Part shown: positions 1-64,000 of the stretch, piece after piece | Layout: every line of letters begins with the position of its first letter | How positions within the stretch are numbered: the stretch's first letter is position 1 | Assembly: GCF_014192375.1 (NCBI RefSeq) | Contig: NZ_JACHXV010000009.1 | Coordinates: forward strand, 1-64,000 | DNA: 64,000 bases | Origin: Endobacter medicaginis | GTDB lineage: Bacteria > Pseudomonadota > Alphaproteobacteria > Acetobacterales > Acetobacteraceae | Direction of reading: 5' to 3' | Notes under the pieces: model-generated | Database searches by the model: none | The model's input: the letters and a program-made list of their open reading frames with translations, nothing else | What the model was told of the DNA's origin: nothing | Position numbers and translations under genes: made by a program

Positions 1-407
1 AATACGGTCAGCCGAGAGATACCGTTCAACCAGCACCTCGTGGCAGCCATCCGACCCAGCAACCGCGCATGCGACAGATAACTAATACTGGGGCTTCGCA
101 TTTCCAGATGACACCTAATGTCCCCTACCTGTCGTACACCGGTTTTGTCAGCTCCGCGGACCACAGACAAACCGCTCATCCGTAGACGTCAGCGGTCATC
201 CGCATCCGTTGACAAAACAAATTTGTCTACAGGCGAAAAAAGTCGGCTCGATTTTCTGGGAGATATGTCATTGTAGAGAGTTCCGGTATCACAGCGATTG
301 CCGTCGCTCCTCCGGAACTCTCTACGGGGACTTGATTAGTCTACGTGCTGTGCACGCAAACGTCAACGAATCCGTCGAGAAACACGCGTTTTTCGGGGAC
401 GACGACG
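1..407. other. Non-coding leader before the replication gene
   Basis: I see no convincing gene here; short open frames lack ribosome sites and recognisable content. The stretch is AT-richer than its surroundings. It holds a short inverted repeat around 211-226 (GACAAA/TTTGTC) and a long hairpin at 273-325, and leads directly into the Rep gene at 408. It could contain the replication origin or the control region of rep, but no clear iteron array is visible. Confidence 0.5.
273..325. repeat. 14-bp perfect inverted repeat in the rep leader
   Basis: Left arm 273-286 (GTAGAGAGTTCCGG) and right arm 312-325 are exact reverse complements, separated by a 25-base loop that contains a small GCGA/TCGC inner repeat. 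It lies 82 bases upstream of the Rep start codon. In ColE2-type plasmids the rep leader is the target of a regulatory antisense RNA, so a stable leader hairpin fits replication control. That role is inferred. Confidence 0.6.
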
Positions 408-2141
408 ATGCCATTCGACTCTCAAAACTACCTCCGCGGACTGAAGCACATCTCGCCGAACGTCGCGTCGTCGGCCGCCTCGGTCCTGCACGCCATCGAC
501 CTCAATCAGAACATCGGCCGGCACCACATCACGCTGTCCGGCGACATCTCACAGCCGCTACAGAGAGCCGTTGCCGTTGCGCAGGCAGCCGCACCGCATC
601 TCGCACCACTCGCCGCCTATATGATTCCTCACCTGCCTGGCAGGCCTCGTGCCGGCGCTGAGATGTCGTCGGCGCAGCAGATGTTCCTCGGTGATGCCAT
701 CCTGCAGCCGCTGTTCACGCCGAACTCGCCCGAATGGTGCAATGCCCTGGTTATCGATTGCGACGCTCAGACGGCCGTGGAAGCCCTCCAGCACCTCCCC
801 CCGTACGTGAGACCGACCCTGGTCATCGACGCCGCCAGCGGCCGTTGCAGCGCGATTGTGCAGCTAGAGAGTCCGGTCAGGATGACCAACAACAAGCCCG
901 GCGGGCGGAGAGACCCCCGCGGCACGCTCTGGTATGCCGGCGCGCTGATTGCTGCCGCCCTGGATGGCACACTGCTGCCGCACGTGGCGCTCGTGCGGTC
1001 ACCGTGGGCGCTGCTGAAGAATGTGCCCGGGCATGAGACCGCGCAGGGATTCTCCGACCCGCAGACCGTACCGGTCGACCTGGCGCACAAGACCATCATC
1101 GGCACACCAGACATGTTGTTGACCGAAATTGTTCATCAACTGCATCAAACCTACGGCCATCTCGTTCTCCGCTCACAGGAGTCCGGTAAGCGTCGTCCAG
1201 GTCCGCAGGAGCCGGCTGCCGAGGGTACCAACCGCGGCCTGTTTGACCGGCTGCGGGCATGGGCATTCGAGCGGCACGAGATGGACGCGGACACCATCGC
1301 CGGCCAGGCTGAGGCCATCAATCATTCGTTCGCCTGGCCGCTGCCGCCGGATGAAGTTGCCTCCGTGGCCGCCAACATCACTGTGTTCATGCAGACTCGG
1401 TTCATCCCTGGCGAGCCTGCACGCACAGTGAACCGCGGTGTGATGCAGTTGGCCGGCGACACGGAACACACGCTGAGAGAGAAACAAGCGGCCGGGGCGG
1501 ACTATGCCGCGTACACGAAGCGCCTGCGGACAGAGCGTCGCATTGCTGACATTGTTTACGACTGGAACCCCGCTGACCGCATTACGCAAGCAGGCCTGGC
1601 AGCCGCGCTGGAGATGTCGACGAAGACGATGAAGCGGGCCTGGGGAGCCGGGCTGGAGACACTGGTAGACGAGGTTCCGGAGATGCGGGCGGATGAACCT
1701 CACTATTTCCGCGGCCGCCGTTGTTCGGCATGGAACCGGATGGCCCAGAATCCACTGCGCGATATCGTTGCCGCCCACAACTCCTGGGCTGACGAGATTG
1801 CCGCCTGCGACGCCTTGGCAGCTCAGTGCCAACTGGCCGCCTCGATGGATGAGATTGAGTCGATGCGCGCCGGCTTGCCCAAGGTCAGCTACAAAGAGAA
1901 TGAGGTCCAAGAAATGCTGCCGGATGCGGTCCGGAAAGCGCGCGGTGCCGTCCACTCGGCATTTCTGAAGCGGCGCCGGGAGTTGCTATCAGCTGACCCC
2001 GTGGCTCGCGAGCAGAACCGCGCCGCAGATATCGAGGTGGAGGATTGGGAGCCGACGCCGGCGCAAGAGGACGAGGAGAGCAGGCTGTTCAGCCTCCGGA
2101 ACTCGATTCGCATGTCGGTGATGCTCGACCAGATGGTGTAA
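408..2141 (+). CDS. Plasmid-type replication initiator (replicase/PriCT-like)
   Basis: This 577-residue protein resembles the replicase/primase proteins of ColE2-like plasmids. Residues ~136-230 have the replicase pattern of a hydrophobic strand, a P-V-R-M segment, a YAGALIAAAL helix and a KNVPGHE motif. Residues ~275-335 resemble the PriCT-1 primase C-terminal domain (RGLFDRLRAWAFER, then a helix ending in PLPPDEV). A later segment (LAAALEMSTKTMKRAW) looks like a DNA-binding helix-turn-helix. The ATG at 408 was chosen because the earlier in-frame start at 345 adds only a low-complexity stretch without similarity. The gene stands alone; it suggests that the element replicates, or once did, as a plasmid. 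Confidence 0.65.
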   Translation: MPFDSQNYLRGLKHISPNVASSAASVLHAIDLNQNIGRHHITLSGDISQPLQRAVAVAQAAAPHLAPLAAYMIPHLPGRPRAGAEMSSAQQMFLGDAILQPLFTPNSPEWCNALVIDCDAQTAVEALQHLPPYVRPTLVIDAASGRCSAIVQLESPVRMTNNKPGGRRDPRGTLWYAGALIAAALDGTLLPHVALVRSPWALLKNVPGHETAQGFSDPQTVPVDLAHKTIIGTPDMLLTEIVHQLHQTYGHLVLRSQESGKRRPGPQEPAAEGTNRGLFDRLRAWAFERHEMDADTIAGQAEAINHSFAWPLPPDEVASVAANITVFMQTRFIPGEPARTVNRGVMQLAGDTEHTLREKQAAGADYAAYTKRLRTERRIADIVYDWNPADRITQAGLAAALEMSTKTMKRAWGAGLETLVDEVPEMRADEPHYFRGRRCSAWNRMAQNPLRDIVAAHNSWADEIAACDALAAQCQLAASMDEIESMRAGLPKVSYKENEVQEMLPDAVRKARGAVHSAFLKRRRELLSADPVAREQNRAADIEVEDWEPTPAQEDEESRLFSLRNSIRMSVMLDQMV

Positions 2142-2548
2142 CCGTCAACAAATTGGTGACTGAATTCGGAAGTCTGCAGACAGGTTAACAATTTACGATT
2201 TTTAAATACCACATGACGCCGGGACAATGCCGGCATAATGCACACATCTGACCGATATTGTCCCGGCGGGGCCGTACCGTCCCGCAATCCGCCATCCTCA
2301 CAAGTCGACTGCCAGTTCACAATTACAGAGTATGATATCTGAACACACCAGGAATCAGATTTCGTGATTCCGACAACCTGATTCCAAACCCACCAAACCG
2401 TCGTACGAACACACGAGGTAACGGGGTTAGATAACGGGTTCATAAATCCTGCTACCGAGTTTCACCTGCCGCCGCGACATACACCACGCAAACAAATAGG
2501 CCGGGGATTCCTCCCCAGCCCATCACGTCATCTCAGTCATTCCCGCTA
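2142..2548. other. Non-coding region between convergent genes, with repeats
   Basis: There is no credible gene. An 11-bp perfect inverted repeat (2218-2228 / 2257-2267, GCCGGGACAAT and complement) sits about 75 bases after the rep stop and may terminate rep or belong to an origin. Around 2350-2383 are GGAATCA/TGATTCC and a further TGATTCC copy. The region is AT-rich between 2150 and 2210. The repeats flank a replication gene, so an origin function is possible but unproven. Confidence 0.45.
2490..2520 (-). terminator. Rho-independent terminator of the 2549-3361 gene
   Basis: Read on the minus strand, a GGC-x-GGGGA / TCCCC-x-GCC hairpin (2499-2520, GGGGA/TCCCC core at 2503-2516) is followed by a T-rich stretch (TATTTGTTT). 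It lies about 30 bases after the stop codon at 2549, the usual layout of an intrinsic terminator. Confidence 0.55.
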
Positions 2549-3361
2549 TCAGTCGGCGTACTGCAGCTGCATAGCACCCTGTACCGGCGGCACGCGGACT
2601 TCGCCGGCGCGATATCTCCGCATCCAAACCTGACACCGCTCGATGGTTTTCACGCTGACCGTGCCGCGCTTCAATCCCGAGAGCCGGGATTTGTGCCCGA
2701 GAGCCGCTCTGGAAACGGTAGTCGGCGGGATTCCCGTGTCGTGCCTGAATCGGTTCAACTCATTGCGGAAGCGGGTAACGGGGTGCAGCGAGGCGCCGGC
2801 GTTGTCACAGATGGCCTCGAACTCCAGCCAGCTAATTTCATGTCCGTCGGCATCATACAGCTCGGCCGCCACGTCTTCGATTACGTCGCCGTTGCCCCGC
2901 AGCACCGACCAAGCCGACGCATACAGCTGCTCATACAGTCCGAGAATCGTCGCACGCGGCACATGATGACGACCGTTCTCCAGAATCTCGTCGGCGAACC
3001 TGCGCGCCGCCGGCAATGAGACCTTGGCGACATTCGAAATCAGGAATGCCGTCGCCGCCACATCATCGAGATTCCTGGTTTCGTCCAGCGCCGCTTCCAC
3101 AGCATCCATGTCGTCGGCATCCTGGCGGCGCGACATCATCTCACCGATGACCCCGGCCAGCGCGACGTCGCACTGCGGCAGCACGAGCTTCATGATGCGT
3201 GATGGCGTGCCGACCGCAGGCATCTGCGAGCGCACCGAGGTGTCGGCGGACACGATAGGCACCGAGAATCCGTGATGGCGCGCGACGAATGCCGCCGCGG
3301 CTGCACGGGCGCAGCGAGCCACAAGGTCGCGGTCGGGGGTTGGGAAGGAATCATTTGTCAT
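2549..3361 (-). CDS. Unknown element protein with possible C-terminal HTH
   Basis: This 270-residue protein is not recognised. The ATG at 3361 is preceded by AGGAG at good spacing (ACGAGGAGTTAACGCG), which decides it over an upstream start at 3424. The N-terminal half is alanine-rich and helical. The C-terminal third (FRHDTGIPPTTVSRAALGH, then a basic segment ending KTIERCQVWMRRYR) has the alternating pattern of a helix-turn-helix with charged flanks, so a DNA-binding role is possible. It runs toward the rep gene, has its own terminator, and has a palindromic region just upstream (3399-3472). Confidence 0.6.
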   Translation of the reverse strand: MTNDSFPTPDRDLVARCARAAAAAFVARHHGFSVPIVSADTSVRSQMPAVGTPSRIMKLVLPQCDVALAGVIGEMMSRRQDADDMDAVEAALDETRNLDDVAATAFLISNVAKVSLPAARRFADEILENGRHHVPRATILGLYEQLYASAWSVLRGNGDVIEDVAAELYDADGHEISWLEFEAICDNAGASLHPVTRFRNELNRFRHDTGIPPTTVSRAALGHKSRLSGLKRGTVSVKTIERCQVWMRRYRAGEVRVPPVQGAMQLQYAD

Positions 3362-3398
3362 CGCGTTAACTCCTCGTTTCTGATGACGGGTTTCAATG

Positions 3399-3472
3399 CC
3401 AATATTGTAGCAGAAAACGTGCAAATGACGTCGTAATAGTTATCGATTGTGTGTTGTTTTCTACAATGTTGG
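3399..3472. promoter_or_regulatory. Imperfect inverted repeat, candidate operator
   Basis: CCAATATTGTAGCAGAAAAC (3399-3418) is mirrored by GTTTTCTACAATGTTGG (3456-3472) with 37 bases between. The arms share TTGTAG-AGAAAAC. The pair lies 40-110 bases upstream of the start codon at 3361, in the AT-rich promoter region of that gene, so it may bind an autoregulator. It also follows the end of the next minus-strand gene (3487) and could act partly as a terminator. Confidence 0.45.
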
Positions 3473-3486
3473 CTTTGTTGGCGAGG

Positions 3487-4311
3487 TCAGTATTCCGGGT
3501 TCCAGAACTCGTCATCCTGGTCGTTCCGTCCAGCCTGCATCCACTCGTCGACGTCGTCGTATGAGCCACTCAGAATTTCGGACGCGAACTCGCCGGAATA
3601 CACGTACTCGAACATTCCATGCGTGGTGTCGATTGGCGCGGCCGCATACGTCAGGCCCATCTCTCGGGAGACAGCATACGAGGCGAATGCCCGAGCCCTG
3701 CGCTCGATAGATGAATCGATATATTTCGAGCTGCCGTATGTGAATCCGCGGCGCATTTCGGCATCGAGATTCGCAATCAGGTCATCCCGAATCAGTCGCT
3801 CCGCTACGTGCCAGATTTCGTGATACGCGGTGTTGTGGAGGTATTCATACGGCTGCATGCACATGCTGACGACGACAATTGGAGGAACTCCCGGTGCTTG
3901 CGCCATAGCCAGGCCGTACAATTCCTCAGACCCAATTTTCCACACTGCCGGGACCGTGATGCACCTCGCCCACGGCACGCATCTGCGGACCGCGGAATGC
4001 ACCAGCATCGTGCTGGCCTCCAGTTTCCAGGTGTAGCGCCACTCTGAAGCATCCGAGCCAGCGCTGTAGACGCCATCTGTGCGCTTCTTCAGAATCATGC
4101 TGGCTTGGCTGATATCGAGAAATCTAAGGCGGTTGCCCCCGGCGTGAGTGAGTCGCCCGCAGTTTTCAGGCAACCACATGTGCCAGTGCGGCAGCTGCCC
4201 GGTGATGCCAAGATTCGTCAGATGTTGTGCGGGATGGCGATGCCGGGCTTTCCCGATGTCTACCACCGACTGCTGGGCTCCGCGGCTTGGTTTCGTGAAC
4301 CAGTTTCTCAT
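3487..4311 (-). CDS. Putative zinc metallopeptidase-like protein (HExxH), unknown
   Basis: This is a 274-residue protein of unknown family. A classic zinc-binding HExxH motif is present: H164-E165-I-W-H168, inside a helix (NTAYHEIWHVAERLIRDD). About 40 residues later a helix with IERRARAFASY could supply a third ligand. A hydrophobic strand (PPIVVVSMCM) precedes the motif, as in zincin folds. ATG 4311 was chosen for the AGGAGG at 5-base spacing; an adjacent ATG at 4314 is possible. It is the last gene of a minus-strand run 5130-4376-3487 with 64-83-base gaps. It might be a regulator-cleaving (ImmA/IrrE-like) or ArdC-like protein, but no specific similarity was recognised. Confidence 0.6.
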   Translation of the reverse strand: MRNWFTKPSRGAQQSVVDIGKARHRHPAQHLTNLGITGQLPHWHMWLPENCGRLTHAGGNRLRFLDISQASMILKKRTDGVYSAGSDASEWRYTWKLEASTMLVHSAVRRCVPWARCITVPAVWKIGSEELYGLAMAQAPGVPPIVVVSMCMQPYEYLHNTAYHEIWHVAERLIRDDLIANLDAEMRRGFTYGSSKYIDSSIERRARAFASYAVSREMGLTYAAAPIDTTHGMFEYVYSGEFASEILSGSYDDVDEWMQAGRNDQDDEFWNPEY

Positions 4312-4375
4312 CATTTCCTCCTGTTGCCCGGGTAGGGTGCTTGATGTCTTTGTTCTCCGTTGATGCTGTGAGATG

Positions 4376-4753
4376 CTACGCCGCCTGCGCGACCCGCATC
4401 GGCCGGAATCCGAACCTGTTCGCCGGCATGTCATTCGCCGGCACGGTGTCGTGCACGCTGTATGAATTCGGCGTGTGCTCGAAATGGTCCAGGCGCGCAA
4501 TCTCGTCGAACTGCGCCCGGGCTTCGTCGATTCCGGCTCGTGCCGATTTGTCATCGATTCTGCCGGCGTAGCGATGTTCGATGATGATTTCGAGTACCCG
4601 GCTGGCATCTGATTTCGTGTAGCGCGGTTCGCTGGACCGCAGGATGCGCAGTGTGAATCCGGTCAGCAGGCTGCGCGGGTCGACGTCCTTGGTGCTGACT
4701 AACAGCAGCCAGTCGCCTGAGCACATGCGTGTTTTCTGAATGATATCGGGCAT
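4376..4753 (-). CDS. Small unknown element protein
   Basis: This 125-residue protein starts MPDIIQKTRM. The ATG at 4753 follows a GGAGGTAAC ribosome site. It contains a central charged helix (IIEHRYAGRIDDKSARAGID) and an aromatic C-terminal part, with no signal peptide or membrane segment. It lies between two other minus-strand unknown genes with short gaps and is probably co-transcribed with them. No family was recognised. Confidence 0.55.
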   Translation of the reverse strand: MPDIIQKTRMCSGDWLLLVSTKDVDPRSLLTGFTLRILRSSEPRYTKSDASRVLEIIIEHRYAGRIDDKSARAGIDEARAQFDEIARLDHFEHTPNSYSVHDTVPANDMPANRFGFRPMRVAQAA

Positions 4754-4836
4754 TGTTACCTCCGTTGTTTTTGTTGGCCGGTCCTCCCGGCGTGGTGGTG
4801 ATGATGCCGGCGGAGTGGTTACCGCCGGCATCGGGT

Positions 4837-5130
4837 TCAGTTCAGATGATGGGCGAGGCCGCCTTCGTCAGAATTTTCATTGTAAAAGACAACGTCGTTT
4901 CCGAAAGTCCGCAGACATACGGCGCCATCTTCGGAATCGAGAATGTCTGACAGCGCCATCCATTCACTCCGGTCCAAGATGAGCTCCCCGCCCACCAAGC
5001 CGTGTCCTGCCTGCAGATTCTCCAGCTTTCGTACGGCTGAAGACAGGGCATCGGAGATGTCGGGGTCGAAGAATCCGAGCAGCTGAAGGTCCAGCGCCGC
5101 CGGTCGAGAAGTGGTGTTCATGGTGGTCAT
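4837..5130 (-). CDS. Small unknown acidic element protein
   Basis: This 97-residue acidic protein is preceded by GGAGATACGACA, a usable ribosome site. It has a hydrophobic-acidic beginning (LQLLGFFDPDISDALSSAV) and ends GGLAHHLN. It is the first gene of the minus-strand run that continues through 4753 and 4311. Its promoter would lie in the AT-rich gap 5131-5399, opposite the divergent gene at 5400. No family was recognised. Confidence 0.55.
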   Translation of the reverse strand: MTTMNTTSRPAALDLQLLGFFDPDISDALSSAVRKLENLQAGHGLVGGELILDRSEWMALSDILDSEDGAVCLRTFGNDVVFYNENSDEGGLAHHLN

Positions 5131-5303
5131 TGTCGTATCTCCTGTTGGCCGGTCCGTGCCGGCGGTTGCGAAAGCATCGTTGCTTCCTTGATTTCAATAT
5201 ACTCGATTTCAAGCAAGATAGTTCAAAGAGAATGCGACTTTTCGTAGTTTGCATGAAATGTTGACGCTGACATGCATGTATTTGTCGGATTCCGGCTTTC
5301 ATA

Positions 5304-5319
5304 TTAACATCGATGTTAA
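5304..5319. promoter_or_regulatory. 16-bp perfect palindrome between divergent genes
   Basis: TTAACATCGATGTTAA is a perfect palindrome in the AT-rich gap between the divergent genes starting at 5130 (minus) and 5400 (plus). It is a strong candidate operator. The same gap contains a CGACC/GGTCG repeat around 5325-5338. Confidence 0.55.
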
Positions 5320-5399
5320 CATGACGACCTTTCGGTCGAGCGTTCGCATTGCAAATACCGGCACCTGCGGACTATGATGTGCCCACAGGACGCGCCACC

Positions 5400-6335
5400 A
5401 TGATTGACAAAACCGCCATCAAAGCCATCCAGCATTACATCACCATCTCCGGCGACGCGGCCTACACACTACAAGAATTGCGCGATATCGCCGGCGCCGA
5501 CGCCAAGCCGGCCATCGACACGCTGATTCGCCGCCAGGTCCTGGGTCGCCTGGGCCAGGGACTGTATGTGCCGATGAAGCCGGGCGTGTTTCGACCCGGG
5601 CCCGTGCCGGCATTCGCATTCGAGCAATCCTGCGCCTGCGTGCTCAGGAAAATGGGAATCGAGTTCCGGCCGGGCCGCGCCATCAGGGATTACAATGCCG
5701 GCAGGTCGACACAGGTGCCGGCTCGCGTGATTTTTGAGGTCCGGGGCATCCGGATGCCGCAGATGCAGTTCGGCAAGCAGGTGCTGCTATACGACAACAA
5801 AATGTACTCGAAAGCCAAGCTACAGCGCTTTGCGGCTGTTGACCCGTGGCCATGCGATGGTGAACTGTCGGCCGACCAGGCGACCCAGCGGCTGCGTGAT
5901 TACATGCGTGCGGTGCCGGACAGCATCTATCTGCGTGCTGATTTCGAACGCCTGGCCGCGACCCAGACCTCGGCCGCCATCAGGGCCATCACCGCTGCCA
6001 ACCTGGTCGCCGAAATCGGCAACGGCATCTACGCGCGGCTGGAATCCTCGGCCGACGGATATCAGCTCGCGGCCGGCGGTCTGTATCGAACCGCCGCCCG
6101 CGCACTGGACCGGCTCGATATTGAATGGCGGCCAGGGTTGGCGTGGCGGCGATATCAGTCAGGCGTCGGGCCGAAGCCGCCGGTGCCGTGTTTCGAGGTC
6201 CGTGGTCGGAGGCGTCCAAGGCTGCAGTATGCCGGGGTCGCGGTGGAATACGATAATGAGGGAATGACGGCGGCGGAGCTAAGGGTGGTCGGCAGGGAGG
6301 ACCCGTGGCCGGGAAATGGGTGGCCGGCGAGATGA
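5400..6335 (+). CDS. Tandem-duplicated winged-helix protein, AbiEi/DUF6088-like
   Basis: This 311-residue protein is built from two copies of one ~145-residue unit. Copy A (~5-151) and copy B (~163-304) share a winged-helix-like segment (LIRRQVLGRLGQGLYVP versus ITAANLVAEIGNGIYARL), then a D/RLxIExRPGxAxRxY-x-G segment, then FEVRGxRxPxxQ, and each ends in xxDPWP. The pattern recalls the AbiEi-type antitoxin/DUF6088 family, whose members usually carry one such unit. An ATG (5400) with an upstream AGGA was preferred to a TTG at 5349. No obvious AbiEii nucleotidyltransferase partner follows, so whether it is an antitoxin is uncertain. Confidence 0.65.
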   Translation: MIDKTAIKAIQHYITISGDAAYTLQELRDIAGADAKPAIDTLIRRQVLGRLGQGLYVPMKPGVFRPGPVPAFAFEQSCACVLRKMGIEFRPGRAIRDYNAGRSTQVPARVIFEVRGIRMPQMQFGKQVLLYDNKMYSKAKLQRFAAVDPWPCDGELSADQATQRLRDYMRAVPDSIYLRADFERLAATQTSAAIRAITAANLVAEIGNGIYARLESSADGYQLAAGGLYRTAARALDRLDIEWRPGLAWRRYQSGVGPKPPVPCFEVRGRRRPRLQYAGVAVEYDNEGMTAAELRVVGREDPWPGNGWPAR

Positions 6336-6556
6336 CGAGCTCCAGAAATCGATTCTGAGCGTGGTCGAAGGCTTTTCAGGTCATCTGGGACCTTGGGCGG
6401 CTATCGGCGCTGTACAGGCCTGTATGGCGATTTGGCGGCATATGAGCCGGGAGGCGGTATCAGGGCACCGCATTTCATCCCGACGTTGGGCTCGATGACG
6501 GCATCCTGACCGCCCGGAGCGGCGCGTATGTCAGTTATTTCTTACATCGCGCGGCT

Positions 6557-7438
6557 TCAAATGCCGCTTCCAGGCACCTGAGCACGCCAAGTGCCGGTAT
6601 CGGCGTCCTGTGTGAGCTCGACGGCGAGACGGGGATTGAAATCTGGGTTCTCCAGCTTGGCGCCTTTCATCTCGTAGCCCGCCGGATTTCCCAGCAGCAG
6701 GCAGCCGCCGGGGTCCCGAACTTGGTGCGAGACATGGGTGTGACCGGAAATCCAGAGCGCCGGCTGCAGGGCAATCAGGTCATCAAGATTCGAGGCGAAT
6801 CCTGCAGTAACCGGGTCTCGCAGGTATTGCGGTGCCACGCAGCGCAGAGATGGCTGATGGTGTGTCAGCACCACGGTCGGGCCGGCGTGCGGGGTCTGCA
6901 GTTGGCTCTCGATGAACTCGCGACTGGTGCTGTGTCGACGAGCCGTCTCGCCCGGGGTCAGTCGGTCCCGCCAGTCGACGGGGTCGGCTCGCCGGATGAG
7001 CCTGTAATCGTTCAAGCTGCGCTCAACGATTCCGGAATCTACGCGAGCATTGCCGAAAATCGCAAAATCCGTCCACAGCGTCGCGCCGACGATGCGCACG
7101 TCGGTGCCGCGGACGGTGACGATGACCGCGTCATCTTCCAGCACATGAATTCGAGATTCCGGCGTCGATAGCTCATCGGCTTGCCTGCGCATTGCTGCGA
7201 TGCCGTCGTCGATGGATTTTTTGGTGCCGTAATGCTCGTGATTGCCGCCGATGATGACGATGTCCGGGCTCGCGAACAGGCGGCGGGCCTGGGCGACCGC
7301 TTTCGAGGCCTTATCGGTGTCGCCGGCGATGACCACGATGTCGGCCCAGGATTGATTGTCCTCGAATCCGCGGTGTGAGGGGCCGAATTCGAGGTGCAGG
7401 TCTGATGTGACTTGGAGCGTGACGGGTTGCGAGGACAT
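6557..7438 (-). CDS. Calcineurin-like metallophosphoesterase
   Basis: This 293-residue protein has the full metal-site series of calcineurin-like phosphoesterases: SDLHLEF near the N-terminus, GD in VIAGDTD, GGNHEHYG, a THHQPS segment and GHTHVS near the C-terminus. It should hydrolyse phosphomono- or phosphodiesters with two metal ions; the substrate is unknown. No signal peptide is seen, so it is cytoplasmic. It follows the MbcA/ParS-type antitoxin gene (7501-7878) on the same strand with a 62-base gap, which raises the possibility that it is the effector of that antitoxin. It could equally be an independent cargo enzyme. Confidence 0.85.
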   Translation of the reverse strand: MSSQPVTLQVTSDLHLEFGPSHRGFEDNQSWADIVVIAGDTDKASKAVAQARRLFASPDIVIIGGNHEHYGTKKSIDDGIAAMRRQADELSTPESRIHVLEDDAVIVTVRGTDVRIVGATLWTDFAIFGNARVDSGIVERSLNDYRLIRRADPVDWRDRLTPGETARRHSTSREFIESQLQTPHAGPTVVLTHHQPSLRCVAPQYLRDPVTAGFASNLDDLIALQPALWISGHTHVSHQVRDPGGCLLLGNPAGYEMKGAKLENPDFNPRLAVELTQDADTGTWRAQVPGSGI

Positions 7439-7500
7439 GGTGGTATCGTATCAAAAACGCGACTCGCGTTCTATAGTCAGCAGATTCACGAAATCGATAG

Positions 7501-7878
7501 TCAGCCGACACTCTCCGCCGCCAGATACCCTGCCACCCGCTCCAGCCCCGCCGGCTCCATCATCACGTCCAGGGCCGACATCCCTGCGAAAGCCTCATTT
7601 TCCCGCCGCACCCACGCATATCCCCGCGCTGGCTCAGAGAACGTCATCCGCAGCGACCGGTGAATCGATAACAGCAAGCCGAGCGACCGCGCGTCGACCG
7701 GCTGCAGCTCGACCCGGCCAGCACGCCATTCCGCCAGCGTGTCCATCCCGACCCCGAGGACCGTGCACTGCTGTGAATCCGACAACTGCCAGCGTTCCAG
7801 CAGTGCCAGCACGGCTCTCACCGCGGCCGCAGATTCGGCGTCGGTCGGCTTGGTGGTGCTGGCGGCGGGTGTGCTCAT
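7501..7878 (-). CDS. Xre/MbcA/ParS-type antitoxin
   Basis: This 125-residue protein has a helix-turn-helix-like region (LLERWQLSDSQQCTVLGVGM) and then the C-terminal toxin-binding signature of the MbcA/ParS (DUF2384) family: NEAFAGMSALDVMMEPAGLE followed by RVAGYLAAE, equivalent to the usual A-F-G-G-x-S-P-L and L-x-x-V-x-x-Y-L-D-A. Members normally neutralise a RES-domain toxin encoded next door. Here the neighbour is a metallophosphoesterase and no RES gene is visible. ATG 7878 was chosen because the upstream in-frame extension is low complexity. Two palindromes at 7964-8043 lie in its promoter and are probably its own operators. Confidence 0.75.
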   Translation of the reverse strand: MSTPAASTTKPTDAESAAAVRAVLALLERWQLSDSQQCTVLGVGMDTLAEWRAGRVELQPVDARSLGLLLSIHRSLRMTFSEPARGYAWVRRENEAFAGMSALDVMMEPAGLERVAGYLAAESVG

Positions 7879-7963
7879 GGCGGCATGATAGCCGAGGCGG
7901 CGATGAGAACAGAAGGGGAATCTGTAAGGGGCGGCCTGGCGGCTAGACGGTTGTGATTGCTGA

Positions 7964-8043
7964 GTTATACGCAAAATGGCCAGTTTGGGTATAACTGCGA
8001 ACTGGCGCTGGCGTGTGTTACCAAATGGCCGGTTTGGTAACAC
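7964..8043. promoter_or_regulatory. Two palindromic operators with a shared core
   Basis: Site 1 (7964-7995) is GTTATAC...GTATAAC enclosing CAAA-ATGGCCAG-TTTG. Site 2 (8015-8043) is GTGTTACCAAA and its exact reverse complement around TGGCCGG. The two share the core CAAA-TGGCC-(A/G)-G-TTTGG and are spaced about 50 bases centre to centre. They lie directly upstream of the antitoxin gene at 7878, the arrangement of cooperative toxin-antitoxin autoregulation. Confidence 0.65.
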
Positions 8044-8083
8044 GGGTGGAGGCTGGGATGGCTGAGGCGTTCTCGTAGATTCG

Positions 8084-8122
8084 TATACCCGTCCGGGCAT
8101 ATTTTGCGATATACCCGTTCGG
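8084..8122 (+). promoter_or_regulatory. Direct repeat TATACCCGTYCGG, candidate operator
   Basis: TATACCCGTCCGG (8084-8096) recurs as TATACCCGTTCGG (8110-8122), exactly 26 bases apart, ending 21 bases before the GTG start of the HipB-like gene at 8144. The layout suggests binding sites for that HTH protein at its own promoter. Confidence 0.6.
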
Positions 8123-8143
8123 ACTTAGGATTGAGAGGCGAGC

Positions 8144-8458
8144 GTGGCCGAATTTCGGACGATGATGGAGCTTGGCATGCTGCTGAGAGAGGCGCGGCGC
8201 TCGAAAAAGCTGACACAGACTCACCTCGCACAGCGCCTGCGGTCGACGCAAAAATGGATTTCTGCCATCGAAAACGGCAAGGAGTCCGCAGAAATTGGCC
8301 CGGTTCTCAGACTTGCTCGCGAGCTCGGGTTAACGCTGGCGTGCTCTGGCGACGGCATCATCGAGCGCTATGTGAATCACGCTTTGCCGCCTGTGCCGCC
8401 GGTCGATGTTGAGTCGCTGCTGAGTGAATGCGGGATGGAGATGGGTAGTGATGACTGA
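8144..8458 (+). CDS. HipB-like HTH regulator (orphan antitoxin)
   Basis: This 104-residue XRE-family protein resembles HipB: a helix-turn-helix at ~15-65 (LREARRSKKLTQTHLAQRLR, then a second helix ending ISAIENGKESAEIG) and a short proline-rich tail. The GTG start is preceded by GAGAGG; ATG at 8162 is an alternative. HipB normally represses and neutralises an adjacent HipA kinase. No hipA is present, and the next gene is a 50-residue acidic protein overlapping its stop. It may be a remnant, or a stand-alone regulator acting on the direct repeats at 8084-8122. Confidence 0.75.
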   Translation: MAEFRTMMELGMLLREARRSKKLTQTHLAQRLRSTQKWISAIENGKESAEIGPVLRLARELGLTLACSGDGIIERYVNHALPPVPPVDVESLLSECGMEMGSDD

Positions 8459-8603
8459 GCGTGAGCGCAACGGCGGGGACGATGTGCCGGCGGAGCCGCT
8501 GGTGGCAGGTGGTGACCAGGCGGCGGATGAGACGCTGGAAGCTGAGCTGGAGCGTGCTCTGCGGGAGAACGAGGCGGCGTTCAGGGAGCTGGCGCGGCGG
8601 TAA
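8451..8603 (+). CDS. Small acidic protein coupled to the HipB-like gene
   Basis: This 50-residue ORF starts MTERERNGGDD and ends FRELARR. Its ATG overlaps the stop region of the HipB-like gene by eight bases, suggesting translational coupling. The sequence is glutamate-rich with a predicted helix (ETLEAELERALRENEAAFRE). It has no known family; it might be a partner of the HTH protein. The coding call rests on the overlap and codon pattern only. Confidence 0.45.
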   Translation: MTERERNGGDDVPAEPLVAGGDQAADETLEAELERALRENEAAFRELARR

Positions 8604-8609
8604 ATCGGC

Positions 8610-8978
8610 CTAGCGCTCATACTCCTTGCCGCCGGTCGAGAGGTCGTAAAGCACTTTACTGTAGGGCAGGCGCAGTAAAATCGGATTCGTCTTTACAATT
8701 GCGGCAAGGACCACTCCCCGGCAGAACAGCGAAACACCAGCTTTCGAGCGGTCGCAAACCGCGTCAGCGCTATCGATGAAATTCAGATTTGCACTCCGAC
8801 GCCAGATAACAACAGTCCGGCCGTCTGGTACGGAGCCAATCGGCTGGACCACGATTATCCCGAGCTGGGTGTAGGCCGCGACCAGCAGGGTTAGGACAAT
8901 GATACCAATGATGACCAGCTTAGCTGGATTTCCCTTTCTGGGAGATTCACTGGAAGCGGTCCTATCAGAGTCGGTCAT
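8610..8978 (-). CDS. Small single-pass membrane protein, unknown
   Basis: This 122-residue protein has a short charged N-terminus (MTDSDRTASSESPRKGNPAK) followed by one strong membrane helix (LVIIGIIVLTLLVAAYTQLGIIVV). The rest is probably extracytoplasmic and has two cysteines (AVCDRS and LFCRG) that could form a disulfide. It converges on the small gene ending at 8603 with only six bases between. No family was recognised. Confidence 0.55.
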   Translation of the reverse strand: MTDSDRTASSESPRKGNPAKLVIIGIIVLTLLVAAYTQLGIIVVQPIGSVPDGRTVVIWRRSANLNFIDSADAVCDRSKAGVSLFCRGVVLAAIVKTNPILLRLPYSKVLYDLSTGGKEYER

Positions 8979-9078
8979 CGATTCCTGACCCTAAAAGGAC
9001 TCGATAAAAATGCTACCGGCTAAAAATGCTTTGCCCCGGGCGACATGCCGTGAGGCAGAGGTGGCACCGGGGCTTACG

Positions 9079-9110
9079 AAGCTAAAATAGCTTGTACGAA
9101 CCATTGGTTC
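9079..9110 (+). promoter_or_regulatory. Two short palindromes upstream of the Abi gene
   Basis: AAGCTA-AAA-TAGCTT (9079-9093) and GAACC-ATT-GGTTC (9098-9110) are perfect small inverted repeats lying 25-56 bases before the GTG start at 9135. They are candidate operator or leader hairpins for the Abi-family gene. Confidence 0.4.
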
Positions 9111-9134
9111 AATCCTGCAGGTGGTACAAAATTC

Positions 9135-9926
9135 GTGCCCAGGAAAATACGACGGAAAATTTTACCAGTGGGATTTACCCCCGAACGCCTGCAGGCCCTC
9201 GAAGATACGCTGTCATCGACGAGACTCGCTCATTGGCAGGATTTGGTACCCAATCAGAGTCTGCAGCAGTGGCGCGCTCGGGCGCAGATAAGGATTCCTG
9301 CCGGTCGTGAAGCGGCAGTTTTGCTGCATCAGTGGAACACAGCTCTGTCGATGGCCTTCATGGCTTCCCTACAGATTTTCGAGCTGGCGCTGCGAAACAA
9401 AATTCATGCAGCGATGACCCATCATGCCGGCCGACCCGATTGGTGGCATCCGGCGGCGCAGCACCTGGAGCCTGATAACGCCAGACAGCTTGAGAAGGCG
9501 ATTGATAAACTGGCTCAGGTCAAAAAGAAACCAACGACAGACCGAATCGTCGCCGAGCTAACGCTGGGATTCTGGGTATCTCTCACCGGACCTGGATATG
9601 ACAACTCACGGGTGCCCAACCTTCTCTATTGGCGAAATTGTCTCAGTCGGCTTTTCACCCCGTCACTCCAAAAACCGCTGGACAGAGCGGCAGTAAACGC
9701 TGACCTGAACCGCATTCGGCGCTTACGAAATAACGTGGCGCATCATGAGCCCATCGTTACCAAGGACCTTAAAGGTGAGTATGCTAACATTCTAAGGTTC
9801 GCACGCCTTCTGTGTCCGGAAACCGCGGCCTGGATGGACGAGACGAGTCTCGTTCCCGGCCTCCTGAACGCCGACTGGCTCAGCGTCCTGGCCTGCTCGG
9901 GCAAGATGATAGGTCGCAATCCGTAG
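9135..9926 (+). CDS. Abi-family (HEPN-type) phage-defence protein
   Basis: This 263-residue protein matches the Abi-like (Abi_2/AbiD/F) family. It has an early helix with FELALRNKIHAAM, a central LTLGFWVSL segment, a tryptophan-containing R-x-x-L-S-R-L-F stretch, and the terminal motif RRLRNNVAHHEPI, in which R198-x4-H203 is the HEPN ribonuclease signature. Such proteins abort phage infection by cleaving RNA; family activity is known in lactococcal relatives and inferred here. The GTG start at 9135 is the first usable one. The gene is the last of the element, a common place for defence cargo, about 260 bases from the tRNA fragment. Confidence 0.8.
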   Translation: MPRKIRRKILPVGFTPERLQALEDTLSSTRLAHWQDLVPNQSLQQWRARAQIRIPAGREAAVLLHQWNTALSMAFMASLQIFELALRNKIHAAMTHHAGRPDWWHPAAQHLEPDNARQLEKAIDKLAQVKKKPTTDRIVAELTLGFWVSLTGPGYDNSRVPNLLYWRNCLSRLFTPSLQKPLDRAAVNADLNRIRRLRNNVAHHEPIVTKDLKGEYANILRFARLLCPETAAWMDETSLVPGLLNADWLSVLACSGKMIGRNP

Positions 9927-10049
9927 CGACGACGCAGCCGCTGATTGAGCACCTATATATAGGTACCGCCTCCCCGCCAGCGCCTCCCCTGCCCTGCCGC
10001 AGCACCCATACACGACCCCGCATACCCGGCTTGGCACCAGCCGCCGGAT

Positions 10050-10109
10050 GCATCAAAATGATGCCTACAGCCCACGCCTCGTTGACTGAATCAACAAAGC
10101 GCGGGCTGT
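10050..10109. repeat. Hairpins near the element end
   Basis: GCATCA-AAA-TGATGC (10050-10064) is followed by a nested structure: outer arms ACAGCCC (10067-10073) and GGGCTGT (10103-10109), inner arms GTTGA (10081-10085) and TCAAC (10091-10095). They lie between the Abi gene and the tRNA fragment. They may terminate the Abi transcript or be arm sites for recombination. The rest of 9927-10183 holds nothing else I can support. Confidence 0.45.
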
Positions 10110-10183
10110 GACAGTTTCAACGAATGCGCGGTCTAAGTCACTGAGATAGCTGCACATAACGATTGGCGTCGGGGCTCTCCCAG

Positions 10184-10236
10184 GCAGCGGATTTTGATTC
10201 CGCCATGCGGAGGTTCGAATCCTCCCGCCCCAGCCA
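10184..10236 (+). other. tRNA-Gln(TTG) 3' fragment, attachment site (attR-like)
   Basis: The sequence from GCAGCGG through the TTG anticodon loop, the variable region, the T-arm GGTTCGAATCC and the encoded CCA end is a perfect 3' half of a tRNA-Gln. The 5' side has no D-arm: the preceding bases (TCGGGGCTCTCCCAG) cannot form a full acceptor and D-stem. It is therefore a tRNA 3' end copy left by site-specific integration, not a functional tRNA. The crossover core probably lies within this segment. An intact tRNA-Gln is expected at the other end of the element. Confidence 0.85.
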
Positions 10237-10268
10237 GATCGCCCGGTTCCGGGCGCCGGGCAGGGTGA

Positions 10269-10538
10269 TCAGACCGCCTTCTTGAGGTTCGGGCTCGCCT
10301 TGAAGCGGACCGTCTTGCCCGCCTTCACCTTCACCGGCTCGCCGGTGCGCGGGTTGAGCGCCTTGCGGGCCTTGGTCTTCTTGACCGTGAAGGTGCCAAA
10401 GGACGGCAGCGTGAATCCGCCTTCCTTCTTCAGCTCACGCACGATGGCAGCAATCAGGTCGGTGGCAGCCTGGTTGGCTGCGACGCCGGTGCAGTCGATC
10501 GAATCTTGGATCACGGCAGCAATGAATGCCTTGCTCAT
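10269..10538 (-). CDS. hup: HU-family DNA-binding protein
   Basis: This 89-residue histone-like protein has the family's length and signatures: an N-terminal helical dimerisation part (FIAAVIQDSIDCTGVAANQA), GGFTLPSFGTFTVKKTKAR leading into the beta arm, the NPRTGEPVKVKAGKT arm tip, and the FKASPNLKKAV end. It bends and compacts DNA non-specifically. A CAGGAG lies upstream of the ATG. It is the first chromosomal gene right of the attachment site. HU and IHF are similar, but the sequence fits HU better. Confidence 0.95.
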   Translation of the reverse strand: MSKAFIAAVIQDSIDCTGVAANQAATDLIAAIVRELKKEGGFTLPSFGTFTVKKTKARKALNPRTGEPVKVKAGKTVRFKASPNLKKAV

Positions 10539-10740
10539 CGTTTGATGTCACTCCTGTGGAAGATGCCCTGCGTCGCGACTCGGTCATGCCCGTCCCGGCG
10601 AAGGTCTGATGCCTGCTTAGCGGGTTGACGCAGGCTTCGCTACAGTCTTTGTGCACTGCAGCGCGAGAAAATGCTGACGAGCCCGGCAAAGTATCGGCCG
10701 CTTGCCAAAGACCGCGCTGCCGCTTCATCTGTTGGCCGAC

Positions 10741-11577
10741 ATGAGCCGCAACGTCGTCCTTTACGCCCAGTACCATCCGCATGGACACCTGCTGCCGCAT
10801 GCGCGGGCGTCAATCTCGGCCCTGCTCGACGCCGGCTGCATCGTTCATGCCGGCTGCGCGGCCGATGCCGTGACTGGTGTTCCGGCCGATCGGGAAGCCC
10901 GGGGTGAGCTCGAGCGACGCGGCGCGGTGTTTCACCAAAGACGCAACGCAGGACTTGATTTCGGCTCCTGGCAGGAGCTGTTGCGGCTCGGCTGCGCGCG
11001 GGGGGCGGGACGTGTGCTGCTGGTCAATGACAGCACGCTCGGGCCGTTGCGGCCGATCGCACCGATCCTGGATGCGATGCGTCCCCACCCCGCCTGGGGC
11101 ATGGTGGCCTCACGACAGATCAGGCCACATCTGCAATCATGGTTCGTGTGCCTCGATGCGGCCCTGCTCGAGACGACGCCGCTGACGCGGATCTTCGCTC
11201 AGGATTTCGCGTCGATGAGCCGCGAGGAAATCATCCTGCATGGCGAGATCGGTCTGTCGGCCGCCCTCGAGGCGGCACGCGTGACACCAGCCGCGCGCTG
11301 GACGGGAGGGCGCCGACATCTCGGTCGGTTGATGCCGCCGACCAATCCGGCCCATGTCGACTGGAGGCGGATGCTGCGCAGGGTGCCGTTCGTCAAGATC
11401 GAGCTGCTGCGCGACGATCCCTCGCATCTGGCACCCCCCGCCGCGTGGCATCGCGTGCTGCGTGCGTTCGACTATCCGCTGGAATGGGCAGAGGCGGCGA
11501 TCGCCGCCGTACCGGCGCGGCGCCAGCCGGTTCGACTGAACTGGCGCGGGCGGGCGGTCCATCGCCTGCTGCGCTGA
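10741..11577 (+). CDS. RgpF-like polysaccharide/rhamnan synthesis protein
   Basis: This 278-residue protein resembles the RgpF family (PF05045): a Rossmann-like start (VVLYAQYHPHG), the hallmark NAGLDFGSWQELL segment and VLLVNDSTLGPLRPI, then SWFVCLDAALL. Family members act in assembly or transfer of cell-surface polysaccharide such as rhamnan side chains. ATG 10741 (MSRNVV) was chosen because it begins the conserved first strand; an ATG at 10702 would add 13 residues. It stands alone between HU and a repeat protein, with no other glycan gene beside it. Confidence 0.7.
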   Translation: MSRNVVLYAQYHPHGHLLPHARASISALLDAGCIVHAGCAADAVTGVPADREARGELERRGAVFHQRRNAGLDFGSWQELLRLGCARGAGRVLLVNDSTLGPLRPIAPILDAMRPHPAWGMVASRQIRPHLQSWFVCLDAALLETTPLTRIFAQDFASMSREEIILHGEIGLSAALEAARVTPAARWTGGRRHLGRLMPPTNPAHVDWRRMLRRVPFVKIELLRDDPSHLAPPAAWHRVLRAFDYPLEWAEAAIAAVPARRQPVRLNWRGRAVHRLLR

Positions 11578-11623
11578 CGGGCGCGCGCATGGCCGATCCT
11601 GCCGCAGCCCACCGTGGCCGCGT

Positions 11624-12934
11624 TCAGTTGCCGCCGTTCACCAGCGTGAAGGACGTGGCATCGAGGCTGGTGACGCCGGTGAAGGTGATGGTGGTGTTGT
11701 CCGACAGCGTGATCGTCGTGCCCGACGAAGAGTGTGTCTGCGAGGCAAGCGCCTGCGCCACGGCCCCGCCGCCATAGCCCTTCAGAAAGACGTGATTTCC
11801 GGCCGAACTGCCGAAATCGGTGATCAGGTCACGCACGCCGCCGCCGACTTGGCCGGCGGTGAAGATGAAGTTGTTGGCCCCGGCCCCGCCGGTGACGGTG
11901 GCCGAGCCCGACTGGAACACGAAGGTGTCGGCGCCGGCCCCACCGACCAGGCTCGCGCTGCCCGAGCCGGTGGCGAACGCCACGCCGGCGAGCGCGGTGC
12001 CGGCATCGACCGTCTCGGAACCGCCGCCGAGAGCGACGAGATTGCCGGCGGTGGCCGTGGTGTAGGTGATCGAGGCGCCGGCGGCGCCGAAGATGGCCGC
12101 CGTGCCGCTCGCCCCGCCATCGACGGTCGTGGCACCGCTGCCGGAGATGAAGTTCAGACGTGACGCACCGCTGGCGATCAGCTTCTCGTTGCCGGTACCG
12201 CCATAGACGGTGATCGTCGCATTGACGGCAGTGATGGTGTCATTGCCGTCGCCGCCGGTGACCGTCGACGGGCCGGACAGGGTGTAGCTGCCGCCATAGC
12301 CGGTCATCAGCACCGTCGATGCGCCGGACGCCCCGACATATTGCGTGTTGACGCCCAGATCGTAGAAGGCCGTGCTGCCGCTGCCGCCATAGACCTGCAC
12401 CGAGGACCCGCGGCTTGCCACCACTGCGTTCCCGGAGCCGCCCATGAGCGTGTCGCTGCTGCCGCTGAGGAACACCGTATCGTTGCCGGTGCCCAGGCTG
12501 ACCCTGTTGGAGCCCCCGCCGGGATAGAGGACGTCGTTGCCGGACCCTGCAGCGATGTTGTCGTTGCCGTTGCCCGTGGCGACCTGCCAGTCGCCGCCGC
12601 CGACGGTGGGCGCGAAGAAACTGTTGTCGCCGCCGCCGGCGATGAACACGCCGCCCGTCGAGGCGGTGACCAGCGAGGTCCCGCCCTGCCCGGCCATGAC
12701 GGTGACGGGATGATCCGGCATCAGGGTGACCTGGGCGGTATTGTTCGAGATGAAGACGTTCGAAGTGCCCGAGGCGACGGAATAGGCACCGGTGACGCTG
12801 GGCGCGAAGAGATTGTTGCCGCGCAGGTTGTTGATCGCCGTCGCATAGTCGAGCGCCAGCGCGAGATTGGCGGTCCCCACGACGGTCACCGGCAATGTCG
12901 TGCCGGAGGCGCCCGTGACCGTGATGATCGCCAT
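11624..12934 (-). CDS. RTX-like beta-roll repeat protein
   Basis: This 436-residue, glycine/serine/asparagine/aspartate-rich, lysine-poor protein has many degenerate G-G-x-G-x-D units, clearest in GNGNDNIAAGSGNDVLYPGG, GTGNDTVFLSG, GGDGNDTITAV and GGAGADTFVFQSG. These form calcium-binding beta rolls. A C-terminal segment with FVFQSG and DLITDFG is the usual block preceding a type I secretion signal, so export through an ABC-type I system is likely, although no transporter is adjacent. Its role could be surface or matrix protein. A CtrA-type box lies 86 bases upstream of its start. Confidence 0.75.
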   Translation of the reverse strand: MAIITVTGASGTTLPVTVVGTANLALALDYATAINNLRGNNLFAPSVTGAYSVASGTSNVFISNNTAQVTLMPDHPVTVMAGQGGTSLVTASTGGVFIAGGGDNSFFAPTVGGGDWQVATGNGNDNIAAGSGNDVLYPGGGSNRVSLGTGNDTVFLSGSSDTLMGGSGNAVVASRGSSVQVYGGSGSTAFYDLGVNTQYVGASGASTVLMTGYGGSYTLSGPSTVTGGDGNDTITAVNATITVYGGTGNEKLIASGASRLNFISGSGATTVDGGASGTAAIFGAAGASITYTTATAGNLVALGGGSETVDAGTALAGVAFATGSGSASLVGGAGADTFVFQSGSATVTGGAGANNFIFTAGQVGGGVRDLITDFGSSAGNHVFLKGYGGGAVAQALASQTHSSSGTTITLSDNTTITFTGVTSLDATSFTLVNGGN

Positions 12935-13266
12935 GACCTGTCCTTTTGACAGAATTCAGCCTGCGCCATGACCGGGACCGACGGCAGATGAGGCCGATCC
13001 CGCTATGGCGGTCTTTGCCGTTAACCCTTTGTTAACGACCTGGCAAGAGCTTTCGTTCAAGTAACGGTCGAGAAGTCTTGAAGAAAAATCACAAGAGGGC
13101 AACTTATCTTTATTTTGGGACGTTCCGGACGCAACTGACCGGACCCCATGCCGGTCAAACACACCAGGTCCGCGAACGCTGCGTCAGACAGCCGTCGCGA
13201 GCGAGGGTTGTTGCCGTAACGCAACGGGGCGTGCCACCTTGCACGAAGATCGCCTGGAGGATCGCC
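12935..13266. other. Divergent promoter region
   Basis: This non-coding region separates the divergent repeat-protein gene (start 12934) and prolyl oligopeptidase gene (start 13267). It contains a CtrA-type box (13020-13036) and an AT-rich stretch at about 13078-13118 that is probably a promoter for one of them. A possible upstream in-frame extension of the peptidase (from 13078) has no signal-peptide character and was not used. Confidence 0.5.
13020..13036. promoter_or_regulatory. CtrA-type box (TTAA-N7-TTAA)
   Basis: GTTAAC-CCTTT-GTTAAC contains an exact TTAA-N7-TTAA (13021-13035), the full-site consensus of the alphaproteobacterial cell-cycle and motility regulator CtrA, and is itself an inverted repeat. 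It lies 86 bases from the start of the RTX-like gene, the likelier target, and about 230 bases from the peptidase gene. Confidence 0.55.
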
Positions 13267-15468
13267 ATGAGGTCGTTTCATTCCGGACTTACCGCGATGC
13301 TCATCGTGGCCGCCGCCGCGCAGGCTGTCGTCGTCGGTGCGGCGCAGGCGGCGGACGATCCGCTGGCTCCGCTGGGCCTCGGCGCGAGACCGGTGCTGCC
13401 GACGCCGACGCCGGTGACGGAAACATTGTGGGGGGTGGAGATCACCGACCGCCACCGAGGCTTCGAGAGCCTGTCGCCGCCGGTGGTGGCCTGGATGAAG
13501 GACGAGGGCGGCTATACGAGACGTGTGCTCGACGCGATCGGCCCGCTCGCCGAACTGCGCCAGCGCGTGGCGGCCTTCACCGCCAGCTTCGGACTGGTGA
13601 AGGACTATGCGAGCGAGGGCGGGCGCGGCTTCTATCTGGAGCGCCGGCCCGGGTCGGACAATTTCGACCTCATGGTGCGCGATGGCGCCGGCGCCCATGC
13701 GCTAGTGGACATGACCGCCCTGCGCGCCGCCGCCGGCGACAGGCCAATGGCCATCAACTATTTTCTCGCCTCTCCCGATGGCAACCGTGTGGCCGTCGGC
13801 ATCTCAGAAGGCGGATCGGAAGCAGCGTCGCTGTCGGTGTACGACACGGCGAGCGGCAGACGCATCGGCGGTCCGATCGACCGGGCACAGTTCGGCCCGA
13901 CATCGTGGAGCGCGGATTCCGCCACGCTCTATTTCATCCGCCTGAAGGCGCTCGAGCCTTCGGATGCGCCGACGGAGAAATATCGCGACCCGATGCTGCA
14001 GTTCTGGTCGCAGGGCACGGCACCGGTCGCGCTTTACGGCTCGAAGGCGAATCGTGGACCGAAGTTCGGCCCTGACGAGACGCCCGTGCTGCTGGCATCG
14101 CCCGACCCGGCCGCGAAAGTGGCACTCCTGCTGTCGCAGAACGGGGTGCAGAACGAGATCAAGGCCTGGACAGCTCCCGTCAGCGCGATCGGGAGAGCGG
14201 ATGCGCACTGGACGAGGCTGCTCGACCGCGCCGACGGCGTGACCACCAGCGACATGCGCGGCTCGACGCTGTTTCTGCTGTCGCACAAGGGCGCGCCGAC
14301 CTTCCAGGTGCTTCAGGTCGAGGCCGGAGCGCCGCTGTCGTCGGCGACCGTACTGGTCCGTGCACGACCCGACAGGGTGATCGAGAGCCTGCATGCCGCC
14401 TCGGACGCGCTCTACGTCACCACTCTGGACGGGGTGTATTCGCATCTGCTGCGTATCCCGACCGGCAGCACGACGATCGAGGAGATCGCGCTGCCGATGC
14501 GAGGCCACATCGCCGAGTTCTTCGCCGATCCGCGCCAGCCGGGAGCGACGTTCTCGCTCGAGAACATGATCACCCCCACCACCACCTACCACTTCGATCC
14601 CGCGGCGAAGAGCTTCACCGACCTGCATCTCGGCACCGCCGGCGCCTTCGATCCGGCCGCCTTTACCGTCAGCGATCTCAAGGCACGCGCGCATGACGGG
14701 GCGGAGGTGCCGTTCAGCGTGGTCCAGCCGAGGGATCCGAGCGGGCCGCGCACGATGATCATCGAGGCCTATGGCTCCTATGGAATTTCGGAGCTGGCGG
14801 ATTTCTCCGGACGGCGCGCGGTGGCGATGAAGGAAGGCATTTCGTATGGCGTCTGCCACGTGCGCGGCGGCGGCGAGCTGGGCGAGGCGTGGCGTCTGGG
14901 CGGCAAGGACTCGCACAAGCCCAACACCTGGCGCGACCTGATCGCCTGCGCCGACGATGCGGTGGCGCGCGGGCTGACGACACCCGACCGGCTGTTCATC
15001 ATCGGCGGGTCGGCCGGCGGCATCACCATGGGCCGCGCGATGGAGGAGCGGCCGAAACTCTTCGCCGGCGTGCTCGACATGGTGCCGGCGGCCAACACGC
15101 TGCGGTCGGAATTCAGCCCCAACGGACCCGACAACATCCCGGAATTCGGCACCATTACCAGCAAGCAGGGCTTCGCGAATCTCTACGAGATGGACTCGGT
15201 GGTGCATGTGCGCAAAGGCACGGCCTATCCGGCGATCCTGATCTCAACCGGCCTGAACGATCCGCGCGTCGCTCCCTGGATCCCGGCCAAGTTCGCCGCC
15301 AGCCTGATCGAGGCAGGCGGGCCGAACCCGGTCCTGCTGCGTGTCGACACACAGGCCGGTCACGGCATGGGCTCGACACGCGCGCAGGGCGACCTGCTGG
15401 CCGCCGACAGCATCGCCTTCGTGTTCTGGCGCGCGGGCCGTCCCGGCTGGCGCCCGCAGGCGCGATGA
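13267..15468 (+). CDS. Secreted prolyl oligopeptidase (S9A family)
   Basis: This 733-residue protein has an N-terminal signal peptide (hydrophobic AMLIVAAAAQAVVVGAAQA, cleavage near AQA-AD), a beta-propeller-like region (~100-420) and a C-terminal alpha/beta-hydrolase domain. The catalytic triad is visible: S582 in GGSAGG, D665 in LNDPRVAPW and H699 in QAGHGMG. It hydrolyses proline-containing peptides, here in the periplasm or outside. ATG 13267 follows GGAGG at ideal spacing. It is about 130 bases upstream of sdhC, and any functional link is doubtful. Confidence 0.9.
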   Translation: MRSFHSGLTAMLIVAAAAQAVVVGAAQAADDPLAPLGLGARPVLPTPTPVTETLWGVEITDRHRGFESLSPPVVAWMKDEGGYTRRVLDAIGPLAELRQRVAAFTASFGLVKDYASEGGRGFYLERRPGSDNFDLMVRDGAGAHALVDMTALRAAAGDRPMAINYFLASPDGNRVAVGISEGGSEAASLSVYDTASGRRIGGPIDRAQFGPTSWSADSATLYFIRLKALEPSDAPTEKYRDPMLQFWSQGTAPVALYGSKANRGPKFGPDETPVLLASPDPAAKVALLLSQNGVQNEIKAWTAPVSAIGRADAHWTRLLDRADGVTTSDMRGSTLFLLSHKGAPTFQVLQVEAGAPLSSATVLVRARPDRVIESLHAASDALYVTTLDGVYSHLLRIPTGSTTIEEIALPMRGHIAEFFADPRQPGATFSLENMITPTTTYHFDPAAKSFTDLHLGTAGAFDPAAFTVSDLKARAHDGAEVPFSVVQPRDPSGPRTMIIEAYGSYGISELADFSGRRAVAMKEGISYGVCHVRGGGELGEAWRLGGKDSHKPNTWRDLIACADDAVARGLTTPDRLFIIGGSAGGITMGRAMEERPKLFAGVLDMVPAANTLRSEFSPNGPDNIPEFGTITSKQGFANLYEMDSVVHVRKGTAYPAILISTGLNDPRVAPWIPAKFAASLIEAGGPNPVLLRVDTQAGHGMGSTRAQGDLLAADSIAFVFWRAGRPGWRPQAR

Positions 15469-15598
15469 CAGGGTGAAGTTTGCGAACGGTTCTCAAGTAT
15501 TGCCGCGCGATTGACCGGTTGCAAAGCCGGGCGTAGGAAACCGTAAAGACGGCTAATCAATCGGCCGACGGACGTCATTTTGGGAGGCGTGCAGCGAG

Positions 15599-16102
15599 AT
15601 GAGCGACGGCAGGGAAGCGCTATACATCACGCGGTCCAGCGATGGCGCGCTCGTCCGCAGGCCGATGTCTCCGCATCTCCAGGTGTACAAGCTGCCCCTG
15701 GCCGGCAAGCTGTCGATCTCCAATCGCATGGCCAGCGTGGCACTGTCCTTCGGCACGCTGCTGATGGTGGTGTGGCTCGTGGCGGCGGCCTCCAGCCCCT
15801 ACGCCTTCGCCCTGGTGCAGTGGTTCATCGGCTCGCCGCTCGGCCTGCTGCTGGTGTTCGGCTGGTCGGTCGCACTGTGCTATCATTTCTTCGCCGGGCT
15901 GCGGCATCTGTTCTGGGATGCCGGTGTCGGCTACTCGATCCCGGCGATCCACCGCGGCAACTGGGTGACCATCGCGCTGACGCTGCTCTCGGTGGCGGCG
16001 ATCTGGCTGAGCGTGTTCGTGCTCTGGCCGACGCATGTCGCGCCCAACACACCGGGCCCGCAGGCCGAGGCACCCGCCCCGAACCCGGCTCCGGCCCAGT
16101 AA
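15599..16102 (+). CDS. sdhC: Succinate dehydrogenase cytochrome b556 subunit
   Basis: This 167-residue membrane anchor of complex II has the typical MSPHLQVYKLPLAGKLSISNR start of the SdhC family, three membrane helices (~45-65, ~78-100, ~117-140) and the haem-ligand region CYHFFAGLRHLFWD. With SdhD it binds haem b and ubiquinone. The C-terminal PAEAPAPNPAPAQ-like tail is proline/alanine-rich and probably unstructured. It begins the sdhCDAB operon; a GGGAGG lies somewhat far (12 bases) from the ATG. Confidence 0.95.
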   Translation: MSDGREALYITRSSDGALVRRPMSPHLQVYKLPLAGKLSISNRMASVALSFGTLLMVVWLVAAASSPYAFALVQWFIGSPLGLLLVFGWSVALCYHFFAGLRHLFWDAGVGYSIPAIHRGNWVTIALTLLSVAAIWLSVFVLWPTHVAPNTPGPQAEAPAPNPAPAQ

Positions 16103-16127
16103 CGCGCAGCGGCAGGAAAGCATCACG

Positions 16128-16577
16128 ATGAGCACCGACAAGCTGCATATCTCCACCATGCGCAGCCAGCTCGGCCGCGCCCGCGGCCTCGGCTCGGGCA
16201 AGGCCGGCACCGTCGAACACTGGAAGATCGAGCGGCTGACGGCGATCGGGCTGATCCCGCTGTCGATCTGGTTCGTGGTCTCGATGCTGCGCCTGCTCGG
16301 CGCGCCGCAGTTCATCGTCGTGCTGTGGGTCTCGGAGCCATGGAACACGGTGCTGCTGCTGGCACTGGTGGCGCTGACGTTCCACCACATGCAGCTCGGG
16401 CTGCAGGTGGTGATCGACGACTACGTGCACGGCCGCTTCACGCATTTCGCCGCCACCCTCGTCAACAAGGGGGCGGCAATCCTGCTCGGACTGTTCGCGG
16501 CGGTCGCGATCCTGAAGATGGCGTTCCTCGGCCCCGCCGTGGCCGCCGCCGTCGCCCACGCGCTGTCGGCACAGTGA
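16128..16577 (+). CDS. sdhD: Succinate dehydrogenase membrane anchor subunit
   Basis: This 149-residue protein starts MSTDKLHISTMRSQLGRARG and has three membrane helices. It carries HHMQLGLQVVIDDYVHG, the conserved SdhD segment around the haem-ligand histidine and quinone-site residues. It completes the complex II membrane domain with SdhC. ATG 16128 lies 25 bases after the sdhC stop, after AGGAAAG, and upstream in-frame starts overlap sdhC without similarity. It is in the sdhCDAB operon. Confidence 0.95.
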   Translation: MSTDKLHISTMRSQLGRARGLGSGKAGTVEHWKIERLTAIGLIPLSIWFVVSMLRLLGAPQFIVVLWVSEPWNTVLLLALVALTFHHMQLGLQVVIDDYVHGRFTHFAATLVNKGAAILLGLFAAVAILKMAFLGPAVAAAVAHALSAQ

Positions 16578-16591
16578 AGGCCTGATCGAGA

Positions 16592-18403
16592 ATGAACGCC
16601 ATCACCCTCCCCTCCTCGCGCGCCTACCAGATCGTCGATCACGCCTATGACGTGGTGGTGGTGGGTGCGGGCGGATCCGGCCTGCGCGCCACCCTCGGCA
16701 TGGTCGCAGCCGGCCTCAAGACCGCCTGCGTGACCAAGGTGTTTCCCACCCGCAGCCATACCGTCGCCGCCCAGGGCGGCATCGGCGCCTCGCTCGGCAA
16801 CATGGCCGAGGACAACTGGCGCTGGCACATGTACGACACCGTCAAGGGCTCCGACTGGCTCGGCGACCAGGACGCGATCGAATACATGTGCCGCGAGGCG
16901 GTGCCGGCGATCCATGAGCTGGAGCATTTCGGGGTGCCGTTCTCGCGCACCGAGGCCGGCAAGATCTACCAGCGGCCGTTCGGCGGCCACATGAGCAACT
17001 ATGGCGAGAAGCCGGTGCCGCGCGCCTGTGCGGCCGCCGACCGCACAGGCCATGCGATCCTGCATACGCTGTATCAGCAGAGCCTCAAGCACAACGCCGA
17101 GTTCTTCGTCGAATACTACGCGCTCGACCTGCTGATGGACGAGTCCGGCGCCTGCCGCGGGGTGATGGCGTGGAACCTCGAGGACGGCACCATGCACCGG
17201 TTCCGGGCGCATACGGTGGTGCTGGCGACGGGCGGCTATGGGCGCGCCTATCTGTCCTGCACCTCGGCCCACACCTGCACCGGCGATGGCGGCGGCATGG
17301 CGATGCGCGCCGGCATCCCGACCCAGGACATGGAGTTCGTGCAGTTCCATCCCACGGGGATCTTCCCCGCCGGCTGCCTGCTGACCGAGGGCTGCCGTGG
17401 CGAGGGCGGGTATCTGACCAATTCCGAGGGCGAGCGGTTCATGGAGCGCTATGCGCCCACCGCCAAGGACCTCGCCTCGCGCGACGTCGTCTCCCGCTCG
17501 ATGACCATCGAGATCAATGAAGGCCGTGGCTGTGGCTCCAAGAAGGACCACATCATGATGCATCTCGAGCATCTGGGTGCGGACCTGCTGCACGAGCGGC
17601 TGCCGGGCATTTCCGAGACCGCGCGGGTGTTCGCCGGCGTGGACGTGACCAAGGAGCCGGTGCCGGTGCTGCCGACCGTGCATTACAACATGGGCGGCAT
17701 TCCCACGAACTACCATGGCGAGGTGATCCGCCCGACCGCCGACAACCCCGATGCGATCGTGCCGGGGCTGATGGCGGTGGGTGAGGCGGCCTGCGTGTCG
17801 GTGCACGGGGCCAACCGTCTCGGCACCAACTCGCTGCTCGACCTCGTGGTGTTCGGTCGCGCCGCAGCCCACCGGGCCGCGGACGTGGTCAAGCCCGGCA
17901 CGCCGGTGCCGCCGCTGCCGGATCGCGCCGGCGAGGCCAGCCTCGACCGTCTCGACCGACTGCGCCACGCCTCGGGCGGCACGCGGGTCAGCGAGCTGCG
18001 CGATCGTCTCCAGCGCACCATGCAGAGCCACGCGGCGGTATTCCGCACCACCGACAGCCTCAACGAGGGTGTCGCGAAGATCGAGCAGCTCTGGACCGGT
18101 CTGCACGATGTGTCGATTTCGGACCGTTCGCTGATATGGAACTCGGACCTGATGGAAGGTCTGGAGTTCGACAACCTGATCGCCAATGGCACGGTGACGA
18201 TGGTCAGCGCCGCGGCGCGCCAGGAAAGCCGCGGCGCGCATGCGCAGGACGATTTCCCGGACCGCGACGACGCGAACTGGATGAAGCACAGCGTGTCCGC
18301 GCTTGGCGACGAGGGCCGCGTGGAACTCACCTACCGGCCGGTGCATCTCTACACCCTGACCGACGAGGTCGAGGTGTTTCCGCCCAAGAAACGCGTCTAT
18401 TGA
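16592..18403 (+). CDS. sdhA: Succinate dehydrogenase flavoprotein subunit
   Basis: This 603-residue catalytic subunit oxidises succinate to fumarate in the TCA cycle and feeds electrons to SdhB. It has the FAD dinucleotide fold [15 protein letters not shown], the flavin-attachment segment [17 protein letters not shown] with the covalent histidine, and the active-site regions HPTGI and REGC-equivalent [12 protein letters not shown]. Later come the [27 protein letters not shown] and C-terminal [11 protein letters not shown] segments. Length is normal. It starts 15 bases after sdhD. Confidence 0.98.
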
Positions 18404-18421
18404 GACCAGGGGAGCGGTATC

Positions 18422-19204
18422 ATGGTTGAATTCACCCTCCCGCGCGGCAGCAAGGTCGGCAAGGGACGTCATTTCCCCGCACCGAAAGGTGCGAAGCGGA
18501 CCAAGGTGTTCGAGATCTATCGCTGGAGCCCGGACGACGACAAGAATCCGGTGCTCGACACCTACGAGATCGATCTCGACCATGTCGGACCGATGGTGCT
18601 GGACGCGCTGATCCACATCAAGAACGACATCGACCCGACGCTGACCTTCCGCCGCTCCTGCCGCGAGGGCATCTGCGGGTCGTGCGCGATGAACATCGAC
18701 GGCACCAACACGCTGGCGTGCCTCAAGCCGACCGATGAGATCAGCGGCCGTGCGAAGGTCTATCCGCTGCCGCACATGCCGGTGGTCAAGGATCTGGTGC
18801 CGGATCTCAACGGTGCGTATGCGCAGTTGCGTTCGATCGAGCCGTGGCTGCAATCCGACACGCCGCCACCGCCGGATGGCGAGCGGTTGCAGAGCATCGA
18901 GGAGCGCCGCAAGCTGGACGGGATGTGGGAGTGCATCCTGTGCTTCTGCTGCACCACCTCCTGCCCGTCCTACTGGTGGAACGGCGACCGCTATCTCGGC
19001 CCGGCGACGTTGCTGGCCGCCTATCGCTTCATTGCCGACAGCCGCGACGAGGAGGCCGGCGCGCGTCTCGACGCGCTGGAGGATCCGCTGAAGCTGTATG
19101 CGTGCCGCACGATCATGAACTGCACGCAGACCTGCCCGAAGGGCCTCAATCCGGCCGAGGCGATTGGGAAGATCAAGCAGATGCAGCTCGAACGCAAAGG
19201 CTGA
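18422..19204 (+). CDS. sdhB: Succinate dehydrogenase iron-sulfur subunit
   Basis: This 260-residue protein carries three Fe-S clusters between FAD and quinone. The [2Fe-2S] ligands are in [16 protein letters not shown] and the downstream LAC, the [4Fe-4S] ligands in [16 protein letters not shown], and the [3Fe-4S] ligands in [17 protein letters not shown]. All cysteines are present. It follows sdhA by 18 bases with a GGGGAG ribosome site and ends the operon; GC-rich non-coding sequence follows to 19404. Confidence 0.98.
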
Positions 19205-19408
19205 GCCCCGAGGCGCCGTAAATCCGCCGTGGCGGCCACCCGACGGCGATCGCCTGCGCTTCGGTGCTCACGGCCATCAAGGCCGCTCCGCTCCGATGCT
19301 CGACGATCACCGCCGGGCGGTGCCGCTTCGCGTCACCTCTGACTCGCCACAACGGATTTCCGACACCTCAGCCCAGTGCTGCGAAGCAAACCGTTCAAAG
19401 TCTTTTTG

Positions 19409-19432
19409 CTTCTTTTTCTTCAGAAAAAGAAG
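19409..19432. repeat. CTTCTTTTTC hairpin, dispersed-type element
   Basis: CTTCTTTTTC-TTCA-GAAAAAGAAG is a perfect 10-bp stem with a 4-base loop, preceded by CAAAGTCTTTTTG. It is strikingly AT-rich in a GC-rich surrounding. Similar pyrimidine-rich hairpins are familiar intergenic repeats in acetic-acid-bacteria-type genomes (recollection, not checked). Its right arm ends in AGAAGG directly before the ATG at 19435, so it also contributes to that gene's ribosome site. Confidence 0.6.
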
Positions 19433-19434
19433 GT

Positions 19435-20121
19435 ATGAGCGCTGCCATGTTTGCCGGCGACCTGCGTATCGATCCGTCCGTCCCTGCCCGTCGACGGGCC
19501 TGGCGGGACAGTCTGTTCGTCGATCATGCGATCTTCCGCCTCGTCTGGACCAATGTCGCCGAAGTGGTGCCGGGGAAGATCTATCGGGCCAATCATCCCA
19601 CGCCGGCGCGTCTGGCGCGGCTGGCGCGTCGTCTCGGGCTGCGCACGCTGGTCAATCTGCGCGGGCATCGGCAGTGCGGTTCGGATGCGCTGAGCCGGGC
19701 GGCGGCGGAGCGGCTGGGGCTGGTGCATATCGACATGGCGTTCGAGAGCCGCGGCGCGCCGCATCGCGAACGCATCCTGCGGTTTGCCGACCACTATCGC
19801 AGCCTCGCCTTTCCGATGCTGATGCATTGCAAGTCGGGCGCGGACCGGGCCGGTCTGGCGTCGGGGCTGGTGGTGATGTTCGAAGGCGGCACCGCAGAGG
19901 CGGCGCTGTCCCAGCTCTCGTGGCGCTACGGCCATTTCTCGCGCTCGCGCACCGGCATCCTGGACGCGTTCTTCCGCCGCTACCGCGACACCGCCGAGGG
20001 CCGGTTGCCGTTTCTGGACTGGGTGGCCACGGAATATGATGAAGCGGCACTCAAACGCGACTTCGTCGCCGCCGGCGGCCTGTCCAACTTCGTCACCGAC
20101 ACCGTCCTGCGCCGCGAGTAG
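19435..20121 (+). CDS. Tyrosine/dual-specificity phosphatase-like protein
   Basis: This 228-residue protein has the phosphatase signature HCKSGADRAGLAS (HCx5R loop) at ~residues 128-140, preceded by GLRTLVNLRGHR and a general-acid region. It is therefore a protein-tyrosine-phosphatase-fold enzyme with an intact catalytic Cys and Arg. The substrate is unknown; related bacterial proteins act on phosphoproteins or phosphoinositide-like lipids. ATG 19435 was chosen over an upstream start at 19264 because the extension crosses the hairpin repeat, and AAGAAGG precedes it. It stands alone after sdhB. Confidence 0.8.
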   Translation: MSAAMFAGDLRIDPSVPARRRAWRDSLFVDHAIFRLVWTNVAEVVPGKIYRANHPTPARLARLARRLGLRTLVNLRGHRQCGSDALSRAAAERLGLVHIDMAFESRGAPHRERILRFADHYRSLAFPMLMHCKSGADRAGLASGLVVMFEGGTAEAALSQLSWRYGHFSRSRTGILDAFFRRYRDTAEGRLPFLDWVATEYDEAALKRDFVAAGGLSNFVTDTVLRRE

Positions 20122-20265
20122 CATAAAGCTCCCGCTGCCGCCGATTGCGTCTGGAATGGTCAGATGGCGCGAGGCTTCCGAACACCGAAGTGGAGCGGCC
20201 TGCGGGCCGTGAGCTCCGGCGCGCAGGAAACGCGCGCCAGATGGCCGTTCCAGGCGCAATCCTGC

Positions 20266-20766
20266 CTAACCGGCGATGCCTTTGACGAGGGCGATCACAT
20301 GCTGCCGCATGGCCGGATCGGCAATGCGGGCGAAGGAGGCGAGCAACTCGCCGGTTTCGGCAGCCCCTGCGTGCTGGGCGTTGGACGGGCCGCCGAAGGC
20401 CTGCTGGCTCTCGGCAAAACCGCGGGTCACGCGCGTGGAGGCAAGAGAGGCAAGCGAGGCCGCGTAGCCGGCACCGTAACGCGCGCCACCGAGCTCGGGG
20501 TCGAGATCGTCGTAGAAGAACCCGACCGGGACATCGAGCACGCGAGCGATGTCGAACAGGCGGGAGGCGCTGACCCGATTGACGCCGCGCTCGTATTTCT
20601 GGACCTGCTGGAAGGTCAGCCCAAGCGCCTCGCCGAGACGCTCCTGCGACATGCCGAGCAGCATGCGGCGGAGCTTGATGCGATTGCCGACATGAACGTC
20701 CACCGCACCCGCGCGCGGGCCACGGCTGTTGCTTTCCTCGCCGCCATTTTCGGAAAGCTGCGCCAT
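20266..20766 (-). CDS. XRE-family regulator, PraR/PhrR-like
   Basis: This 166-residue protein has a central helix-turn-helix of the alphaproteobacterial PraR/PhrR type: VGNRIKLRRMLLGMSQERLG, then LGLTFQQVQKYERGVNRVSASRLF and VPVGFFYDDL. PraR represses surface-attachment and quorum-sensing genes in rhizobia; a similar regulatory role here is inferred. The position directly downstream of lnt on the same strand matches the conserved alphaproteobacterial lnt-phrR order. The start at 20766 (MAQLSENGG) was preferred to 20793. A promoter-like sequence lies at 20850-20878. Confidence 0.85.
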   Translation of the reverse strand: MAQLSENGGEESNSRGPRAGAVDVHVGNRIKLRRMLLGMSQERLGEALGLTFQQVQKYERGVNRVSASRLFDIARVLDVPVGFFYDDLDPELGGARYGAGYAASLASLASTRVTRGFAESQQAFGGPSNAQHAGAAETGELLASFARIADPAMRQHVIALVKGIAG

Positions 20767-20849
20767 CCAAACTCCGATCCATGATGGGGCCATGCGGCGC
20801 CGTTCAAGGCTGGCCGGCGATGGTACCGCACAGCCATCAGTTAGATCAG

Positions 20850-20878
20850 AGTTAACGGCGCAACCATTAGGTTGTCAA
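20850..20878 (-). promoter_or_regulatory. Putative promoter of the PraR-like gene
   Basis: On the minus strand a TTGACA -35 (20873-20878) is followed after 17 bases by TTAACT (20850-20855), a weak -10. On the plus strand the same bases contain TTAG-N7-TTAA (20841-20855), one mismatch from a CtrA full site, and CAACC-ATTA-GGTTG (20861-20874), which could be an autoregulatory operator. Confidence 0.45.
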
Positions 20879-20916
20879 GTTTTTGAGACAACTTTCTGAA
20901 CTGGATTTTGCATCGC

Positions 20917-22470
20917 TCAACAATCACCCGGTCGGTGTGGGCCGCCGCGGCCGATTCTGACCAGACCGAGGGCGATGCACAGCACGGCAAGACCGAGCGG
21001 GATGCGCAGCCCGAACCGCGCGAACAGGGTCGGCGGCAGCGCGGGCGGCAGCGGGGCGACGAGGGTTCCGGCGACACCCCAGCCCAGCCGGGCGGTCTGG
21101 CGGCCATAGGCGTCGAACACCGCCGAGATCCCGGTATTGGCGTCCCGGGCCAGCGGCAGGCCCTCCTCGACGGCGCGCATGCGTGCGCTGGCGAGATGCT
21201 GGCGCGGACCGGCCGAATCGCCATACCAGGCATCGTTGGTCAGGTTGAGCAGCCAGGCCGGACGATCCCCTGGCTGGGTCACGGCGCCAGGGAAGATGAC
21301 CTCGTAGCAGACCAGTGGCCCGACCGGCGGAATGCCCGGCAGATCGAGCGTCCGCGGGCCGGGGCCAGCGGCGAAGCCGCCGCCGGGAACGATCTGCACC
21401 GGCAACCCGCGCGGCTGATACTCCCCGAACGGGACCAGATGTGCCTTGTCGTAGATGCCGCTCACGTTGCCGTCGGAATCGAGGGCGATCACCGAGTTCC
21501 GCGGCCTGTCATGGTCGTCGAAGCGCACCGAACCGATCAGCATCGCCCGCGCCCCGCGTGCTGCCTCCGCGATCATGAAGCGGGCCCGCGAATCGGTGTC
21601 CAGCAGGCCGGGGAAGGCGGTCTCAGGCCAGGCCACGATGACCGGGCCATGGACCGCAGGCAGACCGGCCATCGCCCGGCGGGTGAGATCCAGGTAGTGG
21701 CGGAAGATGCCGACCATCGCGGTGCGGTCGAGCTTGGCACTCTCACCGATATTGCCCTGCACCAGCACCATGAGCGGCGCGGAGCCGCCGGCCGGCCGCT
21801 CGGCGGACAGCCGCCAGGTGCCGGCGCCGGCCCAGAGCAGCCCGACCGCGGCCATCGCGGCCAGGCCGCGCCATCTGAGCAGCGGCAGGCAGGCCAGCAG
21901 CACGGTCACGAGGCTGAGGCCGTCAGTGCCGATCCAGGCGGCGGGCTGGATCATGACGTCGCCGGCCCGTCCCGGCCATTCCCATGTGCTGCCGAGCAGG
22001 TTCCACGGAAAGCCGGTGAAGATCACGCCGCGGACCAGATCGGCGAGCCCCCAGACCCCGCCGAACACCAGGATGTGGACCAGACCCGATGGCGTGCGCA
22101 GGCTGGCGACGGCGAGACAGGGCAGCATGACCGCGATCGCCAGCGGTACCGCCGCCAGCGGCGAGGCGAAGGGCACCAGCCACCAGAACTGGTCGGCGCG
22201 CAGCAGGATGGCGTTGGTGAGCCAGTAGAGCCCGGCCGTGTTGAGGCCCATGCCGAACCAGAACCCGCATCGCGCGGCGCGCACCAGTCGGGCGCGCAGG
22301 CTCGGCTCGTCCTCGCCCCTGACCAGCAGCAGCAACAGCGGCAGAGCCAGCCCCAGCACCGGCACCGCATGGACCGGCGGCAAAGCAAGGGCGGACACCG
22401 CCCCGGCCAGCAGCGCGACCCCATCGGCGCGCCAGCCACGCAGCCGCGCCAGAACGGGCACAGGCGTCAT
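20917..22470 (-). CDS. lnt: Apolipoprotein N-acyltransferase
   Basis: This 517-residue inner-membrane enzyme adds the third acyl chain to lipoproteins. The N-terminal half has about six membrane helices; the second half is a nitrilase-type periplasmic domain. Catalytic residues are visible: E283 in AWPETAFP, K342 in YDKAHLVPFGEY and C388 in VCYEVIFP. A final membrane helix closes the protein. The ATG at 22470 directly follows a GTG that could also initiate. It lies between olsB (19-base gap) and the PraR-like gene, in a conserved housekeeping block. Confidence 0.95.
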   Translation of the reverse strand: MTPVPVLARLRGWRADGVALLAGAVSALALPPVHAVPVLGLALPLLLLLVRGEDEPSLRARLVRAARCGFWFGMGLNTAGLYWLTNAILLRADQFWWLVPFASPLAAVPLAIAVMLPCLAVASLRTPSGLVHILVFGGVWGLADLVRGVIFTGFPWNLLGSTWEWPGRAGDVMIQPAAWIGTDGLSLVTVLLACLPLLRWRGLAAMAAVGLLWAGAGTWRLSAERPAGGSAPLMVLVQGNIGESAKLDRTAMVGIFRHYLDLTRRAMAGLPAVHGPVIVAWPETAFPGLLDTDSRARFMIAEAARGARAMLIGSVRFDDHDRPRNSVIALDSDGNVSGIYDKAHLVPFGEYQPRGLPVQIVPGGGFAAGPGPRTLDLPGIPPVGPLVCYEVIFPGAVTQPGDRPAWLLNLTNDAWYGDSAGPRQHLASARMRAVEEGLPLARDANTGISAVFDAYGRQTARLGWGVAGTLVAPLPPALPPTLFARFGLRIPLGLAVLCIALGLVRIGRGGPHRPGDC

Positions 22471-22489
22471 CACGCAGGAGGCCGGTGGT

Positions 22490-23404
22490 TCAGCCGAGCG
22501 CGTCGCGGAGCTGCCGCTCGTAATGACGGTAGTATTTGTCGGTGATGAGGTCGGTCTTGACCACCACGGCGACGTCGGTGGTGTTGAACTGCGGATCCAC
22601 CACCGCGCCGTCGCCGACGAAACCGCCGAGGCGCAGATAGCCCTTGATCAGCGGCGGCAGGGACTGCATCGCGCGCTGGGCGTCGAAGGTCCCGAACTCG
22701 AGCCGGTTCATCTCCACGAACCGGCCCGGAACGGCGCGCAGGCGCAGCCCCGGCGGGGCGAGATGGGCATGGTAGAGGTAGGAGAGCTGCACCGCCAGCG
22801 CGTCCGGATCGGTGCCGGGCAGGCTGGCGCAGCCGAACATCACGTCGATGCGGTGGCGGAAGACATAGGCCGCGACCCCGCGCCACATGAGCTGCATCGC
22901 CGCGCGGCCGCGATAGGTGGGATCGATGCAGGAGCGGCCGAGCTCGAGGATTTGGCTGGAAAACTCGGTGATCTGGCCGATATCGTATTCGCCGGCGGTG
23001 TAGAACCGGCCGACCTGGTCGGCGGCGGATTTGCGCAGCAGCCGATAGGTGCCGACGATCCCCTTCGGGCCGCTGCCGCGCTCGTGGTCGATGACCAGCA
23101 GATGATCGGCGACCTCGTCGAACTCGTCGAAATCCCGATGCTGGGCGGCCATCGACCCGCTCGGCTGGGCGCCCATGTCCTCGTAGAACACCTTGTAGCG
23201 CAACGCCTGGGCGGCGCGCAGCTCGGCTTTGGAGGCGGCGATGCGGACGCCGAGCTGGCCGACACGCAGCTCGCCGAACCCCGGACCGAGGCCGCCGGTC
23301 TCGAGCTCGGGCGCCGGCTCGGCGCCGAGCTCGGCAGGAGGTCGGAACCCGGCTCCCTTGCGCAGCGGCGCGGGCGGAACCCCGATCTTGCGGGTGACGG
23401 TCAT
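22490..23404 (-). CDS. olsB: Ornithine N-acyltransferase-like (OlsB) GNAT protein
   Basis: This 304-residue member of the OlsB/hemolysin-like GNAT family transfers 3-hydroxyacyl from ACP to ornithine, the first step of ornithine lipid synthesis. Diagnostic parts are RYKVFYEDMGAQ, DHLLVID, GTYRLLRKSAA, FYTAGEYDI, LELGRSCIDPTYRGRAAMQL and FGCASLPGTDP. ATG 23404 begins the conserved part. No olsA is adjacent, so the O-acyltransferase must be elsewhere. It sits one base from fur, in the place where many alphaproteobacteria carry miaB-phoH-ybeY-corC. Confidence 0.85.
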   Translation of the reverse strand: MTVTRKIGVPPAPLRKGAGFRPPAELGAEPAPELETGGLGPGFGELRVGQLGVRIAASKAELRAAQALRYKVFYEDMGAQPSGSMAAQHRDFDEFDEVADHLLVIDHERGSGPKGIVGTYRLLRKSAADQVGRFYTAGEYDIGQITEFSSQILELGRSCIDPTYRGRAAMQLMWRGVAAYVFRHRIDVMFGCASLPGTDPDALAVQLSYLYHAHLAPPGLRLRAVPGRFVEMNRLEFGTFDAQRAMQSLPPLIKGYLRLGGFVGDGAVVDPQFNTTDVAVVVKTDLITDKYYRHYERQLRDALG

Positions 23405-23405
23405 C

Positions 23406-24047
23406 TCAACGCGCTCCCGTGATCCGCGGCCCTGAAGCTCGTCCGATGGCGTGCGGTCGGCCGACGCTGTCGGCCTGGGTCGTGGTCGGGTGAGACAGCG
23501 TCTTGTTCCTCGTCTGGCTGCCGGAGGCGGCGGTCGGCGGGTCGGCCTGCGTGTCGTCGTCACGATGGTGGGAATGGGGTTCGTCGTCGGCGAGGTCCGC
23601 CTGCGCCTGCCCCGCCTTGCGGCCGAACAGTTCGAGGCGATGCGAGACGAGGTCGAAGCCGAGGCGGGCAGCGATCTCGCGCATCAGCGCCTCGGTGCGC
23701 CGATCCTCGAACTCGATCACCCTGCCGGTATCGACGTCGATCAGATGGTAGTGCCTGCCGTGCTCCGTCGCTTCGTAGCGGGCACGGCCGCCACCGAAAT
23801 CACGCCGCTCGAGAATGCCCTTCTCCTCGAACAGGCGCACGGTTCTATACACCGTGGCGATCGAGATATGCGAGTCGAGTTGCGTCGCGCGGCGATACAG
23901 CTCCTCGACATCGGGATGGTCCTCGGCCTCGGACAGCACCCGGGCGATGACGCGGCGCTGCCCGGTCATCTTCAGTCCGCGTTCGATACACAGACGCTCG
24001 ATTCGAGTCGTCTCGCCCCTGCGCTCAGCGATCCGGTCAGCAGCCAT
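23406..24047 (-). CDS. fur: Ferric uptake regulator family protein
   Basis: This 213-residue regulator has the Fur winged helix (LKMTGQRRVIARVLSEAEDH, then ISIATVYRTVRLFEEKGILE) and the metal-site region EHGRHYHLIDVDTG. The C-terminal C-x-x-C zinc site of E. coli Fur is absent, as in many alphaproteobacterial Fur proteins. An unusual ~65-residue tail rich in H/D/T (DDEPHSHHRDDDTQ) follows the Fur domain, longer than usual. Start 24047 (MAADRIAERRG) was preferred to 24107. It probably controls iron or manganese genes; a Fur box stands before the siderophore synthetase gene at 33597. Confidence 0.9.
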   Translation of the reverse strand: MAADRIAERRGETTRIERLCIERGLKMTGQRRVIARVLSEAEDHPDVEELYRRATQLDSHISIATVYRTVRLFEEKGILERRDFGGGRARYEATEHGRHYHLIDVDTGRVIEFEDRRTEALMREIAARLGFDLVSHRLELFGRKAGQAQADLADDEPHSHHRDDDTQADPPTAASGSQTRNKTLSHPTTTQADSVGRPHAIGRASGPRITGAR

Positions 24048-24060
24048 GCATGCGGCGTAG

Positions 24061-24088
24061 CCGATTGGCCGGGCGATTGTCCAATCGG
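24061..24088. promoter_or_regulatory. Inverted repeat between fur and the TusA-like gene
   Basis: CCGATTGG (24061-24068) and CCAATCGG (24081-24088) are exact reverse complements 12 bases apart, midway in the 89-base gap between the divergent starts at 24047 and 24137. It is a candidate shared operator and does not match a classical Fur box. Confidence 0.4.
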
Positions 24089-24136
24089 ATGCGAAATCGT
24101 CGCGCAACTGGGCAGTGCCGTGGCAGGATGCAGCGC

Positions 24137-24382
24137 ATGGACCCGCTGCTCGACCTGACCGCCGAACGCTGCCCGATGACCTTCGTGCGCGTCCGCCTGG
24201 CCCTCGATTCGCTGCCCGCGCCGGCGACGCTGCATGTACGGCTGCGCGATCCCCAGGCGGTCGGCAACGTCACCCGCAGCGCCACCGCGCTCGGCTGCAC
24301 GGTCTCGGCAGCCGCACCGCGGGACGATGGCGACGCCGTCCTGACCATCCGCAAGCCGATCAGCAGCCGGCAGACAGGCTGA
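24137..24382 (+). CDS. TusA/SirA-family sulfur carrier protein
   Basis: This 81-residue protein of the TusA fold begins MDPLLDLTAERCPMTFVRVR. The family Cys is present in a CPMT motif instead of CPxP, a common variant in alphaproteobacteria. It probably accepts persulfide sulfur from a desulfurase and relays it for thio-modification or cofactor synthesis. The start at 24137 follows GGCAGGA; ATG 24128 is an alternative. It is divergent from fur, and its last 23 bases overlap the end of rimI head-on. Confidence 0.75.
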   Translation: MDPLLDLTAERCPMTFVRVRLALDSLPAPATLHVRLRDPQAVGNVTRSATALGCTVSAAAPRDDGDAVLTIRKPISSRQTG

Positions 24383-24785
24383 GCACCATCACCAGCGCAT
24401 CGTCTCCATCGGGGTAATAGCGACGGCGACGGCCGACCTCGACGAAGCCGCAGCCCCTGTAGAGCGCGATCGCCGGCCCGTTCCCCGCCGCGACCTCGAT
24501 GAACAGCCGCGCCGCCCCGGCCGCCAGCGCCCCGGCGGCGGCCTGTCGCAACAGCGCGCCCCCCCTGCCCTGCCGGCGCGCCTCCGGCACCACGCCGAGC
24601 GTGAGGATTTCCGCCTCGTCCGCGGCGATTCGGAGCAGGACCAGCCCGGTCTCATCATGCGAGACAACACAACCTGGGGTTGCAATGAGTTTCCGGAGCG
24701 AATCCGCGCCCCAGGCCTCGGGAGGCGGAAAGCAGCGCGCATGCAGCCCGGCCAGATGCAGGGCCAGCGCCGCGGGGGTCGTCAT
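24360..24785 (-). CDS. rimI: Ribosomal protein S18 alanine N-acetyltransferase
   Basis: This 141-residue GNAT protein has the acetyl-CoA loop VPEARRQGRGGALLRQAAA and the RimI-type end ALYRGCGFVEVGRRRRYYPDGDDALVM. It acetylates the N-terminal alanine of ribosomal protein S18. Its start overlaps the stop of tsaB by four bases (translational coupling), the conserved tsaB-rimI pairing. It is slightly short at the N-terminus but complete in motifs. Confidence 0.9.
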   Translation of the reverse strand: MTTPAALALHLAGLHARCFPPPEAWGADSLRKLIATPGCVVSHDETGLVLLRIAADEAEILTLGVVPEARRQGRGGALLRQAAAGALAAGAARLFIEVAAGNGPAIALYRGCGFVEVGRRRRYYPDGDDALVMVLSLSAGC

Positions 24786-25450
24786 GGCGCGCGCGGACCG
24801 GGCGCGGTGACCCGCGGCGGATCGACATACAGCGGCAGCGCAACACGTGGCGGCAGCACTCCCGACACGCGCCGCCGGGCCGCGGCCAGGATGTCGGCGG
24901 GCGTGGGCGCGCGGGCGCCGACCTCGAGGCTGAACAGGGGGGCGAGCGCCTCGGCCCCGTCACCGGCCAGACGCGCGGGCGCGGCACGGCCGGCCAGGCA
25001 GACGGAGGGCGCGGCGAGATCGACACCGAACGGCGCCTCGGCCCCGCACTCGACGAAAGCGCGGCCGCGCCGGGCCATCGTCACCACCCACAATGCCGGG
25101 TCGAGATCGATGCCGCAGGCCTCGCCGACACTGACCGCGACCGGCGCAGGCGCGCCACCGGCATGCAGCCCATGCGCCAGCGCCAGCGTCGCGCGCAGCC
25201 CGGTGAAGCTGCCCGGCCCGATCACGCAGGCGATGCCGGCAAGCCGGTGCGCGGCCTGTGGCAGGGCCCCGGCGCCCGCCGCGTCGAACAGCGCCGGTAG
25301 CAGCGCCGGCAGCGCGGCAGCGCCCCCCGGCCCCGTCCGCTCCACGCCGGCCAGCAGCGCGCCATCGGCGTCCAGAAGCGCCGCGACAGCCCGCGCGCCA
25401 CTGGCGCCGGAAGCGCCGGACGCAGCATCGAGGACCAGCCAGCATCCCAT
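24782..25450 (-). CDS. tsaB: tRNA threonylcarbamoyladenosine protein TsaB
   Basis: This 222-residue ASKHA-fold protein, partner of TsaD/TsaE in t6A37 synthesis, has GCWLVLDAASGA at the first phosphate loop and the family hallmark GPGSFTGLRATLALAHGL. The start at 25450 (MGCWLV) removes a low-complexity upstream extension. It is unusually alanine-rich, with a GASGASGA run near the start. It is coupled to rimI downstream and lies three bases after the rutE-like gene. Confidence 0.92.
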   Translation of the reverse strand: MGCWLVLDAASGASGASGARAVAALLDADGALLAGVERTGPGGAAALPALLPALFDAAGAGALPQAAHRLAGIACVIGPGSFTGLRATLALAHGLHAGGAPAPVAVSVGEACGIDLDPALWVVTMARRGRAFVECGAEAPFGVDLAAPSVCLAGRAAPARLAGDGAEALAPLFSLEVGARAPTPADILAAARRRVSGVLPPRVALPLYVDPPRVTAPGPRAP

Positions 25451-25452
25451 GC

Positions 25453-26070
25453 TCACAGCAGCCGGCAGGCCTCGCTCCAGTCGAGCCTCGGCGCGCGCTC
25501 GGGCGGCGGCCCGGAGGCGTGTCCCAGGCTGACCAGGAAATGGCTGCGCCACCCCTCGCCGGCGAGGAGCTGCGCATCGACGAGGTGGTTGTCGAACCCG
25601 GACATCGGCAGCACGTCCAGCCCGAGCGCGCGGGCGGCGAGGATCAGATACGCCCCCTGGAGGGCGGCATTGCGCTGCGCGGTCTCCTCGGCGAGGACCG
25701 GGTCGGCGGCAAACCAGCCGCGCGCATCGCCCTGCGGATACAGTTTCGGCAGATGCTCGTAGAACATCGGATCCCAGGCGACGATCACGGTGACGGGGGC
25801 GGTGCGCACGCGCTCGACATTGCCCGGTGACAGCGCGCCAAGAAGGCGCGCGCGTGCGTCCTGGGTGGTAAGGAACATCAGCCGCGCCGGCGCACAGTTG
25901 GCCGAGGTGGGGCCGAGCCTGACCGCGTCGTAGAGGCGACGCAGCAGGGCTTCGGGCACGGGCCGGTCGGACCAGGCGCGCGGTGTATGGGCGTCGTCGA
26001 ACAGCCGCGCCAGCATGGCCTCGGCGTCGGCCGTGATGTCCGCGACCTCGTCGGCCACCGCGCCGGACAT
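25453..26070 (-). CDS. RutE/HadB-like nitroreductase
   Basis: This 205-residue flavin nitroreductase-fold protein is closest to the RutE (malonic semialdehyde reductase)/HadB-like group: RLGPTSANCAPARLMFLTT, VTVIVAWDPMFYEHLPKLYP, AEETAQRNAALQGAYLILAA, LPMSGFD and SHFLVSLGHA. It uses FMN and NAD(P)H; no rut operon is present, so the in vivo substrate is uncertain. It is inserted between nfuA and tsaB with 1-2-base gaps and is clearly in one operon. Confidence 0.85.
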   Translation of the reverse strand: MSGAVADEVADITADAEAMLARLFDDAHTPRAWSDRPVPEALLRRLYDAVRLGPTSANCAPARLMFLTTQDARARLLGALSPGNVERVRTAPVTVIVAWDPMFYEHLPKLYPQGDARGWFAADPVLAEETAQRNAALQGAYLILAARALGLDVLPMSGFDNHLVDAQLLAGEGWRSHFLVSLGHASGPPPERAPRLDWSEACRLL

Positions 26071-26071
26071 G

Positions 26072-26632
26072 TCAGGCGTCGACCTGCTCGACCGACTGCA
26101 CCTCGGGAACGTAGTGGCGCAGCATATTCTCCACCCCGTGCTTGAGCGTCGCGCGTGAGGACGGGCAGCCGCTGCACGCGCCCTGCATGGTCAGCCGCAC
26201 GATGCCGTCGCGGTAGCCGCGGAACACGATGTCGCCACCATCGCCGGCAACCGCCGGGCGCACGCGGGTGTCGAGCAGTTCCTTGATCTGGGCCACGATC
26301 TCGGCGTCCTCGGGGGCGATCTCCTCGTCCGCGCCCGCCGGAGCCTCACCATGGAACACCGGCGCACCGGAGACGAAGTGGTCGACCAACGCGCCGATCA
26401 CCTTGCCGCGCAGCATCGGCCAGTCGGCATCCTCGGTCTTGGTGACGGCAACGAAATCGGCACCCAGATAGACCCGCGCCACCCCATCGATCGCGAACAG
26501 CGCCTCGGCCAGCGGACTCGAGTGCGCGGAGTCGGGCGCGTCGTAATCGGCGCTGGCGCTGCCGGCGACGTCGCGGCCGGGCAGGAACTTCAGCGTAGCG
26601 GGATTGGGGGTGTCTTCGGTCTGGATGAACAT
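26072..26632 (-). CDS. nfuA: NfuA/NifU-like Fe-S scaffold protein
   Basis: This 186-residue protein has an N-terminal Nfu_N domain (MFIQTEDTPNPATLKFLPGR) and a C-terminal NifU domain with TRVRPAVAGDGGDIVFRGY and the cluster-binding CSGCPSS. It carries and delivers Fe-S clusters. ATG 26632 begins the conserved start. It is the first gene of the minus-strand operon nfuA-rutE-tsaB-rimI, an order typical of alphaproteobacteria apart from the nitroreductase. Confidence 0.95.
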   Translation of the reverse strand: MFIQTEDTPNPATLKFLPGRDVAGSASADYDAPDSAHSSPLAEALFAIDGVARVYLGADFVAVTKTEDADWPMLRGKVIGALVDHFVSGAPVFHGEAPAGADEEIAPEDAEIVAQIKELLDTRVRPAVAGDGGDIVFRGYRDGIVRLTMQGACSGCPSSRATLKHGVENMLRHYVPEVQSVEQVDA

Positions 26633-26812
26633 GCTCGGGACTTCCTGTGCGCGGAGCCCTTCATGTGGCAAGCGCGGGGGCGTCGGCAAGGGCGCATCGT
26701 CATCGCGACGCGCCCGCGCGTGTCACGAATTGCCACGCGCGCGGCTGCACGGTTGACAGACGCGGCCCGGGCGGGCCTTGCATGGGGCCCGCCCCGCCCG
26801 GAGACCGACCCC

Positions 26813-27763
26813 TTGCGCCGCCTGACGACCCCCGTGCTGCTGCTGCTTGCAGCACTCTGCCCCGCGCCCGCCGCCGAGGCGGCACCGATCGCCTTCGTGC
26901 TGAATTCGGCCGATGCGACGATCAGCGAGTTCGACTATCTCACCCGACGCGAGATCCGCCGCCTGCCGGTGCTGCGCGAGCCGCACCATCTCGCCCTGAC
27001 GCCGGATGGCCAGCACCTGGCGGTCGGCGATACCAGCGGCAACGCGCTGTTCTTCCTCGATCCGGTCACCGGCGAGATGCAGAACCACATCACCATCTCC
27101 GATCCATACCAGCTCTTCTTCAGCCCGAACGGCCGGTATCTCACCGTCGCCGGCCTCGCCCGCGACCAGATCGACATCTACGACGCGCACAGCTACCAAC
27201 TCCTGCACCGGATCGTCGCGAAATCGATGCCGAGCCACGCCAACTACGCGCCCGATTCCTCGGTGGTCTATGTCAGCCTCCAGCAGAGCGGGCGGCTGAT
27301 GGCGATCGAGACCGCGACCGGTCGGGTGATCTGGAACGTGCCCGTCGGCAGCACACCGGCCGGCGTGCTGTTCCATAATGGGCAGATCCTGGTCGGCGTG
27401 ATGGGGACCGACTACGTCGCGGTGGCCGATCCGGCCGACGGGCACACGATCCGCCAGATCCATCTCCAGCCGGGGCCACACAACATCTTCCTCGATCCGG
27501 GCGGGCGGCATGTCTATGTCACCGCGCGCGTGTCGGGCTATATCGACCAGCTCGACCCGACCACGCTCGCGCTGCAGCACAGTTTCCGCGTCCCCGGCGG
27601 CCCGGACGACATCGTCTTCGCCCCGGACGGCAAGATGTGGGCGACGCTGCGCTGGCGCCAGCACGTCGCGGTCATCGATCCGGTCAGCGGCGAGTACACC
27701 ACCATCGCGACCGGGCGTTCGCCGCACGGCATCTGGCTCAACAACGACATCCCCCGGCACTGA
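26813..27763 (+). CDS. Secreted YVTN-type beta-propeller protein
   Basis: This 316-residue protein has a signal peptide (TTPVLLLLAALCPAPAAEA, cleavage before AP) and then a seven-bladed-propeller pattern of repeats: PHHLALTPDGQHLAVGDTSG, LFFSPNGRYLTVAG, SHANYAPDSSVVYVS, IFLDPGGRHVYVTAR, IVFAPDGKMWATLRW. It is probably a periplasmic binding or scaffold protein; no catalytic motif is seen. The start is a TTG at 26813 after CCGGAGA; no in-frame ATG gives a better signal peptide. It is followed 26 bases later by a lipoprotein gene. Confidence 0.8.
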   Translation: MRRLTTPVLLLLAALCPAPAAEAAPIAFVLNSADATISEFDYLTRREIRRLPVLREPHHLALTPDGQHLAVGDTSGNALFFLDPVTGEMQNHITISDPYQLFFSPNGRYLTVAGLARDQIDIYDAHSYQLLHRIVAKSMPSHANYAPDSSVVYVSLQQSGRLMAIETATGRVIWNVPVGSTPAGVLFHNGQILVGVMGTDYVAVADPADGHTIRQIHLQPGPHNIFLDPGGRHVYVTARVSGYIDQLDPTTLALQHSFRVPGGPDDIVFAPDGKMWATLRWRQHVAVIDPVSGEYTTIATGRSPHGIWLNNDIPRH

Positions 27764-27789
27764 TCCCCAATTCCGCGGAGAGACCGAGA

Positions 27790-28407
27790 ATGAGGCGAGC
27801 GATGCGTTGCCTGCTGCCGCTGCCCTTTGCGGTCCTGCTGGCGGGATGCGCGGACGGCGTACAGCCCGCCAATGAGGTCGATCGCGCCCACTCGAAACCG
27901 CCCGTCTATCCGAAGCAGGAACAGCATGACGGGGTGATGGGCATGTTCGTGGGTTTCTGCAACGTCGCGCCGAGCGGTGCCAGCACCTGCCACCTCGCCT
28001 GGGGCTCGAACCCCGCCTTCGCCGAGGCCGGACGTGCGTTCCTCGCCCAGGTGCGTTTCACCGCCGGCACCGGCGATCCGCACCGGCGCATGCAGGTGCG
28101 CTTCATCACCCCCGCCCAGCGCCGGCTTGCCGTCGTCACCGCGCCGGACGAGGTGGTGATGCGCGGCAAGGCGGGCAGCGCGCTGGAGACGGTGCGCTAC
28201 AACTGCCTCGTCGGCCTCGACGCCTTCGTGCATGACTGCGCAGCACCCGTGACCGACACCCCCGATGCGATCGCCCCGGCCCGGATCGCGCTGGCGCATC
28301 TGCCGCTGGGCCCGGATTTCGACGGCGAGACCGCCATCGCCCGCCGGCGCGACATCACGGTGAAGATCGTCCCGCCGGGGATGGACGCCGACAATCCGTT
28401 CAACTGA
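27790..28407 (+). CDS. Putative lipoprotein, unknown
   Basis: This 205-residue protein has a lipoprotein signal peptide (LPLPFAVLLAGC, acylated Cys in L-A-G-C). The mature part has several cysteines (GFCNVAPSGASTCHLAW, RYNCLVG, HDCAAP) that probably form disulfides in the periplasm. No family was recognised. It follows the beta-propeller gene and precedes another exported protein, all with short gaps, so they probably form one transcript. Confidence 0.7.
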   Translation: MRRAMRCLLPLPFAVLLAGCADGVQPANEVDRAHSKPPVYPKQEQHDGVMGMFVGFCNVAPSGASTCHLAWGSNPAFAEAGRAFLAQVRFTAGTGDPHRRMQVRFITPAQRRLAVVTAPDEVVMRGKAGSALETVRYNCLVGLDAFVHDCAAPVTDTPDAIAPARIALAHLPLGPDFDGETAIARRRDITVKIVPPGMDADNPFN

Positions 28408-28426
28408 CCGGGACCGCCAGAACCAG

Positions 28427-29041
28427 ATGACCACCCGACCGACCGGCCGCCTCGCGCGCGGCACAGCCGCCGCCCTGCTCGTGCTGCTCGCCGCCGGATC
28501 GTCCGGCGGCTGTGCCGCGCGCGGGGCGGCCGGGGTGACCAACGTGATCCCGATCCCGCTGCGCGAGGGCATCGCGACGGTGGCGCATTTCGCCCCTGAC
28601 GGGCGCCGGGCGGAGGTGGTGGTGGCCCGCATGCCAGGTGCCGGCGCGCCGTCGCTGATGGCGCTGCTGCCGCGCGAGGGCAGTGGCGCGCGTGATGACG
28701 GCTGGGACGTGGTCACCATTGCCGAGCCGACCGGAGGCATCTCAGGCGTGTTCAATCCCGGCCGGGGAGCGGCGGTCTATGCGCGGGCCAAGATCCGCGG
28801 CGTGCCGGCCACCCTGCTGCTGGCCGCCCAGCCGGCGGCCGACGACCCGCAGCCCTGGGGCCAGCCGCGCCGGATGGACGTGCTGGTCTACCAGCTCGAG
28901 ACCGGCGCGCGGTCGGCCTCCTTCACCCTGCTCGACCGTCGCACCAGCACCGCCCGCTACTGCGACGCCGCCGATGCGCTGGCGGCGCAGTTCTCCATCG
29001 CCCTGCCAGGCGGCGCCGGGCTGTGCGGCCGCGCTGGCTGA
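28427..29041 (+). CDS. Exported protein of unknown function
   Basis: This 204-residue protein has a hydrophobic export signal (AAALLVLLAAGSSGGCAA). The Cys could be lipidated, although S-G-G-C is an imperfect lipobox. The mature part is beta-rich with ATVAHFAPDGRRAEVVVARM and GISGVFNPGRGAAVYARA. No family was recognised. It is the third gene of the 26813-29041 run; its ribosome site is weak. Confidence 0.6.
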   Translation: MTTRPTGRLARGTAAALLVLLAAGSSGGCAARGAAGVTNVIPIPLREGIATVAHFAPDGRRAEVVVARMPGAGAPSLMALLPREGSGARDDGWDVVTIAEPTGGISGVFNPGRGAAVYARAKIRGVPATLLLAAQPAADDPQPWGQPRRMDVLVYQLETGARSASFTLLDRRTSTARYCDAADALAAQFSIALPGGAGLCGRAG

Positions 29042-29106
29042 TTTGTGATTTCCCCGGCCCGGGGCCTCGCGTGCAAGACTCGAGACGTCGGTCGGGAGCG
29101 CATGGG

Positions 29107-29592
29107 ATGCTGGGTCGTCTGATACTGGCGGGTGCAATGGGCGCACTGGCGATGCCGATGGCCACGATCCCCGCGGCCAGGGCGCAGGCGGACCGGCTCG
29201 ATGCCCAAGCACTGGCCGACGACGCGGGCCAGCAGCTCGCCATCCATTCCTACCCCGGCGGCGGGACCGTCGAGACGATCGAGACCTGCTATGCCTCCGC
29301 CCGACGCCCGGACGAGATGAGGAAATGCATCGCGCTCGACGAAGTGTCCGATCTGGCCAACTGGTATATCAACATCAAGCGCGGCGATCGCAGCCATTCG
29401 GCGTTCTGGAGCGATGCGGCGCTGGCCGGGCGCATGACACCGGCCCGAGTGACATTCGCCTTCGGCTCGGAGCAGGTCGCCGACGACTGGACGACGCGCT
29501 ATCTGCTGCTGGCCTATGACCGGGCGGTGCACAGCCCGGCGGCGTTCGGCCCGCTGCACGGCCACATTTTCACCCGTGCTCCGGCGATGTAG
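29107..29592 (+). CDS. Secreted protein of unknown function
   Basis: This 161-residue protein has a clear signal peptide (MLGRLILAGAMGALAMPMAT..PAARA-QAD). The mature part contains ETCYASARRPDEMRKCIALDE with a probable disulfide and a C-terminal YLLLAYDRAVHSPAAFGPLHG. It resembles short conserved hypothetical periplasmic proteins, with no assigned function. ATG 29107 was chosen because it starts the signal peptide, after GGGAGCG. Confidence 0.65.
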   Translation: MLGRLILAGAMGALAMPMATIPAARAQADRLDAQALADDAGQQLAIHSYPGGGTVETIETCYASARRPDEMRKCIALDEVSDLANWYINIKRGDRSHSAFWSDAALAGRMTPARVTFAFGSEQVADDWTTRYLLLAYDRAVHSPAAFGPLHGHIFTRAPAM

Positions 29593-29601
29593 TGTCGTCT
29601 C

Positions 29602-29952
29602 TCAGCCGCGCCGGCGTGCTGCGGCTCGAGCCGCTTCCCACGCTGCGTCGCGGGCCGCCTTCTCGGCGCGGACGCGCTCGATCTCGGCGGCGATGCGGGC
29701 CTCTTCCTCGGCCTGCATGCGGGCGAGTTCCTCCGCCTCGCGCCGCGCGGTCTCCTCGGCGCGCTGGCGCTTGCGCTCGGCCTCGCGCAGTTCGCGCGCC
29801 TCGGCTACGGCGCGACGCTCGGCGGCGATGCGCAGCACTTCCGGATCGTCGGCGGCCGGACGGGCCTTGAATTTCGCCAGCATCGCCTCGCGGGCCGCGG
29901 CTGCGGCGGACTGGCGATCGGTATATTTGAAGCCCTTGAAGCCGCTCATCAT
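29602..29952 (-). CDS. DUF6481-like coiled-coil protein
   Basis: This 116-residue, highly charged helical protein starts MMSGFKGFKYTDRQSAAAAAR, and its remainder is nearly all A/E/R heptad-like sequence (a long coiled coil, ~38-110). It matches the short-N-terminal-motif-plus-coil layout of the DUF6481 family; function unknown. It stands alone and converges on the gene ending at 29592 with nine bases between. Either of the two leading ATGs can initiate. Confidence 0.7.
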   Translation of the reverse strand: MMSGFKGFKYTDRQSAAAAAREAMLAKFKARPAADDPEVLRIAAERRAVAEARELREAERKRQRAEETARREAEELARMQAEEEARIAAEIERVRAEKAARDAAWEAARAAARRRG

Positions 29953-30052
29953 TATCCTTCAGGCGTAGCAGACGCGCGGCTGACTGCCACGACCGCGCCC
30001 GCGGGGCAACCCATACGGACGCGGTCCTGCCATGCGGATCGCCTGGTGTGGT

Positions 30053-32077
30053 TCATTTCCGGGATGCGAGGATCTGGTCGAGCCGGTCCTGCGCGCCGTC
30101 GATGCGCTCGAGATGCGGGTAGCGCAGGCCGCCATGATAATCGAGACTCACCGTGCGGTAGCGCTCGCCCGCCTTGACCAGCAGCGTCAGCGCCTGGCCG
30201 GGGGCACCCTTGTCGGGCTTGGCCGCGGTGATCGCCGCCGACAGGCGCTCGGGCGTGTAGGCGACGCCGTTGACCGCCAGCAGCGTCGCGTCGCGCGCCA
30301 GCCCCGCCTTCCAGGCCGGGCCGCCCCAGGCGACATCGGTCAGATGGGCATCGTTGTCGAGCCTGAGCCCGATCGAATAGCTGTAATCATGCAGCTTGCG
30401 CTCGTCCTGGTATGCCTTGAGGTAAGGCGTGGGGGTCTCGGTGTAGACCAGCTTCCACCCCCCCTGGGCGAGACCGTCGAGCGGCGCGCCGGGGCCGACG
30501 CGATCCAGCCGCGCGCGCAGGAACGACGCCCAGTCATAAGGCTGCACGGCATTGAGGGCCGCGACCACGTCCTCGAACTTGTACGGCGCGGTCACGTACG
30601 AACCGCTGTCGACGCCGAAGAACCGCGCCGCGAAATCGTCGAGCGAGTGCCTGTCGCCCGACAGCTTGCGGATCAGCGTGTCGGCATCGAGCCAGATGAG
30701 CTGGCCTTCGGAATAATAGTCCTCGCTGCGCTGCCACGAGGTCCAGGACAGCGGCGCGCGCTGCGCGATGATCGGATCGTTGGTGGTGTCCTGCACGGGG
30801 CGCCACAGCCGGCCGGCACGGTTGTCGTAGGCCGCGGCGACCGCGGCGATGGCGTCGCGGGCCTGGTCGGCGGTGATCAGCCCCGCCCGTGCGGCAAGGA
30901 CATAGCCCCAGTACTGGGTCTGACCCTCATAGACCCAGAGCAGCGAATCGCGCTCGGGGACGTCGAAGTTCGGCGCCCACAGATCGGCCGGGCGGCGGAA
31001 CTTGCCGTTCCAGCTATGGGTATACTCATGCGCCAGCAGGTCGCGCATCGGGAAGGTCTTGTCCCACTCGGTGAAATAGCCGGGCGGGCCGGAATTCTCG
31101 CTCGACTGGTGGTGCTCGAGGCCGATGCCGCCGAGCTGCTTGGTCAGCGCGAGCAGGAAGTCGTAATGCGCATAGTGGTGGGAACCGAACAGCAGATAGG
31201 CCTGTGTGACCAGCGCGCGATGGGCCGCGATCTGGGCCGGGGTGGCATCGAGGCTGTCGGGCGTATCTGCGAACAGGTCGAGACTGACCGGGGCGTTGCT
31301 GCCCGAGGGGGTCAGGTCGATCTTGCGGTAGTATCTGCCGGCGAACAGCGGCGAGTCGACCAGGGTGGCGAAATCCACCGTCTGGAAGGCGATCGGGGCG
31401 AGGCGCGCCCCGTCATCGCGCTGCGCCTTGAGCGGACGCAGCGCGGTGCCGTAGCCCCAGCCCTCCGGCAGGACCACGCGGGCATCGACCTTGATGTCGC
31501 GGGAGAAATAACCGGCCGGATACAGGGCTGTGGCGTTCCATTGCAGGTTCAGCAGGTCGGGCGTCATCACCACCCGGCCCTCCTCCCTGGTGATCGGCGA
31601 GAGGAACTGGAATTTCGCCTCCAGGCTCTTCGCGCCTTTCGGCACCGGCACGTGGAAGGCATAGACATCCACCGTGTCGCGCGCCCACGCCAGGGGCTTG
31701 CCCTCCGCACTGACCACCAGGCCGCCGAACTGGTCGATCGGGCCGCTCGGCGAGTGATTGCCGGGCAGCCATTTCGGATACAGCAGCACCATGTCGCCGC
31801 CCGAGCGGGCGATCTCGTCGGGCACCGGGATGGTCTCGGTGACCGAGAACACATGCCGGTCGAGATCGGTCGCGTTCACCTCCAGCCCGAGCGTGCCGGG
31901 ATAGGCGATGTCGCGCGGGGCGGGGATCGCGGGCGGCATCGCCAGCGGCTGCGGCAGCGCCTGGCCGGCGGCGGGCGCGGGGACCTGTGCGCGGGCCGCG
32001 GCACCGGAGGCGAGGCCGATCAGGCTGACGGAGGCGAGCCATGCGGAAAGGCGGATCGCGGGGCGGGGTCGGCGCAT
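30053..32077 (-). CDS. Secreted M61-family glycyl aminopeptidase
   Basis: This 674-residue protein has a signal peptide (RLSAWLASVSLIGLASGAAARAQ) and an N-terminal beta domain. The catalytic domain has H350-E351-Y-T-H354 (HEYTHSWNGKFRRP), and E in LLWVYEGQTQYWG is the likely third zinc ligand. The C-terminal PDZ-like domain (LRLDNDAHLTDVAWGGPAWK) completes the M61 layout. It trims glycine/alanine-type N-terminal residues in the periplasm. It is monocistronic, with about 90 bases to the divergent Nudix gene. Confidence 0.93.
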   Translation of the reverse strand: MRRPRPAIRLSAWLASVSLIGLASGAAARAQVPAPAAGQALPQPLAMPPAIPAPRDIAYPGTLGLEVNATDLDRHVFSVTETIPVPDEIARSGGDMVLLYPKWLPGNHSPSGPIDQFGGLVVSAEGKPLAWARDTVDVYAFHVPVPKGAKSLEAKFQFLSPITREEGRVVMTPDLLNLQWNATALYPAGYFSRDIKVDARVVLPEGWGYGTALRPLKAQRDDGARLAPIAFQTVDFATLVDSPLFAGRYYRKIDLTPSGSNAPVSLDLFADTPDSLDATPAQIAAHRALVTQAYLLFGSHHYAHYDFLLALTKQLGGIGLEHHQSSENSGPPGYFTEWDKTFPMRDLLAHEYTHSWNGKFRRPADLWAPNFDVPERDSLLWVYEGQTQYWGYVLAARAGLITADQARDAIAAVAAAYDNRAGRLWRPVQDTTNDPIIAQRAPLSWTSWQRSEDYYSEGQLIWLDADTLIRKLSGDRHSLDDFAARFFGVDSGSYVTAPYKFEDVVAALNAVQPYDWASFLRARLDRVGPGAPLDGLAQGGWKLVYTETPTPYLKAYQDERKLHDYSYSIGLRLDNDAHLTDVAWGGPAWKAGLARDATLLAVNGVAYTPERLSAAITAAKPDKGAPGQALTLLVKAGERYRTVSLDYHGGLRYPHLERIDGAQDRLDQILASRK

Positions 32078-32167
32078 GGTCGGATATCCTGTCTCGGTTC
32101 GGCGATGCGACGCCCCCTACGCCGCCCGCGCCGGGCTGACAAGCCATCGCGAGGTTGCAATCAAGCC

Positions 32168-32617
32168 ATGCGCCACACACAGGACCTCACCCTGCCCGTC
32201 CCCGCCGTGCTGGCCGTGGTGGTCGCGGGCGACAGGCTGTTGCTGGTGCGTCGGGCGAAGGCGCCGGATGCCGGAAGATGGGGCTTTCCCGGCGGACGGA
32301 TCGAGCCGGGCGAGACCCTCGCCGATGCCACCGTGCGCGAACTGCGCGAGGAAACCGGGCTCGCCGCACGCGCCGGCGCGGTGCTCGACGCGATCGACGT
32401 GATCGGTCCGGGGCATCATTTCGTGCTGGTCGCCCTGCTCTGCACCGAACCTCGCGGCACCGCCTGCGCCGCCGACGATGCGCTGGAGCTCGGCTGGTTC
32501 ACACCCGACGAGATCGCCGCCCTGCCCGAGGCGGCGCGCAGCGCGGGGGTGCTGGCGCTCGCATGCCGGGCGTTGGAAGCTGCCAGCCGACGCACCAAAC
32601 AGGGCCCGCTCCGATGA
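32168..32617 (+). CDS. Nudix hydrolase
   Basis: This 149-residue MutT-like enzyme has a complete Nudix box, GGRIEPGETLADATVRELRE plus ETGL, and a preceding RRAKAPDAGRWGFPGG. It hydrolyses a nucleoside-diphosphate-linked substrate; specificity cannot be read. The ATG at 32168 is the only start that keeps the N-terminal beta strand (PAVLAVVVAGDRLLLVRRA). Its stop overlaps the PhzF-gene start by four bases, so the two are coupled. Confidence 0.9.
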   Translation: MRHTQDLTLPVPAVLAVVVAGDRLLLVRRAKAPDAGRWGFPGGRIEPGETLADATVRELREETGLAARAGAVLDAIDVIGPGHHFVLVALLCTEPRGTACAADDALELGWFTPDEIAALPEAARSAGVLALACRALEAASRRTKQGPLR

Positions 32618-33483
32618 CCAGCTATCTCTACGAGACCTATGACGTGTTCACCGACACGCGTTTCGGCGGCAATCCGCTCGCCGTGCTGCCGGATGCGCGC
32701 GGGCTCGACACCGCGCTGTGCCAGGCGATCGCCGCCGAATTCAACTACAGCGAGACCACCTTCGTCTTTCCGCCATCCGACCCGGCCAACACCGCCCTTG
32801 TGCGCATCTTCACCCCGCACGGCGAACTGCCCTTCGCCGGCCACCCCAATATCGGCACCGCCATCGCGCTGGCCCGCGGCGGGCGCGACCGGGGCGGCGT
32901 GCTGCGCTTCGAGGAGGCGGCCGGGCTGGTGGTGCTGGAGGTGATGCGCAACCCGCAGGGCGAGGCGGTGGCGGCTCGGCTGGAGGCACCGCAGAAGCTG
33001 CGCACGGGGGCGCACTTCGACACCGCGATCATCGCCCGCGCCGCGGGCCTGGCCACGGCCGACGTGCGCACCGCGCTGCATCCGCCAATTACCGCCGGGG
33101 TGGGCGTGGATTTCGTCATCGCCGAGGTCGACGGCGAGGCGCTGACCCGCGCGACGAGCAATGCGGCCGCCCACGCGGCGATCGACCGGCGCTTCCACCT
33201 CTGTCTCTACGCCCGCACCGGCGACGCGACCGCGCGCATGCGGATGTTCGCGCCCAATGACGGCATCGCCGAGGATCCGGCCACGGGTTCGGCGGCCGTG
33301 GCACTCGCCGCCCTGCTCTGCGAACGAACGCAGGCCGACCGAATCGAGCTGGCGATCAGCCAGGGGGTCGAAATGGGGCGACCGAGCCGGCTGGAGGCGG
33401 AGGCGTGGCGCCACGGCGACGAGGTACGCGCAGCCGTGGCGGGAGGCTGCGTCGCGGTGATGCGGGGCGAGCTGGACCTATAG
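32614..33483 (+). CDS. PhzF-family isomerase/epimerase-like protein
   Basis: This 289-residue protein has the diaminopimelate-epimerase-like fold of the PhzF family: [14 protein letters not shown] near the start, the catalytic-Glu segment [19 protein letters not shown], and [14 protein letters not shown] in the second lobe. Family members isomerise small metabolites without cofactor, and this one's substrate is unknown. It is translationally coupled to the Nudix gene (ATGA overlap). Confidence 0.9.
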
Positions 33484-33544
33484 AAAGGACCACAGGGCGC
33501 GTGGCCGTCGGCGGCAAGAGCGACAGACGAATTCCGCTTGTGTT

Positions 33545-33563
33545 GAGAATGATTATCATTCCT
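33545..33563 (+). promoter_or_regulatory. Fur box before the siderophore synthetase gene
   Basis: GAGAATGATTATCATTCCT contains the perfect 7-1-7 palindrome GAATGAT-T-ATCATTC (33547-33561), very close to the classical Fur-box consensus. It lies 36 bases before the start codon at 33597, where it would block transcription when iron is replete. The fur gene at 23406-24047 is a candidate regulator. Confidence 0.8.
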
Positions 33564-33596
33564 ACTATTTGGAGTGGATGACGCAGGAGGGAGTGG

Positions 33597-35300
33597 ATGA
33601 ACGAGGCATCGCCGGCGGGAACGCTGGGGGCTTATGCGACGCGCGAGGCGGAACGCTACGGCATCGAATGCCTGCTCAACTGCGTGCTGCGCGAGGTCGC
33701 GCTGCCGCGCGGCGAGGCGCGGCTCGATTATCGCGGCGGCGACCGGCCGGAGGCGCTGCGCACGATGACGGTGCTGCGGATGCGGGTCGGACGGGGGCGC
33801 CTGGTGATCGCCGTCGCACAGGCCAGCCGGCTCGGACGCTGCCATTTCGCCTCCGCCCCCTTCCACCGCCCCGGCCCGGGTGCGAGGTGGCAGCCGCTCG
33901 GCCTCGATGCGCTCACCCAGGCGCTGGCGCCGCAGATCGCCACACTGGTCGCCGACAGCCGCGACAGTCTCGAGCTGTTCCTCCGGCGCCTGCACGTGCT
34001 GCCGGCGCCGCTGCGCTCGTCCGCCGATGCGCTGCGCGATTCCGAGCAGTTCCAGCTCTGGGGCGACGCGATGGACCCCGCCCCCAAGGCGCGCGGCAGG
34101 GTCGATCCCACCGCGCTGGCCTATGGCTCGCCGGAAACCGGCTCGGCCCTGCAGTTGCAGTGGTTCGCGGTTGATCCGGGGCTGATCCGCTGGCTCGGGC
34201 CGGAGCGCGGCGAGATGCTGGACTGCATCGCCGGCCTGCCTGACCTCTACCCCTGCCATCCCTGGGCGGCAGCGCGCCTGCAGGAAAACCCGGCCTTCCG
34301 ACAGTTGCTGGCCAGCGGCCGCATCGCCCCCGCCGGCCTGCGCGGGCTGCCGCTCTATCCGACCGGTTCGGTGCGCACGCTGTATCATCCCGCCCTGCCG
34401 GCGATGCTGAGGATGTCGGTGCCGGCACGCATCGACGGCGAGAACGGCTGGCAGGCATGGAGCGAGCTCGAACGCAGCGTGCGGCTGTCGCATCTGCTCG
34501 GCCGCGTGCTCGACACGTCGGAGGCAGAGCCGGGCGGGCAGACGCTGCTGCTGCTGCGCGAGCCCTCCGCCAGCACGCTCGCCCTCGATTCCCCGGGCGC
34601 GGGGCAGGTACTCGCCGACGGGTTCGGCATCGTCTACCCGATGCAGATCCCGGTCGCGCTGCGTGACCGGCTGCGCCCGCGCGTCGCCTCGTCGCTGTTC
34701 ACCTGGTCGCGCAACGAGCTCGGCCGCCCCGCCTCGATCCGCGCCATCGCGCTGACCGTCGAGAAACTTACCTTGCCGACGACGGAGGCGGCCGTGCTGT
34801 GGCTGTCGCGCTATGTCCGGCTGCTGGCGGGCGGGGTGATGCGGGCCTGGCTGGCGCATGGCGTCGCTCTCGCGCCCCGGCTGCCCGACGTGCTGATCGG
34901 CAGCGACGCCGTCGGGCTGCCGGCGCGGCTGTGGCTGCGCGGGACGGAGCGGGTGCGCCTGCTGCGCCGTCGCTGGGCGGGCGAATGGCGGCAGGGCCGC
35001 GTGCTGTGCGACGAGGAGGAGGGCTGGAGGCACCTGGTCGATGCGCTGCTGGTCGGCAACATCGCCGAGGCGGTCTTCCATCTCGCACTGGCCACCGGCG
35101 TCGACGAGGCGGCACTCTGGGGTGTGGTCCGATGCGAGTTCCGGCACCTGCGTGACCGACTTGGTGGCGACCGGCTCGCCGCCCTGTGCGACGGCGAGGC
35201 GTGGCCGACACGGCGAAGACTGGGCCCGGGAGAGGTGCTGCTGCCGTCTGCCTTCGTTGGGCTACCGGAAGAAGTGGAAACGTCGCGGGCGTTTGGCTAG
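33597..35300 (+). CDS. IucA/IucC-family siderophore synthetase, divergent
   Basis: This 567-residue NRPS-independent siderophore synthetase-like protein has the family layout: YPCHPWAAARL (~218-228, usual HPxHPxxK), PTGSVRTLY (~255-263, usual S-x-R-T core) and a C-terminal IucC/FhuF-type domain. The usual E-A-H-G-Q-N motif reads LAHGVA here (~419-424): the His stays but the Glu and Gln are lost, and the K of the first motif is R. ATP or citrate chemistry may be altered. GGAGGG precedes the ATG, and a Fur box lies 36 bases upstream. No partner enzyme, receptor or exporter is adjacent. Confidence 0.8.
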   Translation: MNEASPAGTLGAYATREAERYGIECLLNCVLREVALPRGEARLDYRGGDRPEALRTMTVLRMRVGRGRLVIAVAQASRLGRCHFASAPFHRPGPGARWQPLGLDALTQALAPQIATLVADSRDSLELFLRRLHVLPAPLRSSADALRDSEQFQLWGDAMDPAPKARGRVDPTALAYGSPETGSALQLQWFAVDPGLIRWLGPERGEMLDCIAGLPDLYPCHPWAAARLQENPAFRQLLASGRIAPAGLRGLPLYPTGSVRTLYHPALPAMLRMSVPARIDGENGWQAWSELERSVRLSHLLGRVLDTSEAEPGGQTLLLLREPSASTLALDSPGAGQVLADGFGIVYPMQIPVALRDRLRPRVASSLFTWSRNELGRPASIRAIALTVEKLTLPTTEAAVLWLSRYVRLLAGGVMRAWLAHGVALAPRLPDVLIGSDAVGLPARLWLRGTERVRLLRRRWAGEWRQGRVLCDEEEGWRHLVDALLVGNIAEAVFHLALATGVDEAALWGVVRCEFRHLRDRLGGDRLAALCDGEAWPTRRRLGPGEVLLPSAFVGLPEEVETSRAFG

Positions 35301-35324
35301 GCTGCTGCCGGAACAGGAGATGCC

Positions 35325-35471
35325 ATGGCACGCAGGCCCGACTACACCGCATGGATCGTGCTCGGCACGGTGGCGGGGCTGCTGCTGGTCGGTTTCTTCG
35401 TCTTTCCGGCCGTGCAGCACTATGTCGCGCACGAGGACTGCATCGGCCACGGCGCGACGAACTGCGAATAG
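35325..35471 (+). CDS. 48-residue single-pass membrane protein
   Basis: This small ORF encodes a short N-terminus (MARRPDYTAW), one membrane helix (IVLGTVAGLLLVGFFVFPAV) and a C-terminal tail with two cysteines (EDCIGHGATNCE). AGGAG at 7-base spacing precedes the ATG, and it starts 24 bases after the siderophore synthetase, so it is probably co-transcribed under Fur control. No family is known; it ends four bases before the convergent TRIC gene. Confidence 0.6.
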   Translation: MARRPDYTAWIVLGTVAGLLLVGFFVFPAVQHYVAHEDCIGHGATNCE

Positions 35472-35475
35472 TGCG

Positions 35476-36084
35476 TCACGCGCCCCGCCAGCGGAACACC
35501 GGGAACGCCCAGCCGCGCGCGATCGCGGTCAGCCGCAGGCCGAGCCCGGCCACCATCGCCGCCACCACGGTGATGTCATGCGGGACGCCGAATCGCAGGG
35601 CGCCGAGATAGAGCATGCCCACAGCGAGCGACACCGAGGCATAAATCTCGCTGCGAAACAGCAGCGGCACCTCGTTGCAAAGGATATCGCGCAGCACGCC
35701 GCCGAAGCAGCCGGTGATCATGCCACTGACCACCGCGACGGCCACCGACAGCCCCATCGCGCGGGCCAGATCGCAGCCGATCAAGGTAAACACCACCAGC
35801 CCGACCGCGTCGAGCAGCAGGAAGGTGCGATGCAGCCGCGCGACATGGCGCGCGATCAGCACCGTACCCAGCGCCGCCCCGCCGGTGAGGAGCAGCAGCG
35901 ACGGATGCGCCACCCAGGACAGCGGATGCCGGCCGAGCAAAATGTCGCGACACGAACCGCCGCCCAGCGCGGTGATCGAGCCCAGCATGGCGACGCCGAA
36001 CCAGTCCATGTCGCGACGCCCGGCGGCCAGCGCGGCACTCATCGCCTCGGCGACCAGCGCCATCAGATAGAGGCCGTGGAGCAT
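35476..36084 (-). CDS. TRIC-type/UPF0126 membrane channel
   Basis: This 202-residue protein has two repeats of three membrane helices, each with a G-G-x-x-R-D motif (GGGSCRDILLGRHP and GGVLRDILCNEVP), typical of the prokaryotic TRIC/YicG family. Members are trimeric cation channels, and in E. coli YicG has been linked to glycine uptake. It is located in the inner membrane. It follows the thioredoxin-like gene by 21 bases on the same strand. Confidence 0.9.
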   Translation of the reverse strand: MLHGLYLMALVAEAMSAALAAGRRDMDWFGVAMLGSITALGGGSCRDILLGRHPLSWVAHPSLLLLTGGAALGTVLIARHVARLHRTFLLLDAVGLVVFTLIGCDLARAMGLSVAVAVVSGMITGCFGGVLRDILCNEVPLLFRSEIYASVSLAVGMLYLGALRFGVPHDITVVAAMVAGLGLRLTAIARGWAFPVFRWRGA

Positions 36085-36105
36085 GCCGGTGTGCGGGGCG
36101 CGTCC

Positions 36106-36603
36106 TCAGCCGGGTGCCCAGCCGGCAAGCTTGTCGGCGACCGCCTGATCCGACATCGAGCGCGCATCGGCCAGCGCGCGGGTATCGTCGGGGTTGAGGA
36201 TCTTGCCCTCCGGCGTCACCGCGATCACCGCCGGGACGCCCTTGGCCGCACCGCCATACTTGGCTTCGAGGTCCATGTTGCGGTCGTAGCGGCCGACATC
36301 GACCTTCACCACGACGAAATGCTGCTCGATCCATGGGGCGAGCGCCGGATTGGCCATCACGCCCGCGAGGATGCGGCAGTCCGGGCACCAGTTGCCCCCG
36401 AAATCGATCAGCACGGTCTTATGCTCGGCCTTCGCCCTGGCGAACGCCGTATCGACCGCCTTGTGGGCGTCGGCGGTGGTGTCATACGGCGCGGTGACCG
36501 GCTTGCTCTGCCCGGCCGGCACCTGCGGCGCGGTGACCGCGGCGCGCGCGGCCGGGGCGGCGGCGAGGCCGAAAGCGATGATGGAGGCTGCAGCAAGGCG
36601 CAT
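36106..36603 (-). CDS. Periplasmic thioredoxin-family protein
   Basis: This 165-residue protein has a signal peptide ([19 protein letters not shown]) and a thioredoxin fold with active site NWCPDCRIL. The WCPDC form differs from WCGPC and resembles thioredoxin_7/DsbD-gamma-like proteins. The later cis-proline segment is GVPAVIAV. It probably reduces or oxidises periplasmic disulfides. ATG 36603 was chosen over 36621 because it leaves a standard signal peptide. The TRIC gene lies downstream. Confidence 0.85.
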   Translation of the reverse strand: MRLAAASIIAFGLAAAPAARAAVTAPQVPAGQSKPVTAPYDTTADAHKAVDTAFARAKAEHKTVLIDFGGNWCPDCRILAGVMANPALAPWIEQHFVVVKVDVGRYDRNMDLEAKYGGAAKGVPAVIAVTPEGKILNPDDTRALADARSMSDQAVADKLAGWAPG

Positions 36604-36724
36604 AAGGGTATCTCCCGTCACGAGGGCATCGTTCCACGCCTATGTGGCACCGAGGTCCAGGGTCGACAACCGCGACGCAGCGCACCCTTGCCAAGCGGGC
36701 CTGCGACGGGCGAGGTGTGCAGCC

Positions 36725-38248
36725 ATGACGCATGTCCTTGCTTCCGAACGCCCGGCCCGCTTCCGTTCCTTCCTGGTGGTGCTGCTGATCGAGCTGTGGG
36801 AACGCTTCGGCTATTACGGCATGCAGGCCGTGCTGCTGCTCTACATGGTGCAGCGGCTCGGCTTCCCGGACAGCCGCTCCAGCCTGCTGTGGGGCGCGTT
36901 CGCCGCCCTGACCTATGCCTCGCCGGCGATCGGCGGCTGGGTCGGCGACCAGATCCTCGGCTCCAGGCGGACCATGCTCGCCGGTGCGGCGACGCTGATG
37001 GTCGGCTACGCGCTGCTGGCCGCACCCCAGAGCGGCACCGGGCAGCTCTATGCCGCGATGGCGGTGATCGCGGTCGGCAACGGGCTGTTCAAGTCCAACG
37101 CCTCCAACCTCGTGCGCCGCATCTATGCCGATGACGATGCGCAGCTCGATGCAGCGTTCACGCTCTACTACATGGCGGTCAATGTCGGCTCGACGGTGTC
37201 GATCCTGCTCTGCCCGTGGCTGAAGGACGCGTTCGGCTGGCCGGCCGCATTCGGCGTCTGCGCCCTCGGCCTGGCCCTCGGGCTGCTGAACTACGGCCTG
37301 ATGCATCGCCGCCTCGCCCATATCGGCTCGGAGCCCGACGCACGCCCGCTGTCGGTGCGGCACGTGGGTCTGGTCGCCCTCGGCGCGCTGGCGGCGATGG
37401 TGGCGGTCGCCTTCGTGCTGCAGCACCCCGCCGTGGCCCGGGCCTGCGTCTATCTCGCCGGACTGGTCGTGGTGGCCATCTGGGCGATCTTCTTTCGCCG
37501 GGCCGCCCCGCGCGAACGCGCCGGGCTCGCGGTGCTCTACATCCTCACCTTCGAGACGATGCTGTATTTCATCTTCTACCAGCAGCAGGCGACCTCGCTG
37601 ACGCTGTTCGCGCTGCGCAACGTCTCGGGCGACTTCACCCTGTTCGGCACTACGCTGTGGCATTTCTCCGCCGGCCAGTTCCAGGCGCTGAACCCGATCT
37701 GGATCATGCTCGCCTCGCCGCCGCTCGCCTGGACCTATACCCGCCTCGCCCGCGGCGGCCACACCGTGACGCTCGCCACCAAGTTCGCCATCGGCATGGC
37801 GCTGGTGACCTGCGGGTTCCTGATCTGGTGGCTGTCGTGCCTGTGGAGCCGTACGCCTCTGGTCTCGCCCTGGGTGATGGTCGCCGGGTATGGCGCGATC
37901 TCGGTCGGCGAGCTGATGGTCAGCGGGCTCGGCCTCGCCGCCGCCGCCCGCTACGCACCGGCACGGGTCAGCGCCTTCATGATGGGCGCCTATTTCACCG
38001 CGGTCGGCATCTCGATGTATCTCGGCTCATGGGTCGCCACCCTCGCCTCGGTGCCGCAGACCGACGTCCCCGATCCGGCCGCCACCCTGCCGATCTATGG
38101 CGCGCTGTTCGAGCACCTGTTCTGGTTCGGCGTGGTGTGCACTGCCATCTGTATCGTTCTGCTGCCGCTGACCCGCGTGCTCGACCGCCGCTTCCTGATC
38201 CGGCCGGAGGCCGACTTTGCTCCGGCCCCGTTGCCCGACGCCGCCTGA
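36725..38248 (+). CDS. POT-family proton-coupled peptide transporter
   Basis: This 507-residue, 12-14-helix MFS protein of the POT/PTR family has E-L-W-E-R-F-G-Y-Y-G (the ExxER proton/peptide motif) in helix 1, AIGGWVGDQILGSRRTMLAG, GNGLFKSNASNLVRRIY and FTLYYMAVNVGS. It takes up di- and tripeptides with protons. It is divergent from the thioredoxin gene and is followed 45 bases later by a POTRA protein gene. It fits a peptide-scavenging theme with the secreted peptidases in this window. Confidence 0.93.
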   Translation: MTHVLASERPARFRSFLVVLLIELWERFGYYGMQAVLLLYMVQRLGFPDSRSSLLWGAFAALTYASPAIGGWVGDQILGSRRTMLAGAATLMVGYALLAAPQSGTGQLYAAMAVIAVGNGLFKSNASNLVRRIYADDDAQLDAAFTLYYMAVNVGSTVSILLCPWLKDAFGWPAAFGVCALGLALGLLNYGLMHRRLAHIGSEPDARPLSVRHVGLVALGALAAMVAVAFVLQHPAVARACVYLAGLVVVAIWAIFFRRAAPRERAGLAVLYILTFETMLYFIFYQQQATSLTLFALRNVSGDFTLFGTTLWHFSAGQFQALNPIWIMLASPPLAWTYTRLARGGHTVTLATKFAIGMALVTCGFLIWWLSCLWSRTPLVSPWVMVAGYGAISVGELMVSGLGLAAAARYAPARVSAFMMGAYFTAVGISMYLGSWVATLASVPQTDVPDPAATLPIYGALFEHLFWFGVVCTAICIVLLPLTRVLDRRFLIRPEADFAPAPLPDAA

Positions 38249-38293
38249 TCACCGCATGATCGTCGCATCCGTTCGCCCAAAGGAACCCTCTTC

Positions 38294-38887
38294 ATGACGC
38301 CCATCCCCCTCCGCGCCCTGATGCTCGGCAGCCTGCTCGCCACAGCCCCGCTCGCTCACGCCGCCCCGACCGCCGTGCCGGCCGAGGACGCCCCGCTCAA
38401 GCTCAAGGCCCTCGCCGTCAGCGGCAATGCGATCGTGCCCACCGAAGAGCTGATGGCGGCGATCCCGTTCCATACCGGCGATACCGTCACCCGCGCCGAG
38501 ATCGCGCAGGGTGCGGACGATGTCGGCGGCGTCTACAAGAAGCACAATGTCGGTGCCGAGCTCGGCACGAGGGCCACCTATCTCGGCAACACGGTGAAGG
38601 TGACCTACGTCATCTCCAACGAAAGCGCGGCACCGCCGCCGACGAAGGCGCAGCTCATCGTCGATTCGGTGTCCATCACCGGCAACAAGCAGGTGCCGAG
38701 CGACAAGCTCAACGCGGCCATCAAGCTCCACGCCGGCGCTCCCGTCACCAACGAGGACCTCTCCGCCGACGTCAAGGCGATCCAGCAGGTCTACAAGGAC
38801 GCCGATGTCGGCATGTCCCTGCAGCCCGACGTCACCTACCCGCAGCCCGGCCACGTCGTCATCGTCTACAAGATCACCGAGAAGTAG
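38294..38887 (+). CDS. Secreted two-POTRA-domain protein
   Basis: This 197-residue protein has a signal peptide (LRALMLGSLLATAPLAHA) followed by two similar ~75-residue modules: KLKALAVSGNAIVPTEELMA with VYKKHNVGAELG, and VDSVSITGNKQVPSDKLNAA with VYKDADVGMSLQ. Both look like POTRA domains of BamA/FhaC-type proteins, but there is no beta-barrel. A stand-alone POTRA protein is unusual; it could chaperone secreted proteins. The gene ends just before a cluster of GC-rich hairpins. Confidence 0.75.
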   Translation: MTPIPLRALMLGSLLATAPLAHAAPTAVPAEDAPLKLKALAVSGNAIVPTEELMAAIPFHTGDTVTRAEIAQGADDVGGVYKKHNVGAELGTRATYLGNTVKVTYVISNESAAPPPTKAQLIVDSVSITGNKQVPSDKLNAAIKLHAGAPVTNEDLSADVKAIQQVYKDADVGMSLQPDVTYPQPGHVVIVYKITEK

Positions 38888-38896
38888 TCTCGGCTT

Positions 38897-38985
38897 GGGG
38901 GGCGCTGCCCCCCCTAACCCCCCGGCAGGGGGCTCGGCCCCCTGCACCCGCGAATCATCAGACAGGGGGACAGCGTCCCCGTGTC
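38897..38985. repeat. Three consecutive GC-rich hairpins, bidirectional terminator
   Basis: Hairpin 1: GGGGGGC-GCT-GCCCCCC (38897-38913). Hairpin 2: GCAGGGGGC-TCG-GCCCCCTGC (38925-38945). Hairpin 3: GGGGAC-AGC-GTCCCC with outer GACA/TGTC (38961-38985). They fill the space between the convergent POTRA and phospholipase-D genes, and the last one reaches into the latter's stop. They probably terminate both transcripts and look like a dispersed genome repeat. Confidence 0.6.
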
Positions 38986-40213
38986 AGGGCTGCACCTTTG
39001 GTGGGCTGTAGTGGCCGGCCGGGTCGATGAGGGTGACGTAGGGACCGGTCCAGTCCGCATCGAAGATGCGCGCCAGGGTCTGCGCCGGTCCGGCACCGTG
39101 GATGAGGACCGAGGCATCGACGGTGTTGGCGAAATAGGACCATTCCCAGTTGCCGGTGCCGATCATGGCGTCGGTCTCGTCGGTGACGGCGTATTTGGCA
39201 TGTTCGACGCGCGCGTAGGGGATGAAGCCGGTGGGGTTCTGCGGAACGGTGGAGAACTTGACAGTGATGTTGGGCATCAGTGCCAGGGATTTGAGATAGG
39301 CCTGCATCGGCTCGTGCAGTGCCCAGTCGGCGACGATGATGCGCACCTGAACGCCGCGCGCGGCGGCATCGCGGATCGCGCTGTCGATCTCCGGCCACCA
39401 GCCCTTCGCACCGTAGCCCTTGAGGGCACTCAGCGTCATCACCTGGAGGCGGAAGACCGATCTTGCCTTGCCGATCAGCGCCACCAGGCTGGTCTGCTCG
39501 TCGCTCAGCGCGGCGGGGGTGAGGCTCGGTGGACTGAAGGCGGGAAAGACCGAGACGGGGCCATCGGCGGCGGCTAGTTCGACCGGATGCAAGGCGGTGA
39601 CAGGAGCAAAGCCCAGCGCATTGTCCCGGGCGGCAGCGATCTGTGCGTGATCGGGGCGTTTCGCGGCCGCCCAGTCGAAATCGAACGCTGCGGTGAAGGT
39701 CTCACCGAACTTCGTGTCGTCGATCGCCGCGCCGACCTCGTGAATCTGCTCGAGGGCCCGCCAGTCCCAGTTCTGGCTGCCGACGAAGACACGGGCATGA
39801 TCGACAATCATGTATTTGGCGTGCAGCACACCGCCGGTGAGATCGCGCATCGGCAGGATGGCGATCTCCAGGTTGGGGACGCCCTCGAGCAAAGCGAGAT
39901 TGCCCTTGGTCTCGCGCATGAAGGTCTGGTCGAGCAGGATGCGGACATGCACGCCGGAGCGCGCGCGCTCCGCGATCGCCTTGAGCACCGGCGTCAGCGT
40001 CGAGCCGGGATGGTCGGTGATGTAGAAGGCGGCAATGTCGATTGTCCTGCGCGCGCCCGCGATCATCGACATCCAGACCGGCTGCGTGCGCAGCGTGTCG
40101 CGCGCGCCGAAGGACGTGCCTTTCGGTACGCTCTCGACGATCTGGAACGCCGGGGCGGCGCTCGCCTGCGCGCAGAGCAGCAGCGAGGCGAGACAGGCCG
40201 CCTCAATGCGCAT
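38984..40213 (-). CDS. Secreted phospholipase D-superfamily protein
   Basis: This 409-residue protein has a signal peptide (AACLASLLLCAQASA) and two HKD half-sites: HAKYMIVDHARVFVGSQNWD and HAKYAVTDETDAMIGTGNWE. Each has H-x-K-x4-D followed by a G-S/T-x-N-W strand, as in the PLD3/PLD4-like and cardiolipin-synthase-like group. It may cleave phosphodiesters (lipid or nucleic acid) in the periplasm. Its start codon overlaps the end of the upstream serine carboxypeptidase gene by 11 bases. Confidence 0.88.
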   Translation of the reverse strand: MRIEAACLASLLLCAQASAAPAFQIVESVPKGTSFGARDTLRTQPVWMSMIAGARRTIDIAAFYITDHPGSTLTPVLKAIAERARSGVHVRILLDQTFMRETKGNLALLEGVPNLEIAILPMRDLTGGVLHAKYMIVDHARVFVGSQNWDWRALEQIHEVGAAIDDTKFGETFTAAFDFDWAAAKRPDHAQIAAARDNALGFAPVTALHPVELAAADGPVSVFPAFSPPSLTPAALSDEQTSLVALIGKARSVFRLQVMTLSALKGYGAKGWWPEIDSAIRDAAARGVQVRIIVADWALHEPMQAYLKSLALMPNITVKFSTVPQNPTGFIPYARVEHAKYAVTDETDAMIGTGNWEWSYFANTVDASVLIHGAGPAQTLARIFDADWTGPYVTLIDPAGHYSPPKVQP

Positions 40214-41846
40214 CGACGGCGCCTTCCTTCTGCGACGGCGCCTCGGTGCGGTGGATGAAATCGGCGACGTTGTCGTGCAGCTGCTTCAGCGAGGGCAGGT
40301 TCGCATAGACCATGTGGCCGGATTCATACTGCTTGTATTCGATATTGGCCTGCAGGCGCTGCGGCATCGGCAGATGCGACATCTCGAACAGCCCGGCATA
40401 GAACGGGGTGGCGAGATCGTAGTAGCCGCCGTTGAGCATCACCTTCATCGTCGGGTTGCCCTTCATCGCCCAGGCGAGATCGGCCATCACGTTGACGGTT
40501 CCGGGTTGCGGCTGGCTGGCGGTGGGCGGCTGATGCTTGAAGTCCCAGTCCTTGAACACGTCGATCTCCGGCAGGTACGTCCGGTCCTGGCCGAAATGCA
40601 GCGTATTGCGGACATAGGCGTTGAAAGCGGAGACATAGGCGCTGCTGATCGCGTTCGACTGCGGATCGTATTCCACCTCGCGGTCGAGCGGGTCCATCAC
40701 CGGTCCGGAGAAACGCGTATCCAGCCGCCCGGTCGCGGTCTCGGTATCAATCTGGAGCTCGTGCTCGAACTCGCCGCCATTGACGCGCAGATTGGCGCGC
40801 TTGAGATACTCGACCGGCAGACCGGTGAACTCATGCAGCTTCGCGGCAATCGCGTCTTTCTTCGCGGGATCGAGATTCGCACCTGCGAGCAGGGCCTGCG
40901 TGTAGTCGCCCATCGCGAAGCTCTCGACCTGCGCAAGGAGATCCTTCAGTGCGATGGTCTGGTTGGGCAGCCGGTGGTGATACCAGGCGGTGGCGGCGTA
41001 GGTCGGCAAGGCGAGCGCATAGATGGTGTCGTTGCCGGGATTGTCCTGCGGATCATCATCGTTGAAGTCGAAATTGAGGATCTGCGACAGCAGGATCACG
41101 CCGTTGAGATCGATGTTCTTTTCGCTCTGCAGCAGATAGGCGAGTTGCGCCGAGCGGGTGGTGCCGTAGCTTTCACCAAACAGGTATTTGGGCGAGTTCC
41201 AGCGATTGTACTGCGACAGGAACGCCTCGATGAAATTGGCGAAGGCATGCGCGTCCTCGTCGGTGCCCCAGAACGCCTTCTTCGCCTCCTTGCCGGAGAG
41301 CTGTCCGAAACCGGTGCCGGGCGCGTCGATGAATACCAGGTCGGAGGCGTCGAGCAGGCTTTCGTCGTTGTCGACCAGGCTGTAGGGCGCCGCCGGCGTG
41401 TGCGAATGATCGAAGGTGGAGACGCGCTTCGGGCCGAATGCGCCCATATGCAGCCACACCGTCGAGGAACCGGGCCCACCATTGTAGATGAAGGTGATCG
41501 GGCGCTTCGAGGCGTCGGCGCCCTTGGCGAAATAGGCGACATAGGACATCGCGGCGAGCGCGTCCTTCCTGTCGTCGCCCTTGCCGTCTCCGTCATTGAC
41601 GATGTTGGGCTGCCAGCCATCGGGATGCACGACCAGCGTGCCGACCACCGCATGATAGGCCACCGGCTTGCCGCCGACGGTGACGCTGCCGTCGGAGCCG
41701 GCGGATTGCGCCACCAGCTTTTCCTTCGGCGCGTCGGTGGTGGTCTTGACGTCGGTATGGGTGGTCTTGGAGTCGTCCGCCCGCAGCGGCGCGGCGGTGA
41801 ACATGGTCGCGGCCAGCAGGGTGGCGGCGAGGCGGATGGATGTCAT
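40203..41846 (-). CDS. Secreted S10 serine carboxypeptidase
   Basis: This 547-residue protein has a signal peptide (RLAATLLAATMFTAAPLRA). The S10 alpha/beta-hydrolase motifs are clear: the oxyanion segment FIYNGGPGSSTVWLHMG, the nucleophile in GESYGTTRSAQL, the late Asp in GYYDLATPFY and the His in YESGHMVY. It removes C-terminal residues from peptides at low pH, an activity suiting acidophilic relatives. It is the first gene of a pair with the PLD gene. Confidence 0.93.
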   Translation of the reverse strand: MTSIRLAATLLAATMFTAAPLRADDSKTTHTDVKTTTDAPKEKLVAQSAGSDGSVTVGGKPVAYHAVVGTLVVHPDGWQPNIVNDGDGKGDDRKDALAAMSYVAYFAKGADASKRPITFIYNGGPGSSTVWLHMGAFGPKRVSTFDHSHTPAAPYSLVDNDESLLDASDLVFIDAPGTGFGQLSGKEAKKAFWGTDEDAHAFANFIEAFLSQYNRWNSPKYLFGESYGTTRSAQLAYLLQSEKNIDLNGVILLSQILNFDFNDDDPQDNPGNDTIYALALPTYAATAWYHHRLPNQTIALKDLLAQVESFAMGDYTQALLAGANLDPAKKDAIAAKLHEFTGLPVEYLKRANLRVNGGEFEHELQIDTETATGRLDTRFSGPVMDPLDREVEYDPQSNAISSAYVSAFNAYVRNTLHFGQDRTYLPEIDVFKDWDFKHQPPTASQPQPGTVNVMADLAWAMKGNPTMKVMLNGGYYDLATPFYAGLFEMSHLPMPQRLQANIEYKQYESGHMVYANLPSLKQLHDNVADFIHRTEAPSQKEGAVDAH

Positions 41847-41923
41847 GCGGGCTCCGTTGCCTTGATACGAGACGACAATGGGGCGCGATCATGGCGGCAA
41901 GCGGCGGCGCTGACCAGAGGATG

Positions 41924-43270
41924 TTATGGTGTAACGCTGAGTGACGGGTCGTGCCGGGGCGCGAGCCAGGCATAGGCGAGGAAGGCGCTCGCGAAGCCGA
42001 CATAATAGCCGATATCCGCCCCACCGAGCAGCCGCGCCACCGGACCGGTATAGACCTCGGAGCTGGCGAACAGCGCGATGGTGGCGATGGTGGTGACGAC
42101 GAAGATGCTCGCCCCGAGCGTCCAGGCGCGATCGGCGCGCGCATCGGTGTGCAGGCTGGCCGGCGGGCGCAGATACCAGTCGGCCAGCACCAGCGCGCTC
42201 CATGGCGCGATCCAGTACATCGTCAGCACCAGATAGCGGGCGTAGAAATCGGCATACGAGCCTGCCCCGGCCACGGCGAGGACATAGCCGAGTGCGGCGG
42301 TCAGCAGGGCGGCGATTGTGCGCGGCAGGCGCAGTCCGGCGGAGATCAGGCTGTAGGCGGCGGTATTGTCGTTGACCGAATTGCCGGTGATCGACGACAG
42401 CGCGATCACCGCCAGCACCGCCCAGCCGAGCCAGCCTGCCTGGTCGCGCAGCGCGTCGATCACACCCAGCGGCGAGCCCTCGCCGAGCGAGCCGGCGGTC
42501 AGCAGCCCGAGGATCTGGAACGGCGCTGACGAACACAGCAGCCCGGCCAGGGCGAGGCGGATGATGTGCGCCGGTGGCGTGCTGGCGGGCAGGTAGCGCG
42601 TGTAGTCCGACGAATACGACACCCAGGAGAGGTTGAAGCTGGCGATCACCGCGGTGGCCAGCACGATGTTGGGCCAACTCGCCTGCGGAGCGTAATTGGC
42701 GCCGAATCCGCCACGGGCGACCGACAGAACGCCGATGCCGATGAAGGCGAGCAACAGCGGCCCGCCGAGGAACTTCTGCAACCCCTGCACCAGGTCATGG
42801 CCATAGATGCTGGCCGCCATCTGGCACAGGGCGAGCACGCCGAGAGCGGCCCAGAACGGCATCGGGACCCCGAACAGCAGCAGCAGCGAGCCGAGGGCCG
42901 CGGCGGCGGGGACATTGTTCACCGCGTCCCAGCCGACGCAGTAGATCCAGTTCAGCAACGACGGCAGGCGCAGGCCGCGATCGCCGAGCACGCGGCGCGA
43001 CGCCTCCATCTGGGTGAGACCGGTGCGCGGCCCGATCACCGCGGCGAGTGCGACCGGCAGCGCGCCGAGGATGTTGCCGACCAGGATCGCCGCGATGCCG
43101 GTCAGCGGGCCGAGGCCGAGATGCACCAGCAGCACCCCCGACACCCAGCCTCCAGGACCGAGATTGGGCGAGAAATGGCTCCAGAACACCCGGTCGACCG
43201 GCATGGTCTGCCGCGCGGGCGGCACGCCCTCGGTGACATTGGCCGGACCCGATGCCTCCAGCAGCGCCAT
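41924..43270 (-). CDS. NCS1-family cytosine/purine permease
   Basis: This 448-residue inner-membrane protein has about 12 helices and NCS1 signatures: FWSHFSPNLGPGGWVSGV, VGWDAVNNVPAA, SWVSYSSDYTRYLP and GNSVNDNTAAYSL. It imports a nucleobase or hydantoin-like compound; specificity is unknown. ATG 43270 precedes the conserved region, and longer starts (43327) overlap the divergent promoter. It lies 137 bases from the divergent paoA start; a purine-salvage link with the adenine deaminase at the window end is possible but distant. Confidence 0.88.
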   Translation of the reverse strand: MALLEASGPANVTEGVPPARQTMPVDRVFWSHFSPNLGPGGWVSGVLLVHLGLGPLTGIAAILVGNILGALPVALAAVIGPRTGLTQMEASRRVLGDRGLRLPSLLNWIYCVGWDAVNNVPAAAALGSLLLLFGVPMPFWAALGVLALCQMAASIYGHDLVQGLQKFLGGPLLLAFIGIGVLSVARGGFGANYAPQASWPNIVLATAVIASFNLSWVSYSSDYTRYLPASTPPAHIIRLALAGLLCSSAPFQILGLLTAGSLGEGSPLGVIDALRDQAGWLGWAVLAVIALSSITGNSVNDNTAAYSLISAGLRLPRTIAALLTAALGYVLAVAGAGSYADFYARYLVLTMYWIAPWSALVLADWYLRPPASLHTDARADRAWTLGASIFVVTTIATIALFASSEVYTGPVARLLGGADIGYYVGFASAFLAYAWLAPRHDPSLSVTP

Positions 43271-43407
43271 CTTCCGTCCCCGCCCCCTGCCTGTCGCCGA
43301 TACGGGCAGAGTGTGGCGCGGGACCATGTCGCGCAACAGGGGCGACGCTTCCGGCAGGACGCGTTCTGCGGCACAATGGCCCGGTACAGACGATGGCCGG
43401 AGGGCAG

Positions 43408-44103
43408 ATGACCGATCCAGACCGCCCCTCCCGCACGCGGGACGAGCACCCGCCTGGGCGGCGCGCCCTGCTCCAGGCAGGCGCAGCACTCGGGCTGGCC
43501 GGCGGGCTCGATCGTCCGGCACGGGCCGAGCCGACACCCGCAGCCCCCCCCGCGAAGCCGGCGGGCGCGCATCCCGTCGCCCGCAAGGTGGCGAAGGTGG
43601 CCGTCACCCTGTCGGTCAACGGACAGAAGCACGCGCTCAGCCTCGATCCGCGCACCACCCTGCTCGATGCGCTGCGCGAGACGCTGCGGCTGACCGGCAC
43701 CAAGAAAGGCTGCGATCACGGCCAGTGCGGCGCCTGCACGGTGCTGCTCGACGGGGTGCGGATCAATGCCTGTCTGACCCTGGCGGTGATGCACGACAAC
43801 ATACCGATCACCACCATCGAGGGCGTCGGCGGCCCCGATCATCTGCATGCGCTGCAACAGCATTTCATCGATCACGACGCCTTCCAGTGCGGCTATTGCA
43901 CGCCGGGGCAGATCTGCTCGGCGCTGGGTATGCTCGGCGAACTGAAATCGGGCGCGGCCAGCCATGTCAGCGCGAAACTCGACGGTCCGCACGAGGCAAG
44001 TGCCGCGGAATTGCGTGAACGCATGAGCGGCAATCTGTGCCGATGTGCCGCCTATCCGAACATCATCGCCGCGATCACGGATTTTGCGGGCAAGGCGGCA
44101 TGA
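43408..44103 (+). CDS. paoA: Aldehyde oxidoreductase [2Fe-2S] subunit (PaoA-like)
   Basis: This 231-residue protein has a Tat-type signal ([16 protein letters not shown]), so the complex is periplasmic. Two [2Fe-2S] clusters are indicated by [15 protein letters not shown] with the downstream NAC (plant-type) and [12 protein letters not shown] with [10 protein letters not shown]. The layout equals E. coli PaoA (YagT). The start at 43408 gives an intact twin-arginine signal after GGAGGG. It overlaps paoB by four bases. Confidence 0.93.
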
Positions 44104-45122
44104 GGGCGTTCGACTACCAGCGTGCGCGCAAGCCCGAGGACGCCCTGTCGGCGAATGCGGCGCGCTACATCGCCGGCGGCACCAACCTGCTCGACCTGAT
44201 GAAGCTGGAGATCGAGCGGCCGGAGCGGCTGGTCGATCTCAACGCGCTGGCGCTCGACAGGATCGAGGACCTTCCCGACGGCAGGCTGCGCATCGGCGCT
44301 CTGGTGCGCAATGCGACCCTGGCCGCGCATCCGCTGGTGGTCGCGCGCTATCCAGTGCTCAGCCGCGCGCTGCTGGCCGGTGCGTCGCCGCAACTGCGCA
44401 ATCGCGCCACCACCGGTGGCAATCTGCTGCAGCGCACGCGCTGCCCGTATTTCTATGATCCCGCGCAGAACTGCAACAAACGTGATCCGGGGGCGGGCTG
44501 TTCGGCGCGCGGGGGCCTGACCCGCAATCTCGGCATCCTCGGCATCAGCGAGGCGTGCCTGGCAACCCATCCCTCCGACATGGCGGTGGCGATGCGCGCG
44601 CTCGATGCGGTGGTGGAGACACGCCTGCCGGGCGCGCCGGGGGAGACGCTCGGGCGCTCGATCCCGATCGCGCAGTTCCATCTTCTGCCGGGCAGCACGC
44701 CGCAGATCGAGACCATCCTGCAACCCGGCGAACTGATCACCGCCGTGGTGCTGCCGCAGCCGCTCGACGGCGCGCAGCGTTATCGCAAGGTGCGTGATCG
44801 GGCCTCCTATGCGTTCGCGCTGGTCTCCGTCGCGGTGACGCTGAAGATGAAGCAGCAGAGTGTCGCGCGCGTCAGCCTCGCCCTCGGCGGGGTGGCGCCG
44901 AAACCATGGCGCATCGAGGAGGCGGAGAGCAGGCTGGTCGGCCAGCAGCTCAGCGACGACGCGCTCAAGACGTTCTGCGACGCGCTGCTGTCCGGCGCAC
45001 AGGGAAGTGCGACCGGCAACGCCGCCGATCCACACCGGCTCGACAACGCCAACGACTTCAAGATCCCGCTGGCACGGCGGATGATGATCGCCACCCTGCG
45101 CGACGCGGCGAAAGAGGCCTGA
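44100..45122 (+). CDS. paoB: Aldehyde oxidoreductase FAD subunit (PaoB-like)
   Basis: This 340-residue FAD-binding subunit of the xanthine-oxidase family has [33 protein letters not shown] and the extra cysteine loop ([20 protein letters not shown] then AGCSARGG) that in E. coli PaoB binds an unusual [4Fe-4S] cluster. Its presence marks this as a true PaoABC-type enzyme rather than a xanthine dehydrogenase. It is coupled to paoA by ATGA, and paoC starts four bases after its stop. Confidence 0.93.
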
Positions 45123-45126
45123 ACCG

Positions 45127-47385
45127 ATGGAGATGACCGCGCCCGTCGGCCGCAATGCGATCGACATCAACGCCGGCGGCCTGATTGGCAAGAAGCTGCC
45201 GCGTGTCGAGGGTCCGCTGAAGGTCAGTGGCCGCGCACCCTATGCCTATGAGGTGCATCCCGACGGAGTCGAAGGCGTGCTCTACGGCTATCCGGTGCCC
45301 GCCCCGATCGGGCTGGGCAGCATCGGCAGCATCGACACCGATGCGGCGACAGCATCCCCCGGCGTGATTGCGGTGCTGACGCACGACAACATGCCGCAGG
45401 GCTATGCCAGCGGTCCGGCGCTGGCGGCCGCGCTGAAGGAGAACCGGCTGGTCAATCCGATTCTCGCCAGCCATGTCATCGATCATTACGGACAGCCCGT
45501 CGCCTGCGTGGTTGCCGAGACCTTCGAGCAGGCGGTGGCGGCGGCGGCACTGGTCAAGGTGGAGTGCTCTGCCGACGCATCCCCGCATTTCGACCTGCGC
45601 ACCGAGCAATACGACGCGCCGAAGCCCGCCGGCGGCCCGCCCCCGGACAGCCGCAAGGGCGATTTCGACCGCGCCTTCGGCAGCTGCGCGCTGCGTATCG
45701 ACGAGAGCTACAGCACGCCCGCACAGAGCCAGGCGATGATGGAGCCTCCGGCGACGCTGGCGATCTGGCATGATGCCAACAGCCGCGATGCGAAGGCACC
45801 GCGCCTGACACTGCACACCTCGCATCAGATCGTGGACTGGGCGCAGGAAGCGGTGGCAGCCCTGTTCGGCCTCGACCGCGAGGCGGTGGAAATCCTCTCG
45901 CCCTATGTCGGCGGCGGCTTCGGCGCCAAGCTCCAGGTGCTGCCGGATGCGATCCTCGCCGCCGCCTGCGCGAAGGTCACCGGTCGGCCGGTGAAGATCG
46001 CGCTGCCGCGGCCGCAGATCTTCAACGCCACCTCGCATCGCTCCGCCACCATCCAGTGGGTGCAGCTCGGCGCCGACCGCCATGGCGTGCTCAAGGCGGT
46101 GGCGCACCGCTGCTGGAGCGGCAACCTGCCCGACCGCACCTTCTACGAGCAGGCGGCGGCGCAGACGCGGCATCTCTATGCCACGCCGAACCTGCTGATC
46201 GAGCAACGCAATGCGGCGCTGAACCTCACCCTGGCCGCCTCGATGCGCGCGCCGGGCGAGGCGGTCGGGCTGCTGGCGCTGGAATCGGCGATGGACCAGC
46301 TCGCCGAGCTCGGCCAGATCGATCCGATCGAGCTGCGGTTGCGCAACGAGCCGAAGACGGACCCGGAGACCGGCAAGCCTTTTTCCGAACGCCGGCTGGT
46401 GGAATGCCTCAAGCTGGGCGCGGATAAATTCGGCTGGAGCAAACGCACCGCACCCGGACAGCGCAGCGAGGGGGCGTGGATGATCGGCATGGGCATGGCC
46501 TGCGCGATCCGCACCAACCTCAATCGGCCGAGCGGCGCGAAAGTGACGCTGTCGGGGGATGGCAGGCTGCTGGTGCAGACCTCGATGACCGACATCGGCA
46601 CCGGCACCTATACGATCCTCACCCAGATCGCCGCCGAGATGCTCGGGCTCGATCCGTCGATGGTCACGGTGGCGCTCGGCGACACCGATTTTCCGGCCAG
46701 CTCCGGCTCGGGCGGGTCGTGGGGGGCGGGCAGCAGCGGCTCGGCGGTCTATGACGCCTGCATGAACCTGCGCGCGCGCCTCGCGCACGAGGCCCGTATT
46801 CCCGCCGACCGCGCGGTCTTCGCCCGCGGCCGCATCGGTGACGGCCGCCGCCGCTCACAGCCGCTGCGCGCCCTGGTACGGCGTGGTGCGCTGGTCGCGA
46901 CCGGCTCGATCAGCTTCGGCAGCTTCTCCGAGCAGTATTACGAGGCCGCCTATGGCGCGCATTTCGCCGAGGTGGGCATCGATCGCGACAGCGGAGAGAT
47001 CAGGCTGCGGCGCATGCTCGGCGTGTTCGACATCGGCCGCGTGCTCAACCATGCGACCGCCCGCTCCCAGCTCATCGGCGGCATGACGCTCGGCGTCGGG
47101 GCCGCGCTCAGCGAGAACCTCGTCGCGGACACACGTTCCGGCGCCTTCATCAACCACGATTTCGCCGAGTATCTGATCCCCGTTCAGGCCGATATCGGCG
47201 AGATCGACGCGATCATGCTCGATGCGGTCGACGACAAGACCAATCCGCTCAAATCCAAGGGCGCGGGCGAGATCGGCGTCTGTGGCGCGGGGGCCGCGGT
47301 GGCGAACGCGATCCACAACGCCTGTGGCGCGCGGGTGCGCGACTACCCGATCACGCTCGACAAGATCATGGACCATCTGGGGTGA
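45127..47385 (+). CDS. paoC: Aldehyde oxidoreductase molybdenum subunit (PaoC-like)
   Basis: This 752-residue catalytic subunit binds molybdopterin (probably the cytosine dinucleotide form) and oxidises aromatic aldehydes to acids. Seen: LPRVEGPLKVSGRAPYAYE at the start, SPYVGGGFGAKLQ, ASMRAPGEAVG (substrate-site Arg), TDIGTGTYTILTQIAAEMLG and the catalytic Glu715 in KSKGAGEIGVCG. Length matches E. coli PaoC. No own signal is present; it would be co-exported with PaoA. Its stop overlaps the next gene's GTG. Confidence 0.93.
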   Translation: MEMTAPVGRNAIDINAGGLIGKKLPRVEGPLKVSGRAPYAYEVHPDGVEGVLYGYPVPAPIGLGSIGSIDTDAATASPGVIAVLTHDNMPQGYASGPALAAALKENRLVNPILASHVIDHYGQPVACVVAETFEQAVAAAALVKVECSADASPHFDLRTEQYDAPKPAGGPPPDSRKGDFDRAFGSCALRIDESYSTPAQSQAMMEPPATLAIWHDANSRDAKAPRLTLHTSHQIVDWAQEAVAALFGLDREAVEILSPYVGGGFGAKLQVLPDAILAAACAKVTGRPVKIALPRPQIFNATSHRSATIQWVQLGADRHGVLKAVAHRCWSGNLPDRTFYEQAAAQTRHLYATPNLLIEQRNAALNLTLAASMRAPGEAVGLLALESAMDQLAELGQIDPIELRLRNEPKTDPETGKPFSERRLVECLKLGADKFGWSKRTAPGQRSEGAWMIGMGMACAIRTNLNRPSGAKVTLSGDGRLLVQTSMTDIGTGTYTILTQIAAEMLGLDPSMVTVALGDTDFPASSGSGGSWGAGSSGSAVYDACMNLRARLAHEARIPADRAVFARGRIGDGRRRSQPLRALVRRGALVATGSISFGSFSEQYYEAAYGAHFAEVGIDRDSGEIRLRRMLGVFDIGRVLNHATARSQLIGGMTLGVGAALSENLVADTRSGAFINHDFAEYLIPVQADIGEIDAIMLDAVDDKTNPLKSKGAGEIGVCGAGAAVANAIHNACGARVRDYPITLDKIMDHLG

Positions 47386-47876
47386 TCGCGACGGCGCTGA
47401 TCTCGACCCCCGACGAGCTCGCAGCACTCGATACCGCACTCCGCAGCGGGCCGAGTGCGACCGCAGTGCTTGCAAGCTGGTGTGCGGCGCGCGGCTTGGC
47501 CGGACGTATGCATGTCGAGCGCCTGGACGTCGCCGGCGCTCCCTCGCCGGCCGAGCCGAGCGGGCTGCTGCCGACCGCGGGTCCGCGTTACCGACGCATC
47601 AGGATGTTCTGTGGCGACATCGCGGTGTCGGAAGCCGAGAACTGGTACGACGAGACGGCGCTCGACCCGGCGATGCAGGTCGCGCTGGCCCGGACCGATA
47701 CGCCGTTCGGGATCGCCGTGGCCGGGCTGCGGTTCCAGCGCCGGCTGATCGCGGCCCAGCTCGATGCGCGGGGACTGGAGCATCGCGCAGCACTCTACCG
47801 GTCCGGCCACGAAGCGCCGTTCTGCGTGGTGGTGGAGCGCTACGGGTGCGCAGCGCCCGGCGAGACGGTGGCCTGA
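47382..47876 (+). CDS. Chorismate-lyase-like protein coupled to paoABC
   Basis: This 164-residue protein starts at a GTG overlapping the paoC stop (GTGA). Its second half matches the chorismate pyruvate-lyase/UTRA-like fold: RYRRIRMFCGDIAVSEAENW, a TDTPFG segment, FQRRL, and LEHRAALYRSGHEAPFCVVV, comparable with UbiC's arrangement of Arg, T-P-L/F-G and R-x-S/A-x-L-x. It may release 4-hydroxybenzoate from chorismate, or be a non-enzymatic relative. Coupling to an aromatic-aldehyde oxidase that can make hydroxybenzoates is suggestive. Confidence 0.55.
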   Translation: MIATALISTPDELAALDTALRSGPSATAVLASWCAARGLAGRMHVERLDVAGAPSPAEPSGLLPTAGPRYRRIRMFCGDIAVSEAENWYDETALDPAMQVALARTDTPFGIAVAGLRFQRRLIAAQLDARGLEHRAALYRSGHEAPFCVVVERYGCAAPGETVA

Positions 47877-47943
47877 CATCGGGTCCGGACGCTGGCACGG
47901 CCCGGAAACGACCTTTTAATCTTTCTGCCTCATGCTGCCTGGC

Positions 47944-49329
47944 ATGAACGATGATGCTCATGGCCGTGCATTGCTGAGCGCAGGCGAGTGGTCCGCAGCG
48001 CAGGCCTATTGGTCGGCACGGCGACCGGCAGACAGCACCGCGCTGGCCAACCTGGCCGCCGCCTGGCATGGCAGTGGCCGTCACGACCTCGCCGTGCTGA
48101 CCGCGCAGGCGGCGATCCGCGCCGATGAGCGGGACTGGGCGGGCTGGGGCGCGCTCGGCAACGCGCTCGCCGGGCACGGCGAGTTCGATGCCGCGATCGC
48201 CGCCTTCGCACAGGCCGTGCGCCGCGCGCCGAACCATGCCACCCTGCTCGCCAATCTCGCCGTCACCTGCCGCGACGCCGGGCAACCAGAACTGGCGATC
48301 CAGGCGCTCGACCAGGCGATCGCGCTGGAGCCCGGCAATGCACAGTTCCTGACCGATCGCGCCGTCGCCCTGCTCAGCGCGGGACGTCTGCGCGACGGTT
48401 TCGAGGCGTTCGAGCAGCGCTGGCAGCTCGACGACATGCCGGCAGCCCCCTTTGCAGTGCCGTCGTGGCGGGGCGAGAACCCCGCCGGGCTGCGCATCGG
48501 GCTGTTCGAGGAGGGCGGGTTCGGCGACACGCTGCAATTCGTCCGCTACGCCCCGCTGCTCGCCGAACGCGGCGCAAGGGTCGTGCTGTACGTCCGCCCA
48601 CCCCTGCGGCGGCTGCTGTCGCAGCTTCCGGGCATCGAGCATGTGGTGTCGGACGATGCGACGCAGACGCAGATCGGGCCGCTGGACCGGCAATGCTCGC
48701 TCATGAGCCTGCCGGCCGCGTTCGGCACCGATCTGCATTCGGTCCCGTCCGCATCCTGGCTGCACGCCGAGCCGGCATCGCGCAGCACCTGGGCAGACCG
48801 GCTGGACGCGCTGTGCGACGATGGGCTGCGGATCGGACTGGTCTGGGCGGGACAATGCCGCGCCCAGCCGCATCAGGCCGCGATGGATCGCAGGCGCTCG
48901 ATGCCGTTGGCGGCCATGGCGGCTCTGGCCGGCCCGGGGCGACGCCTGATCAGCCTGCAGATCGGCCCGGAGGCGGCCCAGCCTCCGCCACCGGGCATGG
49001 AGCTTGTGGACCTCACCTCGCAGATCGGCGATTTCGCCGACACCGCGGCCCTGGTCGCCAATCTCGACGTCGTGGTCGCAGTCGATACCTCCACCGCGCA
49101 TCTGGCGGCCTCGATGGGAGTGAAGGTTCTGCTGCTGTCGCGCTACGACCAGTGCTGGCGCTGGCTGGCCGGGCGCGAGACGTCGCCGTGGTATCCGTCG
49201 CTGCAGATCCTGCGGCAGGACCGGCCGGGCGACTGGTCGGGGCCGATCGCGCGGGCGGATCGCGCGCTGTCGGCGTTACGCCCGCGCCTGCGCGCCGATC
49301 GGCTCAGCGTGGAGGATGCGCTTGCATGA
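47944..49329 (+). CDS. TPR protein with glycosyltransferase-9-like domain
   Basis: This 461-residue protein has about four TPR units in residues ~10-155 (LANLAAAWHGSGRHDLAVLT, WGALGNALAGHGEFDAAIAA, LLANLAVTCRDAGQPELAIQ). These are followed by a GT-B/heptosyltransferase-like domain with LFEEGGFGDTLQFVRYAPLL, LRIGLVWAGQ and VVAVDTSTAHLAASMGV. This fusion is frequent in methylotrophs and Acetobacteraceae; it probably glycosylates a protein or surface molecule. ATG 47932 is an alternative start. Its end overlaps the convergent aminotransferase gene by 26 bases. Confidence 0.82.
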   Translation: MNDDAHGRALLSAGEWSAAQAYWSARRPADSTALANLAAAWHGSGRHDLAVLTAQAAIRADERDWAGWGALGNALAGHGEFDAAIAAFAQAVRRAPNHATLLANLAVTCRDAGQPELAIQALDQAIALEPGNAQFLTDRAVALLSAGRLRDGFEAFEQRWQLDDMPAAPFAVPSWRGENPAGLRIGLFEEGGFGDTLQFVRYAPLLAERGARVVLYVRPPLRRLLSQLPGIEHVVSDDATQTQIGPLDRQCSLMSLPAAFGTDLHSVPSASWLHAEPASRSTWADRLDALCDDGLRIGLVWAGQCRAQPHQAAMDRRRSMPLAAMAALAGPGRRLISLQIGPEAAQPPPPGMELVDLTSQIGDFADTAALVANLDVVVAVDTSTAHLAASMGVKVLLLSRYDQCWRWLAGRETSPWYPSLQILRQDRPGDWSGPIARADRALSALRPRLRADRLSVEDALA

Positions 49330-50497
49330 AATCGGCGATCCGATCGCAGGCCTCGGCGATGCGCGCTTCCTCGGACGCAAAGCACAGCCGCAGGCACCCT
49401 TCGCCCTCCGGTCCGAAGGCGATGCCGGGGGCGAGGCCGACGCGAGCCTCGACCAGCAGGCGCCTGGCGAGATCGAGCGAATCGGTGCAGCCGGCGACGG
49501 AAAAGAAGCAGTACATACCCCCCTCCGCGCGCGGCGCCGCAATGCCGTCTATCGCGCCTAGCCGGTCGCAGGCGAGATCGCGCAGATCGCGATAGCGCCC
49601 CACCATCGCGCGCACCGGCGCGGGGCCGGCATCGAGTGCCGCAATCCCGGCCTGCTGCACGAAGGCGGGGGCGCAGGAGGTATTGTATTCGATCACCCGC
49701 GCTAGATGCGGCATCAACGACGGCGGAGCGACGATCCAGCCGAGCCGGTAGCCGGTCATCGACCACGCCTTGGAGAAGGAATTGACCGAGATCAGCCGGT
49801 CCTGCGTGTCGGCGATGGCGAGAAATGAGGGTGCGGCGTCGGCAGCGAAATACAGCCGCTCGTAGACATCGTCGGCGATGATCCAGATGCCCAGGCGCCG
49901 GCAGTGATCGAGAATGGCGCGTTGCGCATCGGCATCGATACACCAGCCGGTCGGATTGGCCGGCGCGTTGATCAGCACCATACGCGTGCCTGGGCGCAGG
50001 GCTGCGAGCAGTCGGTCGAGGTCGAGCGACCACAGGCCATCGCGCAGATGCAGCGGCACCGTCTCGACACTGGCGCCAAGCAGGGAGGGGATCTGGGTGA
50101 GGTTGGGCCAGCTCGGGGCGATCATCACCACCCGGTCGCCGGGCTCGACCATCATCTGGCAGGCCAGCATCACCGCGCTCACCCCCGACGAGGTGACGCC
50201 GACCCGTTCCGGCGTGACCGGTCGGCCCAATGCCAGGAGTTCGCGCGCGATCGCCTCGCGCAGGGCGGGCAGACCCAGATTGGGCGTGTAGAACACCTCC
50301 GCACGCTCCAGCGCCGCCCGGGCCGCCTCGGCGATATACGTCGCAGCGGGCGCCTGCGCCTCGCCGAACCAGAGCGGGATCGGCGGTCGCCCGTCATCGG
50401 GCAAGGTGGCGGCGAGCTCCGACACCTCGCGGATCGCCGAACCTCGCAGCCCTGCCACGGCCGCGCGCGGCAATGCGGCGAACCCGGCCGATGACAT
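49304..50497 (-). CDS. Class I/II PLP aminotransferase
   Basis: This 397-residue fold-type I aminotransferase has PNLGLPALREAIAREL, the NAPANPTGW loop, ADDVYERLYF and the PLP-lysine segment SVNSFSKAWSMTGYRLGW, ending with RLCFASEEARIAEACDRIADF. It resembles aspartate/aromatic aminotransferases; the exact amino donor is not determined. ATG 50497 begins the conserved part. It follows moaB by five bases on the same strand, so the two are probably co-transcribed. Confidence 0.9.
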   Translation of the reverse strand: MSSAGFAALPRAAVAGLRGSAIREVSELAATLPDDGRPPIPLWFGEAQAPAATYIAEAARAALERAEVFYTPNLGLPALREAIARELLALGRPVTPERVGVTSSGVSAVMLACQMMVEPGDRVVMIAPSWPNLTQIPSLLGASVETVPLHLRDGLWSLDLDRLLAALRPGTRMVLINAPANPTGWCIDADAQRAILDHCRRLGIWIIADDVYERLYFAADAAPSFLAIADTQDRLISVNSFSKAWSMTGYRLGWIVAPPSLMPHLARVIEYNTSCAPAFVQQAGIAALDAGPAPVRAMVGRYRDLRDLACDRLGAIDGIAAPRAEGGMYCFFSVAGCTDSLDLARRLLVEARVGLAPGIAFGPEGEGCLRLCFASEEARIAEACDRIADFMQAHPPR

Positions 50498-50502
50498 CGT
50501 TC

Positions 50503-51045
50503 TCAGACCTCTTTCAGACGCGGCATCAGCTCGACGAAATTGCACGGTACATGCCGCGAATCGAGCTGCCAGACCAGGATGTCGTCCCAGCCATCCTTCA
50601 CTGCGCCGGTGCTGCCGGGCAGCGCGAACAGATAGGTGCCGCCGGCGACCCCGGCGAGCGCGCGCGACTGGATGGTGGAGGTGCCGATCTTGGCATAGCT
50701 GAGCATGCGGAACAGTTCGCCGAACCCCTCGATGCGTTTCTCGATCACCGCCTCGAACGCCTCTGGCGTGACGTCGCGCCCCGTGACTCCGGTGCCGCCA
50801 TTGGTGATCACCACATCGACCATCGGGTCGGCGATCCAGGCGCGCAGCCGATCGGCAATGGCGTCGCGGTCATCGGGCAGCAGGGCGCGGTCGGCAAGCA
50901 CGTGACCGGCCGCCTCGAGCCGGGCAATCAGCGCCGCGCCGGACGTGTCCGTCTCGAACGTGCGGCTGTCGGAGACGGTGAGCACGGCGATGCGCACCGG
51001 CAGGAAGGGGCGCGAATGGTCCAGTCGGTGGGCAAAATCGAACAT
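50503..51045 (-). CDS. moaB: Molybdenum cofactor biosynthesis protein B
   Basis: This 180-residue MoaB/MogA-fold protein has [37 protein letters not shown] and [18 protein letters not shown]. It adenylates molybdopterin before molybdate insertion. The start at 51045 ([14 protein letters not shown]) is followed by the typical MoaB N-terminal extension. It lies near paoABC, which needs the cofactor, although on the opposite strand. Confidence 0.92.
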
Positions 51046-51076
51046 GCCGCTACTAGGCCCGATCGGATGCTGCGGA

Positions 51077-52111
51077 TCAACCGGGCAACGCAACCGCCTT
51101 GGCGAACAGGCCCGGCAGGCCGGTGGGCGACGCCGCATCACTCCAGACTGGAGTCGCGACGAGATCGACCGCCGCCTCCAGTCCGATCCGGCCGTCGAAC
51201 ACCTGCAGATCGAGCGCGAAATGGGTGAAGACGTGTCGCACGGTGCCGATCTCGCGGCAGTCATTCACCCCGGCTGGCGGGGCGGCATCCGGGCGCTCGG
51301 CGGTCCAGGCCGGGCCCGGCAGGCCGAGCATGCCGCCCAGCAGGCCGCGCGGCGGGCGCCGTTCGAGCAGCAGCCGCCCAGCCGGATCGCGCAGCCGCCA
51401 GGCGATGCCGAAACGCTGCGGGCGCGCCACCTTGGGCGCGCGCAGCGGCAGTTCAGCAGCGATGCCCTGCGCCTGTGCCGCGCAGGCGTCGCGCCAGGGG
51501 CACAGCGCGCAGGCGGGGCTCCGCGGCGTGCAGATCGTGGCGCCGAGATCGAACAGCGCCTGGGCGAAGTCCGACGCCCGTGCCTGCGCCTCTGCCCCCG
51601 TGTTCAACGTCTGCGCGAGCGCGGCGAGACGCGGCCTCGCCCCCGGCACCGGCTCGGCGACCGCGAACAGGCGCGCGGCCACGCGCTCGACATTGCCGTC
51701 CACCGGCACCACCGGCGCGCCGAAGGCGATCGCCGCCACGGCGCGGGCGGTATAAGGGCCGATGCCCGGCAGGGCTTCAAGCCCGGCGATGGTGTCTGGA
51801 AAGCCGCCACGCGCCGCAACCAGTTTCGCGCAGGCATGCAGGTTCCGGGCCCGGCTGTAATAGCCCAGTCCCGCCCAGGCGGCGAAGACGTCGGCCTCGC
51901 CAGCCCGGGCCAGCGCGTCTATGGTGGGAAACGCGGCCAGAAATCGCGCGTAATACGGCTTCACGGCGGCCACGGTGGTCTGCTGGAGCATGATCTCGCT
52001 CAGCCAGACGCGGTACGGGTCGGCGGTCTCGCCTGGCAGCACGCGCCAGGGCAGGACACGGCGATGGCGGTCATACCAGCGCAGCAGCGCACGATCGGAT
52101 GGGGTGGTCAC
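51077..52111 (-). CDS. mutY: A/G-specific adenine glycosylase
   Basis: This 344-residue base-excision repair enzyme removes A opposite 8-oxoG. Present are [19 protein letters not shown], the helix-hairpin-helix [14 protein letters not shown], the catalytic Asp in [15 protein letters not shown], the [4Fe-4S] cysteines in [17 protein letters not shown] and a C-terminal NUDIX-like 8-oxoG recognition domain ending near [10 protein letters not shown]. The start is a GTG at 52111; no ATG fits the N-terminus. It is divergent from the DUF721 gene with nine bases between starts. Confidence 0.93.
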
Positions 52112-52120
52112 GGGCGGTCT

Positions 52121-52642
52121 ATGGGCGAAGGCGACACGACCGGCAAGCAGGGCCGCGGCACTCGGCCCGTGGAGGCGGCGACAGAGGTGGAAGCCCCGCG
52201 GCTGTTCCGAGCCGCCTCGGTGCGCGAACTGCTGCCGGCGATCACGAGACCCGCATACCGTCGTCGCTCGCCGGCCACCGCCGGACTGGTCGAAGCCTGG
52301 CCGCGCATCGCCGGGACGGAGCTGGCCGCGGTCAGCGCGCCGCGGCGCTGTGCGGGGGGCACGCTGAGCGTGGCCTGCGCCGGCCCGGCGGCGATGGAAC
52401 TCCAGCATCGCGGCGAGCAACTCATCGAGCGTGCCAACCGCATCCTCGGCCCGGGCGCGGTGCAGCGGCTGCGAATCGTGCAGGAACCCCTGCCTCCGGC
52501 CACACCGCAGGCGCCGAAGGTGCGGCCGGCGCCGGCGCCGATCAGCCTGCCGGACCTGCCCGAGGGACCGCTGCGCGCCGCCCTCGAACGGCTGGGCGGG
52601 CATCTGGTCGCCGGCACCGACAGGTCGGAGCCGCGGCGATGA
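52121..52642 (+). CDS. DUF721 protein (DciA-like)
   Basis: This 173-residue DUF721 protein has VRELLPAITRPAYRRRSPAT, LVEAWPRIAG, GGTLSVACAGPAAMELQHRG and IERANRILGPGAVQRLRI, the conserved core of the family related to DciA, the helicase-loading protein of many bacteria. A proline-rich C-terminus follows. The mutY-DUF721 neighbourhood is conserved in alphaproteobacteria. It is divergent from mutY, and its stop overlaps the next SDR gene's start (ATGA). Confidence 0.85.
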   Translation: MGEGDTTGKQGRGTRPVEAATEVEAPRLFRAASVRELLPAITRPAYRRRSPATAGLVEAWPRIAGTELAAVSAPRRCAGGTLSVACAGPAAMELQHRGEQLIERANRILGPGAVQRLRIVQEPLPPATPQAPKVRPAPAPISLPDLPEGPLRAALERLGGHLVAGTDRSEPRR

Positions 52643-53694
52643 GGCCTGGCGACGAGGCTTCCCGCAGCGTCACCGCGATCATTACCGGTGCGTCTTCGGG
52701 GATCGGGCGCTGCACGGCGGCGCTGTTCGCGGCACGCGGCTGGCGGGTCGGGCTGATCGCACGCGGTCTCGAGGGATTGGAGGCGACCGCCGCCGAGATC
52801 CGCGCCGCTGGCGGGATGTGCGCGATCGCGGTGGCCGACGTCACGGACCGCGACGCGCTGACCCAAGCCGCCGGACGGCTGGCGGAAGCGCTGGGCCGGC
52901 CGGGGGTATGGGTGAACGCGGCCGGCAATGGAGTGTATGGGCTGTTTGCCGAGACCCCGGCCGATTTCCACGACCGGGTCACCGAGGTGACCTATGGCGG
53001 CACGGTCAATGGTTGCCGGGTGGCGCTCGGACTGATGGCGGCAGACCGGCCGGGGGCGATCGTCAATCTGTGCTCTGGGGTGGCGCTGCATGCACTGCCG
53101 CTGATGAGCGCCTATTCGGGGGCCAAGGCGGCGGTGCGCGCCTTCACCCAGGCCCTGCATGTCGAACTGCGCCTGTCACGGGCGCAGCTGCGCGTGGCGA
53201 GCGTGATCCCGCCGGCAGCGAATACGCCATTCTTCGCCCATGCGCCGAGCCTGATGGGTGCGCCCGCCCGCCCCGCGCCACCGATCTATGCGCCGGAGGT
53301 CATCGCGCGCGCCATCTATCTCGCAGCCCTCGGGCGCAACCCTGAACGTCTGGTCACCGGCACCATCTGGGGTTTCGCGGCGGTCTGCCGCGCCTCGACG
53401 CGACTGGCGGCGTTCCTGATGACCCGGCTGGGGTTCGAGGGCCAGCTCGCGCGCGAGACGGTCGAGGTCGAGCCCAACCTGTTCGCCCCCGCACGTCGCA
53501 CGATCGGCCGCACGGGCGAATTCAGCGCGACGGCGCGGCGGCGCAGCTTCCAGCTCGCCTGCGCCGAGTTCGTGCAGTTCCGCCTGGGTCTGGGCCTCAA
53601 TCGCGCACTCGTGCCGCCAGCGCCGACCAGACCCGCCCCGCCAGCGCTGCATCCTCTGCCCGCCGGTTCGGCCGCACGATCGTCCGACGCTTGA
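52639..53694 (+). CDS. Short-chain dehydrogenase/reductase with C-terminal extension
   Basis: This 351-residue classical SDR has the nucleotide motif TGASSGIGR, a VNAAGNG segment, the catalytic Ser in LCSGVALH and Y-S-G-A-K (SAYSGAKAAVRAF). The SDR core ends near residue 250. A ~100-residue basic, arginine/proline-rich tail follows, of which the last ~33 residues are encoded antisense to the next SDR gene. Substrate is unknown. It is coupled to the DUF721 gene. Confidence 0.85.
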   Translation: MRPGDEASRSVTAIITGASSGIGRCTAALFAARGWRVGLIARGLEGLEATAAEIRAAGGMCAIAVADVTDRDALTQAAGRLAEALGRPGVWVNAAGNGVYGLFAETPADFHDRVTEVTYGGTVNGCRVALGLMAADRPGAIVNLCSGVALHALPLMSAYSGAKAAVRAFTQALHVELRLSRAQLRVASVIPPAANTPFFAHAPSLMGAPARPAPPIYAPEVIARAIYLAALGRNPERLVTGTIWGFAAVCRASTRLAAFLMTRLGFEGQLARETVEVEPNLFAPARRTIGRTGEFSATARRRSFQLACAEFVQFRLGLGLNRALVPPAPTRPAPPALHPLPAGSAARSSDA

Positions 53695-54457
53695 GGTAGC
53701 AGCCGCTCACGCCGCGCATCTCGGGTGCGGTGGCTGCCCAGACAGGGGTGTCGGCGCCCTCCTCCGGACTGAGGGCGAAGCGCGTCACCACACGCCAGCC
53801 CCAGCCGGCGTGCCCCGGATCGCGCACCAGGTCGGTGGCGACGAAGCCAGGATGCACGACATTGACGGTGATGCCGGTGCCGGCCAGGGCACGGGCCTGG
53901 TGGAAGGCGGCGATCATCACCGCGAGCTTGGACCGCGCATAGGCCCGGCTCATCCCCCAGCCGCGCTCGAGCTCGAGATCGTCGGGGTCGATGCCGACAT
54001 GATCCGAGGTCGAGGAACCGGTGACCACCACGCGCGCCTCGCCACGCCGGGCCACGGCCGCACGAAGACTGGGCAGCAAGGCCTCGGTCAGCACCATCGG
54101 TGCAAGCGTGTTGGTGGCCAGCACCGTCTCGATGCCCTCGGCGGTGAGACTGCGCCGGGCGGTGAAGGTGCCGGCATTGTGCATCAGCACGTCGATCGGC
54201 CGCCCGGCGAGACTTTCGGCGAATGCCCGGGCCTGGGCGAGCTCGGCAAGATCGACACTGCGGGTCTCGATCCGCGCCCCGGGGAACTCGCCGGCGATCC
54301 AGTCCCGCGTGGCGGACAGCTTCGTCGTCGAGCGCCCGGCGAGCAGAAGGTCGAAGTTTGCCTGCGCCAGTCCACGCGCGATGAACCGGCCGATGCCGCT
54401 ACCTGCGCCGGTGATGAGGGCGAGGCGCGAGGGGTGGGCTGCGGGTTCGGCGGTCAT
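53597..54457 (-). CDS. Short-chain dehydrogenase/reductase (retinol-dehydrogenase-like)
   Basis: This 286-residue SDR has TGAGSGIGR, the DLAELAQARAF region, VLMHNAGTF, VVVTGSSTSDHVG (catalytic Ser) and SRAYARSKLAVM (Y-x3-K). The later NVVHPGFVATDLVRD resembles retinol-dehydrogenase/WW-domain oxidoreductase-like SDRs. It probably reduces a lipophilic carbonyl with NADP(H). Start 54457 (MTAEPAAHP) was preferred to 54514. Its 3' end overlaps the convergent SDR gene by 98 bases, unusually long. Confidence 0.88.
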   Translation of the reverse strand: MTAEPAAHPSRLALITGAGSGIGRFIARGLAQANFDLLLAGRSTTKLSATRDWIAGEFPGARIETRSVDLAELAQARAFAESLAGRPIDVLMHNAGTFTARRSLTAEGIETVLATNTLAPMVLTEALLPSLRAAVARRGEARVVVTGSSTSDHVGIDPDDLELERGWGMSRAYARSKLAVMIAAFHQARALAGTGITVNVVHPGFVATDLVRDPGHAGWGWRVVTRFALSPEEGADTPVWAATAPEMRGVSGCYLKRRTIVRPNRRAEDAALAGRVWSALAARVRD

Positions 54458-54610
54458 GTGGGGCACTCCGGTCGTTCTCCACGGCAGATGGCGCCGACCC
54501 GGCGGCCCCTGCAACCACCGCCCGGTCGAACCCGGGCTGCGCCCTGTGGTTTACGCTTCTGCAACGATACGCGGCGCCTGCTGGTCGCGTGAGCCCTGGA
54601 GGTCCAAGAA

Positions 54611-55012
54611 ATGCCGGTGATTTCGCCCCTGCTGTCGATCGTGAGCTGGTCGGTCGTGCTCTTCTTCATCCACCTGATCGTCCAGGACCTGACGATGACG
54701 CGCGAGCGGGGGCTGGAGTGGAATGTCGGCGCGCGTGACGGCACCGCCCGCGCGCTGAGCGATGTCGCAGCACGCGCCGACCGCGCGTTCGCCAATTTCC
54801 GCGAGACCTATGTGGTGTTCATCGGTCTCGCCGTGCTGTGCCTGATCACCGCGCCGCTGAGCGACGTGGCGATCATCGGCGGCTGGGTGTGGTTCGTCGC
54901 CCGCATCGCCTACCTGCCGCTGTACCTGAGCGGGGTGAAGCGCATTCGCACGTTGGCCTGGCTGGTCTCGATCGGCGGTCTGGTGGCGATGCTGATCGCC
55001 GGTTTCGTATAG
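54611..55012 (+). CDS. MAPEG-family membrane protein
   Basis: This 133-residue protein has four membrane helices and the MAPEG layout: an N-terminal helix, GLEWNVGARDG (loop with the glutathione-binding region), ADRAFANFRETYVVFIGLAV (the conserved N-x-x-E-T-Y-like core) and WVWFVARIAYLPLYLSG. It is probably a glutathione-transferase-type inner-membrane protein. AGGTCC lies before the ATG. It ends just before the large inverted repeat at 55034. Confidence 0.85.
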   Translation: MPVISPLLSIVSWSVVLFFIHLIVQDLTMTRERGLEWNVGARDGTARALSDVAARADRAFANFRETYVVFIGLAVLCLITAPLSDVAIIGGWVWFVARIAYLPLYLSGVKRIRTLAWLVSIGGLVAMLIAGFV

Positions 55013-55033
55013 GCTCGGAGCGTGTCTGGAAAA

Positions 55034-55150
55034 TCCGGCACCGGCCCACACCCCCACCCGGCCACCCATTTCAGCATACTGTCGTGGGTGGCCGGGTGGG
55101 GGTGTGGGCCGGTGCCGGACCCGGGAATGCGCCGTACGGCGCATTCCCGG
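55034..55150. repeat. Large double inverted repeat (35-bp and 14-bp stems)
   Basis: Arms 55034-55068 and 55085-55119 are perfect 35-base reverse complements around a 16-base loop; the sequence alternates C-rich and G-rich tracts (CCGGCCCACACCCCCACC). Directly after it, CCGGGAATGCGCCG-TA-CGGCGCATTCCCGG (55121-55150) forms a perfect 14-bp stem. The structure fills the gap between the convergent MAPEG and cyanase genes. It may act as a bidirectional terminator, but its length and perfection suggest a mobile palindromic repeat. Confidence 0.85.
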
Positions 55151-55158
55151 ACAAGCGC

Positions 55159-55614
55159 TCAGAACACCTTGTAGGGCAGGAACTTCCCCGACAGCAGGAT
55201 CCTCACCCGGTCGCCCTTGGGATCAGGCTCGCGCTGCAGGTCCATCGAGAAGTCGATCGCACTCATGATGCCGTCACCGAACTCCTCGGCGATCAGCTCC
55301 TTGATCGCCGGACCATAGACACTGAGCATTTCGTAGAACCGGTACAGCAGCGGATCGTCGGGCGGCCGTCCGTTGAAGGTCCCCTTCATCGGCGGACGGG
55401 TCAGGAAGGGCTTTGCCGCCGGGTCGAGCTGGAGGATGCCGCACAGCGCATCCGCCTGTTCCGCGCTGAACGTCATCTGCCCCAGACAGGCGGCGGTGAC
55501 CCATTCCTTGCTCAGGCCCAGACGACTGGCGACCTCCGCCCAGCTCAGCCCGGCATGGATCCGGGCGAGCACGATCGCCTCGGTGACCTCGTCGCGATTT
55601 CGAAACATCCCCAT
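55159..55614 (-). CDS. cynS: Cyanate hydratase (cyanase)
   Basis: This 151-residue cyanase converts cyanate plus bicarbonate to carbamate and CO2. It has the N-terminal helical domain (LSWAEVASRLGLSKEWVTAA) and the catalytic C-terminal domain with R92, E95 and S118 (in YRFYEMLSVYGPAIKELI and DGIMSAIDFSM), matching the E. coli triad. It is near full length (E. coli 156). The ATG at 55614 follows GGAGAAATGG. No cynT/cynX partners are adjacent; it stands alone downstream of priA. Confidence 0.95.
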   Translation of the reverse strand: MGMFRNRDEVTEAIVLARIHAGLSWAEVASRLGLSKEWVTAACLGQMTFSAEQADALCGILQLDPAAKPFLTRPPMKGTFNGRPPDDPLLYRFYEMLSVYGPAIKELIAEEFGDGIMSAIDFSMDLQREPDPKGDRVRILLSGKFLPYKVF

Positions 55615-55678
55615 TTCTCCGTCCCGGGTGGTGTGATCGAACTCTGCTTTGTTTGGCTGCGATGTTGAAGCCCGTCCC

Positions 55679-57874
55679 TCACAGGAAGGACACGGGATCC
55701 ACATCGATATCCACCCGTGCCGCTCCCCTGATCGCGGCCTCGGCAAGCCAGGCACGCAGGATCGGCTGCACCGCGATGTCGCGCCGCGTGCGCAGCAGCA
55801 GGCGGCGTCGGTGACGGCCACGCAGCAGGGCGAGCGGTGCGGGTGCGGGGCCGAGCACCTCGATGCCGTCACCCTTCGGCGCGGTCTGGCCGAGGCGACG
55901 CGCTGCGGCATCGGCATCCGTGGCCGCGTCCGCGCTGACGATGAGAGCGGCCAGCCGGCCGTAAGGAGGCCAGTGGCCAGGGCGACGCTGTGCGGCCTCC
56001 CGGGCCATGAATCCGTCGAGATCGCCGGCCACCAGGGCCACAGTGGCGGGATGTTCGGGCATCCAGCTCTGCAGCAGCACGCGGCCCGGCGCCTCTGCGC
56101 GGCCGGCGCGGCCGGCGACCTGATGCAGGAGCTGCACGGTGCGTTCGGCAGCCCGCAGGTCGCCGCCCGACAGACCGAGATCAGCATCCACCACACCGAC
56201 CAGGGTGAGATGCGGGAAATGCCAGCCCTTGGCGACGATCTGGGTGCCGATCACCAGATCGACCTCGCGCGCGGCGATCGCGCCGGCAGCGCGTGCGGCG
56301 GCGTCCGGCCCGACCAGCGTGTCCGACGCCATCACCAGCCGGCGCGCCTGGGGAAACAGCGCCGCCGCCTCGTCGGTGATGCGCTCGACGCCAGGGCCGA
56401 TCGGGGTCAGCGAATGGGCGGCGCCACAGGACGGGCACAGTTCGGGGATCGGCGCGCTGTAGCCGCAATGATGGCAGGCGAGACGCGCCCGCGCCCGGTG
56501 CTCGACCAGCCAGGCGGTGCAGTTGGGGCATTCGATGCGGTGCCCGCAGGTGCGGCACAGCGTCAGCGGCGCATAACCACGTCGGTTGAGGAACAGCAGC
56601 GCCTGTTCGCCGCGGCCGAGATGCTCGCGCACGGCGTCCACCAGCACCGGCGAGAGGAACGCGCCGCGCTCCGGCGGATGGGCGCGCATGTCGATCGCGG
56701 CGACCTCGGGCAGGGTGGCGCCACCATGGCGACGGGCGAGGCGGAGATGGCGGTAGCGCCCGGCCTCGACATTGGCGCGGGTCTCAAGGCTCGGTGTGGC
56801 GGAGGCGAGGACGATGGGGATATCGGCGAGGCGGGCGCGCACCACCGCCATGTCGCGGGCATGGTAGGTCACGCCCTCCTCCTGCTTGAAGGCCGTCTCG
56901 TGCTCCTCGTCGACCACGATCAGCCCGAGTTCGCCGAACGGCAGGAACAGCGCAGAGCGCGCACCGACCACCACGCGCGCGCTGCCGTCGGCGACCGCGC
57001 GCCAGGCGATGCGCCGCCGACGCGAGCCGAGATCGGAGTGCCACACCGTCGGCGCCACCCCGAAACGCTGGCGGAAGCGCTCGAGCCATTGCGCCGAGAG
57101 CGCGATCTCCGGCAGCAGCACCAGCGCCTGCCGACCCTGCCGCAGGGCCTCGGCGATGGCTTCGAAATAGACCTCGGTCTTGCCGGAGCCGGTGACACCT
57201 TCGAGCAGGGTGACGCCAAAGCCGCGCACGGCACGCAGTTCGTCGGCGGCGGCGCGCTGTTCGGACGACAGGACGGGGCCGGGATGGTCGGGATCGGGCG
57301 CGGTGAAGGCCGGGGTGGAGAGATCCACCGCACGCAGCAGCCCGGCCTGCCCCATGCCGCGGATGACGCCGTCGCCCACCCCGGCCGCCTCGGCCAGCCC
57401 GCGTGTGGTCAGCGGCCCGGCGGCGAGGGCTTCGCGCACGCGGGCACGCTGCGCGGTCAGCCGCGTCGTCTCAGGCCAGGGCTCGGCCAGAGCCCAGCCG
57501 GCGAGCGGGGGTGGCGGCGTGATGGCATTGGTGCGCATCGCCATCGCCATCACCAGCCCCGGCGGGGTGAGCGTGTAGGCCGCCAGCCAGTCGACGAAGC
57601 GACGCAGATCGTCGGGCATCGGCGGTGCATCGATCACGGCGCTGATCGGGCGGAGACGGTTGTGCGAGACCGGGCGCGCGCCGGCTGTGGTAAGCTCCGC
57701 CGGCCATGGCCCACTGTCCTGACCTCGCGACCAGACGATGCCGAGCACCTCGCGCCTGCCGAGCGGCACCTGCACCAGCGTGCCGGGCGGCGGGGCGACC
57801 GCGCCGAGCGGCACCGCATAGTCGAACGGCCCCTCGAACGGGTAGGGCAGCAGGACGGGGATGCGGTCGCTCAT
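55679..57874 (-). CDS. priA: Primosomal protein N' (replication restart helicase)
   Basis: This 731-residue protein has the N-terminal DNA-binding domain ([19 protein letters not shown]), the Walker [16 protein letters not shown], the DEEH box ([15 protein letters not shown]), [16 protein letters not shown], the zinc-binding cysteine array ([28 protein letters not shown]) and motif [17 protein letters not shown]. It restarts stalled replication forks. Start 57874 (MSDRIP) was chosen over 57991. It is divergent from the DUF484 gene. Confidence 0.96.
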
Positions 57875-57926
57875 CACCGCCGACTGTGGCGACTGCGCCG
57901 CGCGGCAGCAAATCGGGGCGGCCGGC

Positions 57927-58576
57927 ATGAGCGCCACGATCGACTCGGCGGCGGTGGTGCGGTTCCTGCGCGACAACCCCGATTTCCTCACGCGCCACCC
58001 GGAGCTCTACCGCCATCTCGCACCGCCCGCGCGGCCGCATGGCGAGGTGCTGGCCGACCACATGGCCTCGATGCTGCACCGCGCGCGGCTGGATGCGGCC
58101 GATGCGCGGGCCAAGGCGGAGACGCGACTCGGCACCGAGCGCGCGGGCGCCGACCTCGCCGTGCGCGTGCGCGTCTGCGTGCTCGCGCTGCTCGGCGAGG
58201 ACGATGTCGGCGAATGGGTCGAGCATTCGCTGCCCGGCCTGCTCGGCATCGATGCCGCCGGTCTGCGGCGCGAGGGGGACGGACTCGCGGCGGGCAGCAT
58301 CAACGCGCTGCTGGGCGCCGCGGGGGTACGACTCGATGCCGCGCCCTCGCCCGAACTGCGCCGCATGCTGCACGGATCGGCGGCCCCGCTGGCGCAGCAT
58401 GCCGCCTATGTCAGGGTACCGGCGGGGACGGCGGCCTGCGTGCTCGCCCTCGCCTGCCGGGACCGCGAGGTGGCGAGCGGTGCCGCGGGGGCAGAGGCGC
58501 TGGGCTTCCTCGGCGAGGCGATCGGCGCCTGCCTGTCGCGGCTCGCACGGGCCCGCATGCGCGTGGTCGCACGGCA

Positions 58577-58580
<4 letters not shown>
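57927..58580 (+). CDS. DUF484 (GAF-like) protein
   Basis: This 217-residue protein has the family's N-terminal [20 protein letters not shown] and a helical linker, then a GAF-like domain ending [19 protein letters not shown]. Function is unknown; the gene is conserved next to xerC in proteobacteria and could assist chromosome-dimer resolution or signalling. The start at 57927 begins the conserved motif. Its stop overlaps the xerC start (ATGA). Confidence 0.88.
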
Positions 58581-60498
<1,918 letters not shown>

Positions 60499-60509
60499 CC
60501 GTCATCCGC

Positions 60510-61409
60510 ATGTGGTTCCGGCTGGTCCTGACGCTGCTCGGCACATGGTTGGGCCACGCCGCCGCGCAGGCGCAGGGTTGCGCCGTCGCGCCGGTCGCGG
60601 TGCTGGCCGTGCGCGATACCGCGGGCGTACTGACGGTGACGGCCCGCCTGGGTGGCCGCGACGTGGCGATGGTGCTCGACACCGGCTCCGAGGGCGGGCT
60701 GGTCACGCCCGAGGCGGCCCACACGCTGCCGGTCGATGCCGCCACCGCAGCGCCCCCCGTCGCACTGCAGATGTACGGCGCCAATGGGGGTCAGCGCATC
60801 GCACGGATGGTGTCGGTGCCCGATCTCCAGCTGGGCGGGCTGCATGTCGCGCTGGCCGCGGTCGCGGTGAGCCGGCTGCCGTTCCAGCCGATGTTGCGCC
60901 CGCCGATCGCCGGGCTGATCGGGGCGGACCTGCTGTCGCATTTCGACCTCGAGCTCGACGTCGCCGGTGGCACCGCGCGGCTGTATGCGCCGGGCTGCGC
61001 CGACCCTCCCCGACCACCCGGCTGGCACGGGGCCCGCGCCGTCGGCCTGCTGCGGGTCGGCGATCGGCTGGTCGGGCAGGCCGTGCTGGACGGCCATGCG
61101 GTGAGCGCGCTGGTCGATACCGGCGCGCGCGGCCGGGTGGTGGGGCTGGCCACCGCGCTCGCGCTGGGGATCGACGAGGCGGAACTCGGCGCGGATTCGG
61201 GCGGCACCGCCAGCGGGCTCGGTGCGCAGCCCGGCTTCTATCGCTGGCACCGCTTCCGCAGCTTCAGCTTCGCCGGCCACGGCGAACGCGACGTGACCCT
61301 CACCGTCTCGCGGCTCGACGATGTGGCCGACATGCTGCTGGGGGCGGACTGGTTCGCCGCCCATACGGTCTGGATCTCGTGGGCGAGAGCCACGATGTGG
61401 GTCCGGTGA
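60510..61409 (+). CDS. Secreted double retropepsin-like aspartic protease
   Basis: This 299-residue protein has a signal peptide (LVLTLLGTWLGHAAAQAQ). Two retropepsin-type catalytic segments are present, MVLDTGSEGGLVTPEAA (~residue 55) and ALVDTGARGRVVGLATAL (~residue 203), each D-T-G with a following hydrophobic strand (GLIGADLLSHFDLELD and MLLGADWFAAHTVWI). It thus looks like a single-chain fused dimer acting in the periplasm. It follows pip by 11 bases and is probably in the same operon. Confidence 0.8.
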   Translation: MWFRLVLTLLGTWLGHAAAQAQGCAVAPVAVLAVRDTAGVLTVTARLGGRDVAMVLDTGSEGGLVTPEAAHTLPVDAATAAPPVALQMYGANGGQRIARMVSVPDLQLGGLHVALAAVAVSRLPFQPMLRPPIAGLIGADLLSHFDLELDVAGGTARLYAPGCADPPRPPGWHGARAVGLLRVGDRLVGQAVLDGHAVSALVDTGARGRVVGLATALALGIDEAELGADSGGTASGLGAQPGFYRWHRFRSFSFAGHGERDVTLTVSRLDDVADMLLGADWFAAHTVWISWARATMWVR

Positions 61410-61419
61410 CCCCGGCGGA

Positions 61420-61881
61420 TCAGGCCGACACACTCTCCGCCGCGCACCTGGCGCACAGGCCCGGCACCTCGAGCGCGCCATCGCCGACGACGAAGCCATG
61501 CAACCCCGCGGCCCGCGCGAGAGCCGACTGGATACCGGAATCCTCCAGCTCGACGACGCTGCCGCAGCTCCGGCAGACCAGCAACTGGGCAGGATGGGCG
61601 TGATGTCCGCCGCCCGCACAGCTGACGAAGGCGTTCTGCAGGGCCAGCTTGTGCACCAGCCCGTGCGCAAGCAGGAAATCCAGCGCGCGATACACGGTCG
61701 GCGGCGCCGCCCCGGCATGGCGTAGCCGCAGCTGGTCGAGCAGCTCATAGGCGCCGACCGGCCGGTCCGCCTCCAGCACCAGTTCGAGCACCAGCCGCCG
61801 CAGCTCGGTCAGTCTGCCGCCCTGCCGCGCACAGTTTTCCGCAGCGGCATCCAGGCGTTCGGCTGTGGAAGCGTCATTCAT
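61420..61881 (-). CDS. zur: Zinc uptake regulator (Zur, Fur family)
   Basis: This 153-residue Fur-family protein has LTELRRLVLELVLEADRPVG, a winged helix PPTVYRALDFLLAHGLVHKL, the H-H-A-H site (GGGHHAHPAQLLVCRSCGSV) and a second Cys pair (CARC) at the C-terminus. Both C-x-x-C pairs of the structural zinc site are present, unlike the Fur at 23406. It likely represses zinc uptake. No Zur-box candidate was recognised nearby. Confidence 0.9.
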   Translation of the reverse strand: MNDASTAERLDAAAENCARQGGRLTELRRLVLELVLEADRPVGAYELLDQLRLRHAGAAPPTVYRALDFLLAHGLVHKLALQNAFVSCAGGGHHAHPAQLLVCRSCGSVVELEDSGIQSALARAAGLHGFVVGDGALEVPGLCARCAAESVSA

Positions 61882-61996
61882 CGCCGTCTCATCGGATCAG
61901 CAGCCCGCTTCGTCAAGGCGTTTACCATTTGTCCACCATCAGCGGCGCAGAATGAGGACGACGACGGATAACCCGGCCTGAGGAGGGTCGAACATC

Positions 61997-63361
61997 ATGC
62001 GCAATGGTTTGCTTGGCCAGATTGCCACACCGCCAGCCGGAACCTTGCTCCACGAGGCCTTGCTGCGCATGGGCGAGGCGGACTGGAACGGCGCTCATCT
62101 GCTGCTCAGCGAAGCGCTCGAACAACCCACGATGCAGCGCGATGCCCGGCTGCTGCTGTCGGAGGTGTGCCAGGCGCTCGGCGAACACGAGGCGGCGCTG
62201 CAGCACCTGTCGGAGGCCCTCGCGCAGAATCCGCTGACCTCGCGCGGTCTGCCCGGCGCCGCCGGCGTGCCGGCCCGCCGGCGCGTGCTGATGCTGGCCG
62301 TGCCCGGTGATTTCCAGGCCAACCTGCCGCTGGCGATGCTGCTCGACGATCCGCAGACCGAGCTGCACACGCTCTGGATCACCGATCCGGCGCTGATCCT
62401 GTCGGACCCGTGGCGTGCCCGTGCGCTGGTGCCGCGCGGCCTCGATGTCGTCTTCACCGTGATCGCCCAGGACGAACGCCACACCGATGCGCTGCGCGCG
62501 GCGGACATGCTGATCGCCACCCTCGGCCTGCCGTCGCTCAACAATCCGCGCCTGATCTCCGGCCTATCGCGGATCGAAGCGGCCTGGATGCTGTCGGGCT
62601 GCGCCGATCTGGTGGTCCCGCAGCCCCGCCTGCTGAGCCGCAAGATGCTCGCCTGCGAGACGATCGGACGCGACGGCACGGCGGTGCTGATCCGCCCGGA
62701 GCACTCCCATGCCGGGCTGGGCCTGGCACGCATCGTCGACGCCCCCGGGCGCGACAGCTATCTCGCCGCCCATGCCGACGAGACCGGCTTCATCCTCACC
62801 CCTTTCGTCGACACCCGATCACCGGACGGTCTGTTCCGCAAATACCGGGTGGTGTTCGTCGACGGCAGATGGCTGCCAGTCCACATGGCGATCCACTCGG
62901 ACTGGGCAGTGTGGTACTACAACGCCAACATGCAGGCGCATCCCGGGCGCCGCCGCGAGGAGGAAGCGTTCCTCGCCGACCCCCGCGCGGTGCTGGGGGA
63001 GGCGACGCAGCGTGGCCTCGACCATATCGGACAGCGGATCCGCCTGGATTATTTCGGCGTCGATTTCGGCGTCGCCCCCGATGGCCGCGCGGTGCTGTTC
63101 GAGGTCGAGACCGGCATGGTCGTGCATCATGCCGACGACCCGGCGATGTTCGGCTACCGACTCGAGGCGGCGCGGCGGATCCGATGCGAGGTCGAGCTGA
63201 TGATCGACCGTCGGATCGAACGACGCGGTGCGGCCGAGCGCCGCAGCTCCGTCCGCGCGATCCAGAACCCGAACGTCTACACCGTCACCCGACGCCGCCC
63301 ACCGCCGCGTCTCAGCGCCTCCGGCGACCCGCTGGCCGGCGCCTACCTGCCGGAGGGCTGA
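61997..63361 (+). CDS. TPR protein with RimK-like ATP-grasp domain
   Basis: This 454-residue protein has TPR-like helices (~20-80) followed by a domain with the features of ATP-grasp ligases: VLIRPEHSHAGLGLARIV, FRKYRVVFVDGRWLPVHMAI, SDWAVWYYNANM and DYFGVDFGVAPDGRAVLFEV (metal-binding D/E region). It may ligate an amino acid to a peptide or other acceptor; the partner is unknown. A GGAGGG precedes the ATG. Its end overlaps the convergent membrane protein gene by 19 bases. Confidence 0.75.
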   Translation: MRNGLLGQIATPPAGTLLHEALLRMGEADWNGAHLLLSEALEQPTMQRDARLLLSEVCQALGEHEAALQHLSEALAQNPLTSRGLPGAAGVPARRRVLMLAVPGDFQANLPLAMLLDDPQTELHTLWITDPALILSDPWRARALVPRGLDVVFTVIAQDERHTDALRAADMLIATLGLPSLNNPRLISGLSRIEAAWMLSGCADLVVPQPRLLSRKMLACETIGRDGTAVLIRPEHSHAGLGLARIVDAPGRDSYLAAHADETGFILTPFVDTRSPDGLFRKYRVVFVDGRWLPVHMAIHSDWAVWYYNANMQAHPGRRREEEAFLADPRAVLGEATQRGLDHIGQRIRLDYFGVDFGVAPDGRAVLFEVETGMVVHHADDPAMFGYRLEAARRIRCEVELMIDRRIERRGAAERRSSVRAIQNPNVYTVTRRRPPPRLSASGDPLAGAYLPEG

Positions 63362-63894
63362 TCGGGGAGGTCGGTTGCTGTGCTGTCGCTGGCCGCGGCG
63401 GCCTGCCAGGCAAACACGCACAGCCCTGGCAGCAGACACAAGGTCACCAGCCCACCGCCCAGTCGCATCGCAACCCCTCCGGCCGCCAGTGCGGCGATGC
63501 GCAGCAGCAGCGTCGCCGTCCGCGACCAGCCTGGGCGCTGCAGGATCGTCGCTGCCGCCGGCGCCAGCGCACAGGCGGCGACAGCCAGGGGCGGCACCAG
63601 CCGGGCCGCCAGTCCGGCATCGAAGCCGCGCAGCATCGCCTGCACGGCGACCGCACGCGCGCCCCAGTCCGGCGCGAGCCATGACAGCACCGAGGCAACC
63701 AGCCCGAACGGCAGCGCCGTGGGCCCCAGCACGTCACGCAACAGCAACACGAACCCGATCAGCAGTGCCGGCAGAAGTGCGAGGGATGCCGCCAGCAGAC
63801 AGCTCATGAGGATGACCCCGGCCGCCAGCAGGCTCGACAGGGTATGACCCGCTCCCCGTGCCGGATCGGGACCGGGGGCCGGCGTCTGGTTCAT
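63343..63894 (-). CDS. Multi-pass membrane protein, unknown
   Basis: This 183-residue protein has about four membrane helices (LLAAGVILMSCLLAASLALL, LLIGFVLLL, a segment around LVPPLAVAACALAPAAA and a C-terminal LVTLCLLPGLCVFAWQAA). It is rich in A/L/P with no recognisable family. It lies seven bases downstream of the adenine deaminase gene on the same strand and is probably co-transcribed. Confidence 0.55.
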   Translation of the reverse strand: MNQTPAPGPDPARGAGHTLSSLLAAGVILMSCLLAASLALLPALLIGFVLLLRDVLGPTALPFGLVASVLSWLAPDWGARAVAVQAMLRGFDAGLAARLVPPLAVAACALAPAAATILQRPGWSRTATLLLRIAALAAGGVAMRLGGGLVTLCLLPGLCVFAWQAAAASDSTATDLPDQPSGR

Positions 63895-63901
63895 CGCGGC
63901 G

Positions 63902-64000
63902 TCACCCCGGATCGAGCAGCGCCATCCGGTCCACGTCCACCAGACCGCGATCGGTGATCTTGAGATGCGGGATCACCGGCAGGGTGAGGAACGCGAGTTG
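63902..64000 (-). CDS. ade: Adenine deaminase C-terminal end (partial)
   Basis: The last 32 codons of a minus-strand gene cut by the window edge read [20 protein letters not shown], then [12 protein letters not shown] and a stop. The L-P-V-I-P-x-L-K-I-T-D-x-G-L-x-D-V pattern is characteristic of the C-terminus of adenine deaminase (AdeC), which converts adenine to hypoxanthine. The rest lies beyond 64000. Confidence 0.75.

Follow-up and report, generated by a model that had tools for sequence, protein, structure and literature searches.

The perfect inverted repeat between a MAPEG-family gene and the cyanate hydratase gene cynS of Endobacter medicaginis is very probably the core of a 141-bp non-autonomous DNA transposon (MITE), which has terminal inverted repeats (TIRs) of the IS5/IS1031 type and would be moved by an IS5-family transposase acting in trans. 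In the window, by which we mean the whole stretch of 64,000 nucleotides analysed, the TIRs GAGCGTGTCTGGAAAA and GCGCTTGTCCGGGAA enclose two hairpins, a conserved long one of G+C and a short one, and the feature is thus larger than the first-pass annotation had described. The element carries no gene, is exactly 141 bp long and lies between the two convergent genes (Table 1), with flanking trinucleotides that are alike at two of three bases. Short, geneless and bounded by TIRs, it has the properties of a MITE, to which come, at the level of the family, multiple dispersed copies, a target duplication and an empty site of another copy. Among 29 other cynS loci inspected, none had a MAPEG gene next to cynS.

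Table 1. Features of the 141-bp element and its neighbours (positions in the window)
Feature	Position	Strand	Remark
MAPEG-family gene	54611..55012	+	neighbour, convergent
Left target duplication TCG	55015..55017	.	family rule is a TNA 3-bp duplication; 2/3 bases match the right side
141-bp MITE	55018..55158	+	bounded by the TIR pair; 141 bp is the modal length in the family; composite fold
Left terminal inverted repeat GAGCGTGTCTGGAAAA	55018..55033	+	
Conserved hairpin core	55034..55119	+	35-bp arms, loop TTTCAGCATACTGTCG
Conserved terminal loop	55069..55084	+	family consensus AGSATACTGWCG
Second, short hairpin GGGAATGCGCCGTACGGCGCATTCCC	55121..55150	+	
Right terminal inverted repeat GCGCTTGTCCGGGAA	55138..55158	-	overlaps foot of short hairpin
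Right target duplication TCA	55159..55161	.	TGA stop codon of cynS (- strand)
Cyanate hydratase gene cynS	55159..55614	-	neighbour, convergent

The first-pass annotation had reported a perfect 35-bp inverted repeat followed by a perfect 14-bp palindrome. The former was borne out, with 35-bp arms (55034–55068 and 55085–55119) that are 100% complementary around a 16-nt loop, and it was the top-ranked inverted repeat across the 64-kb window; the latter was present directly beside the hairpin core, with a length of 15+15 bp and no spacer instead of 14 bp. The fold of the hairpin as RNA had a z-score of -15.8 and that of the 141-nt element as DNA a z-score of -14.3, and in both cases 0 of 200 shuffled sequences folded as well. 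As single-stranded DNA, the entire element was computed to form a three-way junction that the TIRs close. No Rfam match above the gathering score was obtained in the window. A four-tract G-quadruplex motif is kept in the G-rich arm of the window copy (55085–55119) and in 50 of 56 aligned copies. The second-ranked inverted repeat of the window was found at 28443–28533, with 30-bp arms that are 97% complementary and a loop of 31 nt.

We then turned to the ends of related elements, as in Neoroseomonas, where TIRs GAGACCGTTTGAAAA were found together with a short hairpin AATGCGCC..GGCGCATT adjoining the core. Identical 3-bp flanks bordered 18 of the 33 elements of this TIR design, where about 0.5 were expected and shifted-offset controls gave 0–1, and 16 of these 18 duplications were TNA. 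The commonest element length was 141 bp, found exactly in 15 of the 33. An empty site was identified in N. terrae for the N. lacus copy L087, the copy that the full/empty comparison covers in place of the window copy, with flanks that align at 84% and 73%; the junction reads CTGTC-TTA-(element)-TTA-CGACGCGG in N. lacus versus CTGTC-CAA-TCGCGG in N. terrae.

The first-pass annotation had held that a single copy, conserved at orthologous sites, would speak against its reading of a mobile, MITE- or REP-like unit; six core loci were found in the 3.63-Mb genome itself. The core was also detected in 5 of 40 relatives (own genome counted apart), some of which carry up to dozens of copies, and the matches listed in named genomes include Neoroseomonas, Roseomonas, Belnapia, Roseospira, Tistlia, Sphingomonas and unclassified alphaproteobacterial MAGs. 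Using a covariance model built on 56 copies for the family and class scans, we found that 17 of 150 genomes from the family of the window, which we take to be the Acetobacteraceae, have the core; for the class the count was 30 of 385 genomes, from about 20 alphaproteobacterial families. With these copies in the genome and its relatives, the patchy distribution, the target duplications and the empty site, the mobile reading gained support, and a family of mobile palindromes over about 20 alphaproteobacterial families is now identified, the mover of which can be tested. Sphingomonad plasmids carry the core as well and are a possible route between families, and phage records searched for the core gave no match. 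The plasmid copies L286, L287 and L288 are on a conjugative plasmid of Novosphingobium and on mobilizable plasmids of Sphingopyxis and Sphingomonas, respectively. In the high-copy genome G096, a recent burst of copies is suggested because many of them have identical scores. A literature search for palindromic repeats of the carrier genera found no paper, and the hairpin-bearing MITE family is apparently undescribed and unannotated so far. Lichenicola is a genus of the Acetobacteraceae. From the genome of one of its species, Lichenicola cladoniae, 1,369 REPs are counted by RepRanger (PMC12306157), in passages that give no sequence for them.

Across the family, the core is about 84 nt long with 34-bp arms around the loop consensus, and between lineages the similarity stops at the arm end. 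Strong covariation was found, at 12 pairs with both sides changed, with 107 doubly changed cells observed versus 32 in shuffles and 9–18 in slid controls. On the loop-sense strand, G-U pairs exceeded C-A pairs by 46:23, which hints at a constraint at the RNA level, although the copies are not independent of each other. The perfection of the arms may be kept by changes on one side being matched on the other, either through selection for the fold or through hairpin-templated correction. For such a hairpin the first-pass annotation had offered recent insertion or maintenance by selection, and there is evidence for both. The family also shows that a transposon can maintain a very long perfect hairpin as one of its parts. 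Nested palindromes were found in G096 (L190 and L192, contigs C114 and C208), where the core lies symmetrically within the arms of an older core that lacks its loop and inner arms, a pattern that would result if tips of hairpins were cut off and then refilled from another copy. In the own genome, L014 (G000:C1:46097-46132 and upstream) is a core with a symmetric tip deletion (..GCACCCCGGGGTGGGGGTGC..), as expected from hairpin-tip cleavage.

The mover suggested by the TIRs and the TNA duplication is a DDE transposase of the IS5 family. Elements of the IS1031 subgroup target TNA with a 3-bp duplication, are about 860 bp long and have two overlapping ORFs (PMC12016507). The own genome contains, in the region of C2:281589, an IS5-family element of 864 bp with the TIR GAGCGCCTTTCAAAA and the flanks TAA/TAA, which matches NF033580 and encodes DUF4096 and DDE_Tnp_1 in two overlapping frames; only 10 of 15 TIR positions are shared between this element and the window MITE. 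In N. alba, the MITE ends GAGCCCGCATTGAGAA and GTGCCCGTTTGAGAA are near-identical to the TIR GAGCCCGYTTGAGAA of an 887-bp IS5-family element. MITE-like TIRs were found in only 2 of the 30 IS5-type loci looked at, and 1.17 Mb of other loci contained one such widely spaced TIR pair, one end of which belonged to a MITE. From the ends and duplications observed, we consider the mover likely to be an IS5 (IS1031-type) transposase acting in trans and not a REP-associated tyrosine transposase (RAYT). Such an IS5-type enzyme, with its gene at another place in the genome, would recognise the TIRs of the MITE, cut out or copy the element and insert it into TNA targets, duplicating 3 bp. The elements resemble IS5-family (IS1031 subgroup) MITEs in their TIRs starting with GAG, their TNA 3-bp duplications, the absence of genes, their multiple copies and the presence, in some carriers, of a roughly 860-bp IS whose TIRs are similar. 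On the other hand, a conserved 84-nt hairpin and a second hairpin make up their interior in place of a remnant of the IS, the former hairpin is kept across families, and the same interior also occurs with other ends.

Four copies of 130–133 bp have GGTAGTGTCTCAGTTTG-type ends around the core, and three of them (L112, L149 and L042) are flanked by perfect 8-bp duplications, the only 8/8 matches among 811 candidate pairs tested, where the next best pair matched at 6. Carriers of this 8-bp type include G096 and clean1792. As an 8-bp duplication fits the IS1595 family (PMC8101967), this second end type on the core (GGTAGTG...) might be related to that family, which we take as a lead only. A third end type, GAGCATGAT, was found in 14 candidate copies, with TA on both sides in 7, and is the weakest set. 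No PF13340 protein was found in the high-copy G096, so IS5 is not the mover everywhere, in keeping with a different mover in that genome. It is conceivable, if somewhat short of an even chance in our judgement, that one hairpin core has been joined to three or more types of transposon end (GAGACCGTTTGAAAA with TNA, GGTAGTGTCTCAGTTTG with 8-bp duplications and TA-flanked GAGCATGAT), and that this single non-coding module uses unrelated transposases to spread and serves, at any landing site, as a mobile gene-end structure with a loop recognised by a host factor. The same non-coding interior with different transposon ends bears on how MITEs originate, how they persist beyond their parent IS and how they turn into signals at gene ends. 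Further lineage-specific outer frames, hairpins with GCGGATGA and CAACGGTCAT, were observed in Roseospira and Rhodospira (L063, L076, L081 and L115).

The different frames around one core, together with the nested palindromes in G096, would also agree with the 84-nt core being itself the mobile unit that jumps into other palindromes. We regard this as very unlikely, given that the duplications and the empty site are at the outer TIRs and not at the core, and that a search of 7 genomes for the frame pattern lacking the core (exact match only) gave 0 hits. Even less credible is a REP/BIME element moved by a RAYT, the mover that the first-pass annotation had suggested and that is largely refuted: although the copies are palindromic, extragenic, dispersed, sometimes grouped and close to gene 3' ends, as in REP/BIME/REPIN systems, Y1_Tnp (PF01797) was absent in 13 of the 18 carriers searched, that is, in the own genome (100% complete) and 12 others, including the high-copy G096, G011 and G092. 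Moreover, 3-bp or 8-bp duplications next to TIRs mark the action of a DDE transposase, and the stem is much longer than that of REPs. REPs of the GTAG and CGTC superfamilies are defined as 20–40 bp palindromes with a terminal GTAG or CGTC (PMC3733652); membership was rejected for the consensus of the core, which is about 84 nt long and has neither tag at its end.

A role at gene ends was weighed from the placement of the copies, analysed with a rough gene finder of our own (85% coding), in which 82 of 84 classifiable copies were intergenic. Divergent gaps were avoided (10% of copies versus 27%, p=5e-4) and convergent gaps enriched (32% versus 19%, p=0.012), and in codirectional gaps the copies lay at a median of 20 bp past the stop codon and 76 bp ahead of the next start. 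This placement, the covariation of the core and the G-U excess on the loop strand would all suit a bidirectional terminator or mRNA 3'-end element primarily kept for the host, the dispersal of which was old and incidental. We consider this reading unlikely, as the orientation of the element in codirectional gaps was unbiased (26:22), its presence in the family is patchy (17 of 150 genomes), a terminator scan found none at the hairpin, and the TNA target bias alone predicts landing at stop codons. An intrinsic terminator was rejected since the sequence past the hairpin, CCCGGGAATG, has no U-tract; such terminators share the stable hairpin behind stop codons with the element, which differs in being mobile and having terminal repeats. 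For a MITE moved by an IS5-family transposase, TNA covers the stop codons TGA and TAA, so that insertions right behind genes would arise easily and do no harm. The hairpins of such insertions may form a barrier in both directions where the gene ends, as a terminator or a stabiliser of mRNA ends. The observed placement agrees with stop codons serving as TNA targets and with the removal of promoter insertions, and it also leaves room for a putative terminator or mRNA-end role.
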